A DNA stretch of 64,000 nucleotides, from assembly GCA_902592675.1 (NCBI GenBank), contig CACJFJ010000001.1, positions 62,001-126,000 on the forward strand, in the 5' to 3' direction. The translations under genes and the position numbers were made by a program. This DNA comes from an uncultured Pelagibacteraceae bacterium (GTDB taxonomy: Bacteria > Pseudomonadota > Alphaproteobacteria > Pelagibacterales > Pelagibacteraceae). The notes under the pieces are model-generated. The model was given only the letters and a program-made list of their open reading frames with translations, searched no databases and was not told the origin of the DNA. Numbering within the stretch: the first letter of the stretch is position 1; every line of letters begins with the position of its first letter. This document shows positions 1 to 64,000 of this stretch, in pieces.

Positions 1-2
1 CT

Positions 3-626
3 GAAAAAGAAAAAATAGATATAGAAAATAAATTGAAAGGCTTTTTTTCTAAAAAAAATATATGGTGTGCATCAAGCACACACGATGGCGAAGAAAAATT
101 TTTGGGACTAGTACATAAGGAGCTTAAAAAAAAATATAAAAATCTCCTTACTATTTTAATTCCAAGACATGTTGAAAGGGTAAAAAAAATAAGTAGCGAC
201 TTAAAATTACTTAATCTCAAAATACATTTACACCATACCAAAGGTAAGATACCTAGTGATACTGATATATATATAGTTAACGCTTATGGGAAAAATAAGT
301 CTTTTTATAATATTTGTAAAAATGTTTTTCTAGGAGGATCTTTAATAAATCACGGAGGACAAAATCCTTTAGAAGCTGTTAGATATGGATGTAATATATT
401 GCATGGTCCTCAAACTTATAATTTCACCGAAATTTATAGTTTCTTAAAAAGAAAAAATATATCTAAAAAAATAAACTCTCAAAAACAAATGGTTTCTCAT
501 TTGGAAAAGCTTTTCTCAAAAAGATCCAGTCAAAAAAAAATACAAAAAAAATTAAATTTTATAGGTCAAAATATTCTAAATAAAACTTATAATGAAGTTA
601 AATTAATTTTAAAAAATGAAATTTAA
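3..626 (+). CDS. waaA: 3-deoxy-D-manno-octulosonic acid transferase, C-terminal part (truncated by window start)
   Basis: Frame stays open upstream of the TTG the ORF track used at 33 (EKEKIDIENKLKGFF...). Motifs WCASSTHDGEE and FLGGSLINHGGQNPLEA are typical of KDO transferase. Followed by lpxK. Confidence 0.9.
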   Translation, partial: EKEKIDIENKLKGFFSKKNIWCASSTHDGEEKFLGLVHKELKKKYKNLLTILIPRHVERVKKISSDLKLLNLKIHLHHTKGKIPSDTDIYIVNAYGKNKSFYNICKNVFLGGSLINHGGQNPLEAVRYGCNILHGPQTYNFTEIYSFLKRKNISKKINSQKQMVSHLEKLFSKRSSQKKIQKKLNFIGQNILNKTYNEVKLILKNEI

Positions 627-1563
627 AAAGCCCAAATTTTGGGATAAAAAACATCCTAATCTAATATCATACATTTTATTTCCACTCACTTTTCTTTTAG
701 AAGCAAATAATTTTTTGTTAAAATTCAAGTCAAAAAAAAAAATTAAAATCAAAACAATATGTATTGGTAATATTTATTTAGGTGGCACTGGTAAAACTCC
801 AACCACTATAAAAATATATGAAATATTGAAAGAGATGAAATTTAATATTGTTGTTGGAAAAAAATTTTATGCCTCACACCTAGATGAACAGAAACTTTTA
901 CAAAAGAAAACTAATTTAATACAAGACAAAGAAAGAGAAAAAATAATCAAAGAAGCTATAAAAAATGGTTATGATACTTTAGTTTTTGATGACGGTCTTC
1001 AAGATCAAAAAGTCGTCTATGATTTAAATTTAGTTTGTTTTGATTCCCAAAACTTTATAGGAAATGGTCTTTTAATTCCCTCGGGACCTCTTAGAGAAAA
1101 ATTAAATAGTTTGAAGAAATATGATGTGGTAATTTTCAAAGATTCAAATGATAATTTAAAAAATTATATTAATATCATAAAAAAAATAAATCCAAATATT
1201 AAAGTCTTTCAATCCTATCTTAAAATTAAAAACATAAAAGACTTCAACTTAAATAAAGATTATATAATTTTTTCAGGCATAGGAAATTCAAAAAGCTTTA
1301 AAGAAACCTTAATAAATAATAAATTTAATATAATAAAAGAAATTAATTTTCCTGATCATTATCAATATAAAAAAGTAGATCTAATTAAAATTATCAATGA
1401 GGCCAAAAAAATTAATGCTGATATACTTACTACAGAAAAAGATTTTATGAAAATATCAGAATATAATCTTAATAGTATTCATTCTATTAATGTAGATTTA
1501 GTTATTGAGAAAGAAAACATCTTAAGGGAAATCCTAAAAAATAAATTAAATGAAAAATCTTAA
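616..1563 (+). CDS. lpxK: tetraacyldisaccharide 4'-kinase
   Basis: Walker-like GNIYLGGTGKTPT; DDGLQD motif; next to waaA and an acyltransferase. Confidence 0.93.
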   Translation: MKFKKPKFWDKKHPNLISYILFPLTFLLEANNFLLKFKSKKKIKIKTICIGNIYLGGTGKTPTTIKIYEILKEMKFNIVVGKKFYASHLDEQKLLQKKTNLIQDKEREKIIKEAIKNGYDTLVFDDGLQDQKVVYDLNLVCFDSQNFIGNGLLIPSGPLREKLNSLKKYDVVIFKDSNDNLKNYINIIKKINPNIKVFQSYLKIKNIKDFNLNKDYIIFSGIGNSKSFKETLINNKFNIIKEINFPDHYQYKKVDLIKIINEAKKINADILTTEKDFMKISEYNLNSIHSINVDLVIEKENILREILKNKLNEKS

Positions 1564-2413
1564 ATATTTAATTCAGTTTTTAGGAATTTTTTTTCTATTT
1601 ATAATTTTCAAAATTCTAGGATTAAAATATTCAATTTTTTTATCTGGAAAATTTTTTAGACTTGTAGGGCCTTTTTTTAGATCAAGAGATTTATGCTTTA
1701 AAAATTTATCAAAGGCTTTTCCTAATAAAGATGATGATCAAAAGAAACGAATTATCGAAAAGATGTGGAACAATTATGGAAAAATTTTTGCGGAATATGT
1801 TTTTATTGAAAATTTTAGGAATGATAAAAGTTTTGCGAATAAAATTAAAATAGAAAATCAAGAACTTTTAAAAAAAATAAAAAGTAAAAGTAAACCTGTA
1901 ATTTTTATATCAGGTCATTTTAATAATTTTGAACTTATGGCGATGCAAATTGAAAAGTCTGGAATTCAATTAGCAGCAATTTATAGACCATTAAATAATA
2001 TTTTTTTGAATCCGATAATGGAAAAAATTAGAAAAAAATATATTTGTAAAAATCAAATCAAAAAAGGAATTTCAGGAACAAAAATGTCATTAAAACATTT
2101 TAAAAATGGAGCATCAATTGCTCTTATGATAGATCAAAGGGTTTCTGAAGGAATAAAGTCAAAGTTTTTTTCTCAAGAAGCTTTAACCACCACAATTCCA
2201 GCTCAATTTGTTAAAAAATTTAATGTGGAAATTGTTCCTGTCTATATTTCACGAAAAGAAAATAACGAATTTATTTTAAAATTTTATGAACCAATAAGTT
2301 TTTCGAAATCAGAAACCATCGATGATATTACTCTCAGACTAAACCAAGTTTTAGAGGGAATGATCGGTCTTAACCCAGATCAATGGATTTGGACGCATAA
2401 CAGATGGAAATAA
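1550..2413 (+). CDS. lysophospholipid/lipid A acyltransferase (LpxL/HtrB family)
   Basis: SGHFNNFELM (HX4D/E-like) motif, MIDQR motif; overlaps lpxK 3' end. Confidence 0.85.
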   Translation: MKNLKYLIQFLGIFFLFIIFKILGLKYSIFLSGKFFRLVGPFFRSRDLCFKNLSKAFPNKDDDQKKRIIEKMWNNYGKIFAEYVFIENFRNDKSFANKIKIENQELLKKIKSKSKPVIFISGHFNNFELMAMQIEKSGIQLAAIYRPLNNIFLNPIMEKIRKKYICKNQIKKGISGTKMSLKHFKNGASIALMIDQRVSEGIKSKFFSQEALTTTIPAQFVKKFNVEIVPVYISRKENNEFILKFYEPISFSKSETIDDITLRLNQVLEGMIGLNPDQWIWTHNRWK

Positions 2414-2414
2414 T

Positions 2415-2606
2415 TTAATTTTTTGACTCTTTCTTAATTGAAGCCTCTTTATATGAAAAGTAAGGCTCTTGAAGCTCAACATTCCAATAATTTAAGTCTT
2501 TGAGAGAAATTTGTTTGCCTGAAACTGCACATATTACATAATCTCCTTCCTTAATTACTTGAAAATTATTAGGCAAATATTTTAATTTAGCTAATTTTTT
2601 AAACAT
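2415..2606 (-). CDS. DUF2093-family small protein
   Basis: 63 aa; LKYLPNNFQVIKEGDYVICAVSGKQISLKDLNYWNVELQEPY resembles the alphaproteobacterial DUF2093 family. Confidence 0.75.
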   Translation of the reverse strand: MFKKLAKLKYLPNNFQVIKEGDYVICAVSGKQISLKDLNYWNVELQEPYFSYKEASIKKESKN

Positions 2607-2631
2607 TTTTAGATATATAATATATTATTTT

Positions 2632-3894
2632 ATGAAAGTTGGAATAATTGGAAGTGGTGGAAGAGAGCATGCAATATGCTATTCATTAAAAAAATCAAAT
2701 AATATAGATGAAATATTTTGTTTTCCAGGAAACGCTGGAACAAAAAAAATAGCAGAAAACATTAATATTAATTTATCAAATTTTGAGGAATTAAAAAACT
2801 TCATCATATCAAAAAATATTGATTTAATAATCATAGGTCCTGAAAAGCCCTTGGTTGATGGTTTGGTTGATTTTTTAGAGGAGAATAAGATAAATGTTTT
2901 TGGACCGAATAAAATTGCTTCTCAACTTGAGGGTTCAAAAATTTTTACCAAAAACTTGTGTAAGAAATATGGAATTCCAACCGCAAACTTTGGAGTATTT
3001 TTCTCAGAAGTTGATGCGATTAAGTTTTTAGAAGAAGCAAAATTTCCTATAGTTGTTAAGGCAGATGGATTAGCTGCTGGTAAAGGTGTTTATATTTGTG
3101 AGAAAAAAGATGAAGCTTTTCAAGCTACTAAAGAAATATTTCAAGGAAAATTTGGCTTGGCAAAAAAAATTCTTATCGAAGAGTTTTTGTCAGGAGAGGA
3201 AATGAGTTTTTTTATTATATCTGACGGAAAAACTTATAAAACTTTTTGTACTGCGCAAGACCATAAAAGAGCTTTGGAGGGAGATAAGGGTAAAAACACA
3301 GGTGGAATGGGTGCATATTCTCCATCAAGATTGGAAAGCAATCATCTTAATAAAAAAATAATAGAAAAAATCATTAAACCTACACTAATTGGATTAAATG
3401 ACTTAGGAACAAGTTATGTTGGTTTTCTTTATGCCGGCCTTATGATTGTGGAAAACGAACCTTATTTAATTGAATACAATGTAAGAATGGGCGATCCAGA
3501 GTGTCAAACAATATTACCCAGGCTAAAAACCGATTTTGGTAAAGTTATAAATGCATGTATAAACAAAAAATTAGACTCGATCGAATTTGATTGGCATGAT
3601 GAAAAATCTTTATGTATTGTTTTGTGTTCAAAAGGATATCCTGATGATTATATCAACAATCAAGAGATAAAAAACTTAGAAAAAGTTTCTTTAAAAGAAA
3701 ATGAATTTATCTTTCATGCTGGAACAAAAGCACAAGAAAACAAAATTTTTTCTAATGGTGGAAGGGTATTAAATTTTGTGATTAGATCAAATAACTTCCA
3801 AAGAAATAGAGAAAAAGCAATAAAAATTATAAATCAAATTGATTGGCATAACGGTTTTTTTAGAAAAGATATAGGCTATAAAGTAATTGATTAA
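2632..3894 (+). CDS. purD: phosphoribosylamine--glycine ligase
   Basis: GSGGREHA, ATP-grasp, HKRALEGDKGKNTGGMGAYSP. Confidence 0.97.
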   Translation: MKVGIIGSGGREHAICYSLKKSNNIDEIFCFPGNAGTKKIAENININLSNFEELKNFIISKNIDLIIIGPEKPLVDGLVDFLEENKINVFGPNKIASQLEGSKIFTKNLCKKYGIPTANFGVFFSEVDAIKFLEEAKFPIVVKADGLAAGKGVYICEKKDEAFQATKEIFQGKFGLAKKILIEEFLSGEEMSFFIISDGKTYKTFCTAQDHKRALEGDKGKNTGGMGAYSPSRLESNHLNKKIIEKIIKPTLIGLNDLGTSYVGFLYAGLMIVENEPYLIEYNVRMGDPECQTILPRLKTDFGKVINACINKKLDSIEFDWHDEKSLCIVLCSKGYPDDYINNQEIKNLEKVSLKENEFIFHAGTKAQENKIFSNGGRVLNFVIRSNNFQRNREKAIKIINQIDWHNGFFRKDIGYKVID

Positions 3895-4463
3895 TGAGAA
3901 TTGTTGGTGGAAATTTAAAAGGAAGAAAAATATTTCAACCAAGAGATGTCAAAACTCGACCGTTAAAAGATTTGGTCAAAGAATCAATATTTAATCTGTT
4001 AAATCATTCAAATAAGTTCAATTTAGATTTGAATAAATCAAGTATTTTAGACTGTTTTTCTGGGACAGGTTCTTTTGGTTTAGAATGTCTATCAAGAGGA
4101 GCTAATGATGTGACATTTGTTGAGAATTATAAACCCTCGTATGATATCTTAAAAAAAAACATCCATAATTTAAATCTAAAAGAAAATTCAAGATTGTATC
4201 AAAAAGATTTTTTTAAATTTCTGGATGAAAATCTTAATAGTGATTATTATTTTGATTTGATATTTTTAGATCCTCCTTACAGAATGCAGAAAGTCAGCTT
4301 TATCATTCAAAAAATAAAGAAAATAAAAATTTTAAAAAAAAAAGGTTTATTAATCTTACATCGTCATAAAAAAGAAAATCTTGAAATTTCGAAAGATTTA
4401 GAAATATTAGATTGTAGAATTTATGGTATTTCTAAAATTATAATTGGATATTTAGGTTCTTAG
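3894..4463 (+). CDS. rsmD: 16S rRNA (guanine966-N2)-methyltransferase
   Basis: MRIVGGNLKGRKI, TRPLKDLVKESIFNLL, LDPPY motif. Confidence 0.93.
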   Translation: MRIVGGNLKGRKIFQPRDVKTRPLKDLVKESIFNLLNHSNKFNLDLNKSSILDCFSGTGSFGLECLSRGANDVTFVENYKPSYDILKKNIHNLNLKENSRLYQKDFFKFLDENLNSDYYFDLIFLDPPYRMQKVSFIIQKIKKIKILKKKGLLILHRHKKENLEISKDLEILDCRIYGISKIIIGYLGS

Positions 4464-5615
4464 TAAAAGATTTTTTGTTTTTTTTTTAAGAATTTCTACG
4501 GCTGGCTGGTCATACGGATTAATTCTCAAAGCCTTAGCTAAAAGAATTGTCTCTAATATGAAAAAAGTAAACAATTCTCCTAAAGTTTCTTCACTTCTAT
4601 TATTAATAAAAAAACTTCTGAATGGTATATTTCTCTGACTAAAAATGCTCTCAGTTGCAGAAAATTGTTTATACGAAATATCATTCAGGTTTTTACCTTT
4701 TAAATAAAAATGGGAGTCTAAAAGATTCTTATTTAGAATTTTCTTCGGAGATTTTTCTTTTGAAAAAAAAAGCGTAAAAAAATTATTTTTTGGACCATCT
4801 AAATATAATTGCATCAGACTATGATTATCTGCAGGCATATTTGAAATTACCGGTAATATACCTTGTTTTTTTTTACCTAAACTCTCAGCGACTAACTGCT
4901 GATACCAATTAAAAAAATCTGTTGAGTTTTTATCATAATTAATAATGATTGAATTACTTTTTTTTTTTTTAATAAGATTAAGCAAACCTGAAACATTTGA
5001 AATAAGCGAATTAATAAAATTTCTATCTTTTATAAGATAATTATATCTTTTAAACTTTTTTTGATTTAATCCCATTAATTCTGCAGGCAACATTCCAACT
5101 TCCGATAGGACTGAATACCTGCCTCCTATATAGTTGTTATGATCAATTACATCAGATTTTAATTTCGTTGCTATAGTTTTTAAATAACTACTTTTATTTT
5201 CTGTTATAAAAATATTCTCATGGTTTTTTTTCGAAATTACATTAAAATTTGCAATTGTTTCAAGTGTATTCCCCGACTTTGATATAATTAAATTTAGCAT
5301 TTTTTTTTTATTAGAAATATTCTGAAATTCATGAAAATTATCAATAAAGTTGAAATTTTTTTTTATTCTTTTTCTTAAAAAGTTATATATAGATTTTGAG
5401 CCCAAAATTGATCCACCCATACCTATTAAATTAATATCGTTAAATTTTTTTAATGACATAATTTTTTTTTTGGTAAATTTATTTGGATAGTTATCTGCAA
5501 GAGATTTCAAGATTTGATTATTTTCCTTAATTAAATGTTTAAATAATTTTGAAATTTTTTTATTATCTGTTTTTCTTTTAAAACTCTTATAAAAGATATT
5601 TTTTGATATTTTCAT
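4452..5615 (-). CDS. pgi: glucose-6-phosphate isomerase (short form)
   Basis: GMGGSILGSK, SKSGNTLET, GGRYSVLSEVGMLPAE, sugar-isomerase fold; 387 aa. Confidence 0.82.
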   Translation of the reverse strand: MKISKNIFYKSFKRKTDNKKISKLFKHLIKENNQILKSLADNYPNKFTKKKIMSLKKFNDINLIGMGGSILGSKSIYNFLRKRIKKNFNFIDNFHEFQNISNKKKMLNLIISKSGNTLETIANFNVISKKNHENIFITENKSSYLKTIATKLKSDVIDHNNYIGGRYSVLSEVGMLPAELMGLNQKKFKRYNYLIKDRNFINSLISNVSGLLNLIKKKKSNSIIINYDKNSTDFFNWYQQLVAESLGKKKQGILPVISNMPADNHSLMQLYLDGPKNNFFTLFFSKEKSPKKILNKNLLDSHFYLKGKNLNDISYKQFSATESIFSQRNIPFRSFFINNRSEETLGELFTFFILETILLAKALRINPYDQPAVEILKKKTKNLLLRT

Positions 5616-5923
5616 CTATTTTTAATTTTTTCTAAAATAATTTTTTCTACAGATGAAGGATTTGAATTTGTTATCTCTTGATCATCTAGAATTTCTTCAT
5701 TCTTAATCAAAAGTTCAATATTATTAATTTTATCATCTTGTTTTTGAATTTCTGCATCTAAAGGTTTTGGTAAATCTCCAAATTCAGGAGGTTGAACTAA
5801 CGGGTTTTTCTTTTTAATTAAAAATTCATCAGTATTAGTTCGTTTTTTTCCAGTTAATCCATCCTTAACAGCTTGGCATGAGGATATGCTCAATAACAGA
5901 AATAAAAATATTAATAATTTCAT
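5612..5923 (-). CDS. small lipoprotein (DUF3035-like)
   Basis: Lipobox LSISSC; PPEFGDLPKP motif; between lspA and pgi. Confidence 0.65.
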   Translation of the reverse strand: MKLLIFLFLLLSISSCQAVKDGLTGKKRTNTDEFLIKKKNPLVQPPEFGDLPKPLDAEIQKQDDKINNIELLIKNEEILDDQEITNSNPSSVEKIILEKIKNR

Positions 5924-6405
5924 ATTTTTTTTTTAAACGTCACTTCATTTAATATCAAAAGTAATACGCCAATTGTTATGAATATATCAGCGACATTGAA
6001 TATAAACCAATGAAAATCTCCAAAATGGAAATCAATAAAATCTGGCACTGAAGAATAATATAGTCTGTCAAAAATATTTCCTAATGAACCTCCAAAAACC
6101 ATAGTAAAAGCTAATTTTTCTAGCCCATTTGTCTTTATAATCATCCATAATATAACTATAGTTATCAAACATATTAAGCCAGTTAATGTGTCATAATAAA
6201 ATTTTTGATCAAATGATAATAAGCCAAATGCTATTCCCTCGTTCCAAACTAAGTCAATATTTAAATATTTAGACTCAAATAATTCAGCAGATAAACTTTT
6301 TTCATTTTTAGAAATTACGTATACTTTTGAAAATCTATCAAGAGCAAAGATGCTTAGAATTATTAAAAAATTTATGACAAAATTTTTATTTAAGAAATTT
6401 GACAT
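5920..6405 (-). CDS. lspA: lipoprotein signal peptidase
   Basis: WNEGIAFGLLS, GGSLGNIFDRL, VPDFIDFHFGDFHWFIFNVAD motifs. Confidence 0.97.
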   Translation of the reverse strand: MSNFLNKNFVINFLIILSIFALDRFSKVYVISKNEKSLSAELFESKYLNIDLVWNEGIAFGLLSFDQKFYYDTLTGLICLITIVILWMIIKTNGLEKLAFTMVFGGSLGNIFDRLYYSSVPDFIDFHFGDFHWFIFNVADIFITIGVLLLILNEVTFKKKI

Positions 6406-9119
6406 TTAGGGTGTCTCTCACAAGGATCTTTTCTTATCTTCCAACAAACTGCACATTTATTTCCAGACGCTTTTTTAGTCTCAACTAAAATATCCGATTG
6501 ATTATCAAAGTTAATATCAGATTTTGACACAATACAAAGTTCGGACAAATCAATATCTTTGACTATCTGCTTATATTTTTCATTAAGTTTGACGTCAAGA
6601 TTTGCTTCTAAACTTGAACCAATTTCTTTACTTGCCCTTTTTTCCTCAATACTGATGTTGCACACATCTCTAATTTTCATTAATTCAGACCATTTCTCCT
6701 CTAGTTTTTGATTTTTAAATTTATCCGGAAATTTCAAAAACTTTTCTAAATGAATGCTTTTACTTTTCGATGACACCAATTGGTAAATTTCCTCAGTTGT
6801 AAATGATAAAATTGGGGCAAACCATCTGAGTAAAGACTTTAGTAAAACATTCAAAATTTTAACACATGACTTTCTTTTCTCGGAATTAACTGAGTCACAA
6901 TATAAAGCGTCTTTTCTAATATCAAAATAAAATGCTGACAAATCCACAGTACAAAAATTTAACAATTCTTTATAGAGGTTATGGAAATCGTATTTTTGAA
7001 AACAAGTTTCAAATTTTTTATTGAGAGAATACATCTTACTTAGCATAAACTTCTCTAGCTCAGGTAAACTTTCAGTATCTAATTTATCTAAGTTAATATC
7101 TTCAAATTTATCATTAATATTTCCTAATAAATATCTGAATGTATTTCTTATTTTACGATAAGACTCAGAGTGCTGATCTAATATAGAATAATCTATTCTC
7201 AAATCCTCAGCATAATTAGATGCGGCTACCCAAATTCTTAAAATATCAGCACCATATTTTTTTAAAATGTCCTCTGGTGCGATTACATTTCCAAGAGATT
7301 TTGACATTTTAAGACCTTTTCCATCTACGACAAATCCATGAGATAAAATTGACTCAAATGGAGCTTTGCCTCTTGTCCCACAAGACTCTAATAACGAGGA
7401 GTGGAACCAGCCTCTATGTTGATCTGATCCCTCTAAATACATAGATGCAGGCCATTTAAGATCTTTTCTTTTTTCTAAAACAAAAGAATGAGTTGATCCA
7501 CTGTCAAACCAAACTTCTACAATATCACTAAGTTTATTAAAATCTTGTGCGTTATATTTATCACCTAAAAATTTTTGTGGATCATCAGAAAACCAGCAGT
7601 CCGAACCCTCTTTTTCATAAATATTTGCAATATTTTCAAATACTTCATCATCAATTAAAATTTCATTAGACTTTTTGTTTACAAAGATTGGAAGGGGTAC
7701 GCCCCATACTCTTTGTCTTGATACACACCAATCTGGTCTTGTTTCAATCATTGATTTCAATCTTTCTTTACCTTTACTTGGATAAAAAGTTGTATCATCT
7801 ATTGCTTTTAAAGCTTTACTTCTAAGTTTATGACTTTCCATAGAAATAAACCATTGTGGTGTTGCTCTATGAACTAAAGGGGCTTTTGATCTCCAAGAGT
7901 GAGGATAAGAGTGAACTAGTTCACCATTAGACAGAAGATTATTTTGATCTTTTAACTTTTCAATAACAATGGGATTGGCCTTAAAAATATGCAAACCTTC
8001 AAACAATGAAACATTTTTTGTATATTTTCCGTCATCATCAACGGTCTCAATAGCTTTAATTCCATTATTTAAACAAAGATTAAAATCATCGGGTCCGTGA
8101 CTTGGTGCACAATGAACAATGCCTGTTCCTTGTTCTGTTGTAACAAATCGAGCTTCTAACATTGGAATATCGTGGTCATAACCTAAATTAAAAAATGGAT
8201 GCTTGCAGATAGTATCTTTTAAATCTTTTCCTTTAAATTTTTTTAAATTCTTAAATTCTTTTATCCCACAATCTTTTAAAACTGAATCCAATAATGCCTC
8301 TGAAATAATGATCTTTTTATTTTTAAAATTTCCTTCATCGCTTATTTGAATTATCAAATAATCTAAACTTTCGTTGTAAGCTAAAGCTTTATTTGCCGGT
8401 ATCGTCCAAGGAGTGGTTGTCCAAATAACAATGTTACAATCATTTAATTCCTTTACTTTTGATGATTTTACTGGAAAGCAAGCGTAGATAGTATCAGATT
8501 TGTGATCTTGATATTCAACTTCTGCATCGGCTAAGGCAGTTTTTTCTACTGTCGACCATAAAACTGGTTTAAATCCTCTATAAAGGCTTCCGTCTTTTAA
8601 AAATTTCCCAAGCTCTCTAACAATTTGTGCCTCTGCATCATAACTCATTGTTGAATAGTAATTTTCCCAATCACCAACCACACCTAATCTTTTAAATTGA
8701 TCTTTATGGATCTCTATCCATTTTTCTGCAAAAGTTCGGCATTCTTTTCTAAATTCTACAATTGGAACGTCATTTTTATTTTTTTTATTCTTTTTATATT
8801 GTTCCTCAATTTTCCACTCAATAGGTAAACCATGGCAATCCCAGCCTGGTACATATACAGAGTCTTTACCATCCATTTGATGGAACTTTACAATAATATC
8901 TTTTAATATTTTATTTAAAGCAGTACCCATATGTATATTTCCATTTGCATATGGAGGACCATCGTGAAGCACAAATTTTTCCTCTCCTTTTCTTGAATTC
9001 CTCAACTCTTTATAAAGATCAATTTTTTTCCAAAATTCTAATATTTCTGGCTCTCTAATTGGTAGATTTGCTTTCATTGAAAAAGCTGTTTTCGGTAAAT
9101 TAATTTGGCTTTTGTTCAT
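6390..9119 (-). CDS. ileS: isoleucyl-tRNA synthetase
   Basis: DGPPYANGNIHMGTALNKILKD, GSDQHRGWFHSSL, KMSKSLGNV; 909 aa. Confidence 0.98.
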   Translation of the reverse strand: MNKSQINLPKTAFSMKANLPIREPEILEFWKKIDLYKELRNSRKGEEKFVLHDGPPYANGNIHMGTALNKILKDIIVKFHQMDGKDSVYVPGWDCHGLPIEWKIEEQYKKNKKNKNDVPIVEFRKECRTFAEKWIEIHKDQFKRLGVVGDWENYYSTMSYDAEAQIVRELGKFLKDGSLYRGFKPVLWSTVEKTALADAEVEYQDHKSDTIYACFPVKSSKVKELNDCNIVIWTTTPWTIPANKALAYNESLDYLIIQISDEGNFKNKKIIISEALLDSVLKDCGIKEFKNLKKFKGKDLKDTICKHPFFNLGYDHDIPMLEARFVTTEQGTGIVHCAPSHGPDDFNLCLNNGIKAIETVDDDGKYTKNVSLFEGLHIFKANPIVIEKLKDQNNLLSNGELVHSYPHSWRSKAPLVHRATPQWFISMESHKLRSKALKAIDDTTFYPSKGKERLKSMIETRPDWCVSRQRVWGVPLPIFVNKKSNEILIDDEVFENIANIYEKEGSDCWFSDDPQKFLGDKYNAQDFNKLSDIVEVWFDSGSTHSFVLEKRKDLKWPASMYLEGSDQHRGWFHSSLLESCGTRGKAPFESILSHGFVVDGKGLKMSKSLGNVIAPEDILKKYGADILRIWVAASNYAEDLRIDYSILDQHSESYRKIRNTFRYLLGNINDKFEDINLDKLDTESLPELEKFMLSKMYSLNKKFETCFQKYDFHNLYKELLNFCTVDLSAFYFDIRKDALYCDSVNSEKRKSCVKILNVLLKSLLRWFAPILSFTTEEIYQLVSSKSKSIHLEKFLKFPDKFKNQKLEEKWSELMKIRDVCNISIEEKRASKEIGSSLEANLDVKLNEKYKQIVKDIDLSELCIVSKSDINFDNQSDILVETKKASGNKCAVCWKIRKDPCERHPKCQIS

Positions 9120-10045
9120 TTTGTTCTTTTTGCAATTAAGAGATCAATTTTAATTTGTTTTTTTAATTGATCTACATTTTTGAATTTTTTTTCAGCTCTT
9201 ATAAATTTTAAAAATTCAATTCTTAAATACTTATTATATAAATTTCCAGAAAAATTAAATAAATGAACCTCTAATAATATTTTTTTTCCGTTAAATGTAG
9301 GTCGATACCCTAAATTAGCTATTCCCTTAATAAAATTTAAATTTTTCCTCTTTCTAGCTTTAACCGCATATACACCTGGTTTTGCCAAGACATAATCTTT
9401 AATATCTATGTTTGCTGTTGGAAAACCAATCTTCTTTCCTAGTTGTCTTCCTTTTTGAACTTTTCCATCAATAGACCAATTTCTTTTTAAAAGTTTATTT
9501 ACATTATTAATTTTTCCATTCTGCAAGTATTTTCTTATTAAAGAGGATGAAATAATTTTTTTTTTTATCAACAAAGGCTGAGGTTTAATTATCTTGTATT
9601 TGTAGAATTTCTCATATTTAATTAATTGGCTTACGTTACCTTCTCTTTTATTTCCAAATCTAAAGTTGTTACTTACAAAAATAAATTTTGGGTTTAGTTT
9701 TTTACCTAAAGTTTCTTTTATAAATGAGATTGATTTTGTTTTCGAAAATACGAGATTAAATTTCTTAACAATAACAAAATCAACATTATGTTTACTTAAA
9801 TTTTCAATTTTTTGGTTTAAATTTGATAATCTGAAGTTTTTCAAATTTGAATTAAAAAACATTTTTGGCATCGGCTCAAAAGTTAAAACACCAATTTTTG
9901 ATGAATATTTCTTTTTGTATTTTTTCGCAAGTCTAAATAATTTTTGGTGTCCCAGATGGAGTCCATCAAAATTACCAATTAAAATAATTGAGTTTTTATG
10001 TTTTTTTTTAATGTTAAAGTTATTATATAATTTCATTTTCACCAT
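9116..10045 (-). CDS. ribF: bifunctional riboflavin kinase/FAD synthetase
   Basis: IGNFDGLHLGHQKL and GRQLGKKIGFPTANI motifs. Confidence 0.95.
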   Translation of the reverse strand: MVKMKLYNNFNIKKKHKNSIILIGNFDGLHLGHQKLFRLAKKYKKKYSSKIGVLTFEPMPKMFFNSNLKNFRLSNLNQKIENLSKHNVDFVIVKKFNLVFSKTKSISFIKETLGKKLNPKFIFVSNNFRFGNKREGNVSQLIKYEKFYKYKIIKPQPLLIKKKIISSSLIRKYLQNGKINNVNKLLKRNWSIDGKVQKGRQLGKKIGFPTANIDIKDYVLAKPGVYAVKARKRKNLNFIKGIANLGYRPTFNGKKILLEVHLFNFSGNLYNKYLRIEFLKFIRAEKKFKNVDQLKKQIKIDLLIAKRTK

Positions 10046-10860
10046 TTTAATTCTGATTGAATATAATTACAAATTACCTCATATTCTTTGGATATCTTTT
10101 TTATACTATTTTCTTTTAATTCGTTTTTATGGATTCCATTTGATATTAACAAAGAATCGAAATTCAAAAGATTTGCACCCTTTATATCTGTGTTTAAATT
10201 ATCACCTATTGATAAAACTTTCTTGTCTTTATTATTTATAGCCTGATTATAAACTTCTGGATAGGGCTTTCCAAAATAAATTACTTCTCCTCCCATTTTT
10301 TCAAATACAATTGCTACAGATCCTGCGCACAATTCTCTTATATTGCCTCTATCAACTATTAGATCGGGGTTTGTGCAAATCATTTTCTTTTCTAAATTTT
10401 TTTCAAGTAAATCTTTATAATAATTAAGATCTTTATTATGATCATCGAATAATCCGGTGCAAAGTATGTAATCAGATTTGTTAATATTTTCTGACTTATC
10501 TTTTTTGAAATCTCTGAACAAATCAAAATCTCTTGGCGGACCAATATGAAAAAAGTTTTTTTCATTTAAATTATTTTTGATGTAATTTAGAGCTGCATCT
10601 CCAGAAGTGAAAACATGATCTCTTATTTGTTTTTCAAGGCCCATTTTTTCTAAAAAATTTTTGACTGCACTGTTAGGTCTAGGTGCATTAGTAAGAAGAA
10701 CATACTCTTTATTATTCTTTGTAATTTCTTTAATAGTCTTAATTGCTTCAATATGAAGATTTATACCATTATGAATAACTCCCCACAGATCTATATAAAA
10801 TAATTGGTAATTATCCACTATTGAACGAAGTCCCTCTTTATCTAAATTTTTAGTCATCAA
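10039..10860 (-). CDS. HAD-superfamily hydrolase (TIGR01459/NagD-like)
   Basis: YIDLWGVIHNG, LLTNAPRP, SIGDNLNTDIKGA motifs. Confidence 0.85.
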   Translation of the reverse strand: MMTKNLDKEGLRSIVDNYQLFYIDLWGVIHNGINLHIEAIKTIKEITKNNKEYVLLTNAPRPNSAVKNFLEKMGLEKQIRDHVFTSGDAALNYIKNNLNEKNFFHIGPPRDFDLFRDFKKDKSENINKSDYILCTGLFDDHNKDLNYYKDLLEKNLEKKMICTNPDLIVDRGNIRELCAGSVAIVFEKMGGEVIYFGKPYPEVYNQAINNKDKKVLSIGDNLNTDIKGANLLNFDSLLISNGIHKNELKENSIKKISKEYEVICNYIQSELKW

Positions 10861-10928
10861 AATAATCTATAAACCAAAAAAAGCCCAAATTCCTATATTT
10901 TTTAACTAACTTATTTTTAGAACTATAT

Positions 10929-10956
10929 CTTGAAATAGTAGGCTCAGTATCTATAT
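10929..10956 (+). promoter_or_regulatory. RpoH (sigma-32)-like promoter upstream of groES
   Basis: CTTGAAA (10929-10935), 14-nt spacer, TCTATAT (10950-10956). Confidence 0.65.
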
Positions 10957-10982
10957 GAACTCAATATTATTAAAGGAGATTT

Positions 10983-11273
10983 ATGAAATTTAGACCGTTA
11001 CATGATAGAGTTTTAATAGAAGTTTTAGATAGCAGTGAAAAAACTGCAGGCGGAATAATTATACCAGACTCAGCTCAAGAAAAACCACAAGAAGGCAAAG
11101 TTGTTGCTATTGGTGGTGGAGCAAAAACAGAGGATGGAAAAACTATTCCTATGGATGTTAAAGTTGGTGATAAAGTGCTATTTGGCAAATGGTCAGGTAC
11201 TGAAGTTAAAATAGATGGTAAAGAATATAGCATAATGAAAGAGTCTGACATTATGGGTATTTCAAGTAAATAA
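10983..11273 (+). CDS. groES: co-chaperonin GroES
   Basis: [15 protein letters not shown]; preceded by AAAGGAG. Confidence 0.98.
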
Positions 11274-11281
11274 TTAATTAA

Positions 11282-12958
<1,677 letters not shown>

Positions 12959-12982
12959 TCATTCCAACCCAAATCAAAATTC

Positions 12983-13014
12983 AAAAAGGGCAGTTTTTAT
13001 TGCCCTTTTTTTTT
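12983..13014 (+). terminator. intrinsic terminator of groESL
   Basis: Stem AAAAAGGGCA (12983-12992) / TGCCCTTTTT (13001-13010) continuing into a T-tract. Confidence 0.85.
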
Positions 13015-13121
13015 ACCCAAAACAAAAATCTGCAATGAATGTTCAATGAAGTTTTTAGAATCAAAAAACGGTGCTGAAGGCAACCCTAGTTTATCATTAA
13101 CAACAAAGAGTAATTAATTTC

Positions 13122-14315
13122 TTAAGCAGGATTTGGACATTCTATTACTCTGCCCATGGAATCTCTCTCTCCACATTTTTTAGGTTGTTTCTTATAACCC
13201 AATGGTAAATATATTAAACTATGATAGTCGTAATTTCTTTCAACAGAATGAGCAGTAATAATTCTGTTATTATCAAAATCAATCACTACTTGTTGTCCGT
13301 AAGCACCATCCATCATTAAAATAGGTCTGTCTTCTAATCCTATTGGGTCAAAGTGAAACTGACCACCGTAAGTTTGTGCTGATCTATGATTGCCTTTAGA
13401 TATACTATACTCACCATGTTGTTTATCAACTCTATTTTCATACATTGTTTTTAAATACTTACCAACGCAAGTATCATTGTTCCAATGATTCATCATCATG
13501 TTAGCAATTCTTACATAATCATATCTGTCAGCATAGAAAGAATATCTTCCGTATTCACCAGATTTTCTGTTACCAGTTTTATTAGCATATAAAGTTTTAT
13601 GAAAATAAACTCTTTTAGCAACTTTAGCGTCTTCTACAAATATCTTATGTAATAACTTGTTCCAGTTATCACCAGTTTTGTAAATAACATAGTTCATAAT
13701 AACATTGGTTGTCATGGCACTATAGTTATAATAAGTACCAGGTTCTAAACCATCAACACCTTTAAAGTATTTCTTCATAACTTTTTTGATAGGTATAGTA
13801 TTAACATTAGGACCTTTACCTTTGATAGGGTTGTCCCATGCGTAAATTCTTTGTCCTACTATTTTATCATCACCTGCCTGCATATTAAGTAAGTTAATTA
13901 ATTTTTGATTTTCATATAAAGTACCTGCAACCGTTGGGTAATCTATTCTGTCATAAACGGTATGATTAATATAACCACCACACATTGCATAACCTGTAAC
14001 TAAAGATACCAAAGACTTGCCTATGGAATGAGAAGGATATGGTCCCCGATATTTACTTTTTCTATTTTCATCAACTAAAATTTTATTGTTTTCAAATAAG
14101 ATGTAAGAAACTAAACCAGTATCTTTAAGTGATATTTGTTTTTTAACTTTTACAGATAATTTATTAGTTTGTAAATCAAACTCAAAATCATAGGTTTCAT
14201 TTTTCTTATCACCTATTTTGTATTTGTGGTGACAATTAAAACAATATTTCTCACCAGCAAATGTTACGCCGATAATTATAAAGAAAGAAAGGATAAAATA
14301 AATAATTCTAATCAT
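13122..14315 (-). CDS. secreted serine hydrolase / beta-lactamase-family protein
   Basis: N-terminal signal peptide; SIGKSLVSL (SxxK) and YYNYS (YxN) motifs; CFNCH near the mature N-terminus. Confidence 0.7.
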   Translation of the reverse strand: MIRIIYFILSFFIIIGVTFAGEKYCFNCHHKYKIGDKKNETYDFEFDLQTNKLSVKVKKQISLKDTGLVSYILFENNKILVDENRKSKYRGPYPSHSIGKSLVSLVTGYAMCGGYINHTVYDRIDYPTVAGTLYENQKLINLLNMQAGDDKIVGQRIYAWDNPIKGKGPNVNTIPIKKVMKKYFKGVDGLEPGTYYNYSAMTTNVIMNYVIYKTGDNWNKLLHKIFVEDAKVAKRVYFHKTLYANKTGNRKSGEYGRYSFYADRYDYVRIANMMMNHWNNDTCVGKYLKTMYENRVDKQHGEYSISKGNHRSAQTYGGQFHFDPIGLEDRPILMMDGAYGQQVVIDFDNNRIITAHSVERNYDYHSLIYLPLGYKKQPKKCGERDSMGRVIECPNPA

Positions 14316-14513
14316 TCAAATGTTGTATTTGGAAATTTAACTCAACTCTTAAATGAAGTCACCTTTCTGTTTGCTTTCTATTTGGGGCATTTCTACAGTG
14401 AAACTTGCAGTGAAGAAGTTAAATAAGTGAGTATTGGCGTAATATGTGTGTGAATGTAATACGTTTCCCAGGCCAAAACACTCTTATCTTAATACAAAAA
14501 TTAAACAAATTAA

Positions 14514-14538
14514 AAACCCTCAGAAAAAAATTTCTGGA
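14514..14538 (-). terminator. possible intrinsic terminator downstream of the TPR glycosyltransferase gene
   Basis: Imperfect hairpin AACCCTCAGAAA/TTTCTGGAGGTT, followed on the minus strand by TTTTTAATTTG; lies just 5' (plus coordinates) of / overlapping the stop at 14541. Confidence 0.45.
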
Positions 14539-14540
14539 GG

Positions 14541-16007
14541 TTATTTTTTGAGTTCATTTACTCTTTTCAATAATGTTTTAAAAACATTTTCCCAAGAATT
14601 AAATTGAGTTTGTTTTATTATTTCTACCGTTGGATACCAAATAGTTTTCTTATCATCATTAAACCATCTCCATTCAGAATTATAATTTAGTAGTAAAATA
14701 CTTTTTACTTTTAAGCTTCCAGCTAAGTGGATAATAGATGTATCTGTTGAAATGACTAAATCTAGTTTTTTCATTAAATAACTTATTTCTAAAAGAGATT
14801 TATTTCCATAATCAAAAAAATTTAAAAAATCTTTAAATTTTTTTTCATCATCAAATTTAGAAGATTGCGATAATTTATAGAAATTTATAAAATCTAAGTC
14901 TAATAAATCTTTAAAATGACTAAAATTAATAGATCTAAATTCATCCATAGGATAATTTGGATTTCCAGACCAAGTTAGTCCAATATTTATTTTATCTGAT
15001 TTAAAGTTTTCATCATAAGGATTCTTTTCTTTTAATCTAATTTCATAAAAATTGATTTCTTGCTTTTTGGAAATATTTAGTAATTTGGGAATACTACAAA
15101 TTGGAATTTGATAATCAAAATTTTCAATTACCAAATTTTTATAATCTGTAATTTTTATTTGATTACTAAAACATTCAAATATATCTTTTAGTTTTGAGTC
15201 CACAACAAGAGTTATTCGACTTGAAAACTTAGATAAATCAATTACAAATCGAATGAAGTGAACTGCATCACCAAGGCCTTGTTCATCCCATACCAAAATT
15301 TTTTTATCTTTAATATTTGATATCTCCTTTAATTTAGGAATATCAACAAATTTTTTTGGTGCAGCATTTTCTTTTTCCCATCTATGTTCATATAAATTAA
15401 ATCCTTTTTTTAAGTCTCCTTGAGTGAGTAAACAGAGTGAGAGATTCCATAAAGTTCTTTTATCTTTTGGATTTAAATTTTCACTTTTTTTAAAATAATG
15501 ATAAGCCTGATTTATTCTACCTAATTCTAAAAATAAACAACCAATATTAAAATATACCATAAAGTTTTTTTTATTTTGTGAAAGTTTTTTTTTGTAAATT
15601 TTCAAAACATTTAAATAATTTTTTTCCTTTTTAAAATTTAACGCTATCAGATCTTGTATTGATGATTTCAACTCTTTTTTTTTCTCAAGATTTTTACAAA
15701 TTTCAAGCGAGTCCTTATATTTTCCGTCAAAATATTTACTGTACGCCACACCATATTTAAAATCATCTTCCTCATAATAATTTTGATTGATTGAAATTAT
15801 TTTTTTTAACTTTTGGGGTTGATTTGTTTTTATAAAGATTTTTATGAGATTACTTATAGTTGAGAATCTATTTGGAACAATATCAAGAGATTTTAAGAAT
15901 TCATTTTCTGCCTCACTGTATTTTTCTTTTTGAAAAAAATTGATTCCTTGTTCAAAATGAAATTTTGCATTAATAAAATTTTTATCGTCCATGAATAAAT
16001 CTACCAA
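14541..16007 (-). CDS. TPR protein with C-terminal glycosyltransferase-9-like domain
   Basis: N-terminal TPR-like repeats (YFNIGCLFLELGRINQAYHYFKKSENLNPKDKRTLWNLSL); C-terminal VWDEQGLGDAVHFIRF and STDTSIIHLAGSL. Confidence 0.75.
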   Translation of the reverse strand: MVDLFMDDKNFINAKFHFEQGINFFQKEKYSEAENEFLKSLDIVPNRFSTISNLIKIFIKTNQPQKLKKIISINQNYYEEDDFKYGVAYSKYFDGKYKDSLEICKNLEKKKELKSSIQDLIALNFKKEKNYLNVLKIYKKKLSQNKKNFMVYFNIGCLFLELGRINQAYHYFKKSENLNPKDKRTLWNLSLCLLTQGDLKKGFNLYEHRWEKENAAPKKFVDIPKLKEISNIKDKKILVWDEQGLGDAVHFIRFVIDLSKFSSRITLVVDSKLKDIFECFSNQIKITDYKNLVIENFDYQIPICSIPKLLNISKKQEINFYEIRLKEKNPYDENFKSDKINIGLTWSGNPNYPMDEFRSINFSHFKDLLDLDFINFYKLSQSSKFDDEKKFKDFLNFFDYGNKSLLEISYLMKKLDLVISTDTSIIHLAGSLKVKSILLLNYNSEWRWFNDDKKTIWYPTVEIIKQTQFNSWENVFKTLLKRVNELKK

Positions 16008-16103
16008 AATGTAATATAAAACAAAAAAAGCTAAATATTCCCAATTTTTTCAGTTTTTTTTTGGTTTTCAAAAAAAAAAAATAATGTATAAGAGCCAGAA
16101 TTT

Positions 16104-17930
16104 ATGGCTAATGAAATAAGAAACATCACAATTATTGCGCATGTTGATCACGGAAAAACAACATTGATTGACAATTTGATGAAACAGAGTGGCTCCTTTA
16201 GAGATAACGAAATAGTTGATGAAAGACTAATGGACTCTGGAGAGCTTGAAAAAGAGAGAGGAATAACAATCCTAGCCAAACCTGCCTCAATAAATTGGAA
16301 AGATTCAAGAATAAATATAATTGATACACCTGGCCATAGAGATTTTGCAGCTGAAGTTGAAAGAGTGCTTAGTATGGCTGATGGAGCTTTATTACTAATA
16401 GACTCTGCTGAGGGTGTAATGCCTCAAACAAAATTTGTTTTAGCAAAAGCATTAAAACAAGGCTTAAAACCAATTGTGGTTATTAATAAACTAGATAAGT
16501 CAGATCAAAGAGCTAATGAAGTTCTAGATGAAACATTTGATTTATTTGTGAGTTTAGATGCTAATGAGGAACAACTAGATTTCCCAGTATTATATGCAAG
16601 CGGAAGATCCGGATGGGCTGATTTAGAAGTTGATGGCCCTAGAGAAAATCTGAATCCACTCTTAGATAAAATTATAGATCATGTAAAACCAGCTGAATTG
16701 GATAAATCTAAACCTTTTGCTATGCTTTCTACACTCCTTTATGCTGACAGCTTTTTGGGAAGAAGTTTAGTAGGTCGAATTTCTCAAGGAACAGCAAAAG
16801 CTAATCAGGCAATTAAAGCGATCAATTTAAATGGAGAAAAAGTTGATGAAGGTAGACTGACAAAAATTTTTAGATACGAAGGTACTAAAAAAGTTCCAAT
16901 TGAGGTTGGTGAAGCTGGAGATATTGTAGTTGTTGCAGGTTTAGAAAAAGCTAACGTTGCAGATACTATTTGCGATCTTGAAGTTGTTGAGCCAATAGAA
17001 GCCACTCCTATAGATCCTCCAACTATGTCAATTACAATAACTGTAAATACATCACCTTTAGCTGGTACAGAAGGTAAAAAACTTACAAGTACACAAATTA
17101 GAGATCGATTAGTTCAAGAGGCACAAAATAATGTTGGAATTACATTCACCGAAAATGAGGGAAATGACTCTTTTGTGGTTAGTGGGCGTGGTGAATTAAT
17201 GTTGGAAATTTTACTTACTCAAATGAGAAGAGAAGGTTTTGAAATGACTGTGAGCCCTCCAAAAGTTCTTTATAAAAAAGATGAAAATGGAAACAAGCTT
17301 GAGCCAATAGAAGAAATTACTATGGATCTAGATGAAGAACATTCATCAAAAATAATTGATTCTATGAATAGAAGAAAAGGTAAATTAATAGAATTAAAAG
17401 ATACTGGTAAAAATAAAAAGAGACTTATTTTTCATGCACCGACAAGAGGTTTGATGGGATATACAAGTAGATTTTTAACACTGACAAAAGGAAATGGTGT
17501 AATCAATAGAATTTTTCATGAATATGGTCCATTTGAAGGTGAAATGGAAGGCAGAAGAAATGGTGCTCTAATTTCTATGGAACAAGGAAAAGCCGTTGCT
17601 TTTGCAATCTTTAATTTACAGGCTAGAGGAGAAATGTTTGTAACTCATAACGATCCTGTTTATCCAGGAATGATTGTAGGCTTATCCCCTAAGCCAGGAG
17701 ATATGATTATTAATGTTATGAAGGGTAAAAAATTAACTAATATGAGAACGCAAGGTACTGATGAAAATGTTGTCTTAACTCCAGTTAGAAAAATGTCAAT
17801 TGCTGAACAACTAAGTATGTTAAATACTGATGAGGCTTTAGAAATTACTCCAGAGTCTTGTAGATTGAGAAAAGCTATTCTTGATCCTCATGAAAGGAAA
17901 AGAAGTGAAAAATCAGGCGCTGCTGCCTAA
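16104..17930 (+). CDS. typA: ribosome-associated GTPase TypA/BipA
   Basis: AHVDHGKTTL, ERGITILAK, DTPGHRDF, NKLDK; 608 aa. Confidence 0.98.
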   Translation: MANEIRNITIIAHVDHGKTTLIDNLMKQSGSFRDNEIVDERLMDSGELEKERGITILAKPASINWKDSRINIIDTPGHRDFAAEVERVLSMADGALLLIDSAEGVMPQTKFVLAKALKQGLKPIVVINKLDKSDQRANEVLDETFDLFVSLDANEEQLDFPVLYASGRSGWADLEVDGPRENLNPLLDKIIDHVKPAELDKSKPFAMLSTLLYADSFLGRSLVGRISQGTAKANQAIKAINLNGEKVDEGRLTKIFRYEGTKKVPIEVGEAGDIVVVAGLEKANVADTICDLEVVEPIEATPIDPPTMSITITVNTSPLAGTEGKKLTSTQIRDRLVQEAQNNVGITFTENEGNDSFVVSGRGELMLEILLTQMRREGFEMTVSPPKVLYKKDENGNKLEPIEEITMDLDEEHSSKIIDSMNRRKGKLIELKDTGKNKKRLIFHAPTRGLMGYTSRFLTLTKGNGVINRIFHEYGPFEGEMEGRRNGALISMEQGKAVAFAIFNLQARGEMFVTHNDPVYPGMIVGLSPKPGDMIINVMKGKKLTNMRTQGTDENVVLTPVRKMSIAEQLSMLNTDEALEITPESCRLRKAILDPHERKRSEKSGAAA

Positions 17931-18574
17931 TCAAAAATTTTATCAACTAAAAATAAACCTAGAGCAACACACGGACCGATACCAAAAGCGAATAAAAGAG
18001 TTCCAACCCCTACTGTTCCACCTAAATACCAACCAATACTTACAACAGAAATTTCTAAAAATGCTCTAACAGCTGCAACTGGTAAGTTAGTTACTTTTTG
18101 TAAACCAATCATTAATCCATCTCTTGGTCCTGCACCAAGATTAGAAATTAAATAAATACCCCCACCTATTCCAACCATCATTACCGAAATTACTGCTAGG
18201 ATTAATTGATTAAGATAATTAGACGGGGTTGGTACAAACTTTATGCAAAGATCAATCATGAAGGCTATTATTAAGGCATTAAATATTGTGCCCATTCCTG
18301 GTTTTTGGCCCAGAGGGATCCACAAAATTAAGACAGCAATACTTATTAAAAGAGTAATTGTTCCAATACTTAAATTAACATTTAAGGAAATACCTTGAGC
18401 TAAAACACTCCAGGGAGAAGCACCTGTAAAGGAAACAATTAATAACCCTTCACCAAGACCAAACAAAGTCAGACCAAAACATAAAAAAAAGAAGGTGGAA
18501 AATTTTGGTTTAAAATTATATGGCTTATCAGAACTCCAATTAACTTTTGGTATTTTCTTTATTTTTAAAAACAT
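17927..18574 (-). CDS. YczE/YitT-like integral membrane protein
   Basis: Multi-TM protein; GASPWSVLAQG and GAGPRDGLMIGL motifs typical of the YczE family. Confidence 0.7.
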   Translation of the reverse strand: MFLKIKKIPKVNWSSDKPYNFKPKFSTFFFLCFGLTLFGLGEGLLIVSFTGASPWSVLAQGISLNVNLSIGTITLLISIAVLILWIPLGQKPGMGTIFNALIIAFMIDLCIKFVPTPSNYLNQLILAVISVMMVGIGGGIYLISNLGAGPRDGLMIGLQKVTNLPVAAVRAFLEISVVSIGWYLGGTVGVGTLLFAFGIGPCVALGLFLVDKIFD

Positions 18575-18624
18575 TTTAATAAGTTATTTCTATTATAGTT
18601 AAAGTCCACTAATGTAATTGCCAA

Positions 18625-19305
18625 ATGAAAAAATTTATAGCCATTTTATTTATTGTAATTTTTCCAGTTATTTCCATGGCACATATGGGTCACTACAATA
18701 AATATAACAAAATTGAAATGGAGATTTTTAGAAATGGTAAATTAATTGGGTACAATTATTATTTTTTTGAAAGAAATGGTGAGGAAACCATTGTAACAAA
18801 TCAATTTAAATTTTCTGTTGATCTATTAGGAGCTACAATTTTTCAAGTTGAGTCATATGGTGAAGAAAAATATATCAAAGATCAGTTGATATCATATAAT
18901 TCTAAAACTCTTCAAAATGATAAAGAAAAATTTGTAAATTTAGAATTAAATAAAAAAAGTAAAAAATATAATATCAAAGGCTCCTCATTCAATGGCGAGG
19001 CGACCCTTAATAACGTTATTGGAAATTGGTGGAATCATAAAATTTTACAGGCAGGGTCTCAAATAAGCCCAATATCTGGAAGTATTAAAGAACAGGTTGT
19101 TACTTTTATAGGAAAAGAAAAAATTGATCTTTATGGAAAAATTTATGATGTTGATCATTTTACGCTTAGATCTAAGGATATGAATATTCCAAAAGATAAA
19201 CGATTAGACTTTGACATTTGGTATGATCAAAAAAATTTAAGAATTTTAAAAGTGTCTTACTCAAGAATGGGGAATTGGGAATACAGATTGAAAAGCTTCG
19301 AATAA
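18625..19305 (+). CDS. secreted DUF6134-like protein
   Basis: Signal peptide ending SMAH; WWNHKILQ and GKIYDVDHFTLRS features. Confidence 0.55.
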   Translation: MKKFIAILFIVIFPVISMAHMGHYNKYNKIEMEIFRNGKLIGYNYYFFERNGEETIVTNQFKFSVDLLGATIFQVESYGEEKYIKDQLISYNSKTLQNDKEKFVNLELNKKSKKYNIKGSSFNGEATLNNVIGNWWNHKILQAGSQISPISGSIKEQVVTFIGKEKIDLYGKIYDVDHFTLRSKDMNIPKDKRLDFDIWYDQKNLRILKVSYSRMGNWEYRLKSFE

Positions 19306-19306
19306 T

Positions 19307-20278
19307 TTATCTTGAAATTTTTTTAAATAAGTCATGTGCACTTATCCATCCTGACTCCAATCTTGGTCCTACAAACCAATCAGCACAAACACCTATTTTT
19401 TTTTTTGGATCCCAAAAACTTTTTATTTTGAAAGGTTTTGAATTAGATGAATATTTCCAACCATGATTAAGAGAGAAATTGATTTTTGTTTTTTTAATAT
19501 TTGAAAGCTTAAAGAACTTATCAATCATAATTTTTGAATTCTTTTTTTTATTATTTTTATTTTGATTGATCTTTTTATTTGCCCACCTAAAGGTACTTTG
19601 TAGAGTCCATAAATCATATTTTGATTTAAATCTTTTTTTTGAATTCTCATTACCAGCCCAGCCAAGAATTGAATCTTCGAAAAGGTAACTGCTATTTGAT
19701 TTCTTGTTTTTTTTTATAGCAATCATTGTAGTAATATTTGCATCCATTTTTATTGATTTTTTTAAAAAAGAATTATCTATGTGTTTTTTAGAAAGTTTTT
19801 TTAATTGTGGAAAAGGACAGGTCAAAATAATATTTTTAAAAGATCTCAATTTTCCATCAGCAAATGATAAGTGCCAAAGTTTGTTTTTATAATGAATTTT
19901 TTTTAATTCACTTTGATAGTTGCACTTAATTTTTTTTAATAAATACTTGCTAATATCATTGTTTCCATTTTTACCGATAATTTTAAGATGTTTTTTATCC
20001 TCTTTTTTTTTGGAATTAAGAAAAATGTGTTTACCACTCCAAACCTTTAAAATTTTTTTTTTAATTAAATCCTTAGTAAATTTTTTAAATTCTGGAGTTT
20101 TTGGTGAAAAGTATTGAGTACCATGATCAAAGCCTATATTGCCCTTCATTCTTTTGAAAGATGCACGACCTCCTGGACCTCTCGCTTTGTCAAACAAAAT
20201 TATTGAATTTTTTTTACTAAGAAGATTTGCAATTGTAGCTCCAGAAATACCTGAGCCGATTACGCAGAATTCACTCAT
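19307..20278 (-). CDS. NAD(P)/FAD-dependent oxidoreductase (renalase/COG3380-like)
   Basis: N-terminal dinucleotide-binding VIGSGISGATIANLL; DKARGPGGRASFKR; C-terminal GVCADWFVGPRLESGWISAHDL. Confidence 0.8.
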   Translation of the reverse strand: MSEFCVIGSGISGATIANLLSKKNSIILFDKARGPGGRASFKRMKGNIGFDHGTQYFSPKTPEFKKFTKDLIKKKILKVWSGKHIFLNSKKKEDKKHLKIIGKNGNNDISKYLLKKIKCNYQSELKKIHYKNKLWHLSFADGKLRSFKNIILTCPFPQLKKLSKKHIDNSFLKKSIKMDANITTMIAIKKNKKSNSSYLFEDSILGWAGNENSKKRFKSKYDLWTLQSTFRWANKKINQNKNNKKKNSKIMIDKFFKLSNIKKTKINFSLNHGWKYSSNSKPFKIKSFWDPKKKIGVCADWFVGPRLESGWISAHDLFKKISR

Positions 20279-21591
20279 TTACCAGCAACAACCATTCCCT
20301 CAATCATCATGGTGGGTGAATTAGTTGCATATTTAAACTCTAAATCATTCGCTAGTGTAATATTCTGAAACATATCTTTAAAATTACCTGCAATGGTAAT
20401 TTCATTTATGGGATACTTAAACTCTCCGTTTTCCACTAAAAACCCTGTTGCACCTACAGAATAATCACCGGTTACAATATTACTTCCATGTCCTATAGTT
20501 TCTGTAATATAGAGACTTTTTGATTTTGAATTCAATAGATCTTTAAAGCTAACATTTCCATTTTCAAAATAAAGATTACTTGTCCCTCCGCATCTTCCAT
20601 TTGATTTAAGTTTTAATTTTTTTCCATTGTAAGTGTCAATCAGATAATGTTTTAAAATTCCCTTCTCCACTAATTTAAGAGTTTCAGTTTTAACTCCCTC
20701 GCTATCAAAATTTCTTGAGCCCAAGCCTTTAAGTATATCTGGTTTATCCAAAACATTAATTGTATCGGGAAATATTTTTTGGTTCACCTTCTCTTTTAAA
20801 AAAGAGGTTCCTCTTGATATCGCCGATGATGAAATTGCACTTGCAAAAGTGCTTAGCATTCCCTTGGCTATCCTTTTGTCAAAAATTATAGCAATTTTTT
20901 CGCTACTTATTTTTTTGGGGCTTAATTTTCTGATAGTTTGATCAGCAGCTTGTTTACCTAATTCTTCCGCATCATCCAAGTCTTCTAAAAAACATTTGCT
21001 AGAATATTCATAGTCTCTCTCCATGCTTTTTTCATCTTTGGCAACTGTAACACTTGAAGCTGTAAATGAGGATGTTTTGTAACCATCACAAAAACCTTCA
21101 GTATTAGCTAAAATAAAATTTGATTTATTTTGAGTAAAACTAGACTCAGTATTAATAATTTTTTTATCGTTGGAAGCAGCAGATTCTAATTTTTTCAAAT
21201 AGTCTATTTTTTGATCATTTTCTATATGGGTATCATCGTAGAGATTTAAATCTTTAACTTCTTTAGCTAACAAATCTTTATCTGGTAATGAATTAAATTC
21301 ATCTTCAGGAGTATTTTTTGTTGTCTCAATACATTTTTCAATCAAAATGTTTAGGTTATCATCAAGTAAATTAGAGGAAGATATTGATGACTTTTTTTTT
21401 CCAATGTAAGTGGTAATGTTTATTCCAAGATCGTCTGACCTATTAGACTCATCTAATTTTTTATTTCTAAAATTAACAGTTTCAGATACAGAGTTATTAA
21501 CAATCACACAAGACTCGGTTGCGCCTAATTTCTTGGCTAAACCTAAACAATACGATGCTTTTTTCTCTAAAAATTCTAGATCTTTGACCAT
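20275..21591 (-). CDS. pmbA: TldE/PmbA metalloprotease-family protein
   Basis: TldD/PmbA fold; GSRNFDSEGV, NGRCGGTSNLYFENG, TGDYSVGATGFLVENGE; paired with tldD. Confidence 0.9.
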   Translation of the reverse strand: MVKDLEFLEKKASYCLGLAKKLGATESCVIVNNSVSETVNFRNKKLDESNRSDDLGINITTYIGKKKSSISSSNLLDDNLNILIEKCIETTKNTPEDEFNSLPDKDLLAKEVKDLNLYDDTHIENDQKIDYLKKLESAASNDKKIINTESSFTQNKSNFILANTEGFCDGYKTSSFTASSVTVAKDEKSMERDYEYSSKCFLEDLDDAEELGKQAADQTIRKLSPKKISSEKIAIIFDKRIAKGMLSTFASAISSSAISRGTSFLKEKVNQKIFPDTINVLDKPDILKGLGSRNFDSEGVKTETLKLVEKGILKHYLIDTYNGKKLKLKSNGRCGGTSNLYFENGNVSFKDLLNSKSKSLYITETIGHGSNIVTGDYSVGATGFLVENGEFKYPINEITIAGNFKDMFQNITLANDLEFKYATNSPTMMIEGMVVAGK

Positions 21592-23013
21592 TTAAAGTTT
21601 TGTGCCACCAACAGTCATCTTATTAATTAGTATAGATGGTTGAGCAACGCCTACGGGAACACCCTGGCCAGCTTTTCCACATGTTCCAATACCTGGATCC
21701 ATCATCATATCATTTCCGACCATAGAAACTTCTTTTAAAATTGAAGGACCATCTCCAATAAGTGTTGCACCTTTAATTGGAGACCCAATTTTGCCATTAA
21801 CAATCTCATAAGCTTCAGTACAATTGAATACAAATTTTCCAGAGGTAATATCAACCTGTCCACCACCAAAACTCACAGCAAAAATACCTTTATCGACAGC
21901 CTTAATCATCTCATCTTGAGTCTGATTACCACTTAGCATCATCGTATTTCTCATTCTTGGAAGAACGATATGTCTATAGTTTTCTCTTCTTCCACTACCA
22001 GTCGATTTAGTCTTCATTAATCGAGCGTTCAGTCGATCTTGCATAAAATTTTTCAAAATCCCATTTTCAATTAAAACAGTTTTTTCTGTTGGGGTTCCTT
22101 CATCATCAATTGTAAGACTACCTCTTCTGTTATCGATAGTGCCATCATCAACAATTGTAACTCCCTCACTTGCAACTTTTTGGCCCATCAAATTATGAAA
22201 AGCTGACGTTTTTTTTCTGTTAAAATCCCCCTCCAAACCATGACCAACAGCCTCATGAATTAATATTGCTGGCCAACCAGGTCCTAACACAACTTTCATT
22301 TCACCAGCTGGTGCAGGTTTACTTTCTAAATTTACTGAAGCAATTCTCAAAGCCTCATCACATACACTTTTCCATTTATCATCTTTTAAATAAGAGTCAT
22401 AGGATTGTCTTCCCCCAACACCATACACACCTGTCTCTTTCCTCCCATTTTTCTCTAGCATAACGGATACATTGAATCTTATTAAAGGACGAACATCAGT
22501 TAAAGTCTCTCCACCAGATCTAATTATTTCAACCGATTTTTGTTCACCCAAAAAATTAGCTGTAACTTGTTTAATGCTGTCATCTTTTGAACGTAAATAA
22601 TTATTTACCTCATTAAGTATTTTTATTTTTTCATTAAGAGATTTTTGTTCAATAGGGTTAATGTTTTCATAATATTTTTTATTAGATTTAGGAATTTCAT
22701 GATTATAGGTACCTTTGATAGATTTAAGCGTCGATTTTAAATTTTCTGAAGATTGCTTTAATGAGTTTTTTGAAATTTCGTTAGAGTGAGAATAAGCAAC
22801 TACCTCATCGGAGATAGCTCTAAAACCAAATCCTAAATCTGAATTATAACTAGAATTTTTTATCTTATTATCATCTAGTAAAATTGACTCAGATTTAGAA
22901 TTTTCTAAGTATAATTCACCATCATCACATTTTTGAAGAGTATCTGAAATAATATTTTCAGCCTCGCTTCTAGATAGGTCAGATTTTTCAAAAAAATCAC
23001 TCATAAGAGACAT
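21592..23013 (-). CDS. tldD: metalloprotease TldD
   Basis: HEAVGHGLEGDFNRK (HExxxH) motif; VDDGTIDNRRGSLTIDDEGTPT. Confidence 0.96.
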   Translation of the reverse strand: MSLMSDFFEKSDLSRSEAENIISDTLQKCDDGELYLENSKSESILLDDNKIKNSSYNSDLGFGFRAISDEVVAYSHSNEISKNSLKQSSENLKSTLKSIKGTYNHEIPKSNKKYYENINPIEQKSLNEKIKILNEVNNYLRSKDDSIKQVTANFLGEQKSVEIIRSGGETLTDVRPLIRFNVSVMLEKNGRKETGVYGVGGRQSYDSYLKDDKWKSVCDEALRIASVNLESKPAPAGEMKVVLGPGWPAILIHEAVGHGLEGDFNRKKTSAFHNLMGQKVASEGVTIVDDGTIDNRRGSLTIDDEGTPTEKTVLIENGILKNFMQDRLNARLMKTKSTGSGRRENYRHIVLPRMRNTMMLSGNQTQDEMIKAVDKGIFAVSFGGGQVDITSGKFVFNCTEAYEIVNGKIGSPIKGATLIGDGPSILKEVSMVGNDMMMDPGIGTCGKAGQGVPVGVAQPSILINKMTVGGTKL

Positions 23014-23098
23014 TAAATAGATTGTTTCAAAGATTTTTCAACTAGAGTATTTTACGCATGTACATATATGGGACAAATTAGTAATAAAATATATAATT

Positions 23099-23455
23099 AT
23101 GAAAGTATATTTTAATAATTCTTGTAAAATTTGTAAGGCAGAAATTGATCTTTATAAAAAGGAAAAAATAGACGAAATTGATTGGGTTGATATCACAGAC
23201 AATGAATTAGCTGAACAAGAAACCTCTAAAGATAGTAAACAACTTTTAAGAAGACTGCATGTAAAAGATGGTGAGAAAGTTTTCGGGGGTGCAGAAGCTT
23301 TTTTATTATTATGGAAAAAAATGCCAAAATATAAATTTCTTTATAAATTTTTTAAATTACCAATCATCTTTAATATATTTAAAATTGTGTACGAAATAGT
23401 AGCTTTCCTTCTCTACTTAAAAAATAAAAAGCAACTTAAAAAATCTAACTTGTAA
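23099..23455 (+). CDS. DUF393 (DCC/YuxK) thiol-disulfide oxidoreductase-like protein
   Basis: MKVYFNNSCKICKAEIDLYKK; VFGGAEAFLLLW. Confidence 0.8.
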   Translation: MKVYFNNSCKICKAEIDLYKKEKIDEIDWVDITDNELAEQETSKDSKQLLRRLHVKDGEKVFGGAEAFLLLWKKMPKYKFLYKFFKLPIIFNIFKIVYEIVAFLLYLKNKKQLKKSNL

Positions 23456-23738
23456 AAAATAATAAAAATTTACTTAATAAAGACATGGAAGATATAAACA
23501 TCACTAAGACTATAGAATACATTAGTAATATAATTTTATTCTTTTTTCTTCTTAATCTAACAAAATCCTTATCATCCAAATCAGAGATGTCTCTCTCGCC
23601 GAGAACTGGATAATCATATGTAAACCTCCATGTACTATCACCAAGTCTTGGGTCTAAATTATTATAATATGTGATCCACGCAATAATGTATCTGAAAATT
23701 AAATATAAAATTATTAATATGGCAGATCCTAAAATCAT
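23445..23738 (-). CDS. hypothetical two-TM protein
   Basis: Hydrophobic N- and C-terminal helices with a charged middle; no recognised domain. Confidence 0.55.
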   Translation of the reverse strand: MILGSAILIILYLIFRYIIAWITYYNNLDPRLGDSTWRFTYDYPVLGERDISDLDDKDFVRLRRKKNKIILLMYSIVLVMFISSMSLLSKFLLFFTS

Positions 23739-23768
23739 GACAGATAATACCTAATTTAATATAAATGT

Positions 23769-24965
23769 TTAATTATTATTTTTGGCTCTTTTCCTTGCAA
23801 TAAGTTGCGTTAAAGAGTCTACCATTGTATCCGAGGCTTTGAAGATATCTACATTTCTAAACTCATGAGAAAAATTTTTTTCAGGATTAGTTTTATCTTC
23901 AATAACAATTCCTTCATCTGGAGAATTATTTTTAATATAAATCAATAATAACCAATCATCATCTTGAGACTCATCCCATTTAATAAAAACTTCACCTGTT
24001 TCAAATCTTCTATCTATACAACGAAAAATAGACATGTCGCGAGTGATATGTCTTTTGTTTAATTGAAATACTAGGCTACTTGCACTTCTGTAAAAACTTT
24101 CTAATGCGAATTCAATTTTTTGTCTTGCTAAAGTATATTCTTTTTCTTTTTCTAATAAGGTTTCTCTATCTTCATCACCTTGAAGATTAACCCCTAATGC
24201 TTCAACTCTTTCTTTAATTTTTTGATCTCGAAGTAATCGATATTTTTCCTTAAGTTTATCAATTCTTTCTTGTAAGCCTGCATAGTCCTCTCTTTTTTCT
24301 TTTAAAGAAATTTTCTCAAGTTTTTCTAGTTCTTTGACTTCTCTAATTCTGAATTTTTCAATTTGTTTATCTAGTCTTAATTGTTTTAAAAACTGTTTTT
24401 GTTTTTCAGCTTGCTCAATTCTCAAAAGAGCTTGTTCTTTTCTTAGGAATAATTTTATATCTTTTACTCTTTGTTTTTCTAATCTAGCTTCTTCTTTAAG
24501 TGTTTGTTCTTTTAATTTGACTCTGAGAGCTTGTTCTTTCTCTTTCTGTTTAGCTAACTCAATTTTTTTTTCCCTCTCTCTTTCAATTTTTTCTATCTTT
24601 ATTCTTCTTTTTTCATCACGTTTTAAAACTTTATAACTTGAAATTGTCTCTGAAATTTTGTCAAAGAAACCTTGAATATGTTTTTCTAAACTAAAATTAA
24701 ATTTAAAATTGAATTGAGGTTTCAAGGATAGCTGCAATTTAACTAATTTTAAAACTATACTTTTGTTTTGGGTTTTTTTTATTCGTTTCAAATAATTAGT
24801 TTTTTGAAATTTTTTAACTTTATTTTTCCTTTTTTTGATAACTCTTTTTTTTTTAAATCTTTTAACAACTCTTTTGTTTTTTTTACTTTTTCTTCGAAAT
24901 TTGTAGAGTTTGGCTTTTTTTAATATTTTTCTTTTTTTTTTTGATTTTTTTTGTTTTTTTTTCAT
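23769..24965 (-). CDS. hypothetical protein: extreme Lys/Arg-rich N-terminus, long coiled coil, C-terminal globular region
   Basis: First 69 aa contain 40 K/R and no D/E; then a long charged heptad-like helix; a C-terminal region of roughly 115-120 aa looks globular. Confidence 0.75.
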   Translation of the reverse strand: MKKKQKKSKKKRKILKKAKLYKFRRKSKKNKRVVKRFKKKRVIKKRKNKVKKFQKTNYLKRIKKTQNKSIVLKLVKLQLSLKPQFNFKFNFSLEKHIQGFFDKISETISSYKVLKRDEKRRIKIEKIEREREKKIELAKQKEKEQALRVKLKEQTLKEEARLEKQRVKDIKLFLRKEQALLRIEQAEKQKQFLKQLRLDKQIEKFRIREVKELEKLEKISLKEKREDYAGLQERIDKLKEKYRLLRDQKIKERVEALGVNLQGDEDRETLLEKEKEYTLARQKIEFALESFYRSASSLVFQLNKRHITRDMSIFRCIDRRFETGEVFIKWDESQDDDWLLLIYIKNNSPDEGIVIEDKTNPEKNFSHEFRNVDIFKASDTMVDSLTQLIARKRAKNNN

Positions 24966-24994
24966 TTCTGAGAAGAAATGATCCTATCAATATT

Positions 24995-26182
24995 TTATTG
25001 ATAAATATAGTCTCTAGTCACAGGTGTTGATCTATAATTTTTAGAAAGCTGAAATTGATACACAACTTGATCTCCCCACTTAAATGCCATTTCACAACCA
25101 GTAAGATAAAACTCCCACATTCTAAAAAATTTTTCATCAAACATTTGGATAATTTTCTCTTTATTTTTTATGCAATTCTCTTTCCAATTTCTCAATGTGT
25201 GTGAATAATGGAGCCTTAAGACCTCAATATCAGTCACTATTAAGCCAGCTTTTTCAATGGGGTTAGTTACTTCACTTAAGCTTGGAGTATAACCGCCTGG
25301 AAAAATATATTTTGTAATCCATGGATGAGGATCTCTTGGAGGATTTACAGATCCAATAGTGTGGATCAGTGAAACCCCATCCTCTTTTAACATTTTTTCA
25401 ATTTGATTGAAAAATTTCTTATAAAATTTCCTTCCAACATGTTCAAACATTCCAACACTTACTATTCTATCAAATTTTTCATTTAACTCTCTATAATCCA
25501 TTAATTTAAATTTTACTTGATTCTCTAAATTCAATTCTTTTGCTTTTTGTTTACAATAATTAAATTGATTTTCTGATAAAGTAATGCCAGTTACTTCACA
25601 TTGGGCACTTTTGGCTATATCAATTGCAAGTGAACCCCACCCACATCCAATATCTAAAACTTTTTGATTAGATTTTATATTTAATTTTTTTATTATATGT
25701 TGAATTTTGTTATTTTGGGCTGTTTCTAAACTATCATTTTCATTTTTGAAATATGCACAAGAATATTGTCTCTTTGGATCTAAAAATAAGTCATATAAGT
25801 CATCTTTAATATCGTAATGGTGAGATACGTTCATTTTAGATTTTTTAATAAAATTAAAGTTAGTTAAATATCTATATGATCCTCTTAATCTATTTATTAA
25901 ATAACTAAAAAAATTTAATTCTCCCCTACCAATATTCATTAAGGCAAGATCTAAAAAATCTGTAAGCGTACCGTTTTCTATGGCAATTTCACCATTGGTA
26001 TATGCCTCACCAAAATACAAATCAGGGTGGAATAACAATTTATAATGTAGATTTTTATTTAAAATTTTTAGTTTAATAGGATTTTCACTTGGTTCTCCAA
26101 TAATATAATCTTTTGAATTTGCATCAGTTAAAATGAAGCCTCCTTTTTTAAAAACTTTATTCAAAAACCTTGCTAAATGCAT
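24995..26182 (-). CDS. cfa: cyclopropane-fatty-acyl-phospholipid synthase family methyltransferase
   Basis: VLDIGCGWGSLAIDIA, MFEHVGRKFY, FPGGYTPSLSE motifs. Confidence 0.88.
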   Translation of the reverse strand: MHLARFLNKVFKKGGFILTDANSKDYIIGEPSENPIKLKILNKNLHYKLLFHPDLYFGEAYTNGEIAIENGTLTDFLDLALMNIGRGELNFFSYLINRLRGSYRYLTNFNFIKKSKMNVSHHYDIKDDLYDLFLDPKRQYSCAYFKNENDSLETAQNNKIQHIIKKLNIKSNQKVLDIGCGWGSLAIDIAKSAQCEVTGITLSENQFNYCKQKAKELNLENQVKFKLMDYRELNEKFDRIVSVGMFEHVGRKFYKKFFNQIEKMLKEDGVSLIHTIGSVNPPRDPHPWITKYIFPGGYTPSLSEVTNPIEKAGLIVTDIEVLRLHYSHTLRNWKENCIKNKEKIIQMFDEKFFRMWEFYLTGCEMAFKWGDQVVYQFQLSKNYRSTPVTRDYIYQ

Positions 26183-27067
26183 TTATGCCGCCTTTTGTGG
26201 TTTAAGTTGAAAATTCAAACTTTTTAAATTCATAAATAAATCTTTTTGCTCCCTTTCATTAAGGAGTCGTAAAGGTGGTAAAATATTTTTATAAATGTCC
26301 TTTTCTTTACAAAAAAAGCTGTGTAAGCCTGAAATAAGATTATATTTATCAAAAGCTTCTCTTACATCGCATAATTTTTTGTTAACCGATTGTTTTTTAC
26401 CTGAAATAAAATCATCATAAACTTTTCTAGATAAATCTGCAGTCACATTACAAGTAGCTGTAATAATCCCTGAACAACCTAATTCTAGACCCTTCAATAA
26501 TTTCAATTCTGAACCAGGAAAAATTGAAAAATTTTTGATATCAAGTTTATCATACAAATTATAGGTACTATCTTTAACTCCTACAATTTGACCAGGAAAT
26601 TTACTAACTAATTTTTTAACGCACTCAACGCTAAATTTATATCCGCATAATTTTTCAAAATTATATAATATAATTTGACTTTCGGGGATATAGGCTAAAA
26701 TTTTTGAATAAAATTCAATCACATCTGTATCACCATAATTATAGTAAGCTGGAGGCATAATCAAAAATTTTTTAAAATTTAGAGAATTTGCAATCTTCAT
26801 AAAATTAATTGTTTCAGATAAAGAGTTTAAGCCAGTTCCAATCAAGTGTTTATCTCTATATCTGCTTTTCGATAATTGATTTAATAATTTTATTTTTTCA
26901 GATATTGAAATTAACTGTGCTTGTCCAGTACTTCCAAATATTGCTGTTCCATGACAACCTTGATCTATTAACATATCAGCATGATCGATGGTTTTGTCAA
27001 TATTTAGGCTTAAATCAGAATTTAGAACTGACATAGAGGCTGCAAAAATTCCACTTATTTTTGTCAT
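26183..27067 (-). CDS. dihydrodipicolinate synthase/N-acetylneuraminate lyase family aldolase
   Basis: GSTGQAQLIS, ILYNFEKLCG, IVGVKDSTYN (Schiff-base Lys). Confidence 0.8.
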   Translation of the reverse strand: MTKISGIFAASMSVLNSDLSLNIDKTIDHADMLIDQGCHGTAIFGSTGQAQLISISEKIKLLNQLSKSRYRDKHLIGTGLNSLSETINFMKIANSLNFKKFLIMPPAYYNYGDTDVIEFYSKILAYIPESQIILYNFEKLCGYKFSVECVKKLVSKFPGQIVGVKDSTYNLYDKLDIKNFSIFPGSELKLLKGLELGCSGIITATCNVTADLSRKVYDDFISGKKQSVNKKLCDVREAFDKYNLISGLHSFFCKEKDIYKNILPPLRLLNEREQKDLFMNLKSLNFQLKPQKAA

Positions 27068-27115
27068 AATAAAAATTTATATAAAAATATACTCAGTAAA
27101 GTTTATAAATACCAT

Positions 27116-28078
27116 ATGAAAATATTAGCAGTTCAGAGCAGAATGGGTATTGGGGATACCGTAATTTTCTTGCCATTTATTAAGGCTTTGTCAAAAAAAT
27201 TTAATTCACCAATAAGTATATTGGTTAAGGAAAACTCTAAAGCTCACCAATATTTACATCAGACTGACTATATTGATAAGATCCTAATTTTAGAAAGAGA
27301 TAATAAAAATAATAATAAACATGATGGTTTTTTCGGTATTTTCAATCTAGTTAATGATTTAAAAAAACATAAATTTGATAAAATTTTTATATTCAATTCA
27401 TCTCTTAGATTTTACCTAATCGCAAAAATGTCTGGTATTCCAAAAATTTTTCAATATCCATTATTCACAAAAACTGGACAGCACATAATTGAAGTTCCTA
27501 AAAAATTCTTAAAAACAAATTTAGATCTAGATATTAATGAAGATCCTGAAGTTCAAATAAATAATGATTCAATTTCTAAAGCAATACAAAAATTTCAAAT
27601 AGATAAAAATAAAATGAATATTTTATTGGGCATAGGTGGCTCTGGACCAACAAAAAGAATTCCTGCAAAAACTTTTTTAAGTGTAATAGATAAGATATCA
27701 AAAATTAAAAACTGCAAATTTTTTCTTGCAACAGGTAAGGCAAATGAAGAACAGGACATATTAAATATAATTTTGCAGTCTAGATTCAAAAATTTTTGTA
27801 CTCGTTTGGATAATTTATCTATCAATGAGATTTTACCGGTAATTAAGAATTGCGATGTATCTATCTGTAACGACTCGAGCTTTAGTCATTTATCTTCAGC
27901 TTTGGGAATTAAAACAATTACTTTAATGGCTGATACACCCTTAATTTATGGAAATTATAGTACAAAAATGTTTCCCATTATCCCAAAAGGAGAAAAAACA
28001 GTCTCGCACAAAACTTTAGGCAAAGACAAAATAGATCCACAAACAATTTTTGAAAAATTTAAAGAAATTACTGATTAA
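27116..28078 (+). CDS. glycosyltransferase family 9 (heptosyltransferase-like)
   Basis: MGIGDTVIFLPFIKAL; CDVSICNDSSFSHLSSALGIKTI. Confidence 0.82.
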   Translation: MKILAVQSRMGIGDTVIFLPFIKALSKKFNSPISILVKENSKAHQYLHQTDYIDKILILERDNKNNNKHDGFFGIFNLVNDLKKHKFDKIFIFNSSLRFYLIAKMSGIPKIFQYPLFTKTGQHIIEVPKKFLKTNLDLDINEDPEVQINNDSISKAIQKFQIDKNKMNILLGIGGSGPTKRIPAKTFLSVIDKISKIKNCKFFLATGKANEEQDILNIILQSRFKNFCTRLDNLSINEILPVIKNCDVSICNDSSFSHLSSALGIKTITLMADTPLIYGNYSTKMFPIIPKGEKTVSHKTLGKDKIDPQTIFEKFKEITD

Positions 28079-28578
28079 GAAATATCGTTTAATACAATAT
28101 CTTTTGCTTCATTAACAATTGAGGATAATCTCGAGGTTTCAGGAGAAATGTCAGGATGAATTTTTTTTTGTATTTTAATATATGCTTGATTTACATCCTC
28201 TTTTGTAATTTTTTTATTCATGTCCAAGTTTAAAATTTTATATGCCTCTGAAACAGAAATAGAAGATACGTTATTTGAGCCTGTCTGATTAAAAGAAAAA
28301 CGTCCAGATCTTCTTAAGGTTTGAATGAGCCTAAAAAGAGAAATTAATTGAAAAATAGATAAACCTTTTAGTTTCAATAGTGCTAAACTTGCCAAAGTAA
28401 GAGGAAGGGTTAATAAAAATTTCCCGCCAATTGCAAACAAAATCGCTAAAGCAAATAATCCCAATATAATTAAAAATCTAAGGCCCTTCGAAATTTTTCT
28501 AGAGGAAATGTTAGATATCAAACGTAGTAGAAAATAAAAAATGGTTAATATAACCACTGTATAAATTATTATATTCAT
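28075..28578 (-). CDS. membrane-anchored protein with C-terminal J domain (Tim14/Pam18-like)
   Basis: N-terminal TM segments; C-terminal EAYKILNL...AYIKIQKKIHPDISPETSRLSSIVNEAKDIVL with HPD. Confidence 0.78.
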   Translation of the reverse strand: MNIIIYTVVILTIFYFLLRLISNISSRKISKGLRFLIILGLFALAILFAIGGKFLLTLPLTLASLALLKLKGLSIFQLISLFRLIQTLRRSGRFSFNQTGSNNVSSISVSEAYKILNLDMNKKITKEDVNQAYIKIQKKIHPDISPETSRLSSIVNEAKDIVLNDIS

Positions 28579-28592
28579 ATATTTTTAACATA

Positions 28593-30674
28593 ATGAAAAT
28601 ACCACAACTTCAAAAAAAACCAGAGATTAAATCTTGTCACAATACGACATGGGAAGATAATTATAGTTGGATCCATCAAGATAACATTCTTGAGGTTTTA
28701 AAAGATAGTTCCAAATTACTTCCAGATGTAAAGAAATATCTTGAGGATGAAAACAATTTTACAGAACATAATTTAAAAGACACAAAAAAATGTCAAAAAA
28801 TTTTATTTAATGAGATAAAAAGTAGAATTAAGTTAGATGATGAGTCCTTAAAATTTAAAGATAAAAAGTATGAATATTGGACTAAAACAACTGCAGCTGG
28901 AAATTATTCAATAAAACTTAGAAACAAAATTGGTAGTAATGTAACCGAAGAATATTGGAATGGTGATACGGAAAAAGAAAAATTAAGAACTGAATATTTT
29001 GGTGTGGGTGATTTAGAGGTAAGTTATAATGATAAACTTTTAGGTTACTCTTTAGATTTGAAAGGCTCTGAATATTATTCAATTTATATAAAAGATCTTT
29101 CCTCAGGAAAATTAGTAACTGAAAAAATAGAAGATACAAGCGGAAGTATCGCTTTTAGTTTGGATGACAAGTATTTTTTTTATTCAAAGCTGGATAAATT
29201 TCATAGGCCGCGAAAAATATTTCGACATAAAATTGGATCATCAATCAAGGATGATGAGCTTATTTTTGAGGAGAAAAGTGAAGCATTTACTGTAGGCATA
29301 AGTTTGAGTTCGGATGAAAAATATTTTTTTATAACCACATCTGATCATAATACATCCGAACAATATTACTTTGAGGCCACAGAAAAAAATCCAGAACCAA
29401 AATTAATAAAAAAAAGAAAAAAAGGCGTAATTTATTCTATCAATTCCTGGGGTGGATATTTTTATTGTCATACCAATGATAACGCTGAAGATTTTAAAAT
29501 TGAGAGATGTGATAATTTATCTAATCAAAAATGGGAGATTTTTGTTGCTGCTAAAGATGAAGTTTTAATTGGAGGATTAATCTTTTTAAATAATTGGATC
29601 ATCAGGGGGGAAAAGTCAGATGCATTGGCAAAATTATTTGTTAGAAATAATCAAACGGGAATAGAGGAAGAATTAAAATTTTCTGATGAGTCCGTAATTG
29701 TGCCTAATGTTTCATTAATACAAAGAGATAGGAATACTGACTTAGTTCACTTATCATACTCATCTCCTAAAACACCAGGTAAGACTTTTTTATATAATTT
29801 AAAAACAAAAGAAAAAAAATTAGTTAAAGAACAAGAAATCCCATCTGGTCATGATCCAAATGACTATATAGTTGAAAGATTAGAGTGCCCATCACATGAT
29901 GGAAGATTGGTTCCGATTACAATCACTAGACACAAAAAAACAAAAATTGATGGATCCGCAAATTTACTTTTATATGGATATGGATCATATGGAAGTTCAA
30001 TGACACCAGAATTTTCCTCATCTAGATTAAGTTTAATTGATAGAGATATTATATGGGTAACAGCGCACATTAGAGGAGGAATGGAAAGAGGAATGAAATG
30101 GTGGAAAGAGGGAAAACTTCTCAATAAAAAAAATACGTTTGAGGATTATATACACGTCGCAAAATTTTTAATTGAAAAAGGTTATTCATCAAAAGGAAAA
30201 ATTATTGGTATGGGGGGATCAGCTGGTGGTTTATTGATGGGTGCGGTAGTCAATCAATCACCAGAATTATTTCTTGGAATTGTTATGGCTGTGCCATTTG
30301 TTGACTCTTTAACTACTAACTTAGACCATTCTTTACCACTAACGATTGGGGAATTTGATGAATTTGGAAATGCAAAAGACAAAAAAGAGCATTTCGATTA
30401 CATTTATTCTTATGCCCCATATAACAATATAAAAAAAATGGATTACCCTCACATATTAATTACGACAAGCTTAAGTGATAATAGAGTGTTGTTCGATGAG
30501 CCAGCAAAATTTACAGCCAAACTTAGAGATTTTAAAACAGATAATAATTTACTTTTGTTAAAAACTGAAATGAATGCGGGCCATGGAGGTAAGTCAGGTA
30601 GAGATGGTGCTATTGAAGAAATATCTTTTGACTATGCATTTATATTAAAGATCTCTGAAAAAATTAAAATTTAG
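28593..30674 (+). CDS. ptrB: oligopeptidase B (S9 family)
   Basis: GMGGSAGGLLMGAVVN, GYGSYGSSMTPEFS, NAGHGGKSGR. Confidence 0.95.
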   Translation: MKIPQLQKKPEIKSCHNTTWEDNYSWIHQDNILEVLKDSSKLLPDVKKYLEDENNFTEHNLKDTKKCQKILFNEIKSRIKLDDESLKFKDKKYEYWTKTTAAGNYSIKLRNKIGSNVTEEYWNGDTEKEKLRTEYFGVGDLEVSYNDKLLGYSLDLKGSEYYSIYIKDLSSGKLVTEKIEDTSGSIAFSLDDKYFFYSKLDKFHRPRKIFRHKIGSSIKDDELIFEEKSEAFTVGISLSSDEKYFFITTSDHNTSEQYYFEATEKNPEPKLIKKRKKGVIYSINSWGGYFYCHTNDNAEDFKIERCDNLSNQKWEIFVAAKDEVLIGGLIFLNNWIIRGEKSDALAKLFVRNNQTGIEEELKFSDESVIVPNVSLIQRDRNTDLVHLSYSSPKTPGKTFLYNLKTKEKKLVKEQEIPSGHDPNDYIVERLECPSHDGRLVPITITRHKKTKIDGSANLLLYGYGSYGSSMTPEFSSSRLSLIDRDIIWVTAHIRGGMERGMKWWKEGKLLNKKNTFEDYIHVAKFLIEKGYSSKGKIIGMGGSAGGLLMGAVVNQSPELFLGIVMAVPFVDSLTTNLDHSLPLTIGEFDEFGNAKDKKEHFDYIYSYAPYNNIKKMDYPHILITTSLSDNRVLFDEPAKFTAKLRDFKTDNNLLLLKTEMNAGHGGKSGRDGAIEEISFDYAFILKISEKIKI

Positions 30675-30678
30675 CATC

Positions 30679-30706
30679 TTGAAAAAAATCAAATAACTCC
30701 CATATA
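30679..30706 (+). promoter_or_regulatory. RpoH (sigma-32)-like promoter upstream of hsp20
   Basis: CTTGAAA (30679-30685), 14-nt spacer, CCCATAT (30700-30706), close to the E. coli sigma-32 consensus. Confidence 0.75.
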
Positions 30707-30768
30707 AGTTATGTTGGTCGCCTAATGGGGCTAACAATAAATAAACTTGCTTAACAAAGGAGGATATT

Positions 30769-31215
30769 ATGACAAGTAAGGATTTATCTATATTTAACTC
30801 ACTAAGACCTTTTTCAATTGGTTTTGACGATATGTTTGATCAATTTGAAAATATGCTTGGTAATGGTTCTTTGACTATGCAGTCAAATTACCCACCTTAT
30901 AACATCAGAAAAACTGGTAAGGATAATTATGCAATTGAAGTTGCTTTGGCTGGTTTTAGCAAAAATGATGTTGAAGTTGAGTTTGAAGATAATTTATTAA
31001 CTGTAAAAACAAAACAAGTTAATAAAACTGAAAATAATAATGCTGATGGAGAAATAATTCACAAAGGTATCTCGCAAAGACAGTTTGCTAGATCATTTAC
31101 TATAGCTGATGATGTGAAAGTAAATGGAGCTGAATTAAAAGACGGTCTATTAACAATATCTTGTGAAAGAATTGTTCCAGAGCATAAAAAAAGAAAACTT
31201 ATTGAAATTAGATAA
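30769..31215 (+). CDS. Hsp20-family small heat shock protein
   Basis: PPYNIRKTGKDNYAIEVALAGFSKNDVEVEFEDNLLTVKT; AAAGGAGG Shine-Dalgarno. Confidence 0.95.
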   Translation: MTSKDLSIFNSLRPFSIGFDDMFDQFENMLGNGSLTMQSNYPPYNIRKTGKDNYAIEVALAGFSKNDVEVEFEDNLLTVKTKQVNKTENNNADGEIIHKGISQRQFARSFTIADDVKVNGAELKDGLLTISCERIVPEHKKRKLIEIR

Positions 31216-31222
31216 GTACTCC

Positions 31223-31253
31223 TTACTTGCGGAGATAGATTCTCCGCAAGTAA
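31223..31253. terminator. perfect hairpin between convergent genes
   Basis: TTACTTGCGGAGA-TAGAT-TCTCCGCAAGTAA: 13-bp perfect stem with 5-nt loop; no T-tract on either side. Confidence 0.6.
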
Positions 31254-31559
31254 TCAAAAGCAACCGTTAGAAACAAAACCAATAACAATCAATTTTGAGT
31301 TTACCTCAAATCTTCTTTCACAAGGAATTCCATATTTTTTTGTGTTATAAATTAAGACTAAATTTCCTTTTTCATTTTTAAAGTCCTCATCTGGACTACC
31401 TAAGCTTTTTTTTAAATCCTCAGAGGAATTACCTATGAACGCACTTAATTTTTTATTTTCCTTTTCAACTATAGCGTCAGTCTTTTGTTTAATTGTCTGG
31501 CAACCAAGTAAAGAAAATATTAAAAAGACACATATAGTTGAAATCTTAATTTTTTTCAT
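31254..31559 (-). CDS. small lipoprotein (SmpA/OmlA-like domain possible)
   Basis: Likely start at internal Met (MKKIKISTICVFLIFSLLGCQ) with lipobox LLGC; LKKSLGSPDEDF motif. Confidence 0.6.
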   Translation of the reverse strand: MKKIKISTICVFLIFSLLGCQTIKQKTDAIVEKENKKLSAFIGNSSEDLKKSLGSPDEDFKNEKGNLVLIYNTKKYGIPCERRFEVNSKLIVIGFVSNGCF

Positions 31560-31685
31560 AACTAAATGATAACAGCCTAATAATGACATAAATATAAACT
31601 TGTGGGTTGAAAATTGTTAATAAGAATTAGTTTTAACGAGTAATATAAAAGAGAATCAATTATTTTTCGATCCATAGGAGGATTA

Positions 31686-32996
31686 ATGCTTGAAAAATAT
31701 TTTGAATATAAAAAACATAAAACAGATTTTAAAACAGAGGTAATTGCGGGAACTACTACGTTCTTAACAATGGCTTACATAATGTTTTTAAATCCATTCA
31801 TCTTATCAGGAGAATTCGCCGGTCCTGAGAAAGGATTCTTTGATTTTGGAGCAGTATATACGGCAACGATTTTAGCAACTGCTTTAGCTTGTTTTATAAT
31901 GGCGTTTTACGGAAAAACTTGGCCAATTGGACTAGCACCGGGTATGGGTATTAATGCATTTGTAGCTTTTGGAGTTTGTGCTGGTATGGGATACACTCCT
32001 CAAGAAGCTTTAGGTGCGGTTCTAGTTGCTGGAGTTTTGTTTTTAATTATATCACTTACACCAATCCGTGCATGGCTAATTAATTCAATTCCAAAAAGTT
32101 TAAAATTAGGGATCGGAGCCGGTATAGGATTATTCTTGGCAATTATTGGTTTACAAATTATGGAGGTTGTCGTTGATAATCCTGTGACCTTAGTTCAACT
32201 TGGAAATTTGAGTGATCCTTTAGTTTTATTGGGATGTGCAACATTCATTGCAATAATCGTACTAGATAAAATGAATGTAAAAGGAAATATAATCATCGGT
32301 ATTTTAGTCTTTAGTATTATCGCTTGGGCAAGTGGTCTTGCTAAATTTAATGGAATTGCGAGTGCACCTCCGTCGATGTCATATCTTTTTGAATTTGACC
32401 TTTCTGCAGCAATGACAGCAGGAATGTCGACAGTAATTTTTACTTTGTTATTTATTGACTTCTTTGATACAGCGGGAACTCTCACATCTGTTGCAAACGT
32501 TGCAGGTAAAGTTGGTAAAGATGGTAAAGTGCAAGATATTAACAAAGCGATGTTATCTGATAGTGTAAGTACAGTAGCAGGTGCAATGATGGGAACTACG
32601 ACTGTGACTAGTTATGTTGAGTCAGGAGCTGGTGTTAAAGCTGGTGGAAAAACTGGAATGACTTCACTTGTTATAGGGATACTATTTTTAGCATGTATAT
32701 TTTTTGCACCCTTAGCAACAAGCTTACCAAAACAAATTGACGGTGCAGCCTTACTTTTCGTCTCAGTTTTATTCATAAGAAATATTACTGATATCGAATG
32801 GAACGATATTTCAGAGTCTGCTCCTGCGATACTTGCTATGATCTCGATGCCTTTGACTTATAGCATTAGCAATGGAATTGCTTTGGCTTTTGTATCTTAT
32901 GCTTTGATAAAAATCTTTACTGGTAAATTCTCAAGTACATCACCAGCAATATGGGTTGTAGCAATATTAAGTGTTGTAAGTTTTGCGGTTGCTTAG
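31686..32996 (+). CDS. NCS2/AzgA-type purine permease
   Basis: FKTEVIAGTTTFLTMAYIMFLNP; GLAPGMGINAF; DFFDTAGTLTSVA. Confidence 0.93.
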   Translation: MLEKYFEYKKHKTDFKTEVIAGTTTFLTMAYIMFLNPFILSGEFAGPEKGFFDFGAVYTATILATALACFIMAFYGKTWPIGLAPGMGINAFVAFGVCAGMGYTPQEALGAVLVAGVLFLIISLTPIRAWLINSIPKSLKLGIGAGIGLFLAIIGLQIMEVVVDNPVTLVQLGNLSDPLVLLGCATFIAIIVLDKMNVKGNIIIGILVFSIIAWASGLAKFNGIASAPPSMSYLFEFDLSAAMTAGMSTVIFTLLFIDFFDTAGTLTSVANVAGKVGKDGKVQDINKAMLSDSVSTVAGAMMGTTTVTSYVESGAGVKAGGKTGMTSLVIGILFLACIFFAPLATSLPKQIDGAALLFVSVLFIRNITDIEWNDISESAPAILAMISMPLTYSISNGIALAFVSYALIKIFTGKFSSTSPAIWVVAILSVVSFAVA

Positions 32997-33009
32997 TAAA
33001 TTCAATATC

Positions 33010-33047
33010 AAGTAGGGCTAATATATTAGCCCTACTTATTTTTTTTT
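33010..33047 (+). terminator. intrinsic terminator of the purine permease gene
   Basis: 28-nt perfect palindrome AAGTAGGGCTAATATATTAGCCCTACTT followed by ATTTTTTTTT. Confidence 0.9.
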
Positions 33048-33568
33048 ATAATTTCACTTATAGATATTTCCTCATAATGTTCAGTGGGTTGAACTATCCA
33101 TGGATCAGAATTTAGCTTAATTGGACAAAAGTCTGGTTCAAAAGTTGATGATTTTTTTTTCCATAGACATGCCGTTTTAACTTCTTTTATAAAATCTTTA
33201 GTTGGTCCATAATTTCTTAACCATTCTATACTTTTATTAAGAGTCAAACCAGTATCTGACAAATCATCAACTAACAGAACTCTATTAAAATCGTTATCCC
33301 TAGCAAGCGAGCTAATTTCTCTCGCAAAAATTAGCTGACCCTGCTTATCCTCAGTCCCTTTTCCAGAATAACTTTGAATTACTATATACGCTGTCGGCAG
33401 TTTTAAAATTCTAGATAAAATATCGATTATTGGCGCTGCTCCTCTCATTATTCCTACTAAAACTGTTGGTTTATATTTGTTGTGGATTTGAATCGCTAAT
33501 TTTTCAACAATTTTAGTATATTCTTCAAAACTTATAATTAATTTATCTGCCATATATTTTTTTATCAT
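33032..33568 (-). CDS. purine phosphoribosyltransferase (Gpt/Hpt-like)
   Basis: VGIMRGAAPIIDILSRIL; VLLVDDLSDTGLTL PRPP-binding motif. Confidence 0.85.
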   Translation of the reverse strand: MIKKYMADKLIISFEEYTKIVEKLAIQIHNKYKPTVLVGIMRGAAPIIDILSRILKLPTAYIVIQSYSGKGTEDKQGQLIFAREISSLARDNDFNRVLLVDDLSDTGLTLNKSIEWLRNYGPTKDFIKEVKTACLWKKKSSTFEPDFCPIKLNSDPWIVQPTEHYEEISISEIIKKNK

Positions 33569-33601
33569 ATAAAAAAAATTAAAAAAGATTAAAAAGTATT
33601 A

Positions 33602-34492
33602 ATGAAAATTTTTGATTGTTTTATGTATTTTGACGAGGAAGTCGTTTTAGACCTTAGATTCAATGTGCTAGATAAATATGTTGACTACTTTGTGATTGTT
33701 GAAAGTGTTTATACTCATAGAGGTGAAAGAAGAGATCTACAATTTGATTTAAATAAATTTCAAAAATTTAAAGATAAAATAATTTATCTTGTATATGACA
33801 AGATACCAATTGAAATTGAGAAAATTTTTAGTGAAGATAGTCATGACGAAAAATCAAGAAAATTTATACTTAATGCAGCCTATAGAGAAAATGGACAGCG
33901 AAATTTTATCTTGAATGGATTAAAGGAAGCTGACAAAGAAGATTTAATTCTAATCTCAGATGTAGATGAAATACCAAATTTAGAAATATTAAATGTAAAA
34001 AATATTCACCAAAAAATTATTCTTTTTAAACAAGAAATGTTTTATTACAAATTCAATCTTAAATTACCAAAACTTATTTGGGCTGGAACTAAAGCGTGTA
34101 AAATGAAAAATTTAAAATCCCCGCAATGGTTAAGAAATATTAAGGATAAAAAATATCCTTTTTATAGGGTTGATACTCTTTTCTCAAAAACAAAGTATAT
34201 GAATATTAAGCTCATAGATAATGGTGGTTGGCATTTTTCGAATTTGAAAACTCCAGATAAAATTGAATATAAATTAAAATCCTATCTTCATCATAGAGAA
34301 TTTGATGAAAATCCAATGTCAAAAAAGGAAATAAACCAAATAATAAAAACTAAACGTGCACTCTATGACTTAACCGTTGATAAAAAAGTTAATAAAATTG
34401 GTGATGGACTAAAGTTGGAAAATATTTCATTAGATAGATTGCCTGGATACTTGCAAGATAATATTAATAATTATAAAGAATGGATAGACTAG
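33602..34492 (+). CDS. glycosyltransferase family 17 protein
   Basis: FDCFMYFDEEVVLDLRFNVLDKYVDYFVIVESVYTHRG; LILISDVDEIPN. Confidence 0.85.
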   Translation: MKIFDCFMYFDEEVVLDLRFNVLDKYVDYFVIVESVYTHRGERRDLQFDLNKFQKFKDKIIYLVYDKIPIEIEKIFSEDSHDEKSRKFILNAAYRENGQRNFILNGLKEADKEDLILISDVDEIPNLEILNVKNIHQKIILFKQEMFYYKFNLKLPKLIWAGTKACKMKNLKSPQWLRNIKDKKYPFYRVDTLFSKTKYMNIKLIDNGGWHFSNLKTPDKIEYKLKSYLHHREFDENPMSKKEINQIIKTKRALYDLTVDKKVNKIGDGLKLENISLDRLPGYLQDNINNYKEWID

Positions 34493-34493
34493 A

Positions 34494-34793
34494 ATGAAAA
34501 AAGGTTACTGGATAAGTCTTTATACTAAAATAGAAAATCAAGAAAATTATAAAAAATATGTGGAGACTATATTCCCAATTGTTAAAAGTTTTGGCGGAGT
34601 CCCCTTGGTAAGAGGTGGTAATTATAAAAAATACGATGGTGACAACTTTATCAGAACTGTAATTTGGGAATTTCCAAGTTATGAAAAAGCTTTAGAGTGT
34701 CATAGTTCAAAAGAGTATCAGGAAGGCTGGAAAATAGCTAAACCAACTACAAAAAGACATATGCAAATAGTAGAGGGATTTAGTATTGAATAG
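34494..34793 (+). CDS. DUF1330-family protein
   Basis: MKKGYWISLYTKIENQENYKKYVETIFPIVKSFGGVPLVRGG. Confidence 0.85.
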   Translation: MKKGYWISLYTKIENQENYKKYVETIFPIVKSFGGVPLVRGGNYKKYDGDNFIRTVIWEFPSYEKALECHSSKEYQEGWKIAKPTTKRHMQIVEGFSIE

Positions 34794-35433
34794 GCTCAGG
34801 ATCTATACTTCTCCATAAATACCATGTAGCAACTGAACAATATGGTGAAAATCTTTTTCTTAACCTTTTAATATAATTTTCCGGTGGTAAATATTCTTTT
34901 TTATAATTTTTTGAAATAGCTCTTAACAAGCCTATATCTTGCACTGGCCAAATATTTGGCCTGTTGTAAGTGAATATGAGTATCATTTCTGCTGACCACC
35001 TTCCTATTTGTCTTAATTGAGAAAGATAAACAATAGCTTCTTCATCACTCATTTTTTTTATCAATTCTGGCTTAAATGATTTATTAATCATCTCTTCTGA
35101 TAAAGATTTTATACCAAGAATTTTTTGACGACTTAATCCACAACTTTTTAATTGAAAAAAAGTCAGTTTTTTAATGACCTGGGGTTTTATCTTATTCTTA
35201 CATTTTTTTTTAAATTTTGAGAAAACAGAGTTTGCTGCAGCAACACTTATTTGTTGTCCCACAATACTCTTACATAAAGAAAAAAAAATATCTTTTCTGG
35301 TTGTTAAAATCGTTTCTGAGGGGCTTTTGTATTTTGTAATTAATTTAGCCATGATTTTATCTTTTTTAGATAAATATTTTTTAGCTTCCTTCCAATAACC
35401 TGGTGATTCAGTCATTAAACTTTTCAGATGCAA
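34780..35433 (-). CDS. DNA-3-methyladenine glycosylase II (AlkA-like)
   Basis: VGQQISVAAANSVFSKF; HhH-GPD region LRQIGRWSAEMILIF...WPVQDIGL. Confidence 0.85.
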   Translation of the reverse strand: MHLKSLMTESPGYWKEAKKYLSKKDKIMAKLITKYKSPSETILTTRKDIFFSLCKSIVGQQISVAAANSVFSKFKKKCKNKIKPQVIKKLTFFQLKSCGLSRQKILGIKSLSEEMINKSFKPELIKKMSDEEAIVYLSQLRQIGRWSAEMILIFTYNRPNIWPVQDIGLLRAISKNYKKEYLPPENYIKRLRKRFSPYCSVATWYLWRSIDPEPIQY

Positions 35434-36292
35434 AAGTTTTTTTTTTGTAAATCTCTCTTCTAAAAATAATCATGGTAGAAATAATCACCAATGATGCGCC
35501 GAATAATGTTTTTAAAGTTGGAATTTCACCCCATATTAAATATCCAAAAATAATAGCAAAAACTAATGCCAGATACTTTAGGGGTGTAACCAATGAAACT
35601 TCTGAATACTTATATGACTGACTGAGCCACAAATTTGCTACTCCTCCAAATATCCCAATCATTGATAATAATAAAAAATCATTAAAATCTGGCATTATCC
35701 AGCCTTGGGGAATAGTAAAAAAACTCAACAGCATTATTGATAAAGAAAAATAAAAAGAGATTAACCATACTGGTTCTGATGTGGACAATTGTCTTATCGC
35801 TATAGCTACATAAGATAATCCTATACAAAATATAATTGGAAAAACATAATATATGTTTAAAGAAGAAATTCCTGGCTCAGTAATCACTATAATTCCTACA
35901 AAACCTACTAAAACTGCAAGCCATCTATAAAGGCCAACTTTTTCACTTAATAAAAATATTGAAAAAATAGTTGTAAAAATTGGTGCAGCAAATGAAATAC
36001 TAACAACTGTTGCAAGTGGTAAGCTCCTTAATGCTATGAAAATAGAAATTAGGGCAATTAAACCTGAAAGGCATCTTAAAAAATGAAGCCTAGCTCTTTT
36101 GGTTACATAAAAATTATGCAATCTGTCTCTTGGTATTACAAATAGATAAAAAACTATTCCAAAAAACCCTCTAAAAAATAAAACTTGTCCAATTGGGTAA
36201 TCAACTGACCACTTTACGATTATATCCATTACAGAAAAGGCACAAACGGACATGAACATGAACAAAAAACCTAATTGATTTTTACTTAGCAT
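35408..36292 (-). CDS. EamA/DMT-family transporter
   Basis: Ten-TM pattern; GALxxx-like repeats; PLATVVSISFAAPIFTTIFSIFLLSEKVG. Confidence 0.85.
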   Translation of the reverse strand: MLSKNQLGFLFMFMSVCAFSVMDIIVKWSVDYPIGQVLFFRGFFGIVFYLFVIPRDRLHNFYVTKRARLHFLRCLSGLIALISIFIALRSLPLATVVSISFAAPIFTTIFSIFLLSEKVGLYRWLAVLVGFVGIIVITEPGISSLNIYYVFPIIFCIGLSYVAIAIRQLSTSEPVWLISFYFSLSIMLLSFFTIPQGWIMPDFNDFLLLSMIGIFGGVANLWLSQSYKYSEVSLVTPLKYLALVFAIIFGYLIWGEIPTLKTLFGASLVIISTMIIFRREIYKKKTFASEKFND

Positions 36293-36327
36293 AATAATAA
36301 TTTGTAAATTAATTTATGTTTTAATCA

Positions 36328-36771
36328 ATGGAAATAGCAGTTTTAGCTCTTGGATGTTTTTGGGGACCAGAAATTAAGTTTAGTAAAATTGAAGGTATCA
36401 TTAAAACAGAAGTAGGATATTGTGGGGGTCTTACCTCCAAGACAACCTATAAAGAAGTTTGTACAGGAAATACAAATCATGCTGAAGTGGTAAAACTTGA
36501 TTTTGATGAAAAAATTATATCCTATGAAAAAATCTTAAAAATTTTTTTTCAAATTCATGATCCAACAACTCTAAATTCTCAAGGGCCTGATTTTGGAACT
36601 CAATATAGAAGTGAAATTTTTTATTTAAACGATAATCAAAAAGAAATTGCAAAAAAAGTATTGAAGGAAGTTAATGATAGATTGTCTAACAAAGTAGTAA
36701 CGAAAATTTCTTTAATAAAGAACTACTCTCCTGCAGAGGAATACCATCAAAAATATTTAGAAAAAAGGTAA
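36328..36771 (+). CDS. msrA: peptide methionine sulfoxide reductase MsrA
   Basis: ALGCFWGPE, GYCGG, YRSEIFY, AEEYHQKYLEK. Confidence 0.96.
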   Translation: MEIAVLALGCFWGPEIKFSKIEGIIKTEVGYCGGLTSKTTYKEVCTGNTNHAEVVKLDFDEKIISYEKILKIFFQIHDPTTLNSQGPDFGTQYRSEIFYLNDNQKEIAKKVLKEVNDRLSNKVVTKISLIKNYSPAEEYHQKYLEKR

Positions 36772-37587
36772 ATGTCATTAGTTGAAACAGAATGGTTAGA
36801 AAAAAATTTAGATAAAGTAAAAATTATTGATTGTTCTTGGCACATGCCTCAAGTAAACAGGAACGGATACGAAGAGTATAAATTAAAACATATACTCAAT
36901 GCTATCTTTTTTGATTTAGATGCAAATTCAAAACAAGATACAGATTTACCTCACATGTTAGTTGAAAAAAATAATTGGGATAAAATTGTTTCAAATATGG
37001 GTATCGATAAAGATGATAGAATAATTATCTATGATAATTCTGATGTTATAAGTTCTTGCCGTTGTTGGTTTAATTTTATCTATTTTGGTCACGATCCCGA
37101 GTTGGTGAGTGTTTTAAATGGAGGCCTTGAAAAATGGATTAAAGAGAAAAGAGAAGTTACTGATGAGATATTTGATTATAAAAAAACGAATTATTTAAGT
37201 GTAGAAAATAAAGAATTAGTTAAAACTAAAGAAGCAATCGATAAAAATATTAATATTCAAAAATTTAAAGTGATCGATGCTAGAAGTAGAGAAAGATTTG
37301 AGGGTAAAATTGAAGAACCAAGAAAAGGCCTAAGAAGTGGAAATATCAAAAATTCTTTTTGTATTCCTTTTAATCAATGTTTAAATAAAGATAAAACTTT
37401 TAAAGATAAAAAAGAACTTGAGTCCGTTTTTAAAACTTGCTTAAAAAATATAAGAGAAAAGGATGTAGTATTTTCATGTGGTTCAGGAGTTACTGCGTGT
37501 GTTTTGGCACTAGCTTATTCTCTAATAAATGATAAATATCGATCTTGTATTTATGATGGCTCTTGGGCTGAATACGGGTTAATTTAA
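36772..37587 (+). CDS. sseA: 3-mercaptopyruvate/thiosulfate sulfurtransferase
   Basis: Two rhodanese domains; DARSRERFEG; active-site CGSGVTACV. Confidence 0.93.
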   Translation: MSLVETEWLEKNLDKVKIIDCSWHMPQVNRNGYEEYKLKHILNAIFFDLDANSKQDTDLPHMLVEKNNWDKIVSNMGIDKDDRIIIYDNSDVISSCRCWFNFIYFGHDPELVSVLNGGLEKWIKEKREVTDEIFDYKKTNYLSVENKELVKTKEAIDKNINIQKFKVIDARSRERFEGKIEEPRKGLRSGNIKNSFCIPFNQCLNKDKTFKDKKELESVFKTCLKNIREKDVVFSCGSGVTACVLALAYSLINDKYRSCIYDGSWAEYGLI

Positions 37588-37594
37588 GTAAAGT

Positions 37595-38464
37595 ATGAAA
37601 AGATCTACAAAGACTATATCTATTATTTTAATTTTTTTTCTAATCATTGCAACTGTGATTATTGGTAGAACAATGATTGGAAATCATTTTAAAAAAAAAT
37701 TTAGTAAAAGACCTCCTCCAGGAATAATTGTCACTGAAGTTGTAAAAAAAGAATTTGCTGAAAAAATAGAAACATTTGGTACTGCGATTTCAAAAAAATC
37801 TGAAACTTTTAAAATTAAGAAAGATGATCTTTTTGAAGACTTTAAATTAAAAGATTTTGTTAAAAAAGGTGATCTTCTAATAAAATTAAAAAGTGGAAAT
37901 ATTACAGCTCCGTTTAGCGGGGTCCTTGGTTATACTGGTATAACTGAAGATATTCTTATATCTAATAATATATTTATTATAACTTTAGATGATAACTCAA
38001 CAATTTATTCAGATATTAAGATTCCAGAAAATTATTCCGCATATATTAAAAAAGGTCTTCCGGTTGAAGTAAAGTTATCAAGTTTTAAAAATAAAACCTT
38101 TTCAGGTGAAGTTGATTTTGTATCGAGCAGGATAAATGCAGATACAAGAAGTATTTTATCAAGAATAAAAGTTGAAAATAGCGATCTTGAACTAATCTCG
38201 GGATCTCTATTAGAGGTAAGTGTAAAATTTAACCTTAGAAATTCATTAAGTGTACCTGATACAAGTATAATGATAGAGGGTGATAAAGCTTATGTTTATA
38301 AAATAAATGAGGAAAATATTGCAAATAAAACTGAAGTTAAAACAGGTCTGAGGAGTAACAAAAATATTGAGATAATTTCTGGGTTAACTGAGGGTGAAAT
38401 AGTTGTTGCAGAAGGATTAAAAAAAGTAAGACCCAAAGGAAAAATTAAACCTATTACAAAATAA
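37595..38464 (+). CDS. RND efflux periplasmic adaptor (membrane fusion protein), apparently lacking the alpha-hairpin
   Basis: N-terminal TM; LKSGNITAPFSGVLGYTG lipoyl region with no intervening helical hairpin; 289 aa; followed immediately by an RND pump gene. Confidence 0.88.
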   Translation: MKRSTKTISIILIFFLIIATVIIGRTMIGNHFKKKFSKRPPPGIIVTEVVKKEFAEKIETFGTAISKKSETFKIKKDDLFEDFKLKDFVKKGDLLIKLKSGNITAPFSGVLGYTGITEDILISNNIFIITLDDNSTIYSDIKIPENYSAYIKKGLPVEVKLSSFKNKTFSGEVDFVSSRINADTRSILSRIKVENSDLELISGSLLEVSVKFNLRNSLSVPDTSIMIEGDKAYVYKINEENIANKTEVKTGLRSNKNIEIISGLTEGEIVVAEGLKKVRPKGKIKPITK

Positions 38465-41400
38465 ATGTTTATTACTGAACTAAGTATAAAAAGACCAGCT
38501 GTTTCTTGGGTAATGTCTTTAATCTTGATTATTTTTGGCTTATTTGTCTTTTGGAAATTACCAGTAAGAGAATTACCAAACGGAATTCAACCGCCTGTTG
38601 TTCAGGTACAAGTAAATTATACATCTGCATCCGCATCAATAGTAGATCAAGAAGTTACTCAAGTAGTTGAGGATGTTATTGGAGGAGCCGAAGGTATTAA
38701 AAATATAGACTCTAAATCTGAAAATGGAAGAAGTACAATAAATGTAGAATTTGATACTAGTATCGATTTAGATAATGCTGCTAATGATATCAGAGAGAGA
38801 GTTGCAAGAGTTGTGGATAATCTACCATCAGAGTCTGACCCTCCTCAAATATTAAAAAGGGCTGCGGGTTTTACTACAACTATGTGGTTATCTTTGTCGT
38901 CCGCAACTTGGAGTGATCTCGAACTAGGAGATTATGCTGAGAGATATTTGGTTGATCAATTTTCTAGTATAAAAAATGTTGGAAGAATCTTAGTTGGTGG
39001 TTTAAGAGAGTTGAGTATAAGAGTCTGGATAGATCCAATCAAACTTGCCGCAAATGATTTAACCATTAAAGAAGTTGAAATTGCAATGCGTGGAGAAAAT
39101 ATAAGTCTTCCTGCTGGCACCCTTGAAGCAAATAACATTGACCTGACATTGAACTTGGATAAATCATATAATGACATAAATTCAATAAAACAATTACCAA
39201 TAAAAAAAACAAATAATAAAGTCATTTTGTTATCTGATGTCGCTGATATTGAATTTGGACCTGTTTCTGAAAAAACACTTTTTAAAGCTCAAACAAAGGA
39301 TCAAGTAAATTTAAAAACTGTAGGCATTGGTATTTATGCTAGAAGTGGAGCCTCAACTGTCGAGCTATCTAAAGATATTAAAAAAAAGATAATAGAAGTT
39401 AAAAAATCTTTACCAAGTGAACTAGATTTAAGGGTTTCATTTAATAGAGCAAACTATGTGGAAGCTGCAATTGAAGAAGTGTACAAAACGCTATTAATTG
39501 CCTTTGTCTTAGTAGTACTAATTATTTATTTATTTCTTGGAAATCTCAAGGCTGTAATTGTTCCAGCAATTGCTCTTCCTGTAAGCTTGATAGCATCTTT
39601 TTTAGGTCTTTATATTTTTGGATTATCGATAAATATATTCGTACTTTTAAGTTTTATTTTAGCAATTGGAATAATTACTGATGACTCAGTAATTATGACA
39701 GATGCTATTTACAGACGTATAGAAAATGGGGAGACGCCATTAGTTGCAGCTTACAAAGGTTCTAAACAAATTTCTTTTGCAATTATTGCAACAACATTAA
39801 TTTTGGTAGCTGTATTTTTACCTCTAATTTTTATTGAGGGAATTTCAGGAACATTGTTTAGAGAAACAGCAATTGCATTATCATTTTCAATAGTAGTCTC
39901 ATCATTTGTTGCTCTTACTTTATCGCCTATGCTTGCAAGTAAATTTTTAAGTAAAAAAATTACGAAGAAAATTTTTATACAGAAATTTGAAAAAATATTC
40001 TTAAGCTTTGCAAAGTTTTATAAAGAAACTTTAGATACAGTTGCTCATAAAACAAAATTGGTTAGTGTATTTATAATTTTTATAATTATTTGTTCTATAT
40101 TATTATTTAGTTTCTCAAAAAAAGAATTATTGCCAATGGAAGATCGAGGTGCTTACTTGATTATTGGTGCAACTGATGAAGGCAGTTCTTTTGAATACAC
40201 TCAAGAACAGGCACAAAAAGTTGAAGCTAGATTAATTCCACTTTTACAGGCCGATGATAGTCCGTATTCAAGATTCATCATGAGAGTGCCAGGTTTTGGC
40301 AGTTCTGCAAATTCATATAACAGTTTTATTATAATTGCACTTTTAGATGATTGGAAAAATAGAGAGAAGGGACAACAAGTTGTTTTAAGAGAGGCTATAG
40401 GGAAAATTGTTACACTGCCTCAGGCTCTTGCATTCCCAATATCTCCACAATCAATTAGAATTTCTAATTATAATAAACCAGTGCAAATGGTTATTTATGG
40501 AAGCACATATGAAGAACTTGAAGAGATACAAAAAAAAGTGATAAAAAAATTAAGATTTAATAAGAATCTTTCAAGAATTGAATCTGATTACAGTCGAAAT
40601 AAACCTGAGATAAAATTAGTAGTTAATAAGAATAAAGCTAAAGATTTAGGTATTTCAACAAGAGCTATTGGAGAAACACTTGAGACTCTTTATGGTGGAA
40701 AAAAAGTCACAACTTTCAACAAATTAGGCAAGGAATATCCAATTATAGTTCAGCAATATTTATCTGATAGAAGGAACAAAGAGGGGGTTTCTAAAATTTT
40801 TGTTCGTTCTGAAACAAATGGAAAACTAATTTCATTATCAAATTTAGTAAGTTTTAAAGAAGAAGGTTCTGCAAAACAACTTGCAAGATACAATAGACAA
40901 AGAGCAGTTACAATATCTGCGAATATTAATGAAGGATATACTTTAACTGAAGCAATCAAATTCTTTGAAGACGTCATGTCAGATTTAGCCCCAAAAAATC
41001 AAATTACTTGGAAAGGTAAATCAGAAGAAATTAAAGAAACTAGCAATGAGTTGTTTATAATTTTTGCACTAGCCCTGCTTACAGCCTACTTAGTAATGGC
41101 AGCAACATTTAACTCTTTCATTCATCCATTCATTATAGTTTTGACTGTTCCTTTGGCTATTTTTGGTGGATTAGTATTTATTTTATTTTTGAATAGTTCA
41201 GTAAATATTTTTTCTCAGATTGCTCTCATTATACTTATTGGGATATCCACTAAAAACAGTATCTTAATCGTAGATTATGCTAATCGAATAAGAACTACAG
41301 GAAAAAGTATTGATTTAGCAGTAAAAGAAGCTTGTGAAGTAAGATTTCGTCCTATAATCATGACATCTTTGAGCACAATGATCGCAATGATACCTCTAGT

Positions 41401-41593
41401 TATTGGGAATATTGGTCCAGGAGCCGGTGAGGGTTCACGATTAGCTGTGGGAGCTACCATTTTGGGAGGTATGATAATTTCAACTTTCTTTACTTTATAT
41501 GTTACCCCTTCAATGTATTTGGCTTTAGCAAAAAATACTAAAAGAATTGATATAATAGATCTTGAATTGAAAAAAGAACTTACTAAAAAATAA
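38465..41593 (+). CDS. RND-family efflux transporter permease (HAE1-like)
   Basis: 1042 aa; FITELSIKRPAVSWVMSL; TM4 GIITDDSVIMTDAIYRRIE; GGLVFILFLNSSVNIFSQIALIILIG. Confidence 0.95.
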   Translation: MFITELSIKRPAVSWVMSLILIIFGLFVFWKLPVRELPNGIQPPVVQVQVNYTSASASIVDQEVTQVVEDVIGGAEGIKNIDSKSENGRSTINVEFDTSIDLDNAANDIRERVARVVDNLPSESDPPQILKRAAGFTTTMWLSLSSATWSDLELGDYAERYLVDQFSSIKNVGRILVGGLRELSIRVWIDPIKLAANDLTIKEVEIAMRGENISLPAGTLEANNIDLTLNLDKSYNDINSIKQLPIKKTNNKVILLSDVADIEFGPVSEKTLFKAQTKDQVNLKTVGIGIYARSGASTVELSKDIKKKIIEVKKSLPSELDLRVSFNRANYVEAAIEEVYKTLLIAFVLVVLIIYLFLGNLKAVIVPAIALPVSLIASFLGLYIFGLSINIFVLLSFILAIGIITDDSVIMTDAIYRRIENGETPLVAAYKGSKQISFAIIATTLILVAVFLPLIFIEGISGTLFRETAIALSFSIVVSSFVALTLSPMLASKFLSKKITKKIFIQKFEKIFLSFAKFYKETLDTVAHKTKLVSVFIIFIIICSILLFSFSKKELLPMEDRGAYLIIGATDEGSSFEYTQEQAQKVEARLIPLLQADDSPYSRFIMRVPGFGSSANSYNSFIIIALLDDWKNREKGQQVVLREAIGKIVTLPQALAFPISPQSIRISNYNKPVQMVIYGSTYEELEEIQKKVIKKLRFNKNLSRIESDYSRNKPEIKLVVNKNKAKDLGISTRAIGETLETLYGGKKVTTFNKLGKEYPIIVQQYLSDRRNKEGVSKIFVRSETNGKLISLSNLVSFKEEGSAKQLARYNRQRAVTISANINEGYTLTEAIKFFEDVMSDLAPKNQITWKGKSEEIKETSNELFIIFALALLTAYLVMAATFNSFIHPFIIVLTVPLAIFGGLVFILFLNSSVNIFSQIALIILIGISTKNSILIVDYANRIRTTGKSIDLAVKEACEVRFRPIIMTSLSTMIAMIPLVIGNIGPGAGEGSRLAVGATILGGMIISTFFTLYVTPSMYLALAKNTKRIDIIDLELKKELTKK

Positions 41594-42182
41594 TATATTT
41601 TTTTTTATTAAGTGAATTTTTACATTTAGATAATTGTTTTCTATAAATATCTGACTGTTTTTTCACTTTCCGCGCTAATTGAATAACTTTTTTATTTTTC
41701 TCGTAATTTTTAAAATTTCCCCATCCCTCATGGTAAGCAAGATATTGCTTAAATGCGTCTTTTTTTGAGATCTTTAAAATAGATTCTGATTTATTTGTAT
41801 ACCAACCAATAAAGTCGACACTATCTTTAAATCTTACTCTGGTCGCCAATTTATTACCTGTTTCTTGTTTATATTGCTCCCAAGTACCTTTCACTGCTTG
41901 AGAATAACCTAATGAACTTGATGGTCTTTTATAAGGAATAATTTTAAATATTCTTTTTCTAGGAGGTTTTGCCAACCAATCAAAATCAGACTCCATTTTA
42001 ATTATTGCAAGCTGTATATAAATCGGAGTACCCCATTTATCCTCAACTTTTTTTGTGTGCTTATACCATAGATACTTTTCATTAAAGATTGAACAACTAT
42101 TTGAAGTATTTACAGGAATTGATGAACATCCAACTATTAAGAAATAAAAAATAAAGATTAATTTATTTTTTAAAAAATCCAT
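41583..42182 (-). CDS. lytic transglycosylase-like lipoprotein
   Basis: Lipobox VGCS; IQLAIIKMESDFD; SLGYSQAVKGTWEQYK; YLAYHEGWGNF. Confidence 0.8.
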   Translation of the reverse strand: MDFLKNKLIFIFYFLIVGCSSIPVNTSNSCSIFNEKYLWYKHTKKVEDKWGTPIYIQLAIIKMESDFDWLAKPPRKRIFKIIPYKRPSSSLGYSQAVKGTWEQYKQETGNKLATRVRFKDSVDFIGWYTNKSESILKISKKDAFKQYLAYHEGWGNFKNYEKNKKVIQLARKVKKQSDIYRKQLSKCKNSLNKKKYIIF

Positions 42183-42558
42183 ATTTATTTATAAGATTGT
42201 TTAAGAAAATTACAACTAAGACCCCGATTAAATTTCCAAATAAATCAGACCATTGAAAACTTCTCTCAGGAATTGCTAAATGAAAAATTTCAAGAATTAT
42301 TGATAAGAATATCAAATAGATTATAAGTTTTTTACGATCTATAGTGTCTAAATAGCTTAAGAAGCCAACTAATGTTAAAAACAAAAAAACAAAAAAATGA
42401 TTTGAGGATATAACTAAATCGGGTGTTACTTGAGGTTGTACACTAATATCATTATAGACAATTAGACCAAGTATACTACCTGGAAAAACATATAAAAATA
42501 TAACTAAAAAGTTGATAAAATAAAAAAGTAATTTTTTTTTTAAAAAGAATTTTATCAT
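42163..42558 (-). CDS. VanZ-like membrane protein
   Basis: TM-rich 131 aa; LEIFHLAIPERSFQWSDLFGNLIGV typical of VanZ-like proteins. Confidence 0.7.
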   Translation of the reverse strand: MIKFFLKKKLLFYFINFLVIFLYVFPGSILGLIVYNDISVQPQVTPDLVISSNHFFVFLFLTLVGFLSYLDTIDRKKLIIYLIFLSIILEIFHLAIPERSFQWSDLFGNLIGVLVVIFLNNLINKYGFFKK

Positions 42559-42603
42559 AAAATTATATAGTTTATTTTATTAATATATTTTAAAAATAAT
42601 AAT

Positions 42604-43317
42604 ATGAGTAATTTAATATTAGTAAGGCATGGACAAAGTGTATGGAACTTAGAAAACAGATTTACTGGGTGGGTTGACGTTGACCTTTCAGAAAATGGTA
42701 AAGACGAGGCTAAAAAAGCTGGAATTTTAATCAAAGATCAAAATTTGAAAATAGACTTTTTTTATTCGTCTCTACAATTAAGAGCAAATAATACACTCAA
42801 GATAATAAAAACTAGCTTAAATGATAAAAGTAATTTTACAGCTGCATGGCAGCTAAATGAGAGGCACTATGGAGCTCTTACAGGTCTAAATAAAATTGAA
42901 ACCACCAAAAAACTCGGGAAAGATAAGGTTTTTGAATTTAGAAGATCATGGGATTTAAGGCCTGCACCTTTAAGTAAAGATAGCCCTTATCATCCCAAAA
43001 ATATTAAAATCTATGAAAAAATTCCAAAAAAACAAATACCAGATACTGAGTCTTTAAAAGACACTTACGAAAGGGTGCTAAAATATTTTAATGAAGAAAT
43101 TAAAGAAAAATTGCTTAGTAAAAATGTTTTAATTTCTGCTCATGGAAATTCTATAAGAGCTTTATGTAAATTTTTGTTTAAATTAGATAATAAAAGAATA
43201 TCCGAACTAGAAATTCCCACCGGGAACCCTTTATTAATTAAATTTGGAAATAATCTTAAAATTTCAGAATGTAAATATCTTGATCAAAAAAGAGCTAAGA
43301 GTCTTTTAACTTTTTAA
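42604..43317 (+). CDS. gpmA: 2,3-bisphosphoglycerate-dependent phosphoglycerate mutase
   Basis: LVRHGQSVWNLENRFTGWVDVDLSE; NERHYGALTGLNK; SAHGNSIRAL. Confidence 0.97.
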   Translation: MSNLILVRHGQSVWNLENRFTGWVDVDLSENGKDEAKKAGILIKDQNLKIDFFYSSLQLRANNTLKIIKTSLNDKSNFTAAWQLNERHYGALTGLNKIETTKKLGKDKVFEFRRSWDLRPAPLSKDSPYHPKNIKIYEKIPKKQIPDTESLKDTYERVLKYFNEEIKEKLLSKNVLISAHGNSIRALCKFLFKLDNKRISELEIPTGNPLLIKFGNNLKISECKYLDQKRAKSLLTF

Positions 43318-43987
43318 AAATTTCTAGATTGGTTAAATGATAAAAATCATTAAGACTCTCAAAACCCATTAATTCGTTTTTATTTAATAACTTACTCCAA
43401 ATTTCTGATATAGAAAAATTAGTTACCCTATATTGTTTTAGCAAAGATCTATTCAAAATCTGGCATCCAATATAAATGAATTCTTTCCTAGCATTTTTTA
43501 TTAATAAATTATTTTTTAATTCAAAATCTCCTTTAAGCGATTTATCAAAACTTAAACTTTTTTTTACAACAAGAAGACAGTTCTTAAATTTATTTGAAAA
43601 ATATAAACTCTGCATTTTGCTGATCTCATTGATATATTTCTCACTCCAAACCGTATCTGGATTAAAAATTAAAAAATCATCATCATTTGAATAATTCATC
43701 ATATTTAAAATACCTCCACCAGTATTTAAGATTTCTTTACCATCATCAATGATTTGAATATCTATTTGAAAATTTTTGTCTTTTACGAACTTGTGAAGTT
43801 GATCTCCTAGATGGTAGGTATTAAGCAAAACTTTTTTTATATCAAGCTTTATAATTAAATTTATACAATCTTCTAACATCGTTACATTGTTTCTTAATTG
43901 AAGAAGCGGCTTAGGATTTTTTAAAGTTAACGGACTCAGTCTTTTGCCAAATCCTGCACAAAGTATTAAAGCCGTATTTACTTTCAT
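43295..43987 (-). CDS. sugar nucleotidyltransferase (MurU-like)
   Basis: ALILCAGFGKRLSPLTLKNPKPLL; partner of adjacent kinase. Confidence 0.82.
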   Translation of the reverse strand: MKVNTALILCAGFGKRLSPLTLKNPKPLLQLRNNVTMLEDCINLIIKLDIKKVLLNTYHLGDQLHKFVKDKNFQIDIQIIDDGKEILNTGGGILNMMNYSNDDDFLIFNPDTVWSEKYINEISKMQSLYFSNKFKNCLLVVKKSLSFDKSLKGDFELKNNLLIKNARKEFIYIGCQILNRSLLKQYRVTNFSISEIWSKLLNKNELMGFESLNDFYHLTNLEIFKKLKDS

Positions 43988-44922
43988 TAAAATTTTTTTA
44001 AATTTTTATTTAGATGATTCTTTAAATCGTGAAATATTCTATTTTCATTAATCCTAGAGTCAATTAACTTCCAGGCATAAGGTATTAATTTTAAATAATT
44101 TTTTTTGCCGTCTCTGATTGCCAAACGATTAAAAATTCCAATTATTTTAAGATTTCTAAGAATTGATAAAATTTCAAAATCATTTTTAAATTTATCTTTA
44201 TCTAATTCTTTTTGTTTTTTTATATAAATTTTAAAAACTTTATCTTTAAATTTTTTTGAAGTTTCGAATCTGACATCATCTATCAATGATGCTAAGTCAT
44301 AGGCTTTATTTCCAATTAATGCATCTTGACTGTCTATAATTCCTATTTGATCTTTTACTAACATCAAGTTTGAAACATGAAAATCTCTATGAACAAAAAC
44401 TTCGTTTTTTAATTTTAAATTGTTTGCGAGTTTTTTTATTATTTTTTTAAATATTAGTTTAAATTTACTTCGATTACATTTGAGCAAATTATTAGTCACG
44501 TACCAATCACAAAATAAATTTGCCTCGTTTATTAGTATTTCTTTAGTATAAATTGGTATCCTATAATTTTTTTTTTTGAAATTTTGAATATTTCTATTTT
44601 TAATTAATTGGACTTTTTCTAATAGCTCAATAATTTTTTTGAAGTAAAAATATTTATTTGCCCCTTTCCTTCTTAATATACTAAAAATTGTGTTATCACC
44701 AAAATCTTCAATCTCTATATAATTTTTTTTGTAATTTTCTTTATATAAACTTGGTGCTAAAATTTCATTTTTCTTCAAGATTTTGTTGATTGCATCATAG
44801 ATAAGCAAGTTTTTTGATTTTTCGGTATCAGCAAAAACTAAAATAGATGACAATTTTTTATTTTTTTTTCTAAAAAATTTTCTAAAGGATGCGTCCCCTT
44901 TTATTTTTTTTAATCCTCTCAT
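43987..44922 (-). CDS. aminoglycoside-phosphotransferase-fold kinase (AmgK-like)
   Basis: FVHRDFHVSNLMLVKDQIGIIDSQDALIGNKAYDLASLIDD. Confidence 0.82.
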   Translation of the reverse strand: MRGLKKIKGDASFRKFFRKKNKKLSSILVFADTEKSKNLLIYDAINKILKKNEILAPSLYKENYKKNYIEIEDFGDNTIFSILRRKGANKYFYFKKIIELLEKVQLIKNRNIQNFKKKNYRIPIYTKEILINEANLFCDWYVTNNLLKCNRSKFKLIFKKIIKKLANNLKLKNEVFVHRDFHVSNLMLVKDQIGIIDSQDALIGNKAYDLASLIDDVRFETSKKFKDKVFKIYIKKQKELDKDKFKNDFEILSILRNLKIIGIFNRLAIRDGKKNYLKLIPYAWKLIDSRINENRIFHDLKNHLNKNLKKF

Positions 44923-44929
44923 CTTAGAA

Positions 44930-45385
44930 TTACAGTTCTAAACCTTTTATTTGAACAAATCTTTTTTTATAATCTTTTCCGTATTTAAAGAAAAACTCAA
45001 TGAAGTTTCCTTTTTTTTTTTCAATAATTTGAGGCCACTCAATTAAAGTTATCATATCTTTATAGTTTTCAAATAAGCCTAAATTACTTATTTCTTTTTT
45101 TGATTTTAGTCTAAATAAATCATAATGATTTATTTTTATTTGATCAATTTGATACTCATTTAAAATATTAAATGTTGGGCTTGTCACTTGAGTAATTTTT
45201 ATACCCCTTTTTTTTTGAAACCCATTTATAAGATATCTTATAAATGTCGTTTTACCCACACCAATCTCACCATGAAAAAAAACTATATTTCCTGGTTTTA
45301 GTTTAAGAAGTAATTTATTTGCTAATTCTTCTGTTTTTTTTTCTGAAGATATATCTATTTTATCACTTTTAGTAGCGGTAGGCAT
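44930..45385 (-). CDS. tsaE: tRNA t6A biosynthesis ATPase TsaE
   Basis: [33 protein letters not shown]. Confidence 0.93.
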
Positions 45386-46655
45386 TAGGTTTAAAAGGAC
45401 CCTCTACTCCTACACTTATATATTCGGCTTGGTCTTTTGAAAGTTTTGTTAATTTTGCACCAACTTTTTTAAGATGAAGCATTGCAACTTTTTCATCTAA
45501 GTGTTTGGGCAAAACGTAAACTTTATTTTCGTAATTTTTATGGTTATTCCATAATTCTATCTGAGCTATTACTTGATTTGTAAAGGATGCACTCATAACG
45601 AAACTTGGGTGCCCGGTCGCACATCCCAAATTTACTAGTCTACCCTCAGCTAATAAAATTATTCTCTTTTTGCTTGGTAGTTCTATTTCATGCACTTGAG
45701 GCTTAACTTCGTTCCATTTATAATTTTTTAATGCTTCAACCTGAATTTCATTATCAAAATGTCCAATGTTACAAAGTATTGCCCTATCTTTCATTTCTCT
45801 CATGTGGTCTGCGGTAACTATATCTTTATTTCCAGTTGCGGTAACTACAATATCTGCTTTACTTATAGCCTCATCCATTAAAACTACCTCATATCCTTCC
45901 ATAGCAGCTTGCAAAGCACAAATTGGATCTGCCTCTGTAACCAAAACTCTTGCTCCACTTTGTCTTAATGAAGCTGCACTTCCTTTACCGACATCCCCAA
46001 ATCCAGCAACAATTGCGATTTTTCCAGACATCATCACGTCCGTTGCTCTTCTGATACCATCAACCAAACTTTCTCTACATCCGTAAAGATTATCGAATTT
46101 AGATTTGGTAACTGAGTCATTAACATTGATTGCTGGTATCATCAGAGATTTGTCTTTTTGCATTTTGTTCAAAGCTTTTATTCCTGTGGTAGTTTCTTCT
46201 GAAACACCTTTAACTTCTTTTAACAAATCTTTATAATCGTTATGCATTATAGCTGTTAAATCTCCTCCATCGTCTAGTAGCATATTTGGTTTCCAGTCTT
46301 TTTTTCCAATAATTGTTTGTTTAATACACCAAAGATATTCCTCTTCAGTTTCACCTTTCCAAGCAAAAACTGGCACACCTGCTTTTGCAACTGCAGCTGC
46401 AGCATGATCTTGTGTTGAAAAAATATTGCATGATGACCATCTAACATCTGCTCCTAATTCCACTAAAGTTTCAATTAAGACTGCTGTTTGTATCGTCATA
46501 TGTAAGCATCCTATAATTTTAGCACCTTTTAATGGAGATTTTCCTTTATATTCATCTCTTAAAGCCATTAAACCAGGCATTTCGCTTTCAGCTATAGAAA
46601 TTTCCTTTCGACCAAATTCAGCTTGGGATATATCTTTTACTTTGAAATCTTTCAT
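45369..46655 (-). CDS. ahcY: adenosylhomocysteinase
   Basis: [36 protein letters not shown]-terminal KPNAYRY. Confidence 0.98.
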
Positions 46656-46700
46656 GACAGTTTTTTTAACAATAAAGGATTAATTAATCAATAGAACTCT

Positions 46701-48242
46701 TTACGCCCTTGGAAATATAATTTCCATGTTCGCTCCTTTTTGATCAATTCTATTCGTTGCTTTGATGGATCCATTATGCAGATCAACTAAATTTTTAACA
46801 ATATTCAAACCAAGGCCTGAGTGTTGTCCAAATTTATCTGGTCTATTACTATAAAATCTATTAAATATTTTATTCGTATCTTTTTCTCTAAATCCTTGAC
46901 CCTCATCTAAGATATTCAAAATTACCTCATTGTTGTTTGATTTTGAAACCTTAACCAAAACATCTTTACCATTTTCACTAAAGGAAACTGCATTATCTAA
47001 AAGGTTTGCAACTATTTGTTCAATTCTATTTTCAATACCATTTATTATGTATTTATTCTTTCCATCATTTCGATAAGAAATTTTTACCCCTTTTTTTAAT
47101 TCATTTATATTGTTGAAATCATCAACTACAGATTTAATGATAGGCTCTACATCTAATTTTTTTATTTTTTCCTTACTTAGTGCAACCTCATCTTTTAACA
47201 TTTGAGAATAATCTGTAATTAATCTCTCGATTCTTTGTACATCATGAGATAAAATATCAATTAATTTAACTCTTTGTTCAATATCGTTTGTATCGTGAAG
47301 AATTTCAGATGCACTTTTTAATGAAGCAAGCGGATTACGTATCTCATGAACAAGATCGGTTGAGAAATTTTCAGCATGTGAAATTCTTTTTTGTAATTCA
47401 TAAGTCATATCATCTAAAGAATTTGAGAGAAGACCTAATTCGTCATTTCTTAACTTTAAAGTATCTATATTTGTAGTTTTAGGATTTTTATCTTTAATAG
47501 TTTTTGTATAACTTACTAAATTTTTGATAGGTTTTAGAAAATATCTATTTAGCACAAATGAAAAAATTAATATAACTAACCCAACTGCAAATGCTGTTCT
47601 TATAATGAATGATTTTCTCTCATCTATTGCAGCCTTTACATCATTGGCATTTTCTGTGATAGCTAAATAACCAATATTATCCCCATCAAGCATAACATTT
47701 TTAATTGTTGTAAGTTTAAATTTATTGAATTCCTCTTGAGTAAATGTAAATGGAATTCCATAGTTTTTTGATCCAGCATAATTAAATAAAATATCTTTAA
47801 GTGAAACTGAATTATCTTCACCTATATTTATATTTTTTTTTTCTGTTATTTCTTTTGTTTTTTTTTCATTCAGAATTTCAAGTTCTATAGTGTCAAGTCT
47901 AGAGGTAAAAGATCTTGGATCAAGATCGAGGGTATCAGTATCTCCTACTAAATTTAATTGGTTGTCAAAAAATATAACTCTGTCAAGATTTTGAAATAAA
48001 AATCTTGTGGAAAATAAAAATCTTCTGATATCTTCCTCAACAAATTTTACATCTAATCTAATCAAATTATCTATTGTGTTGTTTATTACTTCAATGTGAT
48101 TTGAGGATTTTTTTTTAATCAAATTTGGTTGAACATTTTTTAAATATAAGAATGTAAATAATCCAATTATTGTAAAAAAAATAAAATTAATGAATAAAAA
48201 TTTCTTTAATATTGATAAATTTTTAAGAAAATTGCCAAACAT
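46701..48242 (-). CDS. chvG: sensor histidine kinase (ChvG-like)
   Basis: HAMP; DLVHEIRNPLASLKSASEIL H-box; GLGLNIVKNLVDLHNGSI; adjacent ChvI-like regulator. Confidence 0.88.
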   Translation of the reverse strand: MFGNFLKNLSILKKFLFINFIFFTIIGLFTFLYLKNVQPNLIKKKSSNHIEVINNTIDNLIRLDVKFVEEDIRRFLFSTRFLFQNLDRVIFFDNQLNLVGDTDTLDLDPRSFTSRLDTIELEILNEKKTKEITEKKNINIGEDNSVSLKDILFNYAGSKNYGIPFTFTQEEFNKFKLTTIKNVMLDGDNIGYLAITENANDVKAAIDERKSFIIRTAFAVGLVILIFSFVLNRYFLKPIKNLVSYTKTIKDKNPKTTNIDTLKLRNDELGLLSNSLDDMTYELQKRISHAENFSTDLVHEIRNPLASLKSASEILHDTNDIEQRVKLIDILSHDVQRIERLITDYSQMLKDEVALSKEKIKKLDVEPIIKSVVDDFNNINELKKGVKISYRNDGKNKYIINGIENRIEQIVANLLDNAVSFSENGKDVLVKVSKSNNNEVILNILDEGQGFREKDTNKIFNRFYSNRPDKFGQHSGLGLNIVKNLVDLHNGSIKATNRIDQKGANMEIIFPRA

Positions 48243-48955
48243 TAACTAACATTCCACCTATATCCACTTCCATATCTAGTTTCAATTGCTGAAAACTCAG
48301 GATCAACTTTTTTAAATTTTTTTCGGATTCTTTTTACGTGGCTATCAATAGTTCTATCTTCAATATCCGTATCCTCTCTATAAGCTATATCCATTAATTG
48401 TGCTCTTTCTTTAATAATTCCAGGTCGTTTTGCTAATTCTTTTACTAATAAAAACTCTGTAGTAGTAAGCTTATCAGGTAATTGTTTTCCATCCCATTCG
48501 CATTCTAATTGGGATGGATCTAATTTAAGTTTCCCATGTGATATAATGCTTTTATTTTCCTCAATAGATTCTTTTGTATCTTTTTTTCTTAATTGAACTC
48601 TAATTCTCTCTATTAAAACTTTAATAGAAAATCCCCCCGATTTTTTTACAAAATCATCAGCACCTAATTTTAACCCAAGTAATTCATCAATTTCATCGTC
48701 TTTTGAAGTTAAAAAAATTACAGGAAGAGAAGTTTTTTTTCTCAATTTTTTTAATAATTCTTCTCCATCCATTTTGGGCATTTTAATATCAACTATAGCT
48801 AAGTCTGGCGGTGTTCTAGTTAAACCTATCAACGCGCTTTCACCGTCGATATAAGTTTGAACTTTAAATCCCTCTTTTTCTAAAGCGATACTTAAACTTG
48901 TAAGAATATTTCTATCATCATCAATTAAAGCTATTGTTTGTTTGTGCATAGTCAC
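48242..48955 (-). CDS. chvI: response regulator (ChvI-like)
   Basis: TIALIDDDRNILTSLSIALEKEGFKVQTYIDG; PPDLAIVDIKMPKMDGEE; winged-helix C-terminus. Confidence 0.93.
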   Translation of the reverse strand: MTMHKQTIALIDDDRNILTSLSIALEKEGFKVQTYIDGESALIGLTRTPPDLAIVDIKMPKMDGEELLKKLRKKTSLPVIFLTSKDDEIDELLGLKLGADDFVKKSGGFSIKVLIERIRVQLRKKDTKESIEENKSIISHGKLKLDPSQLECEWDGKQLPDKLTTTEFLLVKELAKRPGIIKERAQLMDIAYREDTDIEDRTIDSHVKRIRKKFKKVDPEFSAIETRYGSGYRWNVS

Positions 48956-49001
48956 ATTATAAAAATACTAAATTGTTCTAATTTGGGCAATCTAATTAAA
49001 G

Positions 49002-51788
49002 TTAATGTAACGCCCCCCAGTTAGACCCGCTATTTAAATCAACTGTTAAAGGTATAGAAAAAGTATGAAAGTCACTGCTTACCACACTAGACATTTCATC
49101 AATGATCATTTTACTAACAGTTTTTACCTCTATTTTAGGGGTTTCAAAAATAAGTTCATCGTGAATTTGTAATAACATTTTTGTGTTTTGGTTTTTCTTA
49201 TCATTGAGTTTCTTATGTAATCTTATCATTGCCAATCTCATTATCTCAGATGCTGAACCCTGTATAGGTGCATTGATGGCTGCTCGTTCTTGAAAATTTC
49301 TTATGTTATAATTTTTATCGTTGATACTAGTAAAATGAGATCTTCTCCCAAAAATATTACTTACATATCCACTTTTTCTACAAAATTTTATTGTTTGGTC
49401 CATATAATCCTTTATCTCTGGAAACTTTGTAAAATAAGACTTTAAAAATTTTTCAGCTTCAAAATTCGACACATTAATTTGTTTAGCTAGTCCATATTGT
49501 GAAATTCCATAAATGATACCAAAATTAATTGCTTTTGCTTTTCTTCTTTGATCTTGACTAACTTTTTTAATATCGATGTTAAATATTTGGCTCGCAGTTA
49601 ATGAATGAATATCCTCGTCATTTTTAAAAGCTTTTTTTAGCTCTCTAACATTTGCTAAGTCTGCTAAAATTCTCATTTCAATTTGATTATAATCAGCTGA
49701 AATTAAAACATGGTCTTTTTTAGCAACAAAAGCTTTTCTTATATCTTTTCCATCTTCTGATTTTATTGGAATATTTTGCAAGTTTGGATCACTTGAGGCA
49801 AGTCTGCCGGTATTTGTTGCAGCAAGCAAGAAAGATGTATGTACTCTATTTGTTTTTACGTTAATGTGCTCTGGCAAAGAGTCTGAGTAAGTATTTTTCA
49901 ATTTTGATATTTGTCTCCAATCTAGGACCAATTGCGGAAATTCATAACCCTTGAAAGCCAGATCTTCAAGAACTGAAGCGCTAGTTGCAAAACTCCCTTT
50001 TTTTGTTTTTTTTAAGTCTGCTATTTTAAGATCATTGTATAATACTTCACCAAGTTGTTTGGGTGATGCTATATTAAACTCTTTTTTTGAAATTTTAAAA
50101 ACTTGTGTTTGTAACTTGTCAATTTTTTTTGAAAATTTGTCTGATAGAGTTTTTAAAAAATTTTTATCAATTTTTATACCCTCTATTTCCATATATGCTA
50201 AAATTTCTATCATTGGTTTTTCAAAAATTTCGTAAATATTTACTAATTTTTCATCTCGGAGACTTTTATAAAATTTTTTATATAGTCTAAAAGTTACATC
50301 GGCGTCTTCTGCTGCATAATTTTTTGCTTTTTCGATTTCCACATCGCTAAAATTAATTTCTTTTTTTCCTGAGCCAACTATATCTTTGAAAGAAATAGTT
50401 TTATGTTCCAAATGAATTTCTGATAGAGTATCCATATTGTGTCTATTTTTTCCTGAGTCTAAAACATAAGACATCAACATTGTATCTTCCATTGAGGAAA
50501 TCTTAATACCGTTCTTAAACAATACAATAAAATCAAATTTTATATTCTGACCAATTTTTTTTACACTGGGGTCTTCAAGTAATGGTTTAAGTTTTTTTAA
50601 AACTACTTCTTTATCAATACATTTTCCTGATTTATGACCTATAGGAATATAACAAGCTTTACCAATTTTCGAACTTAAGGATATCCCTACCAAATCTGCT
50701 TGGTGTGGATCTAATGAATTTGTTTCAGTATCTATTGCAATCTCACCAGTTTCCTCGGCTTCCTTAATCCAATTATTTATTTGTTCTGGATCTGTGATTA
50801 GAGAGTAGTTTTTTTTACTGATACTTTTTTGGTTGTTACTACTATCCCTATTATTATATTTATCATTTTTAATTCCAGTTAAGTTTGGCTCTCCATATGC
50901 CGATATTGCAGAACTTAATAATCTATTAAATTCCATATCTCTCAAAAATTTATAAAGTTTTTCTTTATCTATTTCTTTTAATCTGAATTCAGATAAATCT
51001 CTGTCTACAGGAGCGTCATTTTTTAAAATCACTAATTTTTTACTAATTAAAGCTTTATCTTGATTTTGAATTAATGTTTCTCTTCTTTTATTTTGTTTTA
51101 TTTCACTTGTTGACTTCAAAAGCTTTTCTAAATTTCCGTATTTATTTATTAATTCTGCTGCAGTTTTAACACCTATGCCAGGTACTCCCGGTACATTATC
51201 GCTCGAATCTCCCGCCAAAGCTTGCACGTCTACGACTTTACTTGGATCTACTCCAAATTTATTTTTTACATCCTCTACAGATATAAATTTATTTTTCATT
51301 GGATCAAAGATTCGAACATCTTTTTTAAACAATTGCATTAAATCTTTATCAGACGAAACAATTGTAACTTTAGCACCAGCTTTTAATATCTTTTCTACAT
51401 AAGTGGCAATTAAATCATCTGCTTCATAATTTATCAGTTCTACAGAGGGTAAATTAAATGCTAAAACTGATTTCCTAATATAATCAAATTGTGGAGCTAA
51501 ATCATCTGGGGCTTCAGATCTATTTGCTTTATAGTCTTTGTAAATTTCGTTTCTGAAAGTCTTTCTTGCTGAGTCAAAGATAACTGCAAAATGAGTTGGC
51601 TTCTGAAGATTTTGATTTGATTTAGAGTCCTCAAGTAATTTAAAGAGCATACTGCAAAAACCACTTACTGCCCCAGTGGGTAATCCATCAATTTTTCTTG
51701 TTAATGGGGGTAATGCATAATAAGCCCTAAATATATATCCAGAACCATCGACTAGATAAAAATGATCTGTTTTTTGAATTTTTGTCAT
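49002..51788 (-). CDS. polA: DNA polymerase I
   Basis: 5'-3' exo, 3'-5' exo (AIDTETNSLD) and polymerase domains (DYNQIEMRILA, QIHDELIFE); 928 aa. Confidence 0.98.
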   Translation of the reverse strand: MTKIQKTDHFYLVDGSGYIFRAYYALPPLTRKIDGLPTGAVSGFCSMLFKLLEDSKSNQNLQKPTHFAVIFDSARKTFRNEIYKDYKANRSEAPDDLAPQFDYIRKSVLAFNLPSVELINYEADDLIATYVEKILKAGAKVTIVSSDKDLMQLFKKDVRIFDPMKNKFISVEDVKNKFGVDPSKVVDVQALAGDSSDNVPGVPGIGVKTAAELINKYGNLEKLLKSTSEIKQNKRRETLIQNQDKALISKKLVILKNDAPVDRDLSEFRLKEIDKEKLYKFLRDMEFNRLLSSAISAYGEPNLTGIKNDKYNNRDSSNNQKSISKKNYSLITDPEQINNWIKEAEETGEIAIDTETNSLDPHQADLVGISLSSKIGKACYIPIGHKSGKCIDKEVVLKKLKPLLEDPSVKKIGQNIKFDFIVLFKNGIKISSMEDTMLMSYVLDSGKNRHNMDTLSEIHLEHKTISFKDIVGSGKKEINFSDVEIEKAKNYAAEDADVTFRLYKKFYKSLRDEKLVNIYEIFEKPMIEILAYMEIEGIKIDKNFLKTLSDKFSKKIDKLQTQVFKISKKEFNIASPKQLGEVLYNDLKIADLKKTKKGSFATSASVLEDLAFKGYEFPQLVLDWRQISKLKNTYSDSLPEHINVKTNRVHTSFLLAATNTGRLASSDPNLQNIPIKSEDGKDIRKAFVAKKDHVLISADYNQIEMRILADLANVRELKKAFKNDEDIHSLTASQIFNIDIKKVSQDQRRKAKAINFGIIYGISQYGLAKQINVSNFEAEKFLKSYFTKFPEIKDYMDQTIKFCRKSGYVSNIFGRRSHFTSINDKNYNIRNFQERAAINAPIQGSASEIMRLAMIRLHKKLNDKKNQNTKMLLQIHDELIFETPKIEVKTVSKMIIDEMSSVVSSDFHTFSIPLTVDLNSGSNWGALH

Positions 51789-51834
51789 TATAGATTAATA
51801 TAGATTCTAAATAAAAATAAGAGTATTATTTTTT

Positions 51835-52386
51835 ATGGAACTAATAAAGCAAAATTCTACAAACCAAATAATAAAATCAATATTAATAATTTTATTAGGC
51901 TCTTTACTTCTAACATTATCTGCAAAAATTAAAATACCTTTCTATCCAGTTCCTATGACTATGCAAACGTTTGTAGTTTTATTACTTGGCATAAGCTTTG
52001 GATATAAAATAGCTCTTACGACAGTTGGTTTGTACTTAATTGAAGGGATGTTGGGATTACCAGTTTTTTCAAATACTCCTGAACGAGGAATTGGTATGGT
52101 TTACTTTACGGGTCCAACCATGGGTTATTTGATTGGATTTTTATCCGCTTGTTTTTTATCATCTTTTATCAAATCAAAGGATAGCTATTTATTAATTTTT
52201 ACTAAATTAATTTTATCAGTCTCTTCAATCTATTTGCTTGGGATTTTGTGGTTAGGAAGTTTAATCGGTTGGGACAAGCCAATAATTGAACTGGGGGTAA
52301 AACCTTTTTTGTTAGCCGAATTTTTTAAAATTGTTTTGCTAACTGTAATAGCTAAAAAAATTATTAATTTAAGAAAAGTTATTTAG
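51835..52386 (+). CDS. bioY: biotin transporter BioY (ECF S component)
   Basis: KIPFYPVPMTMQTFVVLLLG; EGMLGLPVFS; GPTMGYLIGFL. Confidence 0.93.
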   Translation: MELIKQNSTNQIIKSILIILLGSLLLTLSAKIKIPFYPVPMTMQTFVVLLLGISFGYKIALTTVGLYLIEGMLGLPVFSNTPERGIGMVYFTGPTMGYLIGFLSACFLSSFIKSKDSYLLIFTKLILSVSSIYLLGILWLGSLIGWDKPIIELGVKPFLLAEFFKIVLLTVIAKKIINLRKVI

Positions 52387-52969
52387 GTGATCTTTTAGAA
52401 AGTATTCTTTGCAAAGTTCTTCTGTGCATTTTTAGTCTTCTTGCGGTTTCAGATACATTTCTGTTACATAATTCAAAAACTCTGTGTATATGTTCCCACT
52501 TTACTCTATCAGCTGACATAGGATTTTCTGGCGGGGCAGCTTTTTTTGATGGATCTGCTAACAAAGCTTTTTCAACATCATCTGCATCAGCTGGTTTTGC
52601 GAGATAGTCAATAGCTCCCTCTTTTATTGCTGCAACTGCTGTAGGAATATTTCCATAACCAGTAAGCATTATAATTCTGCTAGCTGAATTAGAAGATTGT
52701 ATTTCTTTTACAACCTCTAACCCATTACCGTCCCCAAGCCTCAAGTCAACAACAGCAAATCCTGGCTTTTTAGATTTAACGAAATCGATTCCTTTTTGTA
52801 CACCCTCTGCTTGAATAACTTCAAAACCCTTTTTTTCCATAGCTCGCGCTAAACGCTCTCTAAAAGGGTTATCATCGTCAACAATCAGAAGCGATTTATT
52901 CTCGAAATCACTTAAATTTTGCAGTGTTGGCTCATTTTTCATAAGCCCTATATGGCTATTTTTTTCCAC
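52379..52969 (-). CDS. regA: redox-type response regulator RegA/PrrA/ActR
   Basis: Receiver VDLRLGDGNGLEVV; C-terminal Fis-type HTH NVSETARRLKMHRRTLQRILSKR. Confidence 0.93.
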   Translation of the reverse strand: MEKNSHIGLMKNEPTLQNLSDFENKSLLIVDDDNPFRERLARAMEKKGFEVIQAEGVQKGIDFVKSKKPGFAVVDLRLGDGNGLEVVKEIQSSNSASRIIMLTGYGNIPTAVAAIKEGAIDYLAKPADADDVEKALLADPSKKAAPPENPMSADRVKWEHIHRVFELCNRNVSETARRLKMHRRTLQRILSKRSPK

Positions 52970-53030
52970 AATTCAAGTATCATTATTTGCTTTACATTGA
53001 ATGACTATTGAATTAATTGCTGCAAATACT

Positions 53031-53062
53031 AAAGTTTTTTTTAAATAAAAAGACTTTTTTTT
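53031..53062 (+). promoter_or_regulatory. terminator-like hairpin in the odc leader (candidate attenuator)
   Basis: AAAGTTTTTTT / AAAAAGACTTT 11-bp stem (one G-U), loop TAAAT, then TTTTT; 28 nt upstream of the odc start. Confidence 0.35.
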
Positions 53063-53089
53063 GTTAAATTTTTTTGGGGGGCATTTTAA

Positions 53090-54274
53090 ATGCAAAAATT
53101 TAAGTCGGTTGAAGAACTAGTAAAACAACTGAGACCAGATAAGCCGGTTTATTGTATCAGAAAGAAATCAATTCTTTCTGCATCAAAATTCTTTCAAAAA
53201 AAATTCCCAGGAAAAATTTTATATGCTGTTAAAACTAACCCTCATCCTGAAGTAATTAAAACTCTTATTAAAAGTGGAATTAATCAATTTGATATTGCTT
53301 CTATTGAGGAAATAAAAGCTGTCAGGAAATTTTCTTTATCAGCTAAGTGTGCTTATATGCATACTGTAAAAAGTCGAGAAAGTATAAGTGAAGCATATTT
53401 TAAATACGGTGTAAAATCTTTTGCATTAGATACGAAAGACGAATTAATAAAAATCATCGAAAGCACCGGAGAAGCCAAAGATTTAGAACTTTTCGTGAGA
53501 GTAGCAGTATCAAATGAACATGCAGAAATAGATCTATCAAAAAAGTTTGGTGCTTTAAACTCAGAGGCAGCCGGTTTATTGAGATTAGTAAAAGAACATT
53601 CAAAAAAAGTTGGCTTAAGTTTTCATGTTGGCTCCCAATGTATGCATCCTATTTCGTATACAAAAGGCATTAATGAAATAGGTAATATAATCAAAAAAAC
53701 AAAAATTATACCAAACTTTATTAATGTTGGTGGTGGTTTTCCAACAATTTATCCAGATTTAATTCCACAATCTTTGGACAGCTATATTAATGAAATAAAA
53801 AAAAGTTTAAAAAATTTAAAAATTGATAGCTTGCCTGAAATAATTTGTGAGCCGGGTAGAGCATTAGTCGCAGAAAGTGGTTCAACAATTGTGAGAGTAA
53901 ATCTTAGAAAAAAACAAAAGCTTTATATAAATGATGGGACATATGGAACACTTTTTGATGCAGGAACACCAAATATTGTTTTTCCATCTAAAATGATTAA
54001 GGATAGTTCGAATAAAATAATATCTAAAAAGCTTACATCTTTTGATTTTTATGGACCTACTTGTGACAGCATGGACTATATGAAAGGTCCATTTTTATTA
54101 CCAAACAATATAAAAGAGAATGATTACATTGAACTAGGCCAATTGGGTGCATATGGTTTAACATTTAGAACTCAGTTTAATGGTTTCTTTTCTAATGAAA
54201 TTTATGAGGTTGAGGATAGTCCAATAATGACTTTATATCAAAAAGACATTAATAAAGCTACTTTAGTTGCTTAA
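53090..54274 (+). CDS. ornithine/lysine decarboxylase (alanine racemase-fold)
   Basis: YAVKTNPHPEVIKTL; FDIASIEEI; HVGSQCM; CEPGRALVAESG; YGPTCDSMDYM. Confidence 0.93.
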   Translation: MQKFKSVEELVKQLRPDKPVYCIRKKSILSASKFFQKKFPGKILYAVKTNPHPEVIKTLIKSGINQFDIASIEEIKAVRKFSLSAKCAYMHTVKSRESISEAYFKYGVKSFALDTKDELIKIIESTGEAKDLELFVRVAVSNEHAEIDLSKKFGALNSEAAGLLRLVKEHSKKVGLSFHVGSQCMHPISYTKGINEIGNIIKKTKIIPNFINVGGGFPTIYPDLIPQSLDSYINEIKKSLKNLKIDSLPEIICEPGRALVAESGSTIVRVNLRKKQKLYINDGTYGTLFDAGTPNIVFPSKMIKDSSNKIISKKLTSFDFYGPTCDSMDYMKGPFLLPNNIKENDYIELGQLGAYGLTFRTQFNGFFSNEIYEVEDSPIMTLYQKDINKATLVA

Positions 54275-55317
54275 TGTCAAAGAAAAAAAGCTTAGGTCAC
54301 AATATTAAAAAAAATTTTTTAAAAAATCCTGTAGAACATATAGATATTACATCTTTTGATGCTAGAAAAATCATTTCATCTATGGAAAAAATGTCATTTG
54401 TATCAAGAGAAACTGCAAATGCAGCCAACATATATAATGAAATGCTTAAAGATAAAAATTGTACTATTTTTTTAACTTTAGCTGGCTCCACCTCTGCTGG
54501 TGGATGTATGAATATTTATAAAGATCTTGTTAAATATAATATGGTAGATGCTATTGTTGCAACAGGAGCATCAATAATTGATATGGATTTTTTTGAAGCT
54601 TTAGGATTCAAACATTATCGAGGATCTCAATTTCAAGACGATACTGAGCTAAGAAAAAACTATATTGACAGGATTTATGATACTTATATTGACGAAGAAG
54701 AATTACAAATCTGCGATAAAAAAATTTCCGAAATTGCTGATAATTTAGAACCTAAAAGCTATACTTCCAGAGAATTTATATATGAGCTGGGGAAATATTT
54801 AAAAAAAAATTCAGTAAAAAAAAACTCTTTAATTGAGACTGCATACGACAATAATGTTCCAATTTTTTGTCCGGCTTTTACAGATTCTAGTGCAGGATTT
54901 GGGTTAGTAATACATCAAGAAAAAAATCCAAATGAACATATTACAATAGACTCAATTAGAGAATTTAGAGAGTTAACAGAAATAAAGATTCAATCAAAAG
55001 CATCTGGTTTATTTATGATTGGTGGAGGAGTACCAAAAAACTTTATTCAAGATACTGTAATATGCGCTGAACTTTTAGGTAAAGAAGTTGAGATGCATAA
55101 ATATGCTGTACAAATTACTGTAGCTGACTCAAGAGATGGGGCTTGCAGCAGTTCAACTTTAAAAGAGGCAAGTTCTTGGGGTAAAGTTGATGTAACTAAA
55201 GAGCAGATGGTTTTTGCTGAAGCTACAAGTGTACTTCCATTAATAGCAAGTGATGCTTATCATAAAGCAGAATGGAAAAATCGGTCAAGAAAAAATTTCT
55301 CAAAAATATTTGGATAA
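54274..55317 (+). CDS. deoxyhypusine synthase-like protein (possible homospermidine synthase)
   Basis: LAGSTSAGGCMNIYKDLV; MIGGGVPKNF; ASSWGKVDV retaining the DHS active-site lysine context. Confidence 0.88.
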   Translation: MSKKKSLGHNIKKNFLKNPVEHIDITSFDARKIISSMEKMSFVSRETANAANIYNEMLKDKNCTIFLTLAGSTSAGGCMNIYKDLVKYNMVDAIVATGASIIDMDFFEALGFKHYRGSQFQDDTELRKNYIDRIYDTYIDEEELQICDKKISEIADNLEPKSYTSREFIYELGKYLKKNSVKKNSLIETAYDNNVPIFCPAFTDSSAGFGLVIHQEKNPNEHITIDSIREFRELTEIKIQSKASGLFMIGGGVPKNFIQDTVICAELLGKEVEMHKYAVQITVADSRDGACSSSTLKEASSWGKVDVTKEQMVFAEATSVLPLIASDAYHKAEWKNRSRKNFSKIFG

Positions 55318-55321
55318 TAAA

Positions 55322-56197
55322 TTGAAATATCTATCAAATAAAAAAGGTTTTCTAGGAGTAGATAATAAATTCAATTTTAAAGAAAAAGTTGTGATAATAC
55401 CTTTTGGTCTAGAAAAAACTGTAAGTTATGGTGGTGGCACTAAAAATGGTCCAAAAGAAATAATAAAAGCTTCTCATCAAGTAGAATTATACGATGAGGA
55501 ATTGAATTGTGAACCCTATAAAAAAATAGGAATAAAAACATTAAAACCTTTTAAGATTGAAAAAAATCTAACCAAAGCCTTAAAAAAAATAGCTACTTTA
55601 AATAGAGAAATATTAAATAAAAAACTATTTCCTTTGACATTTGGGGGTGAACATTCAATTACTCCTGGATGTATAGAGCCTTTTGCAAAAAAATTTAAAA
55701 AAATTTGTCTTTTACATTTTGACGCTCATGCGGATTTACGAGATAGTTACAAAGGTAACAAATTTTCACATGCTTCAGCTATCAGAAGATGTTTAGACCA
55801 TAAAAATGTTTCACTTATCTCTTTTGGAATAAGAAATATTTCTAAAAGCGAAATACCATTTTTAAAAAAAAATAAGAACAGAATAAATATTTTTTGGGCT
55901 AAAGACAAGGATAAATGGAGTCTTCAAAAATTTAAAAAAATGATAAAAAATAAAACTGTATATTTAACTTTCGATGTTGATGGTTTCGACTCAAGTATTA
56001 TGCCTGCTACTGGCACTCCAGAACCAGGTGGAATGTTTTGGGATGAAACTTTAAAAATAATAAGGTTGGCTGCTAAAAATTCAAACATAGTTGGAGCAGA
56101 TATAAATGAACTTGCACCAATTAAAGGTTTTGACTCATACAATTTTTTGGTAGCAAAATTAGCTTATAAAATATTAAGTTATAAATATTTATATTAG
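55322..56197 (+). CDS. agmatinase/ureohydrolase-family protein
   Basis: GGEHSITPG, HFDAHADLRDSY, TFDVDGFDSSIMPATGTPEPGG. ORF-track start 55250 overlaps the previous CDS; TTG at 55322 is more plausible. Confidence 0.9.
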   Translation: MKYLSNKKGFLGVDNKFNFKEKVVIIPFGLEKTVSYGGGTKNGPKEIIKASHQVELYDEELNCEPYKKIGIKTLKPFKIEKNLTKALKKIATLNREILNKKLFPLTFGGEHSITPGCIEPFAKKFKKICLLHFDAHADLRDSYKGNKFSHASAIRRCLDHKNVSLISFGIRNISKSEIPFLKKNKNRINIFWAKDKDKWSLQKFKKMIKNKTVYLTFDVDGFDSSIMPATGTPEPGGMFWDETLKIIRLAAKNSNIVGADINELAPIKGFDSYNFLVAKLAYKILSYKYLY

Positions 56198-56199
56198 GT

Positions 56200-56748
56200 C
56201 TACACAGGTTTAAAAGTTTTTAGTAAATATCTAAATGGAACTAACATTGTTAATGCCACAAAAACTTTGACTGCTAAATCTCCAAATGCAAGTGTGACCC
56301 AAGGTATTCCTGTAGAATAAAAAGATATTGAGAAAAATAGAAATGTGTCAACAGAGGATCCTATCAACGAGGATGTTAATGGTGCAATAAACCACTCTCT
56401 TTTTCTAAGTTTATCAAATATTTGAACATCTAATAATTGAGCTATTAAAAATGCTGTACCTGAACCTATTGCTATTCTTAAAGATATTAAGTCTGCAAAA
56501 TTTGTAGAAAATATTAAAGTGAAACTTACTCCTATAGCAAAACCGATATACACAATTTTTCTAGCTGCTAGTTTACCATAAGATCTATTAGCAAGATCGG
56601 TGATTAAAAAAGCAATAGGATAGCTAAATGCGCCATAAGTTAATATTTGCTCCAAACCAAAATGTTTGATTGGAAATTGAACTAGATAATTTGAAGCTAA
56701 AACAACAACTCCCATCAAAAATGAGAGTATCATAAATATCTTATTCAT
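56200..56748 (-). CDS. queuosine precursor transporter (YhhQ/VUT family)
   Basis: FPIAFLITDLANR-type motif (YPIAFLITDLANRSYG); SSVDTFLFFSISF. Confidence 0.85.
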   Translation of the reverse strand: MNKIFMILSFLMGVVVLASNYLVQFPIKHFGLEQILTYGAFSYPIAFLITDLANRSYGKLAARKIVYIGFAIGVSFTLIFSTNFADLISLRIAIGSGTAFLIAQLLDVQIFDKLRKREWFIAPLTSSLIGSSVDTFLFFSISFYSTGIPWVTLAFGDLAVKVFVALTMLVPFRYLLKTFKPV

Positions 56749-57062
56749 TAGGCAGTCTTAGATCGAACGGGTTTTTTTTGAAATGGAGATTTTATCAGCA
56801 AAGTTTTTTTAAGTTTTTTTAATCTTGGAGACAAATCTTTATTTTTAACAGTCTTTAAGAATTCATCAAAACTTCCCTTTTTATCAACTGACCTTACTCC
56901 AGCATTACTAACTGTTAATTTTAAACTTCTTTTTAAAAGTTCACTCGTAAATTTTACTTTTTTTAAATTAGGTAAGAACCTTCTTTTTGTCTTATTATTA
57001 GCGTGACTGACATTATGACCTTTCATAGGATTTTTACCAGTAAGTTCACATTTTTTTGACAT
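56748..57062 (-). CDS. rpmB: 50S ribosomal protein L28
   Basis: [33 protein letters not shown]. Confidence 0.97.
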
Positions 57063-57073
57063 ATTGAACTGTT

Positions 57074-57102
57074 TATATAGAATGAGATATTGGTTGCGTC
57101 AA
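57074..57102 (-). promoter_or_regulatory. sigma-70 promoter for rpmB
   Basis: Minus strand TTGACG (57102-57097), 17-nt spacer, TATATA (57079-57074), then 11 nt to ATG. Confidence 0.75.
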
Positions 57103-57107
57103 GTTTA

Positions 57108-58166
57108 TTAGATTTCTCTAGATCTTTTTTTTCCTATTATTTCAGTAAAATTCTTAACACCATCTTTTAATAATAATTCTTTAAGCTCTTTTTTTATCAT
57201 ATTTACAATATTGGGTCCTCTGAAGACCATACCAGTATAAAGTTGAACGCAATCTGCTCCTGCTAAAAATTTTTCATAAGCACTTCTTCCTGAGTCAACT
57301 CCGCCTACCCCTATTATTTTAACTCTTCCTTTAAGAATTCTAAAAAATTTTTGAATCAATTTTGTAGATTTTTCTTTGATTGGTTTACCAGACAAACCAC
57401 CTTTTTGATATCTTTGAACATTATTTAAGTTATCTCTAGTTGAGTCAGAGGAATTAGATACAACGATTGCCTCTATATTGTTATTTAACAAAACTTCAGA
57501 AATTAAATCAATTTCTAATTCTTTAATATCTGGTGAAACTTTTACAGCTACTGGAACTTTAGATTTTAATTCTTTCTTTTTTTTATCAATTTCATTAAGT
57601 AACTTATCTAATTTATTTTGATGATGAAGGTTTCTCAAATTTTCTGTATTTGGAGAAGAGATATTTATAGTTATATAATCTGCTACTTCGTTAAAAGTCT
57701 CAAAACACTCTAAATAATCTTTTAATCGATTGTCGGTTTCTTTATTAGGACCAATATTTATTCCTAATAATCCATTCTTGTCATTTGATTTTATTCGATT
57801 AAGAATATTTTTTGCACCTAAATTATTAAAACCCAATCTATTTATTAAAGCTTCATCCTCAACCAATCTGAAAACCCTAGGTTTTGGATTTCCAAATTGT
57901 TTTAATGGAGTTATAGTGCCTACTTCAACAAACCCAAAGCCTAACCTAAATAAAGAATTGTAAACCTCCGCATTTTTATCAAATCCAGCTGCCATACCAA
58001 TAGGGTTTTCAAGGTCTTGATTAAATAATCTTGTTTTAAATAGAGGATTATTTTTGTCTTCATCTAATATATTAGGTACAAAATTAAACTTTAAAGATTT
58101 AATTGCTAATGAATGTGCTGTCTCAGGGTCTAATTTGAAAATTAAGGATCTTAAATTTGAAAACAT
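57108..58166 (-). CDS. pyrD: dihydroorotate dehydrogenase (class 2)
   Basis: NPIGMAAGFDKNAEV, VEVGTITPLKQFGNPKPRVFRL, INISSPNTENLR. Confidence 0.97.
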   Translation of the reverse strand: MFSNLRSLIFKLDPETAHSLAIKSLKFNFVPNILDEDKNNPLFKTRLFNQDLENPIGMAAGFDKNAEVYNSLFRLGFGFVEVGTITPLKQFGNPKPRVFRLVEDEALINRLGFNNLGAKNILNRIKSNDKNGLLGINIGPNKETDNRLKDYLECFETFNEVADYITINISSPNTENLRNLHHQNKLDKLLNEIDKKKKELKSKVPVAVKVSPDIKELEIDLISEVLLNNNIEAIVVSNSSDSTRDNLNNVQRYQKGGLSGKPIKEKSTKLIQKFFRILKGRVKIIGVGGVDSGRSAYEKFLAGADCVQLYTGMVFRGPNIVNMIKKELKELLLKDGVKNFTEIIGKKRSREI

Positions 58167-59728
58167 TATTTAATTTTATTTATTATAAGATCTTTTGTTT
58201 CTTTGACACCAAAAAAACTTATAAAAAAACCCATACGAGGACCATTTTCATCCCCAAATACAACTTCATAAATCAACTTAAACCAATCTCTAAGGTTTTC
58301 AGCGTATCCATTTTCTTTTCCTGTTGAATAAATTAGGGTTTGAATGTCCTCAGGAGTCATTTGGTCATTACACTTATCTAGAGTTTTAATTAATGCTTCT
58401 AAAGCTAATTTCTCGTTATGATCAGGTTTTTTGTATTTTTTATGCAACTTTATAACATCATTAAAATATTTTATGGCATACCCTACTAAATTATCAAAAA
58501 TTGGATAATCCTTCTCAGAAATTTTTGTTTTGTATTTTTTTACAAACTTCCAAAGAAGTTCTTTATTGTCCGCATTACTAGTTTCAACTAGATTTAGTAA
58601 CATTGAAAAAGTCATTATCATGTTTTCTTTGGGTATTTCACTGTTATGAACATGCCAAACTGGATTCATTAGTATTTGTAATTCACTTTGTGATTTTGCT
58701 TTTTCAATAAATTCCAAATATTCATCAACGGCTTTAGGTACTATTTCTTTATAAAGTTTTTTTGCTCTTTTCGGATTTTGATACATGTAAAGTGATAAAC
58801 TTTCTGGAGATGCGTATGTAAGCCACTGATCTATTGTAATACCGTTACCTTTTGATTTTGAAATTTTTTCACCTTTTTCGTCTAAGAATAATTCATAAGC
58901 GAATCCCGATGGATTTGTTTTTCCAATTAATTTAATTATCTTTGTTGATAAAATTGCACTTTCTATTAAATCTTTTCCATACATTTCAAAGTCAACATCA
59001 AGTGCATACCATCTCATTGCCCAATCAACTTTCCATTGTAATTTACAATTGCCGTCCAAAATACTTTTTTCAAGACTCTTGCCATTATTATCAAATATTA
59101 TTTTAGATTTTGACTTATCTATTTCTTTTACAGGTATTTCTAAAACATGCCCTGTTTCAGGACATAATGGTAAAAAAGGACTATAAGTTTTTTGTCGCTC
59201 CTTACCTAAAGTAGGTAATATTATGTTCATTATACCATCATAGTTTTTCAATATAACTTGCAACGAAGAATTAAAAAAACCGGACTTATATAATTCTGTG
59301 GAGCTTTTAAAAATGTAATTAAAATTAAAATTATCTAAGAAATTTTTTAACATTTGATTATTATGCTCACCAAAACTATCAAATTTATTAAACGGATCGG
59401 GAACTTGAGTTAATGGTTTATGTAAATTTTCCTCTAGTTTTTTTTTTTGGGGTACATTTTCTGGTACCTTCCTGAGACCATCCATGTCATCAGAAAATGT
59501 AATTATCTCTGCTGGAAGATTTGTTAAATATTTTAGAGCATTAACTATCATTGAGGTTCTTGCCACCTCACCAAAAGTTCCTATATGAGGTAAACCACTT
59601 GGTCCGTAGCCAGTTTGAAGGGTTATTTTTCCTTTTTTTTCAATATAAGATTTTCTTTCTCTGAGTATTTTTTTTGCCTCAACAAAAGGCCAAGCATTTG
59701 TTTTGTCTAAATTTTCTTTTTTTATCAT
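58166..59728 (-). CDS. lysS: class I lysyl-tRNA synthetase
   Basis: TGYGPSGLPHIGTFGEVARTSMI (HIGH-like) and GEKISKSKGNGIT (KMSKS-like): class I fold. Confidence 0.93.
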   Translation of the reverse strand: MIKKENLDKTNAWPFVEAKKILRERKSYIEKKGKITLQTGYGPSGLPHIGTFGEVARTSMIVNALKYLTNLPAEIITFSDDMDGLRKVPENVPQKKKLEENLHKPLTQVPDPFNKFDSFGEHNNQMLKNFLDNFNFNYIFKSSTELYKSGFFNSSLQVILKNYDGIMNIILPTLGKERQKTYSPFLPLCPETGHVLEIPVKEIDKSKSKIIFDNNGKSLEKSILDGNCKLQWKVDWAMRWYALDVDFEMYGKDLIESAILSTKIIKLIGKTNPSGFAYELFLDEKGEKISKSKGNGITIDQWLTYASPESLSLYMYQNPKRAKKLYKEIVPKAVDEYLEFIEKAKSQSELQILMNPVWHVHNSEIPKENMIMTFSMLLNLVETSNADNKELLWKFVKKYKTKISEKDYPIFDNLVGYAIKYFNDVIKLHKKYKKPDHNEKLALEALIKTLDKCNDQMTPEDIQTLIYSTGKENGYAENLRDWFKLIYEVVFGDENGPRMGFFISFFGVKETKDLIINKIK

Positions 59729-59817
59729 GAATAATACTTATAAAAATCTTAAATTGTTGATTTAACTAATTCTTATAGAGTTGAAATTTATTTACCATAA
59801 AATAATGTTCTTTCAAA

Positions 59818-61257
59818 ATGTCAAATTATAAAACAGTTTTTTTTACTCTGGGAATTTTGCAAATAATTCTGGGAATATTTATGTTAATTCCAATAATTGT
59901 TCAATTTTTTTATGATGACGTTGATTCATCTTTTTTTGGAGCATCTATTGTTACAATAATTTTTGGAACTTTATTTTTCTTATCAAATTTAGATCATGAT
60001 AAAAAATTAAGCTTACAACAGGCTTTTTTACTTACTGCTTTAGCTTGGTTAAGCATAGCAATTTTTGGTTCTCTTCCGTTTGTTTTTTCAAGAATTGAAT
60101 TTTCTTTTACTAATGCTTTTTTTGAAAGTATGTCCGGAATTACAACAACCGGATCTACGATAATTTCAGACTTAGAGAATATTCCAAAAGGAATCTTATT
60201 ATGGAGAGCTTTACTTCAATGGCTAGGGGGAATTGGTATTATTGTAATGGCTATCACCTTAATGCCAATAATGAATGTTGGAGGTATGCAGCTATTCAAA
60301 ATTTCGAATAATGACTCGTCTGAAAAGATACTTCCAAAATCTAAGGAAATTGCTTTGAGATTAATATATATTTATTCTGGTCTCACAGTAATCTGTGCTT
60401 TCTCTTATAAAGTTTTGGGAATGAGTATTTTTGATAGCTTAACACATTCTATGACTACAATAGCAACTGGTGGTTTTTCTAATTATAACCAATCAATAGC
60501 TTTTTTTGATAGTATTTCTATAGAAATATCAGCCATGATATTTATAATTTTAGGTAGTTTACCTTTTATAGCGTATATAAAGTTTTTGAATGGTGATAGA
60601 AAAATATTTTTTTCTGATATTCAAATTAAAACTTTTTTAAAAATAATAACTGCAAGTGTTATCATTTTATCAATTTATTTAGTTTTTAGTGAGTCAGATC
60701 AAATTGGATTTAGGCTAATTTTTTTTAATATTATATCCATCCTAACTGGTACAGGTTATGTAAATGCTCAATTTGATAATTGGGGAAGTTTTCCTATAAT
60801 CTTATTTTTAATATTAATGTTAATTGGTGGATGCGCGGGTTCAACGACTTGTGGAATTAAGGTTTTCAGGATCCAAATTCTATATTTATTCATTTCAAAT
60901 CAATTGAGAAAAATTATATATCCAAAGGGTATTTTTATAATGAAGTATGACCAAAATCCTGTGGACAACAAATTTATTGCTTCAATAATTTCTTTTATCT
61001 TTATGTACTTAGTAATTTTTTTTATTATCACAGCTTTACTTGCACTTAGTGGTCTTGATTTTATTACTTCTATATCAGGTGCAGCAACTTCGATTTCCAA
61101 TGTTGGTCCAGGTTTAGGATCGATAATTGGTCCAAATGGAAACTTTTCATCTTTGCCTGATGCTTCTAAATGGATATTAACTATGGGGATGATTTTAGGT
61201 AGACTTGAATTATTCGCTATACTAGTATTGTTTTTACCATCTTTTTGGAGAAATTAG
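59818..61257 (+). CDS. trkH: Trk potassium uptake membrane subunit
   Basis: ESMSGITTTGSTIISDLE, QWLGGIGIIVMAI, GGCAGSTTCGIKVFR. Confidence 0.95.
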   Translation: MSNYKTVFFTLGILQIILGIFMLIPIIVQFFYDDVDSSFFGASIVTIIFGTLFFLSNLDHDKKLSLQQAFLLTALAWLSIAIFGSLPFVFSRIEFSFTNAFFESMSGITTTGSTIISDLENIPKGILLWRALLQWLGGIGIIVMAITLMPIMNVGGMQLFKISNNDSSEKILPKSKEIALRLIYIYSGLTVICAFSYKVLGMSIFDSLTHSMTTIATGGFSNYNQSIAFFDSISIEISAMIFIILGSLPFIAYIKFLNGDRKIFFSDIQIKTFLKIITASVIILSIYLVFSESDQIGFRLIFFNIISILTGTGYVNAQFDNWGSFPIILFLILMLIGGCAGSTTCGIKVFRIQILYLFISNQLRKIIYPKGIFIMKYDQNPVDNKFIASIISFIFMYLVIFFIITALLALSGLDFITSISGAATSISNVGPGLGSIIGPNGNFSSLPDASKWILTMGMILGRLELFAILVLFLPSFWRN

Positions 61258-61260
61258 GTT

Positions 61261-62637
61261 ATGCTAGAAGTAAAGAAAACATCTTGGATAGACTCGCTCT
61301 CAATTTATAAAGATGTAAGAATGTTAAGAATTTTGTTATTGGGTTCTATAAGTGGTTTTCCGTGGGTTTTAATTGCTAGCAGTTTAAGTCTTTGGCTTAA
61401 AGAGGAAGGTCTAAGTAGATCAACAATTGGATGGGCAGGATTAATTTTTGGTGTATACGCATTTAATTATTTGTGGGCTCCGATTATAGACAGAATTCAA
61501 ATTCCACTTTTAACTAAGAAACTAGGTCATAGAAGAGGTTGGATAGTTTTAATGCAAATAATTATTTTATTAAGTTTAATAGTTTGGAGCGTGATAAATC
61601 CTACACAAAATTTAGCTCTTTTAATATCAGTAGGATTAATAATTGCAATAGCCTCAGCCACTCAAGACATAACTGTAGATGCTTTAAGAATTGAACAAAT
61701 AAATGAGAACGAGGGAAAATCAATGGCAGCGGGGGCAGCTATGGCTGTTGTGGGTTGGTGGACAGGCTATAAGTTGGGAGGAGTTGTAGCCTTATTTACA
61801 GCTGAGTTTTTCGAAAATCTTGGTATCACAGATTATTGGCAAGCTACTTTTTTAGTTTTAGGTATTTTAATTATTTTAATGAATATCGGATTAATGTTCG
61901 TTCATGAGCCAATCGAAACAGACAGGCAATCAAAGCAAAAAGAGACTGATAAACTAATTGAGGGAAAACTTGGATCAAGTAACGCTATCACAAATTTTAT
62001 AGCTTATATTACTGGAACTATAGGTGGACCTGTTATTAGCTTTTTTAAAAAAAATGGCTTTGCAATTGCAGCAGGAATTTTAGGTTTTGTTTTTTTGTTT
62101 AAAATAGGTGAGGCTTTTATGGGAAGAATGTCAATTGTATTCTATAAAGAAATTGGCTTTTCTAAAGGACAAATAGCTATTTATTCAAAAGGATTAGGAT
62201 GGATAACAACTGTTGTATTTACTTTATTGGGTGGTGTAATGGCGATGAGAGCTGGAACAATAAAAACAATGTTCTTTGCTGGAGGATTAATGGCTTTAAC
62301 AAATCTTTTATTTGCAGTTTTAGCGTGGACAGGAAAATCTGAGATTTTATTTGCAATCGCTGTTATAGCTGATGATATAACGGCTGCATTTGCAACAGTG
62401 GCATTTGTTGCATTTATTTCACTTTTGGTTGATAGAACTTACACTGCAACACAATATGCATTACTTGCCTCTATTGGTACTGCTGGAAGAACTACTTTAG
62501 CTTCTTCCTCAGGTGCTTTGGTTGATTGGCTAAATGGAGATTGGGGTACATTTTTTGTTTTAACAACTATTATGGTGATACCTTCTTTGGTTTGTTTGTG
62601 GCTAATAAAAAATAAAATTAAAATTGGTGCAAAATAA
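61261..62637 (+). CDS. AmpG-like MFS muropeptide transporter
   Basis: PWVLIASSLSLWLKEEGLSRSTIGWAGLIFGVYAFNYLWAPIIDR; ASATQDITVDALRIE. Confidence 0.85.
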   Translation: MLEVKKTSWIDSLSIYKDVRMLRILLLGSISGFPWVLIASSLSLWLKEEGLSRSTIGWAGLIFGVYAFNYLWAPIIDRIQIPLLTKKLGHRRGWIVLMQIIILLSLIVWSVINPTQNLALLISVGLIIAIASATQDITVDALRIEQINENEGKSMAAGAAMAVVGWWTGYKLGGVVALFTAEFFENLGITDYWQATFLVLGILIILMNIGLMFVHEPIETDRQSKQKETDKLIEGKLGSSNAITNFIAYITGTIGGPVISFFKKNGFAIAAGILGFVFLFKIGEAFMGRMSIVFYKEIGFSKGQIAIYSKGLGWITTVVFTLLGGVMAMRAGTIKTMFFAGGLMALTNLLFAVLAWTGKSEILFAIAVIADDITAAFATVAFVAFISLLVDRTYTATQYALLASIGTAGRTTLASSSGALVDWLNGDWGTFFVLTTIMVIPSLVCLWLIKNKIKIGAK

Positions 62638-63373
62638 TTTTTACTTTATAAATAATTATTCTAATATTTACAAAAAACCTTCAAAACTATCTGAAGTCAC
62701 TTCTCAAATAATTTACGGTGAAAAATTTAAGATTTTAACAAAAAATAAAAATTGGATAAAAATTAAAACTTCATTTGATAACTATAAGGGGTTTATAAAA
62801 AACCCAAAATATATAGAAAAATTTACCCCTAGATATAAAGTCAGCTCATTAAAAGCAAAGATTTATAAAAAACCTGGAATTGGAACAAACAGTTGGCTTC
62901 CTCTTACATCTAAATTATCTGTATTTGAACAAAACAAAAATTATGTAAAAATTGAAAAAAATAAATGGATCAAAAAGACAGATATTACAAAATTAAATCA
63001 TAAAGAAAAAAATTTTATAAAAATTTTTAAAAAATTTATAAATGTGAAATATGTTTGGGGTGGAAAAACATTTCAAGGAATTGATTGTTCAGCTCTATTA
63101 CAAATATTTTTTTGTTATAATAACTCATTTTATCCAAGGGATACTAAAGACCAGATCAAATACACAAAAAAAAATTTAAAAAAAAGAAAATTCAAAAAAG
63201 GAGATATTATTTTTTGGAAAGGTCATGTTGCAATTTGTTTAAATTCCAAACAACTTATTCATGCATATGGTCCTGAAAAAAAAGTAGTTATTATGCCAAT
63301 TATAGAGACAATTAATAGAATTAAAAAAACTGCGAAGCTAAAAGTAAAAAAAATATCTAAAATAAAATATTAA
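62624..63373 (+). CDS. SH3-domain NlpC/P60 (C40) peptidase
   Basis: N-terminal SH3-like repeats; YVWGGKTFQGIDCSALLQ; GDIIFWKGHVAICLN. Start is TTG/GTG and overlaps the ampG-like gene. Confidence 0.88.
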   Translation: MVQNNFYFINNYSNIYKKPSKLSEVTSQIIYGEKFKILTKNKNWIKIKTSFDNYKGFIKNPKYIEKFTPRYKVSSLKAKIYKKPGIGTNSWLPLTSKLSVFEQNKNYVKIEKNKWIKKTDITKLNHKEKNFIKIFKKFINVKYVWGGKTFQGIDCSALLQIFFCYNNSFYPRDTKDQIKYTKKNLKKRKFKKGDIIFWKGHVAICLNSKQLIHAYGPEKKVVIMPIIETINRIKKTAKLKVKKISKIKY

Positions 63374-64000
63374 TTTCTTCCAAAGTCAGGCTTATTAATA
63401 TCTTGTTTCAATTTAATGATCTTTGACCTTACTTTTTTAGTCTGAATAAGTTTTTTCACAATAGACTTATTATTTTTTGAATTAATATCTTTTTTAAATT
63501 GATTTAAATTTTTAATAAATAAGTCAATCGCTTTTGAAATATTCTTTTGATTATTGAAGAATATATCCCTCCACATAATCTCGTTCGAAGCCGCTATCCT
63601 AGAAAAATCCCTTAAACCACCTGCGCTATATTTAATCAAATTATATTTTTGTTTTTTTTCAAAATCCTGAGCAGATTTTACTAAATTATAAGCGACCAAA
63701 TGAGGTAAATGACTAGTAATAGAAAAAATTTTATCATGTTTTTCAGAATTCATAATAACAACTTTAGAACCCATTTTTTTCCAAAAAGATTTCAAAAAAT
63801 TTAAATGTTTCAAATTTGTTTTTTTATCTTTAATCAAAACACACCACTTATTCTCAAATAAATTATGTTTACCATTTTCTGGTCCACTTACTTCAGAGCC
63901 AGCAATTGGATGACTTGAAGTCCAAGAAATGTTTTTTTTTAAATTATTTTCAATTACAAACTTAGATTCTAATTTTGAAGAACCTATATCGGTAATAATA
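63370..64000 (-). CDS. prephenate/arogenate dehydrogenase (truncated by window end)
   Basis: The frame continues upstream past the ORF-track TTG at 63837 and encodes NISWTSSHPIAGSEVSGPENGKHNLFENKWCVL; HPIAGSE.SGP is characteristic of TyrA/TyrC. Confidence 0.9.
   Translation of the reverse strand, partial: IITDIGSSKLESKFVIENNLKKNISWTSSHPIAGSEVSGPENGKHNLFENKWCVLIKDKKTNLKHLNFLKSFWKKMGSKVVIMNSEKHDKIFSITSHLPHLVAYNLVKSAQDFEKKQKYNLIKYSAGGLRDFSRIAASNEIMWRDIFFNNQKNISKAIDLFIKNLNQFKKDINSKNNKSIVKKLIQTKKVRSKIIKLKQDINKPDFGRN

Follow-up and report, generated by a model that had tools for sequence, protein, structure and literature searches.

How RND pumps are connected to TolC has long been argued; tip-to-tip contact through the adaptor hairpin became the accepted answer, with BesA as the structurally proven exception. 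The adaptors MexJ, MexA and CusB all possess the hairpin. In Escherichia coli, the Val-Gly-Leu/Thr (VGL/VGT) motif at the tips of TolC was reported to dock the RLS motif of the adaptor hairpin (PMC7683400). BesA lacks a hairpin, and Greene et al. noted sequences of this kind in Borrelia, Treponema and Spirochaeta and, in rare cases, Legionella; they concluded that BesABC, without the hairpin, functions as a tripartite pump (PMC3807786). A 2015 review called the missing hairpin of BesA fully incompatible with tip-to-tip models, and a disrupted gate was reported for BesC (both PMC4446572).

The DNA analysed here, referred to as the window, is a stretch of 64,000 nucleotides from an uncultured member of the Pelagibacteraceae (SAR11). 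Bacteria of this family are very abundant in marine waters. The window encodes an RND adaptor and its pump, with the following features:

36772-37587, + strand: rhodanese-type sulfurtransferase gene (Pfam Rhodanese), a conserved upstream neighbour present in the same order in the complete relative G012, no role in the pump being implied
37595-38464, + strand: hairpin-free periplasmic adaptor (RND membrane-fusion protein) of 289 aa with an N-terminal membrane anchor (TIGR01730, 139 bits; HlyD_D23, 62 bits; AlphaFold2; Foldseek)
37796-37888, + strand: first lipoyl half, approximately residues 68-98, ending in VKKGDLLIKL (sequence, compared with sister adaptors)
37889-37900, + strand: junction, residues 99-102, KSGN, the site of an alpha-hairpin of ~64 residues in sister adaptors (sequence comparison; tight turn in the AlphaFold2 model)
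37901-37990, + strand: second lipoyl half, approximately residues 103-132, ITAPFSGVLGYTG... (sequence; HlyD_3 match from residue 103)
38465-41593, + strand: RND pump of the HAE-1 type, 1042 aa, with proton-relay residues D406/D407 and K930 and docking subdomains of normal length (ACR_tran; alignment)
41583-42182, - strand: SLT_4 lytic transglycosylase-like gene (Pfam SLT_4, 224 bits), a convergent neighbour conserved likewise in G012, no role in the pump being implied

The open reading frame at 37595-38464 was confirmed as an RND adaptor without a hairpin. Its product matched the curated family TIGR01730 (RND_mfp) with 139 bits against a cut-off of 94.9, only from model position 131 onward, exceeded the Pfam cut-offs for both HlyD_D23 and HlyD_3, and is encoded alongside an RND pump. 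The lipoyl half-motifs VKKGDLLIKL and ITAPFSG were separated by a gap of 3-4 residues (VKKGDLLIKL-KSGN-ITAPFSGV), compared to ~64 residues in sister adaptors. The alpha-helical hairpin that usually lies between the lipoyl halves was absent and a short loop joined them, as in adaptors of the BesA type; the first-pass annotation was thus right that the two halves run together and that the hairpin has been lost.

Prediction of the adaptor structure alone, a check proposed in that annotation, revealed no hairpin elsewhere in the protein. The AlphaFold2 model, run with a shallow alignment of close homologs (mean pLDDT 58), consisted of a long N-terminal helix (residues 3-35) followed mostly by strands, and at the lipoyl junction strands 94-98 and 101-104 were joined through a tight turn in this low-confidence model. 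A hairpin moved to another part of the adaptor was rejected, as relatives had no insert and the model had no paired long helices, its C-terminal quarter (residues 216-289) being of low confidence and untrustworthy.

Searching the PDB with Foldseek gave BesA of Borrelia burgdorferi (PDB 4KKS, 4KKT, 4KKU) as the best match (E 2.9e-08). Because the TM-scores were only 0.33-0.37, from a model with a mean pLDDT of 58, this ranking was taken as supportive only, and it agreed with the earlier choice of BesA as the comparable hairpin-less adaptor. A profile search of the PDB with the adaptor sequence did not reach BesA at E<=1. The SAR11 adaptor resembled MexJ, MexA and CusB over the second lipoyl half, the barrel and the membrane-proximal domain. 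BesABC and the SAR11 system are alike in that a TolC-type outer-membrane factor (OMF) is present in the same organism. They differ in several respects: BesA is a lipoprotein, whereas the SAR11 adaptor contains no cysteine and is anchored by its N-terminal helix; BesA has a loop of 9 residues where the SAR11 junction has 3-4; and the OMF gene lies in the operon of BesABC, while tolC is unlinked in SAR11.

When 197 genomes of the order were searched with a profile, the hairpin-free adaptor was detected in 142, all of them in the family of the window and representing 142 of the 144 sampled Pelagibacteraceae genomes and all six sampled genera. The two family genomes with no match were both drafts, and the second family of the order gave no match in this search. 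Apart from two fragments, the matches spanned the whole protein without an insert (~864 bases), and close adaptors of the same genus aligned end to end, likewise without an insert. The distance from PPPG to APF was 65 residues in 119 and 66 residues in 5 of the 124 adaptor ORFs parsed with this pattern, 13 further loci being left unparsed. The first-pass annotation had raised the concern of a local deletion or an assembly error and proposed aligning homologs from related genomes; the hairpin was absent throughout, and no close homolog with a hairpin, which would have pointed to such a deletion, was met. Since the same junction recurred in the 124 parsed ORFs from many genomes and in complete single-contig genomes, a deletion, frameshift or assembly error confined to this genome is refuted, its residual probability being negligible. 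The view that hairpin-less adaptors are rare did not hold for the Pelagibacteraceae, in which the trait is the rule, while BesA stood as the comparison. Viral contigs yielded no phage-borne copies of the adaptor, and no earlier description of a hairpin-free adaptor in SAR11 was found in the literature searched. Separately, a subset of SAR11 adaptors, those of the genus relatives L019-L024, carried a lysine-rich C-terminal adaptor tail of ~40-50 residues with an FDWLKNIFKK-like stretch, which was absent in the window.

The closest pumps outside the order showed ~42% identity to the SAR11 pump. Alphaproteobacterial adaptor-RND pairs (e.g. L180, L181, L183 and L185, with ~40-42% pump identity) had the adaptor directly upstream of the pump as in SAR11, and such sister adaptors shared the lipoyl pattern of the SAR11 protein, including GTA..N.S and I.APF.G..G. 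They differed in bearing a regular hairpin of ~64 residues at the place where the SAR11 adaptor has 3 residues; most of these hairpins have an RLS-like motif. The strict form of this motif (R-x3-L-x6-S/T) was found in 13 of 19 sister hairpins and in none of the corresponding regions of 30 SAR11 adaptors. In the pump tree, SAR11 pumps formed one group with a support of 100/100 within the alphaproteobacterial set, some deeper forks being weakly supported. Because 142 of the 144 family genomes were hairpin-free and the closest alphaproteobacterial pumps stood beside adaptors with hairpins of ~64 residues, the simplest reading is that the hairpin was lost from a hairpin-bearing ancestor on the branch to the Pelagibacteraceae, before the family diversified. 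As the nearest adaptor relatives carry hairpins and the sequence profile missed BesA, the loss in SAR11 also appears to be a case independent of BesA. Family f2 of the same order (e.g. L037) is likewise AT-rich and has an adaptor, RND pumps and TolC; in contrast to SAR11, its adaptor has the hairpin, its TolC gene is adjacent and its TolC tips keep VG. The f2 pumps formed a branch distant from those of SAR11.

The pump gene begins right after the adaptor stop codon, with no intergenic base, and does so likewise in relatives. Its product was a full-length pump of the AcrB/AcrD/AcrF type (ACR_tran, 837 bits, positions 2-1020); the annotated paired aspartates were located at D406/D407, together with K930, in accordance with what had been stated from the first reading. 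The docking subdomains were checked by alignment for an extension that could bridge the gap left by the hairpin and none was found: at 90 residues they had the same length as in the sisters, which ruled out compensation by longer docking subdomains. Two further observations concern the pump. Its residues ~274-332 (window 39284-39460) were the least conserved porter segment, with 25% identity to the sisters vs. 52% among the sisters, and in genus g1 this segment was 5 residues longer than in all sisters and in G085. A pump 80% identical to that of the window, with one stop read through, was present in a genome assigned to another family (G400:C23:1102-4224), possibly reflecting contamination or misassignment of that genome.

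No OMF gene occurred near the pump in the window, as stated in the first-pass annotation, which had taken this as a hint of absence and considered a minimal or non-tripartite pump. The observation stood for the window but not for the lineage, and the suggestion was weakened accordingly: 47 of 61 genus genomes encoded TolC, as did 38 of the 39 near-complete genomes of the family and, among these, every one of the 11 single-contig genomes, with the gene located away from the pump (in G012, tolC at 222 kb vs. the pump at 69 kb). An adjacent TolC gene was also missing from most sister loci, adjoining the pump in only 1 of 19 neighbourhoods of these hairpin-bearing systems. The search for tolC beyond the window, proposed from the outset, gave no OEP match in the whole of the window's own assembly, which is ~80% complete. 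In the complete genome G012, tolC is flanked by a kinase-like gene and recA; in the window's assembly, contig C9 ends inside recA (L271, ~6958-7225), precisely at the point where tolC would be expected next, and alaS, icd, psd and pss lie on the other side of recA in the expected order. The absence of tolC from this assembly is therefore best explained by the contig break, and a lineage without TolC was rejected. The contig-break check left ~0.27 Mb of contig interiors unread, while the OEP search took in the whole assembly.

The channel itself was altered where the hairpin would dock. In alignments of 30 SAR11 genomes (31 rows, G012 being counted twice), the valine of the VGL/VGT motif was lost at both TolC tips in 30 of 30, replaced by R/K/N at one tip and S/T/R/A at the other, and the second tip had one extra residue in most SAR11 TolCs. 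The tip valine was kept in E. coli, in family f2 (3/3) and in most outgroup OMFs (14/19 at the first and 12/20 at the second tip). The loss of the valine represents one evolutionary event, so the 30 genomes do not count as independent observations, and SAR11 proteins are also fast-evolving; nonetheless, the change is specific, affects an unlinked gene and is of the kind that loss of the hairpin would predict. The primary gate was kept, with D153 and Y362 in all and R367 in all but one of the SAR11 TolCs, so that a loss of the gate as in BesC was rejected; the gate of BesC was reported to be disrupted (PMC4446572), in contrast to these retained residues. D371 was D or E, and D374 alone was lost throughout. 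The latter loss was discarded as a signature of the hairpin-free state because family f2 shows it together with a hairpin-bearing adaptor.

Few other candidate clients of TolC were found. The hairpin-free adaptor was the only HlyD_3 match above the cut-off in 33 of the 37 near-complete genomes with an adaptor match, a search with CusB_dom_1 found no further adaptor, and the 11 family genomes tested had one full-length RND pump each. Adaptor and pump thus apparently constitute the single RND efflux system of the Pelagibacteraceae. Four genomes contained an additional HlyD-like gene set and a second, larger OMF. A separate, uncommon secretion cluster in a few SAR11 genomes (L230, L231, L232, L233, L234 and L235) encodes giant proteins (e.g. 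2230 and 3262 aa), with an N-terminus like FIEALEQRIMLDGAG, in the vicinity of HlyD-like genes of ~240 and 700 aa and a second, larger OMF of ~640-840 aa.

These data bear on whether TolC is the partner of the pump at all. Adaptor and pump might form a two-component inner-membrane exporter that delivers only to the periplasm or remodels the envelope, with TolC serving another, unrecognised transporter. The missing hairpin, the lack of an adjacent tolC, the lost VGL tips and a pump with no compensating extension would all suit such an exporter, but TolC was kept in nearly all near-complete genomes, most of which had no other HlyD-type adaptor above the cut-off, the pump docking subdomains were still of normal length and the precedent, BesABC, is tripartite, which makes this arrangement less likely, though still a serious rival on the computed evidence. 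Alternatively, a separate, unrecognised protein could provide the missing coiled-coil in trans and bridge adaptor and TolC. The geometry of the gap speaks for such a protein, and Greene et al. could not exclude the same for BesA (PMC3807786); however, inspection of the surroundings of the pump and of tolC in G012 gave no hairpin-like gene, no candidate emerged, and we regard this explanation as improbable.

The reading we favour, and hold to be somewhat better than an even bet, is that the single RND system of the Pelagibacteraceae would be a tripartite pump with an unlinked TolC that works without an adaptor hairpin and evolved apart from BesABC. The pump would take its substrate from the inner-membrane/periplasm side, driven by the proton motive force, while the N-terminal helix would anchor the adaptor and the membrane-proximal, beta-barrel and lipoyl domains would wrap the pump. 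TolC may be seated directly on the lipoyl ring and/or on the docking domain of the pump, without gripping hairpin tips. An ancestral adaptor with a normal hairpin would have lost it before the family diversified, and the docking tips of TolC would have diverged along with it. What the sequences show is the loss of the hairpin domain, the conservation of this loss across the family, the retention of pump and TolC and the missing valines at the TolC tips; physical assembly of the SAR11 pump, opening of TolC, efflux and the substrates are inferred from comparative sequence evidence and a low-confidence model.

Because the adaptor arm has been lost family-wide and the docking motif of TolC has been lost as well, the standard picture of the pump-TolC connection is probably not applicable to SAR11. 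It is an evenly balanced proposition that SAR11, independently of spirochaetes, has arrived at a tripartite RND pump that recruits and opens a gated TolC without a hairpin, with a matching loss of VGL at both tips; this would be a second, well-populated exception to tip-to-tip contact, with the primary gate kept, unlike that reported for BesC. A very abundant marine family has lost both the hairpin and the TolC docking motif while retaining the pump and TolC, apparently its sole system of this kind, and the hundreds of SAR11 sequences, together with clean hairpin-bearing sister groups, provide material for how a hairpin-free pump may join and open its channel.
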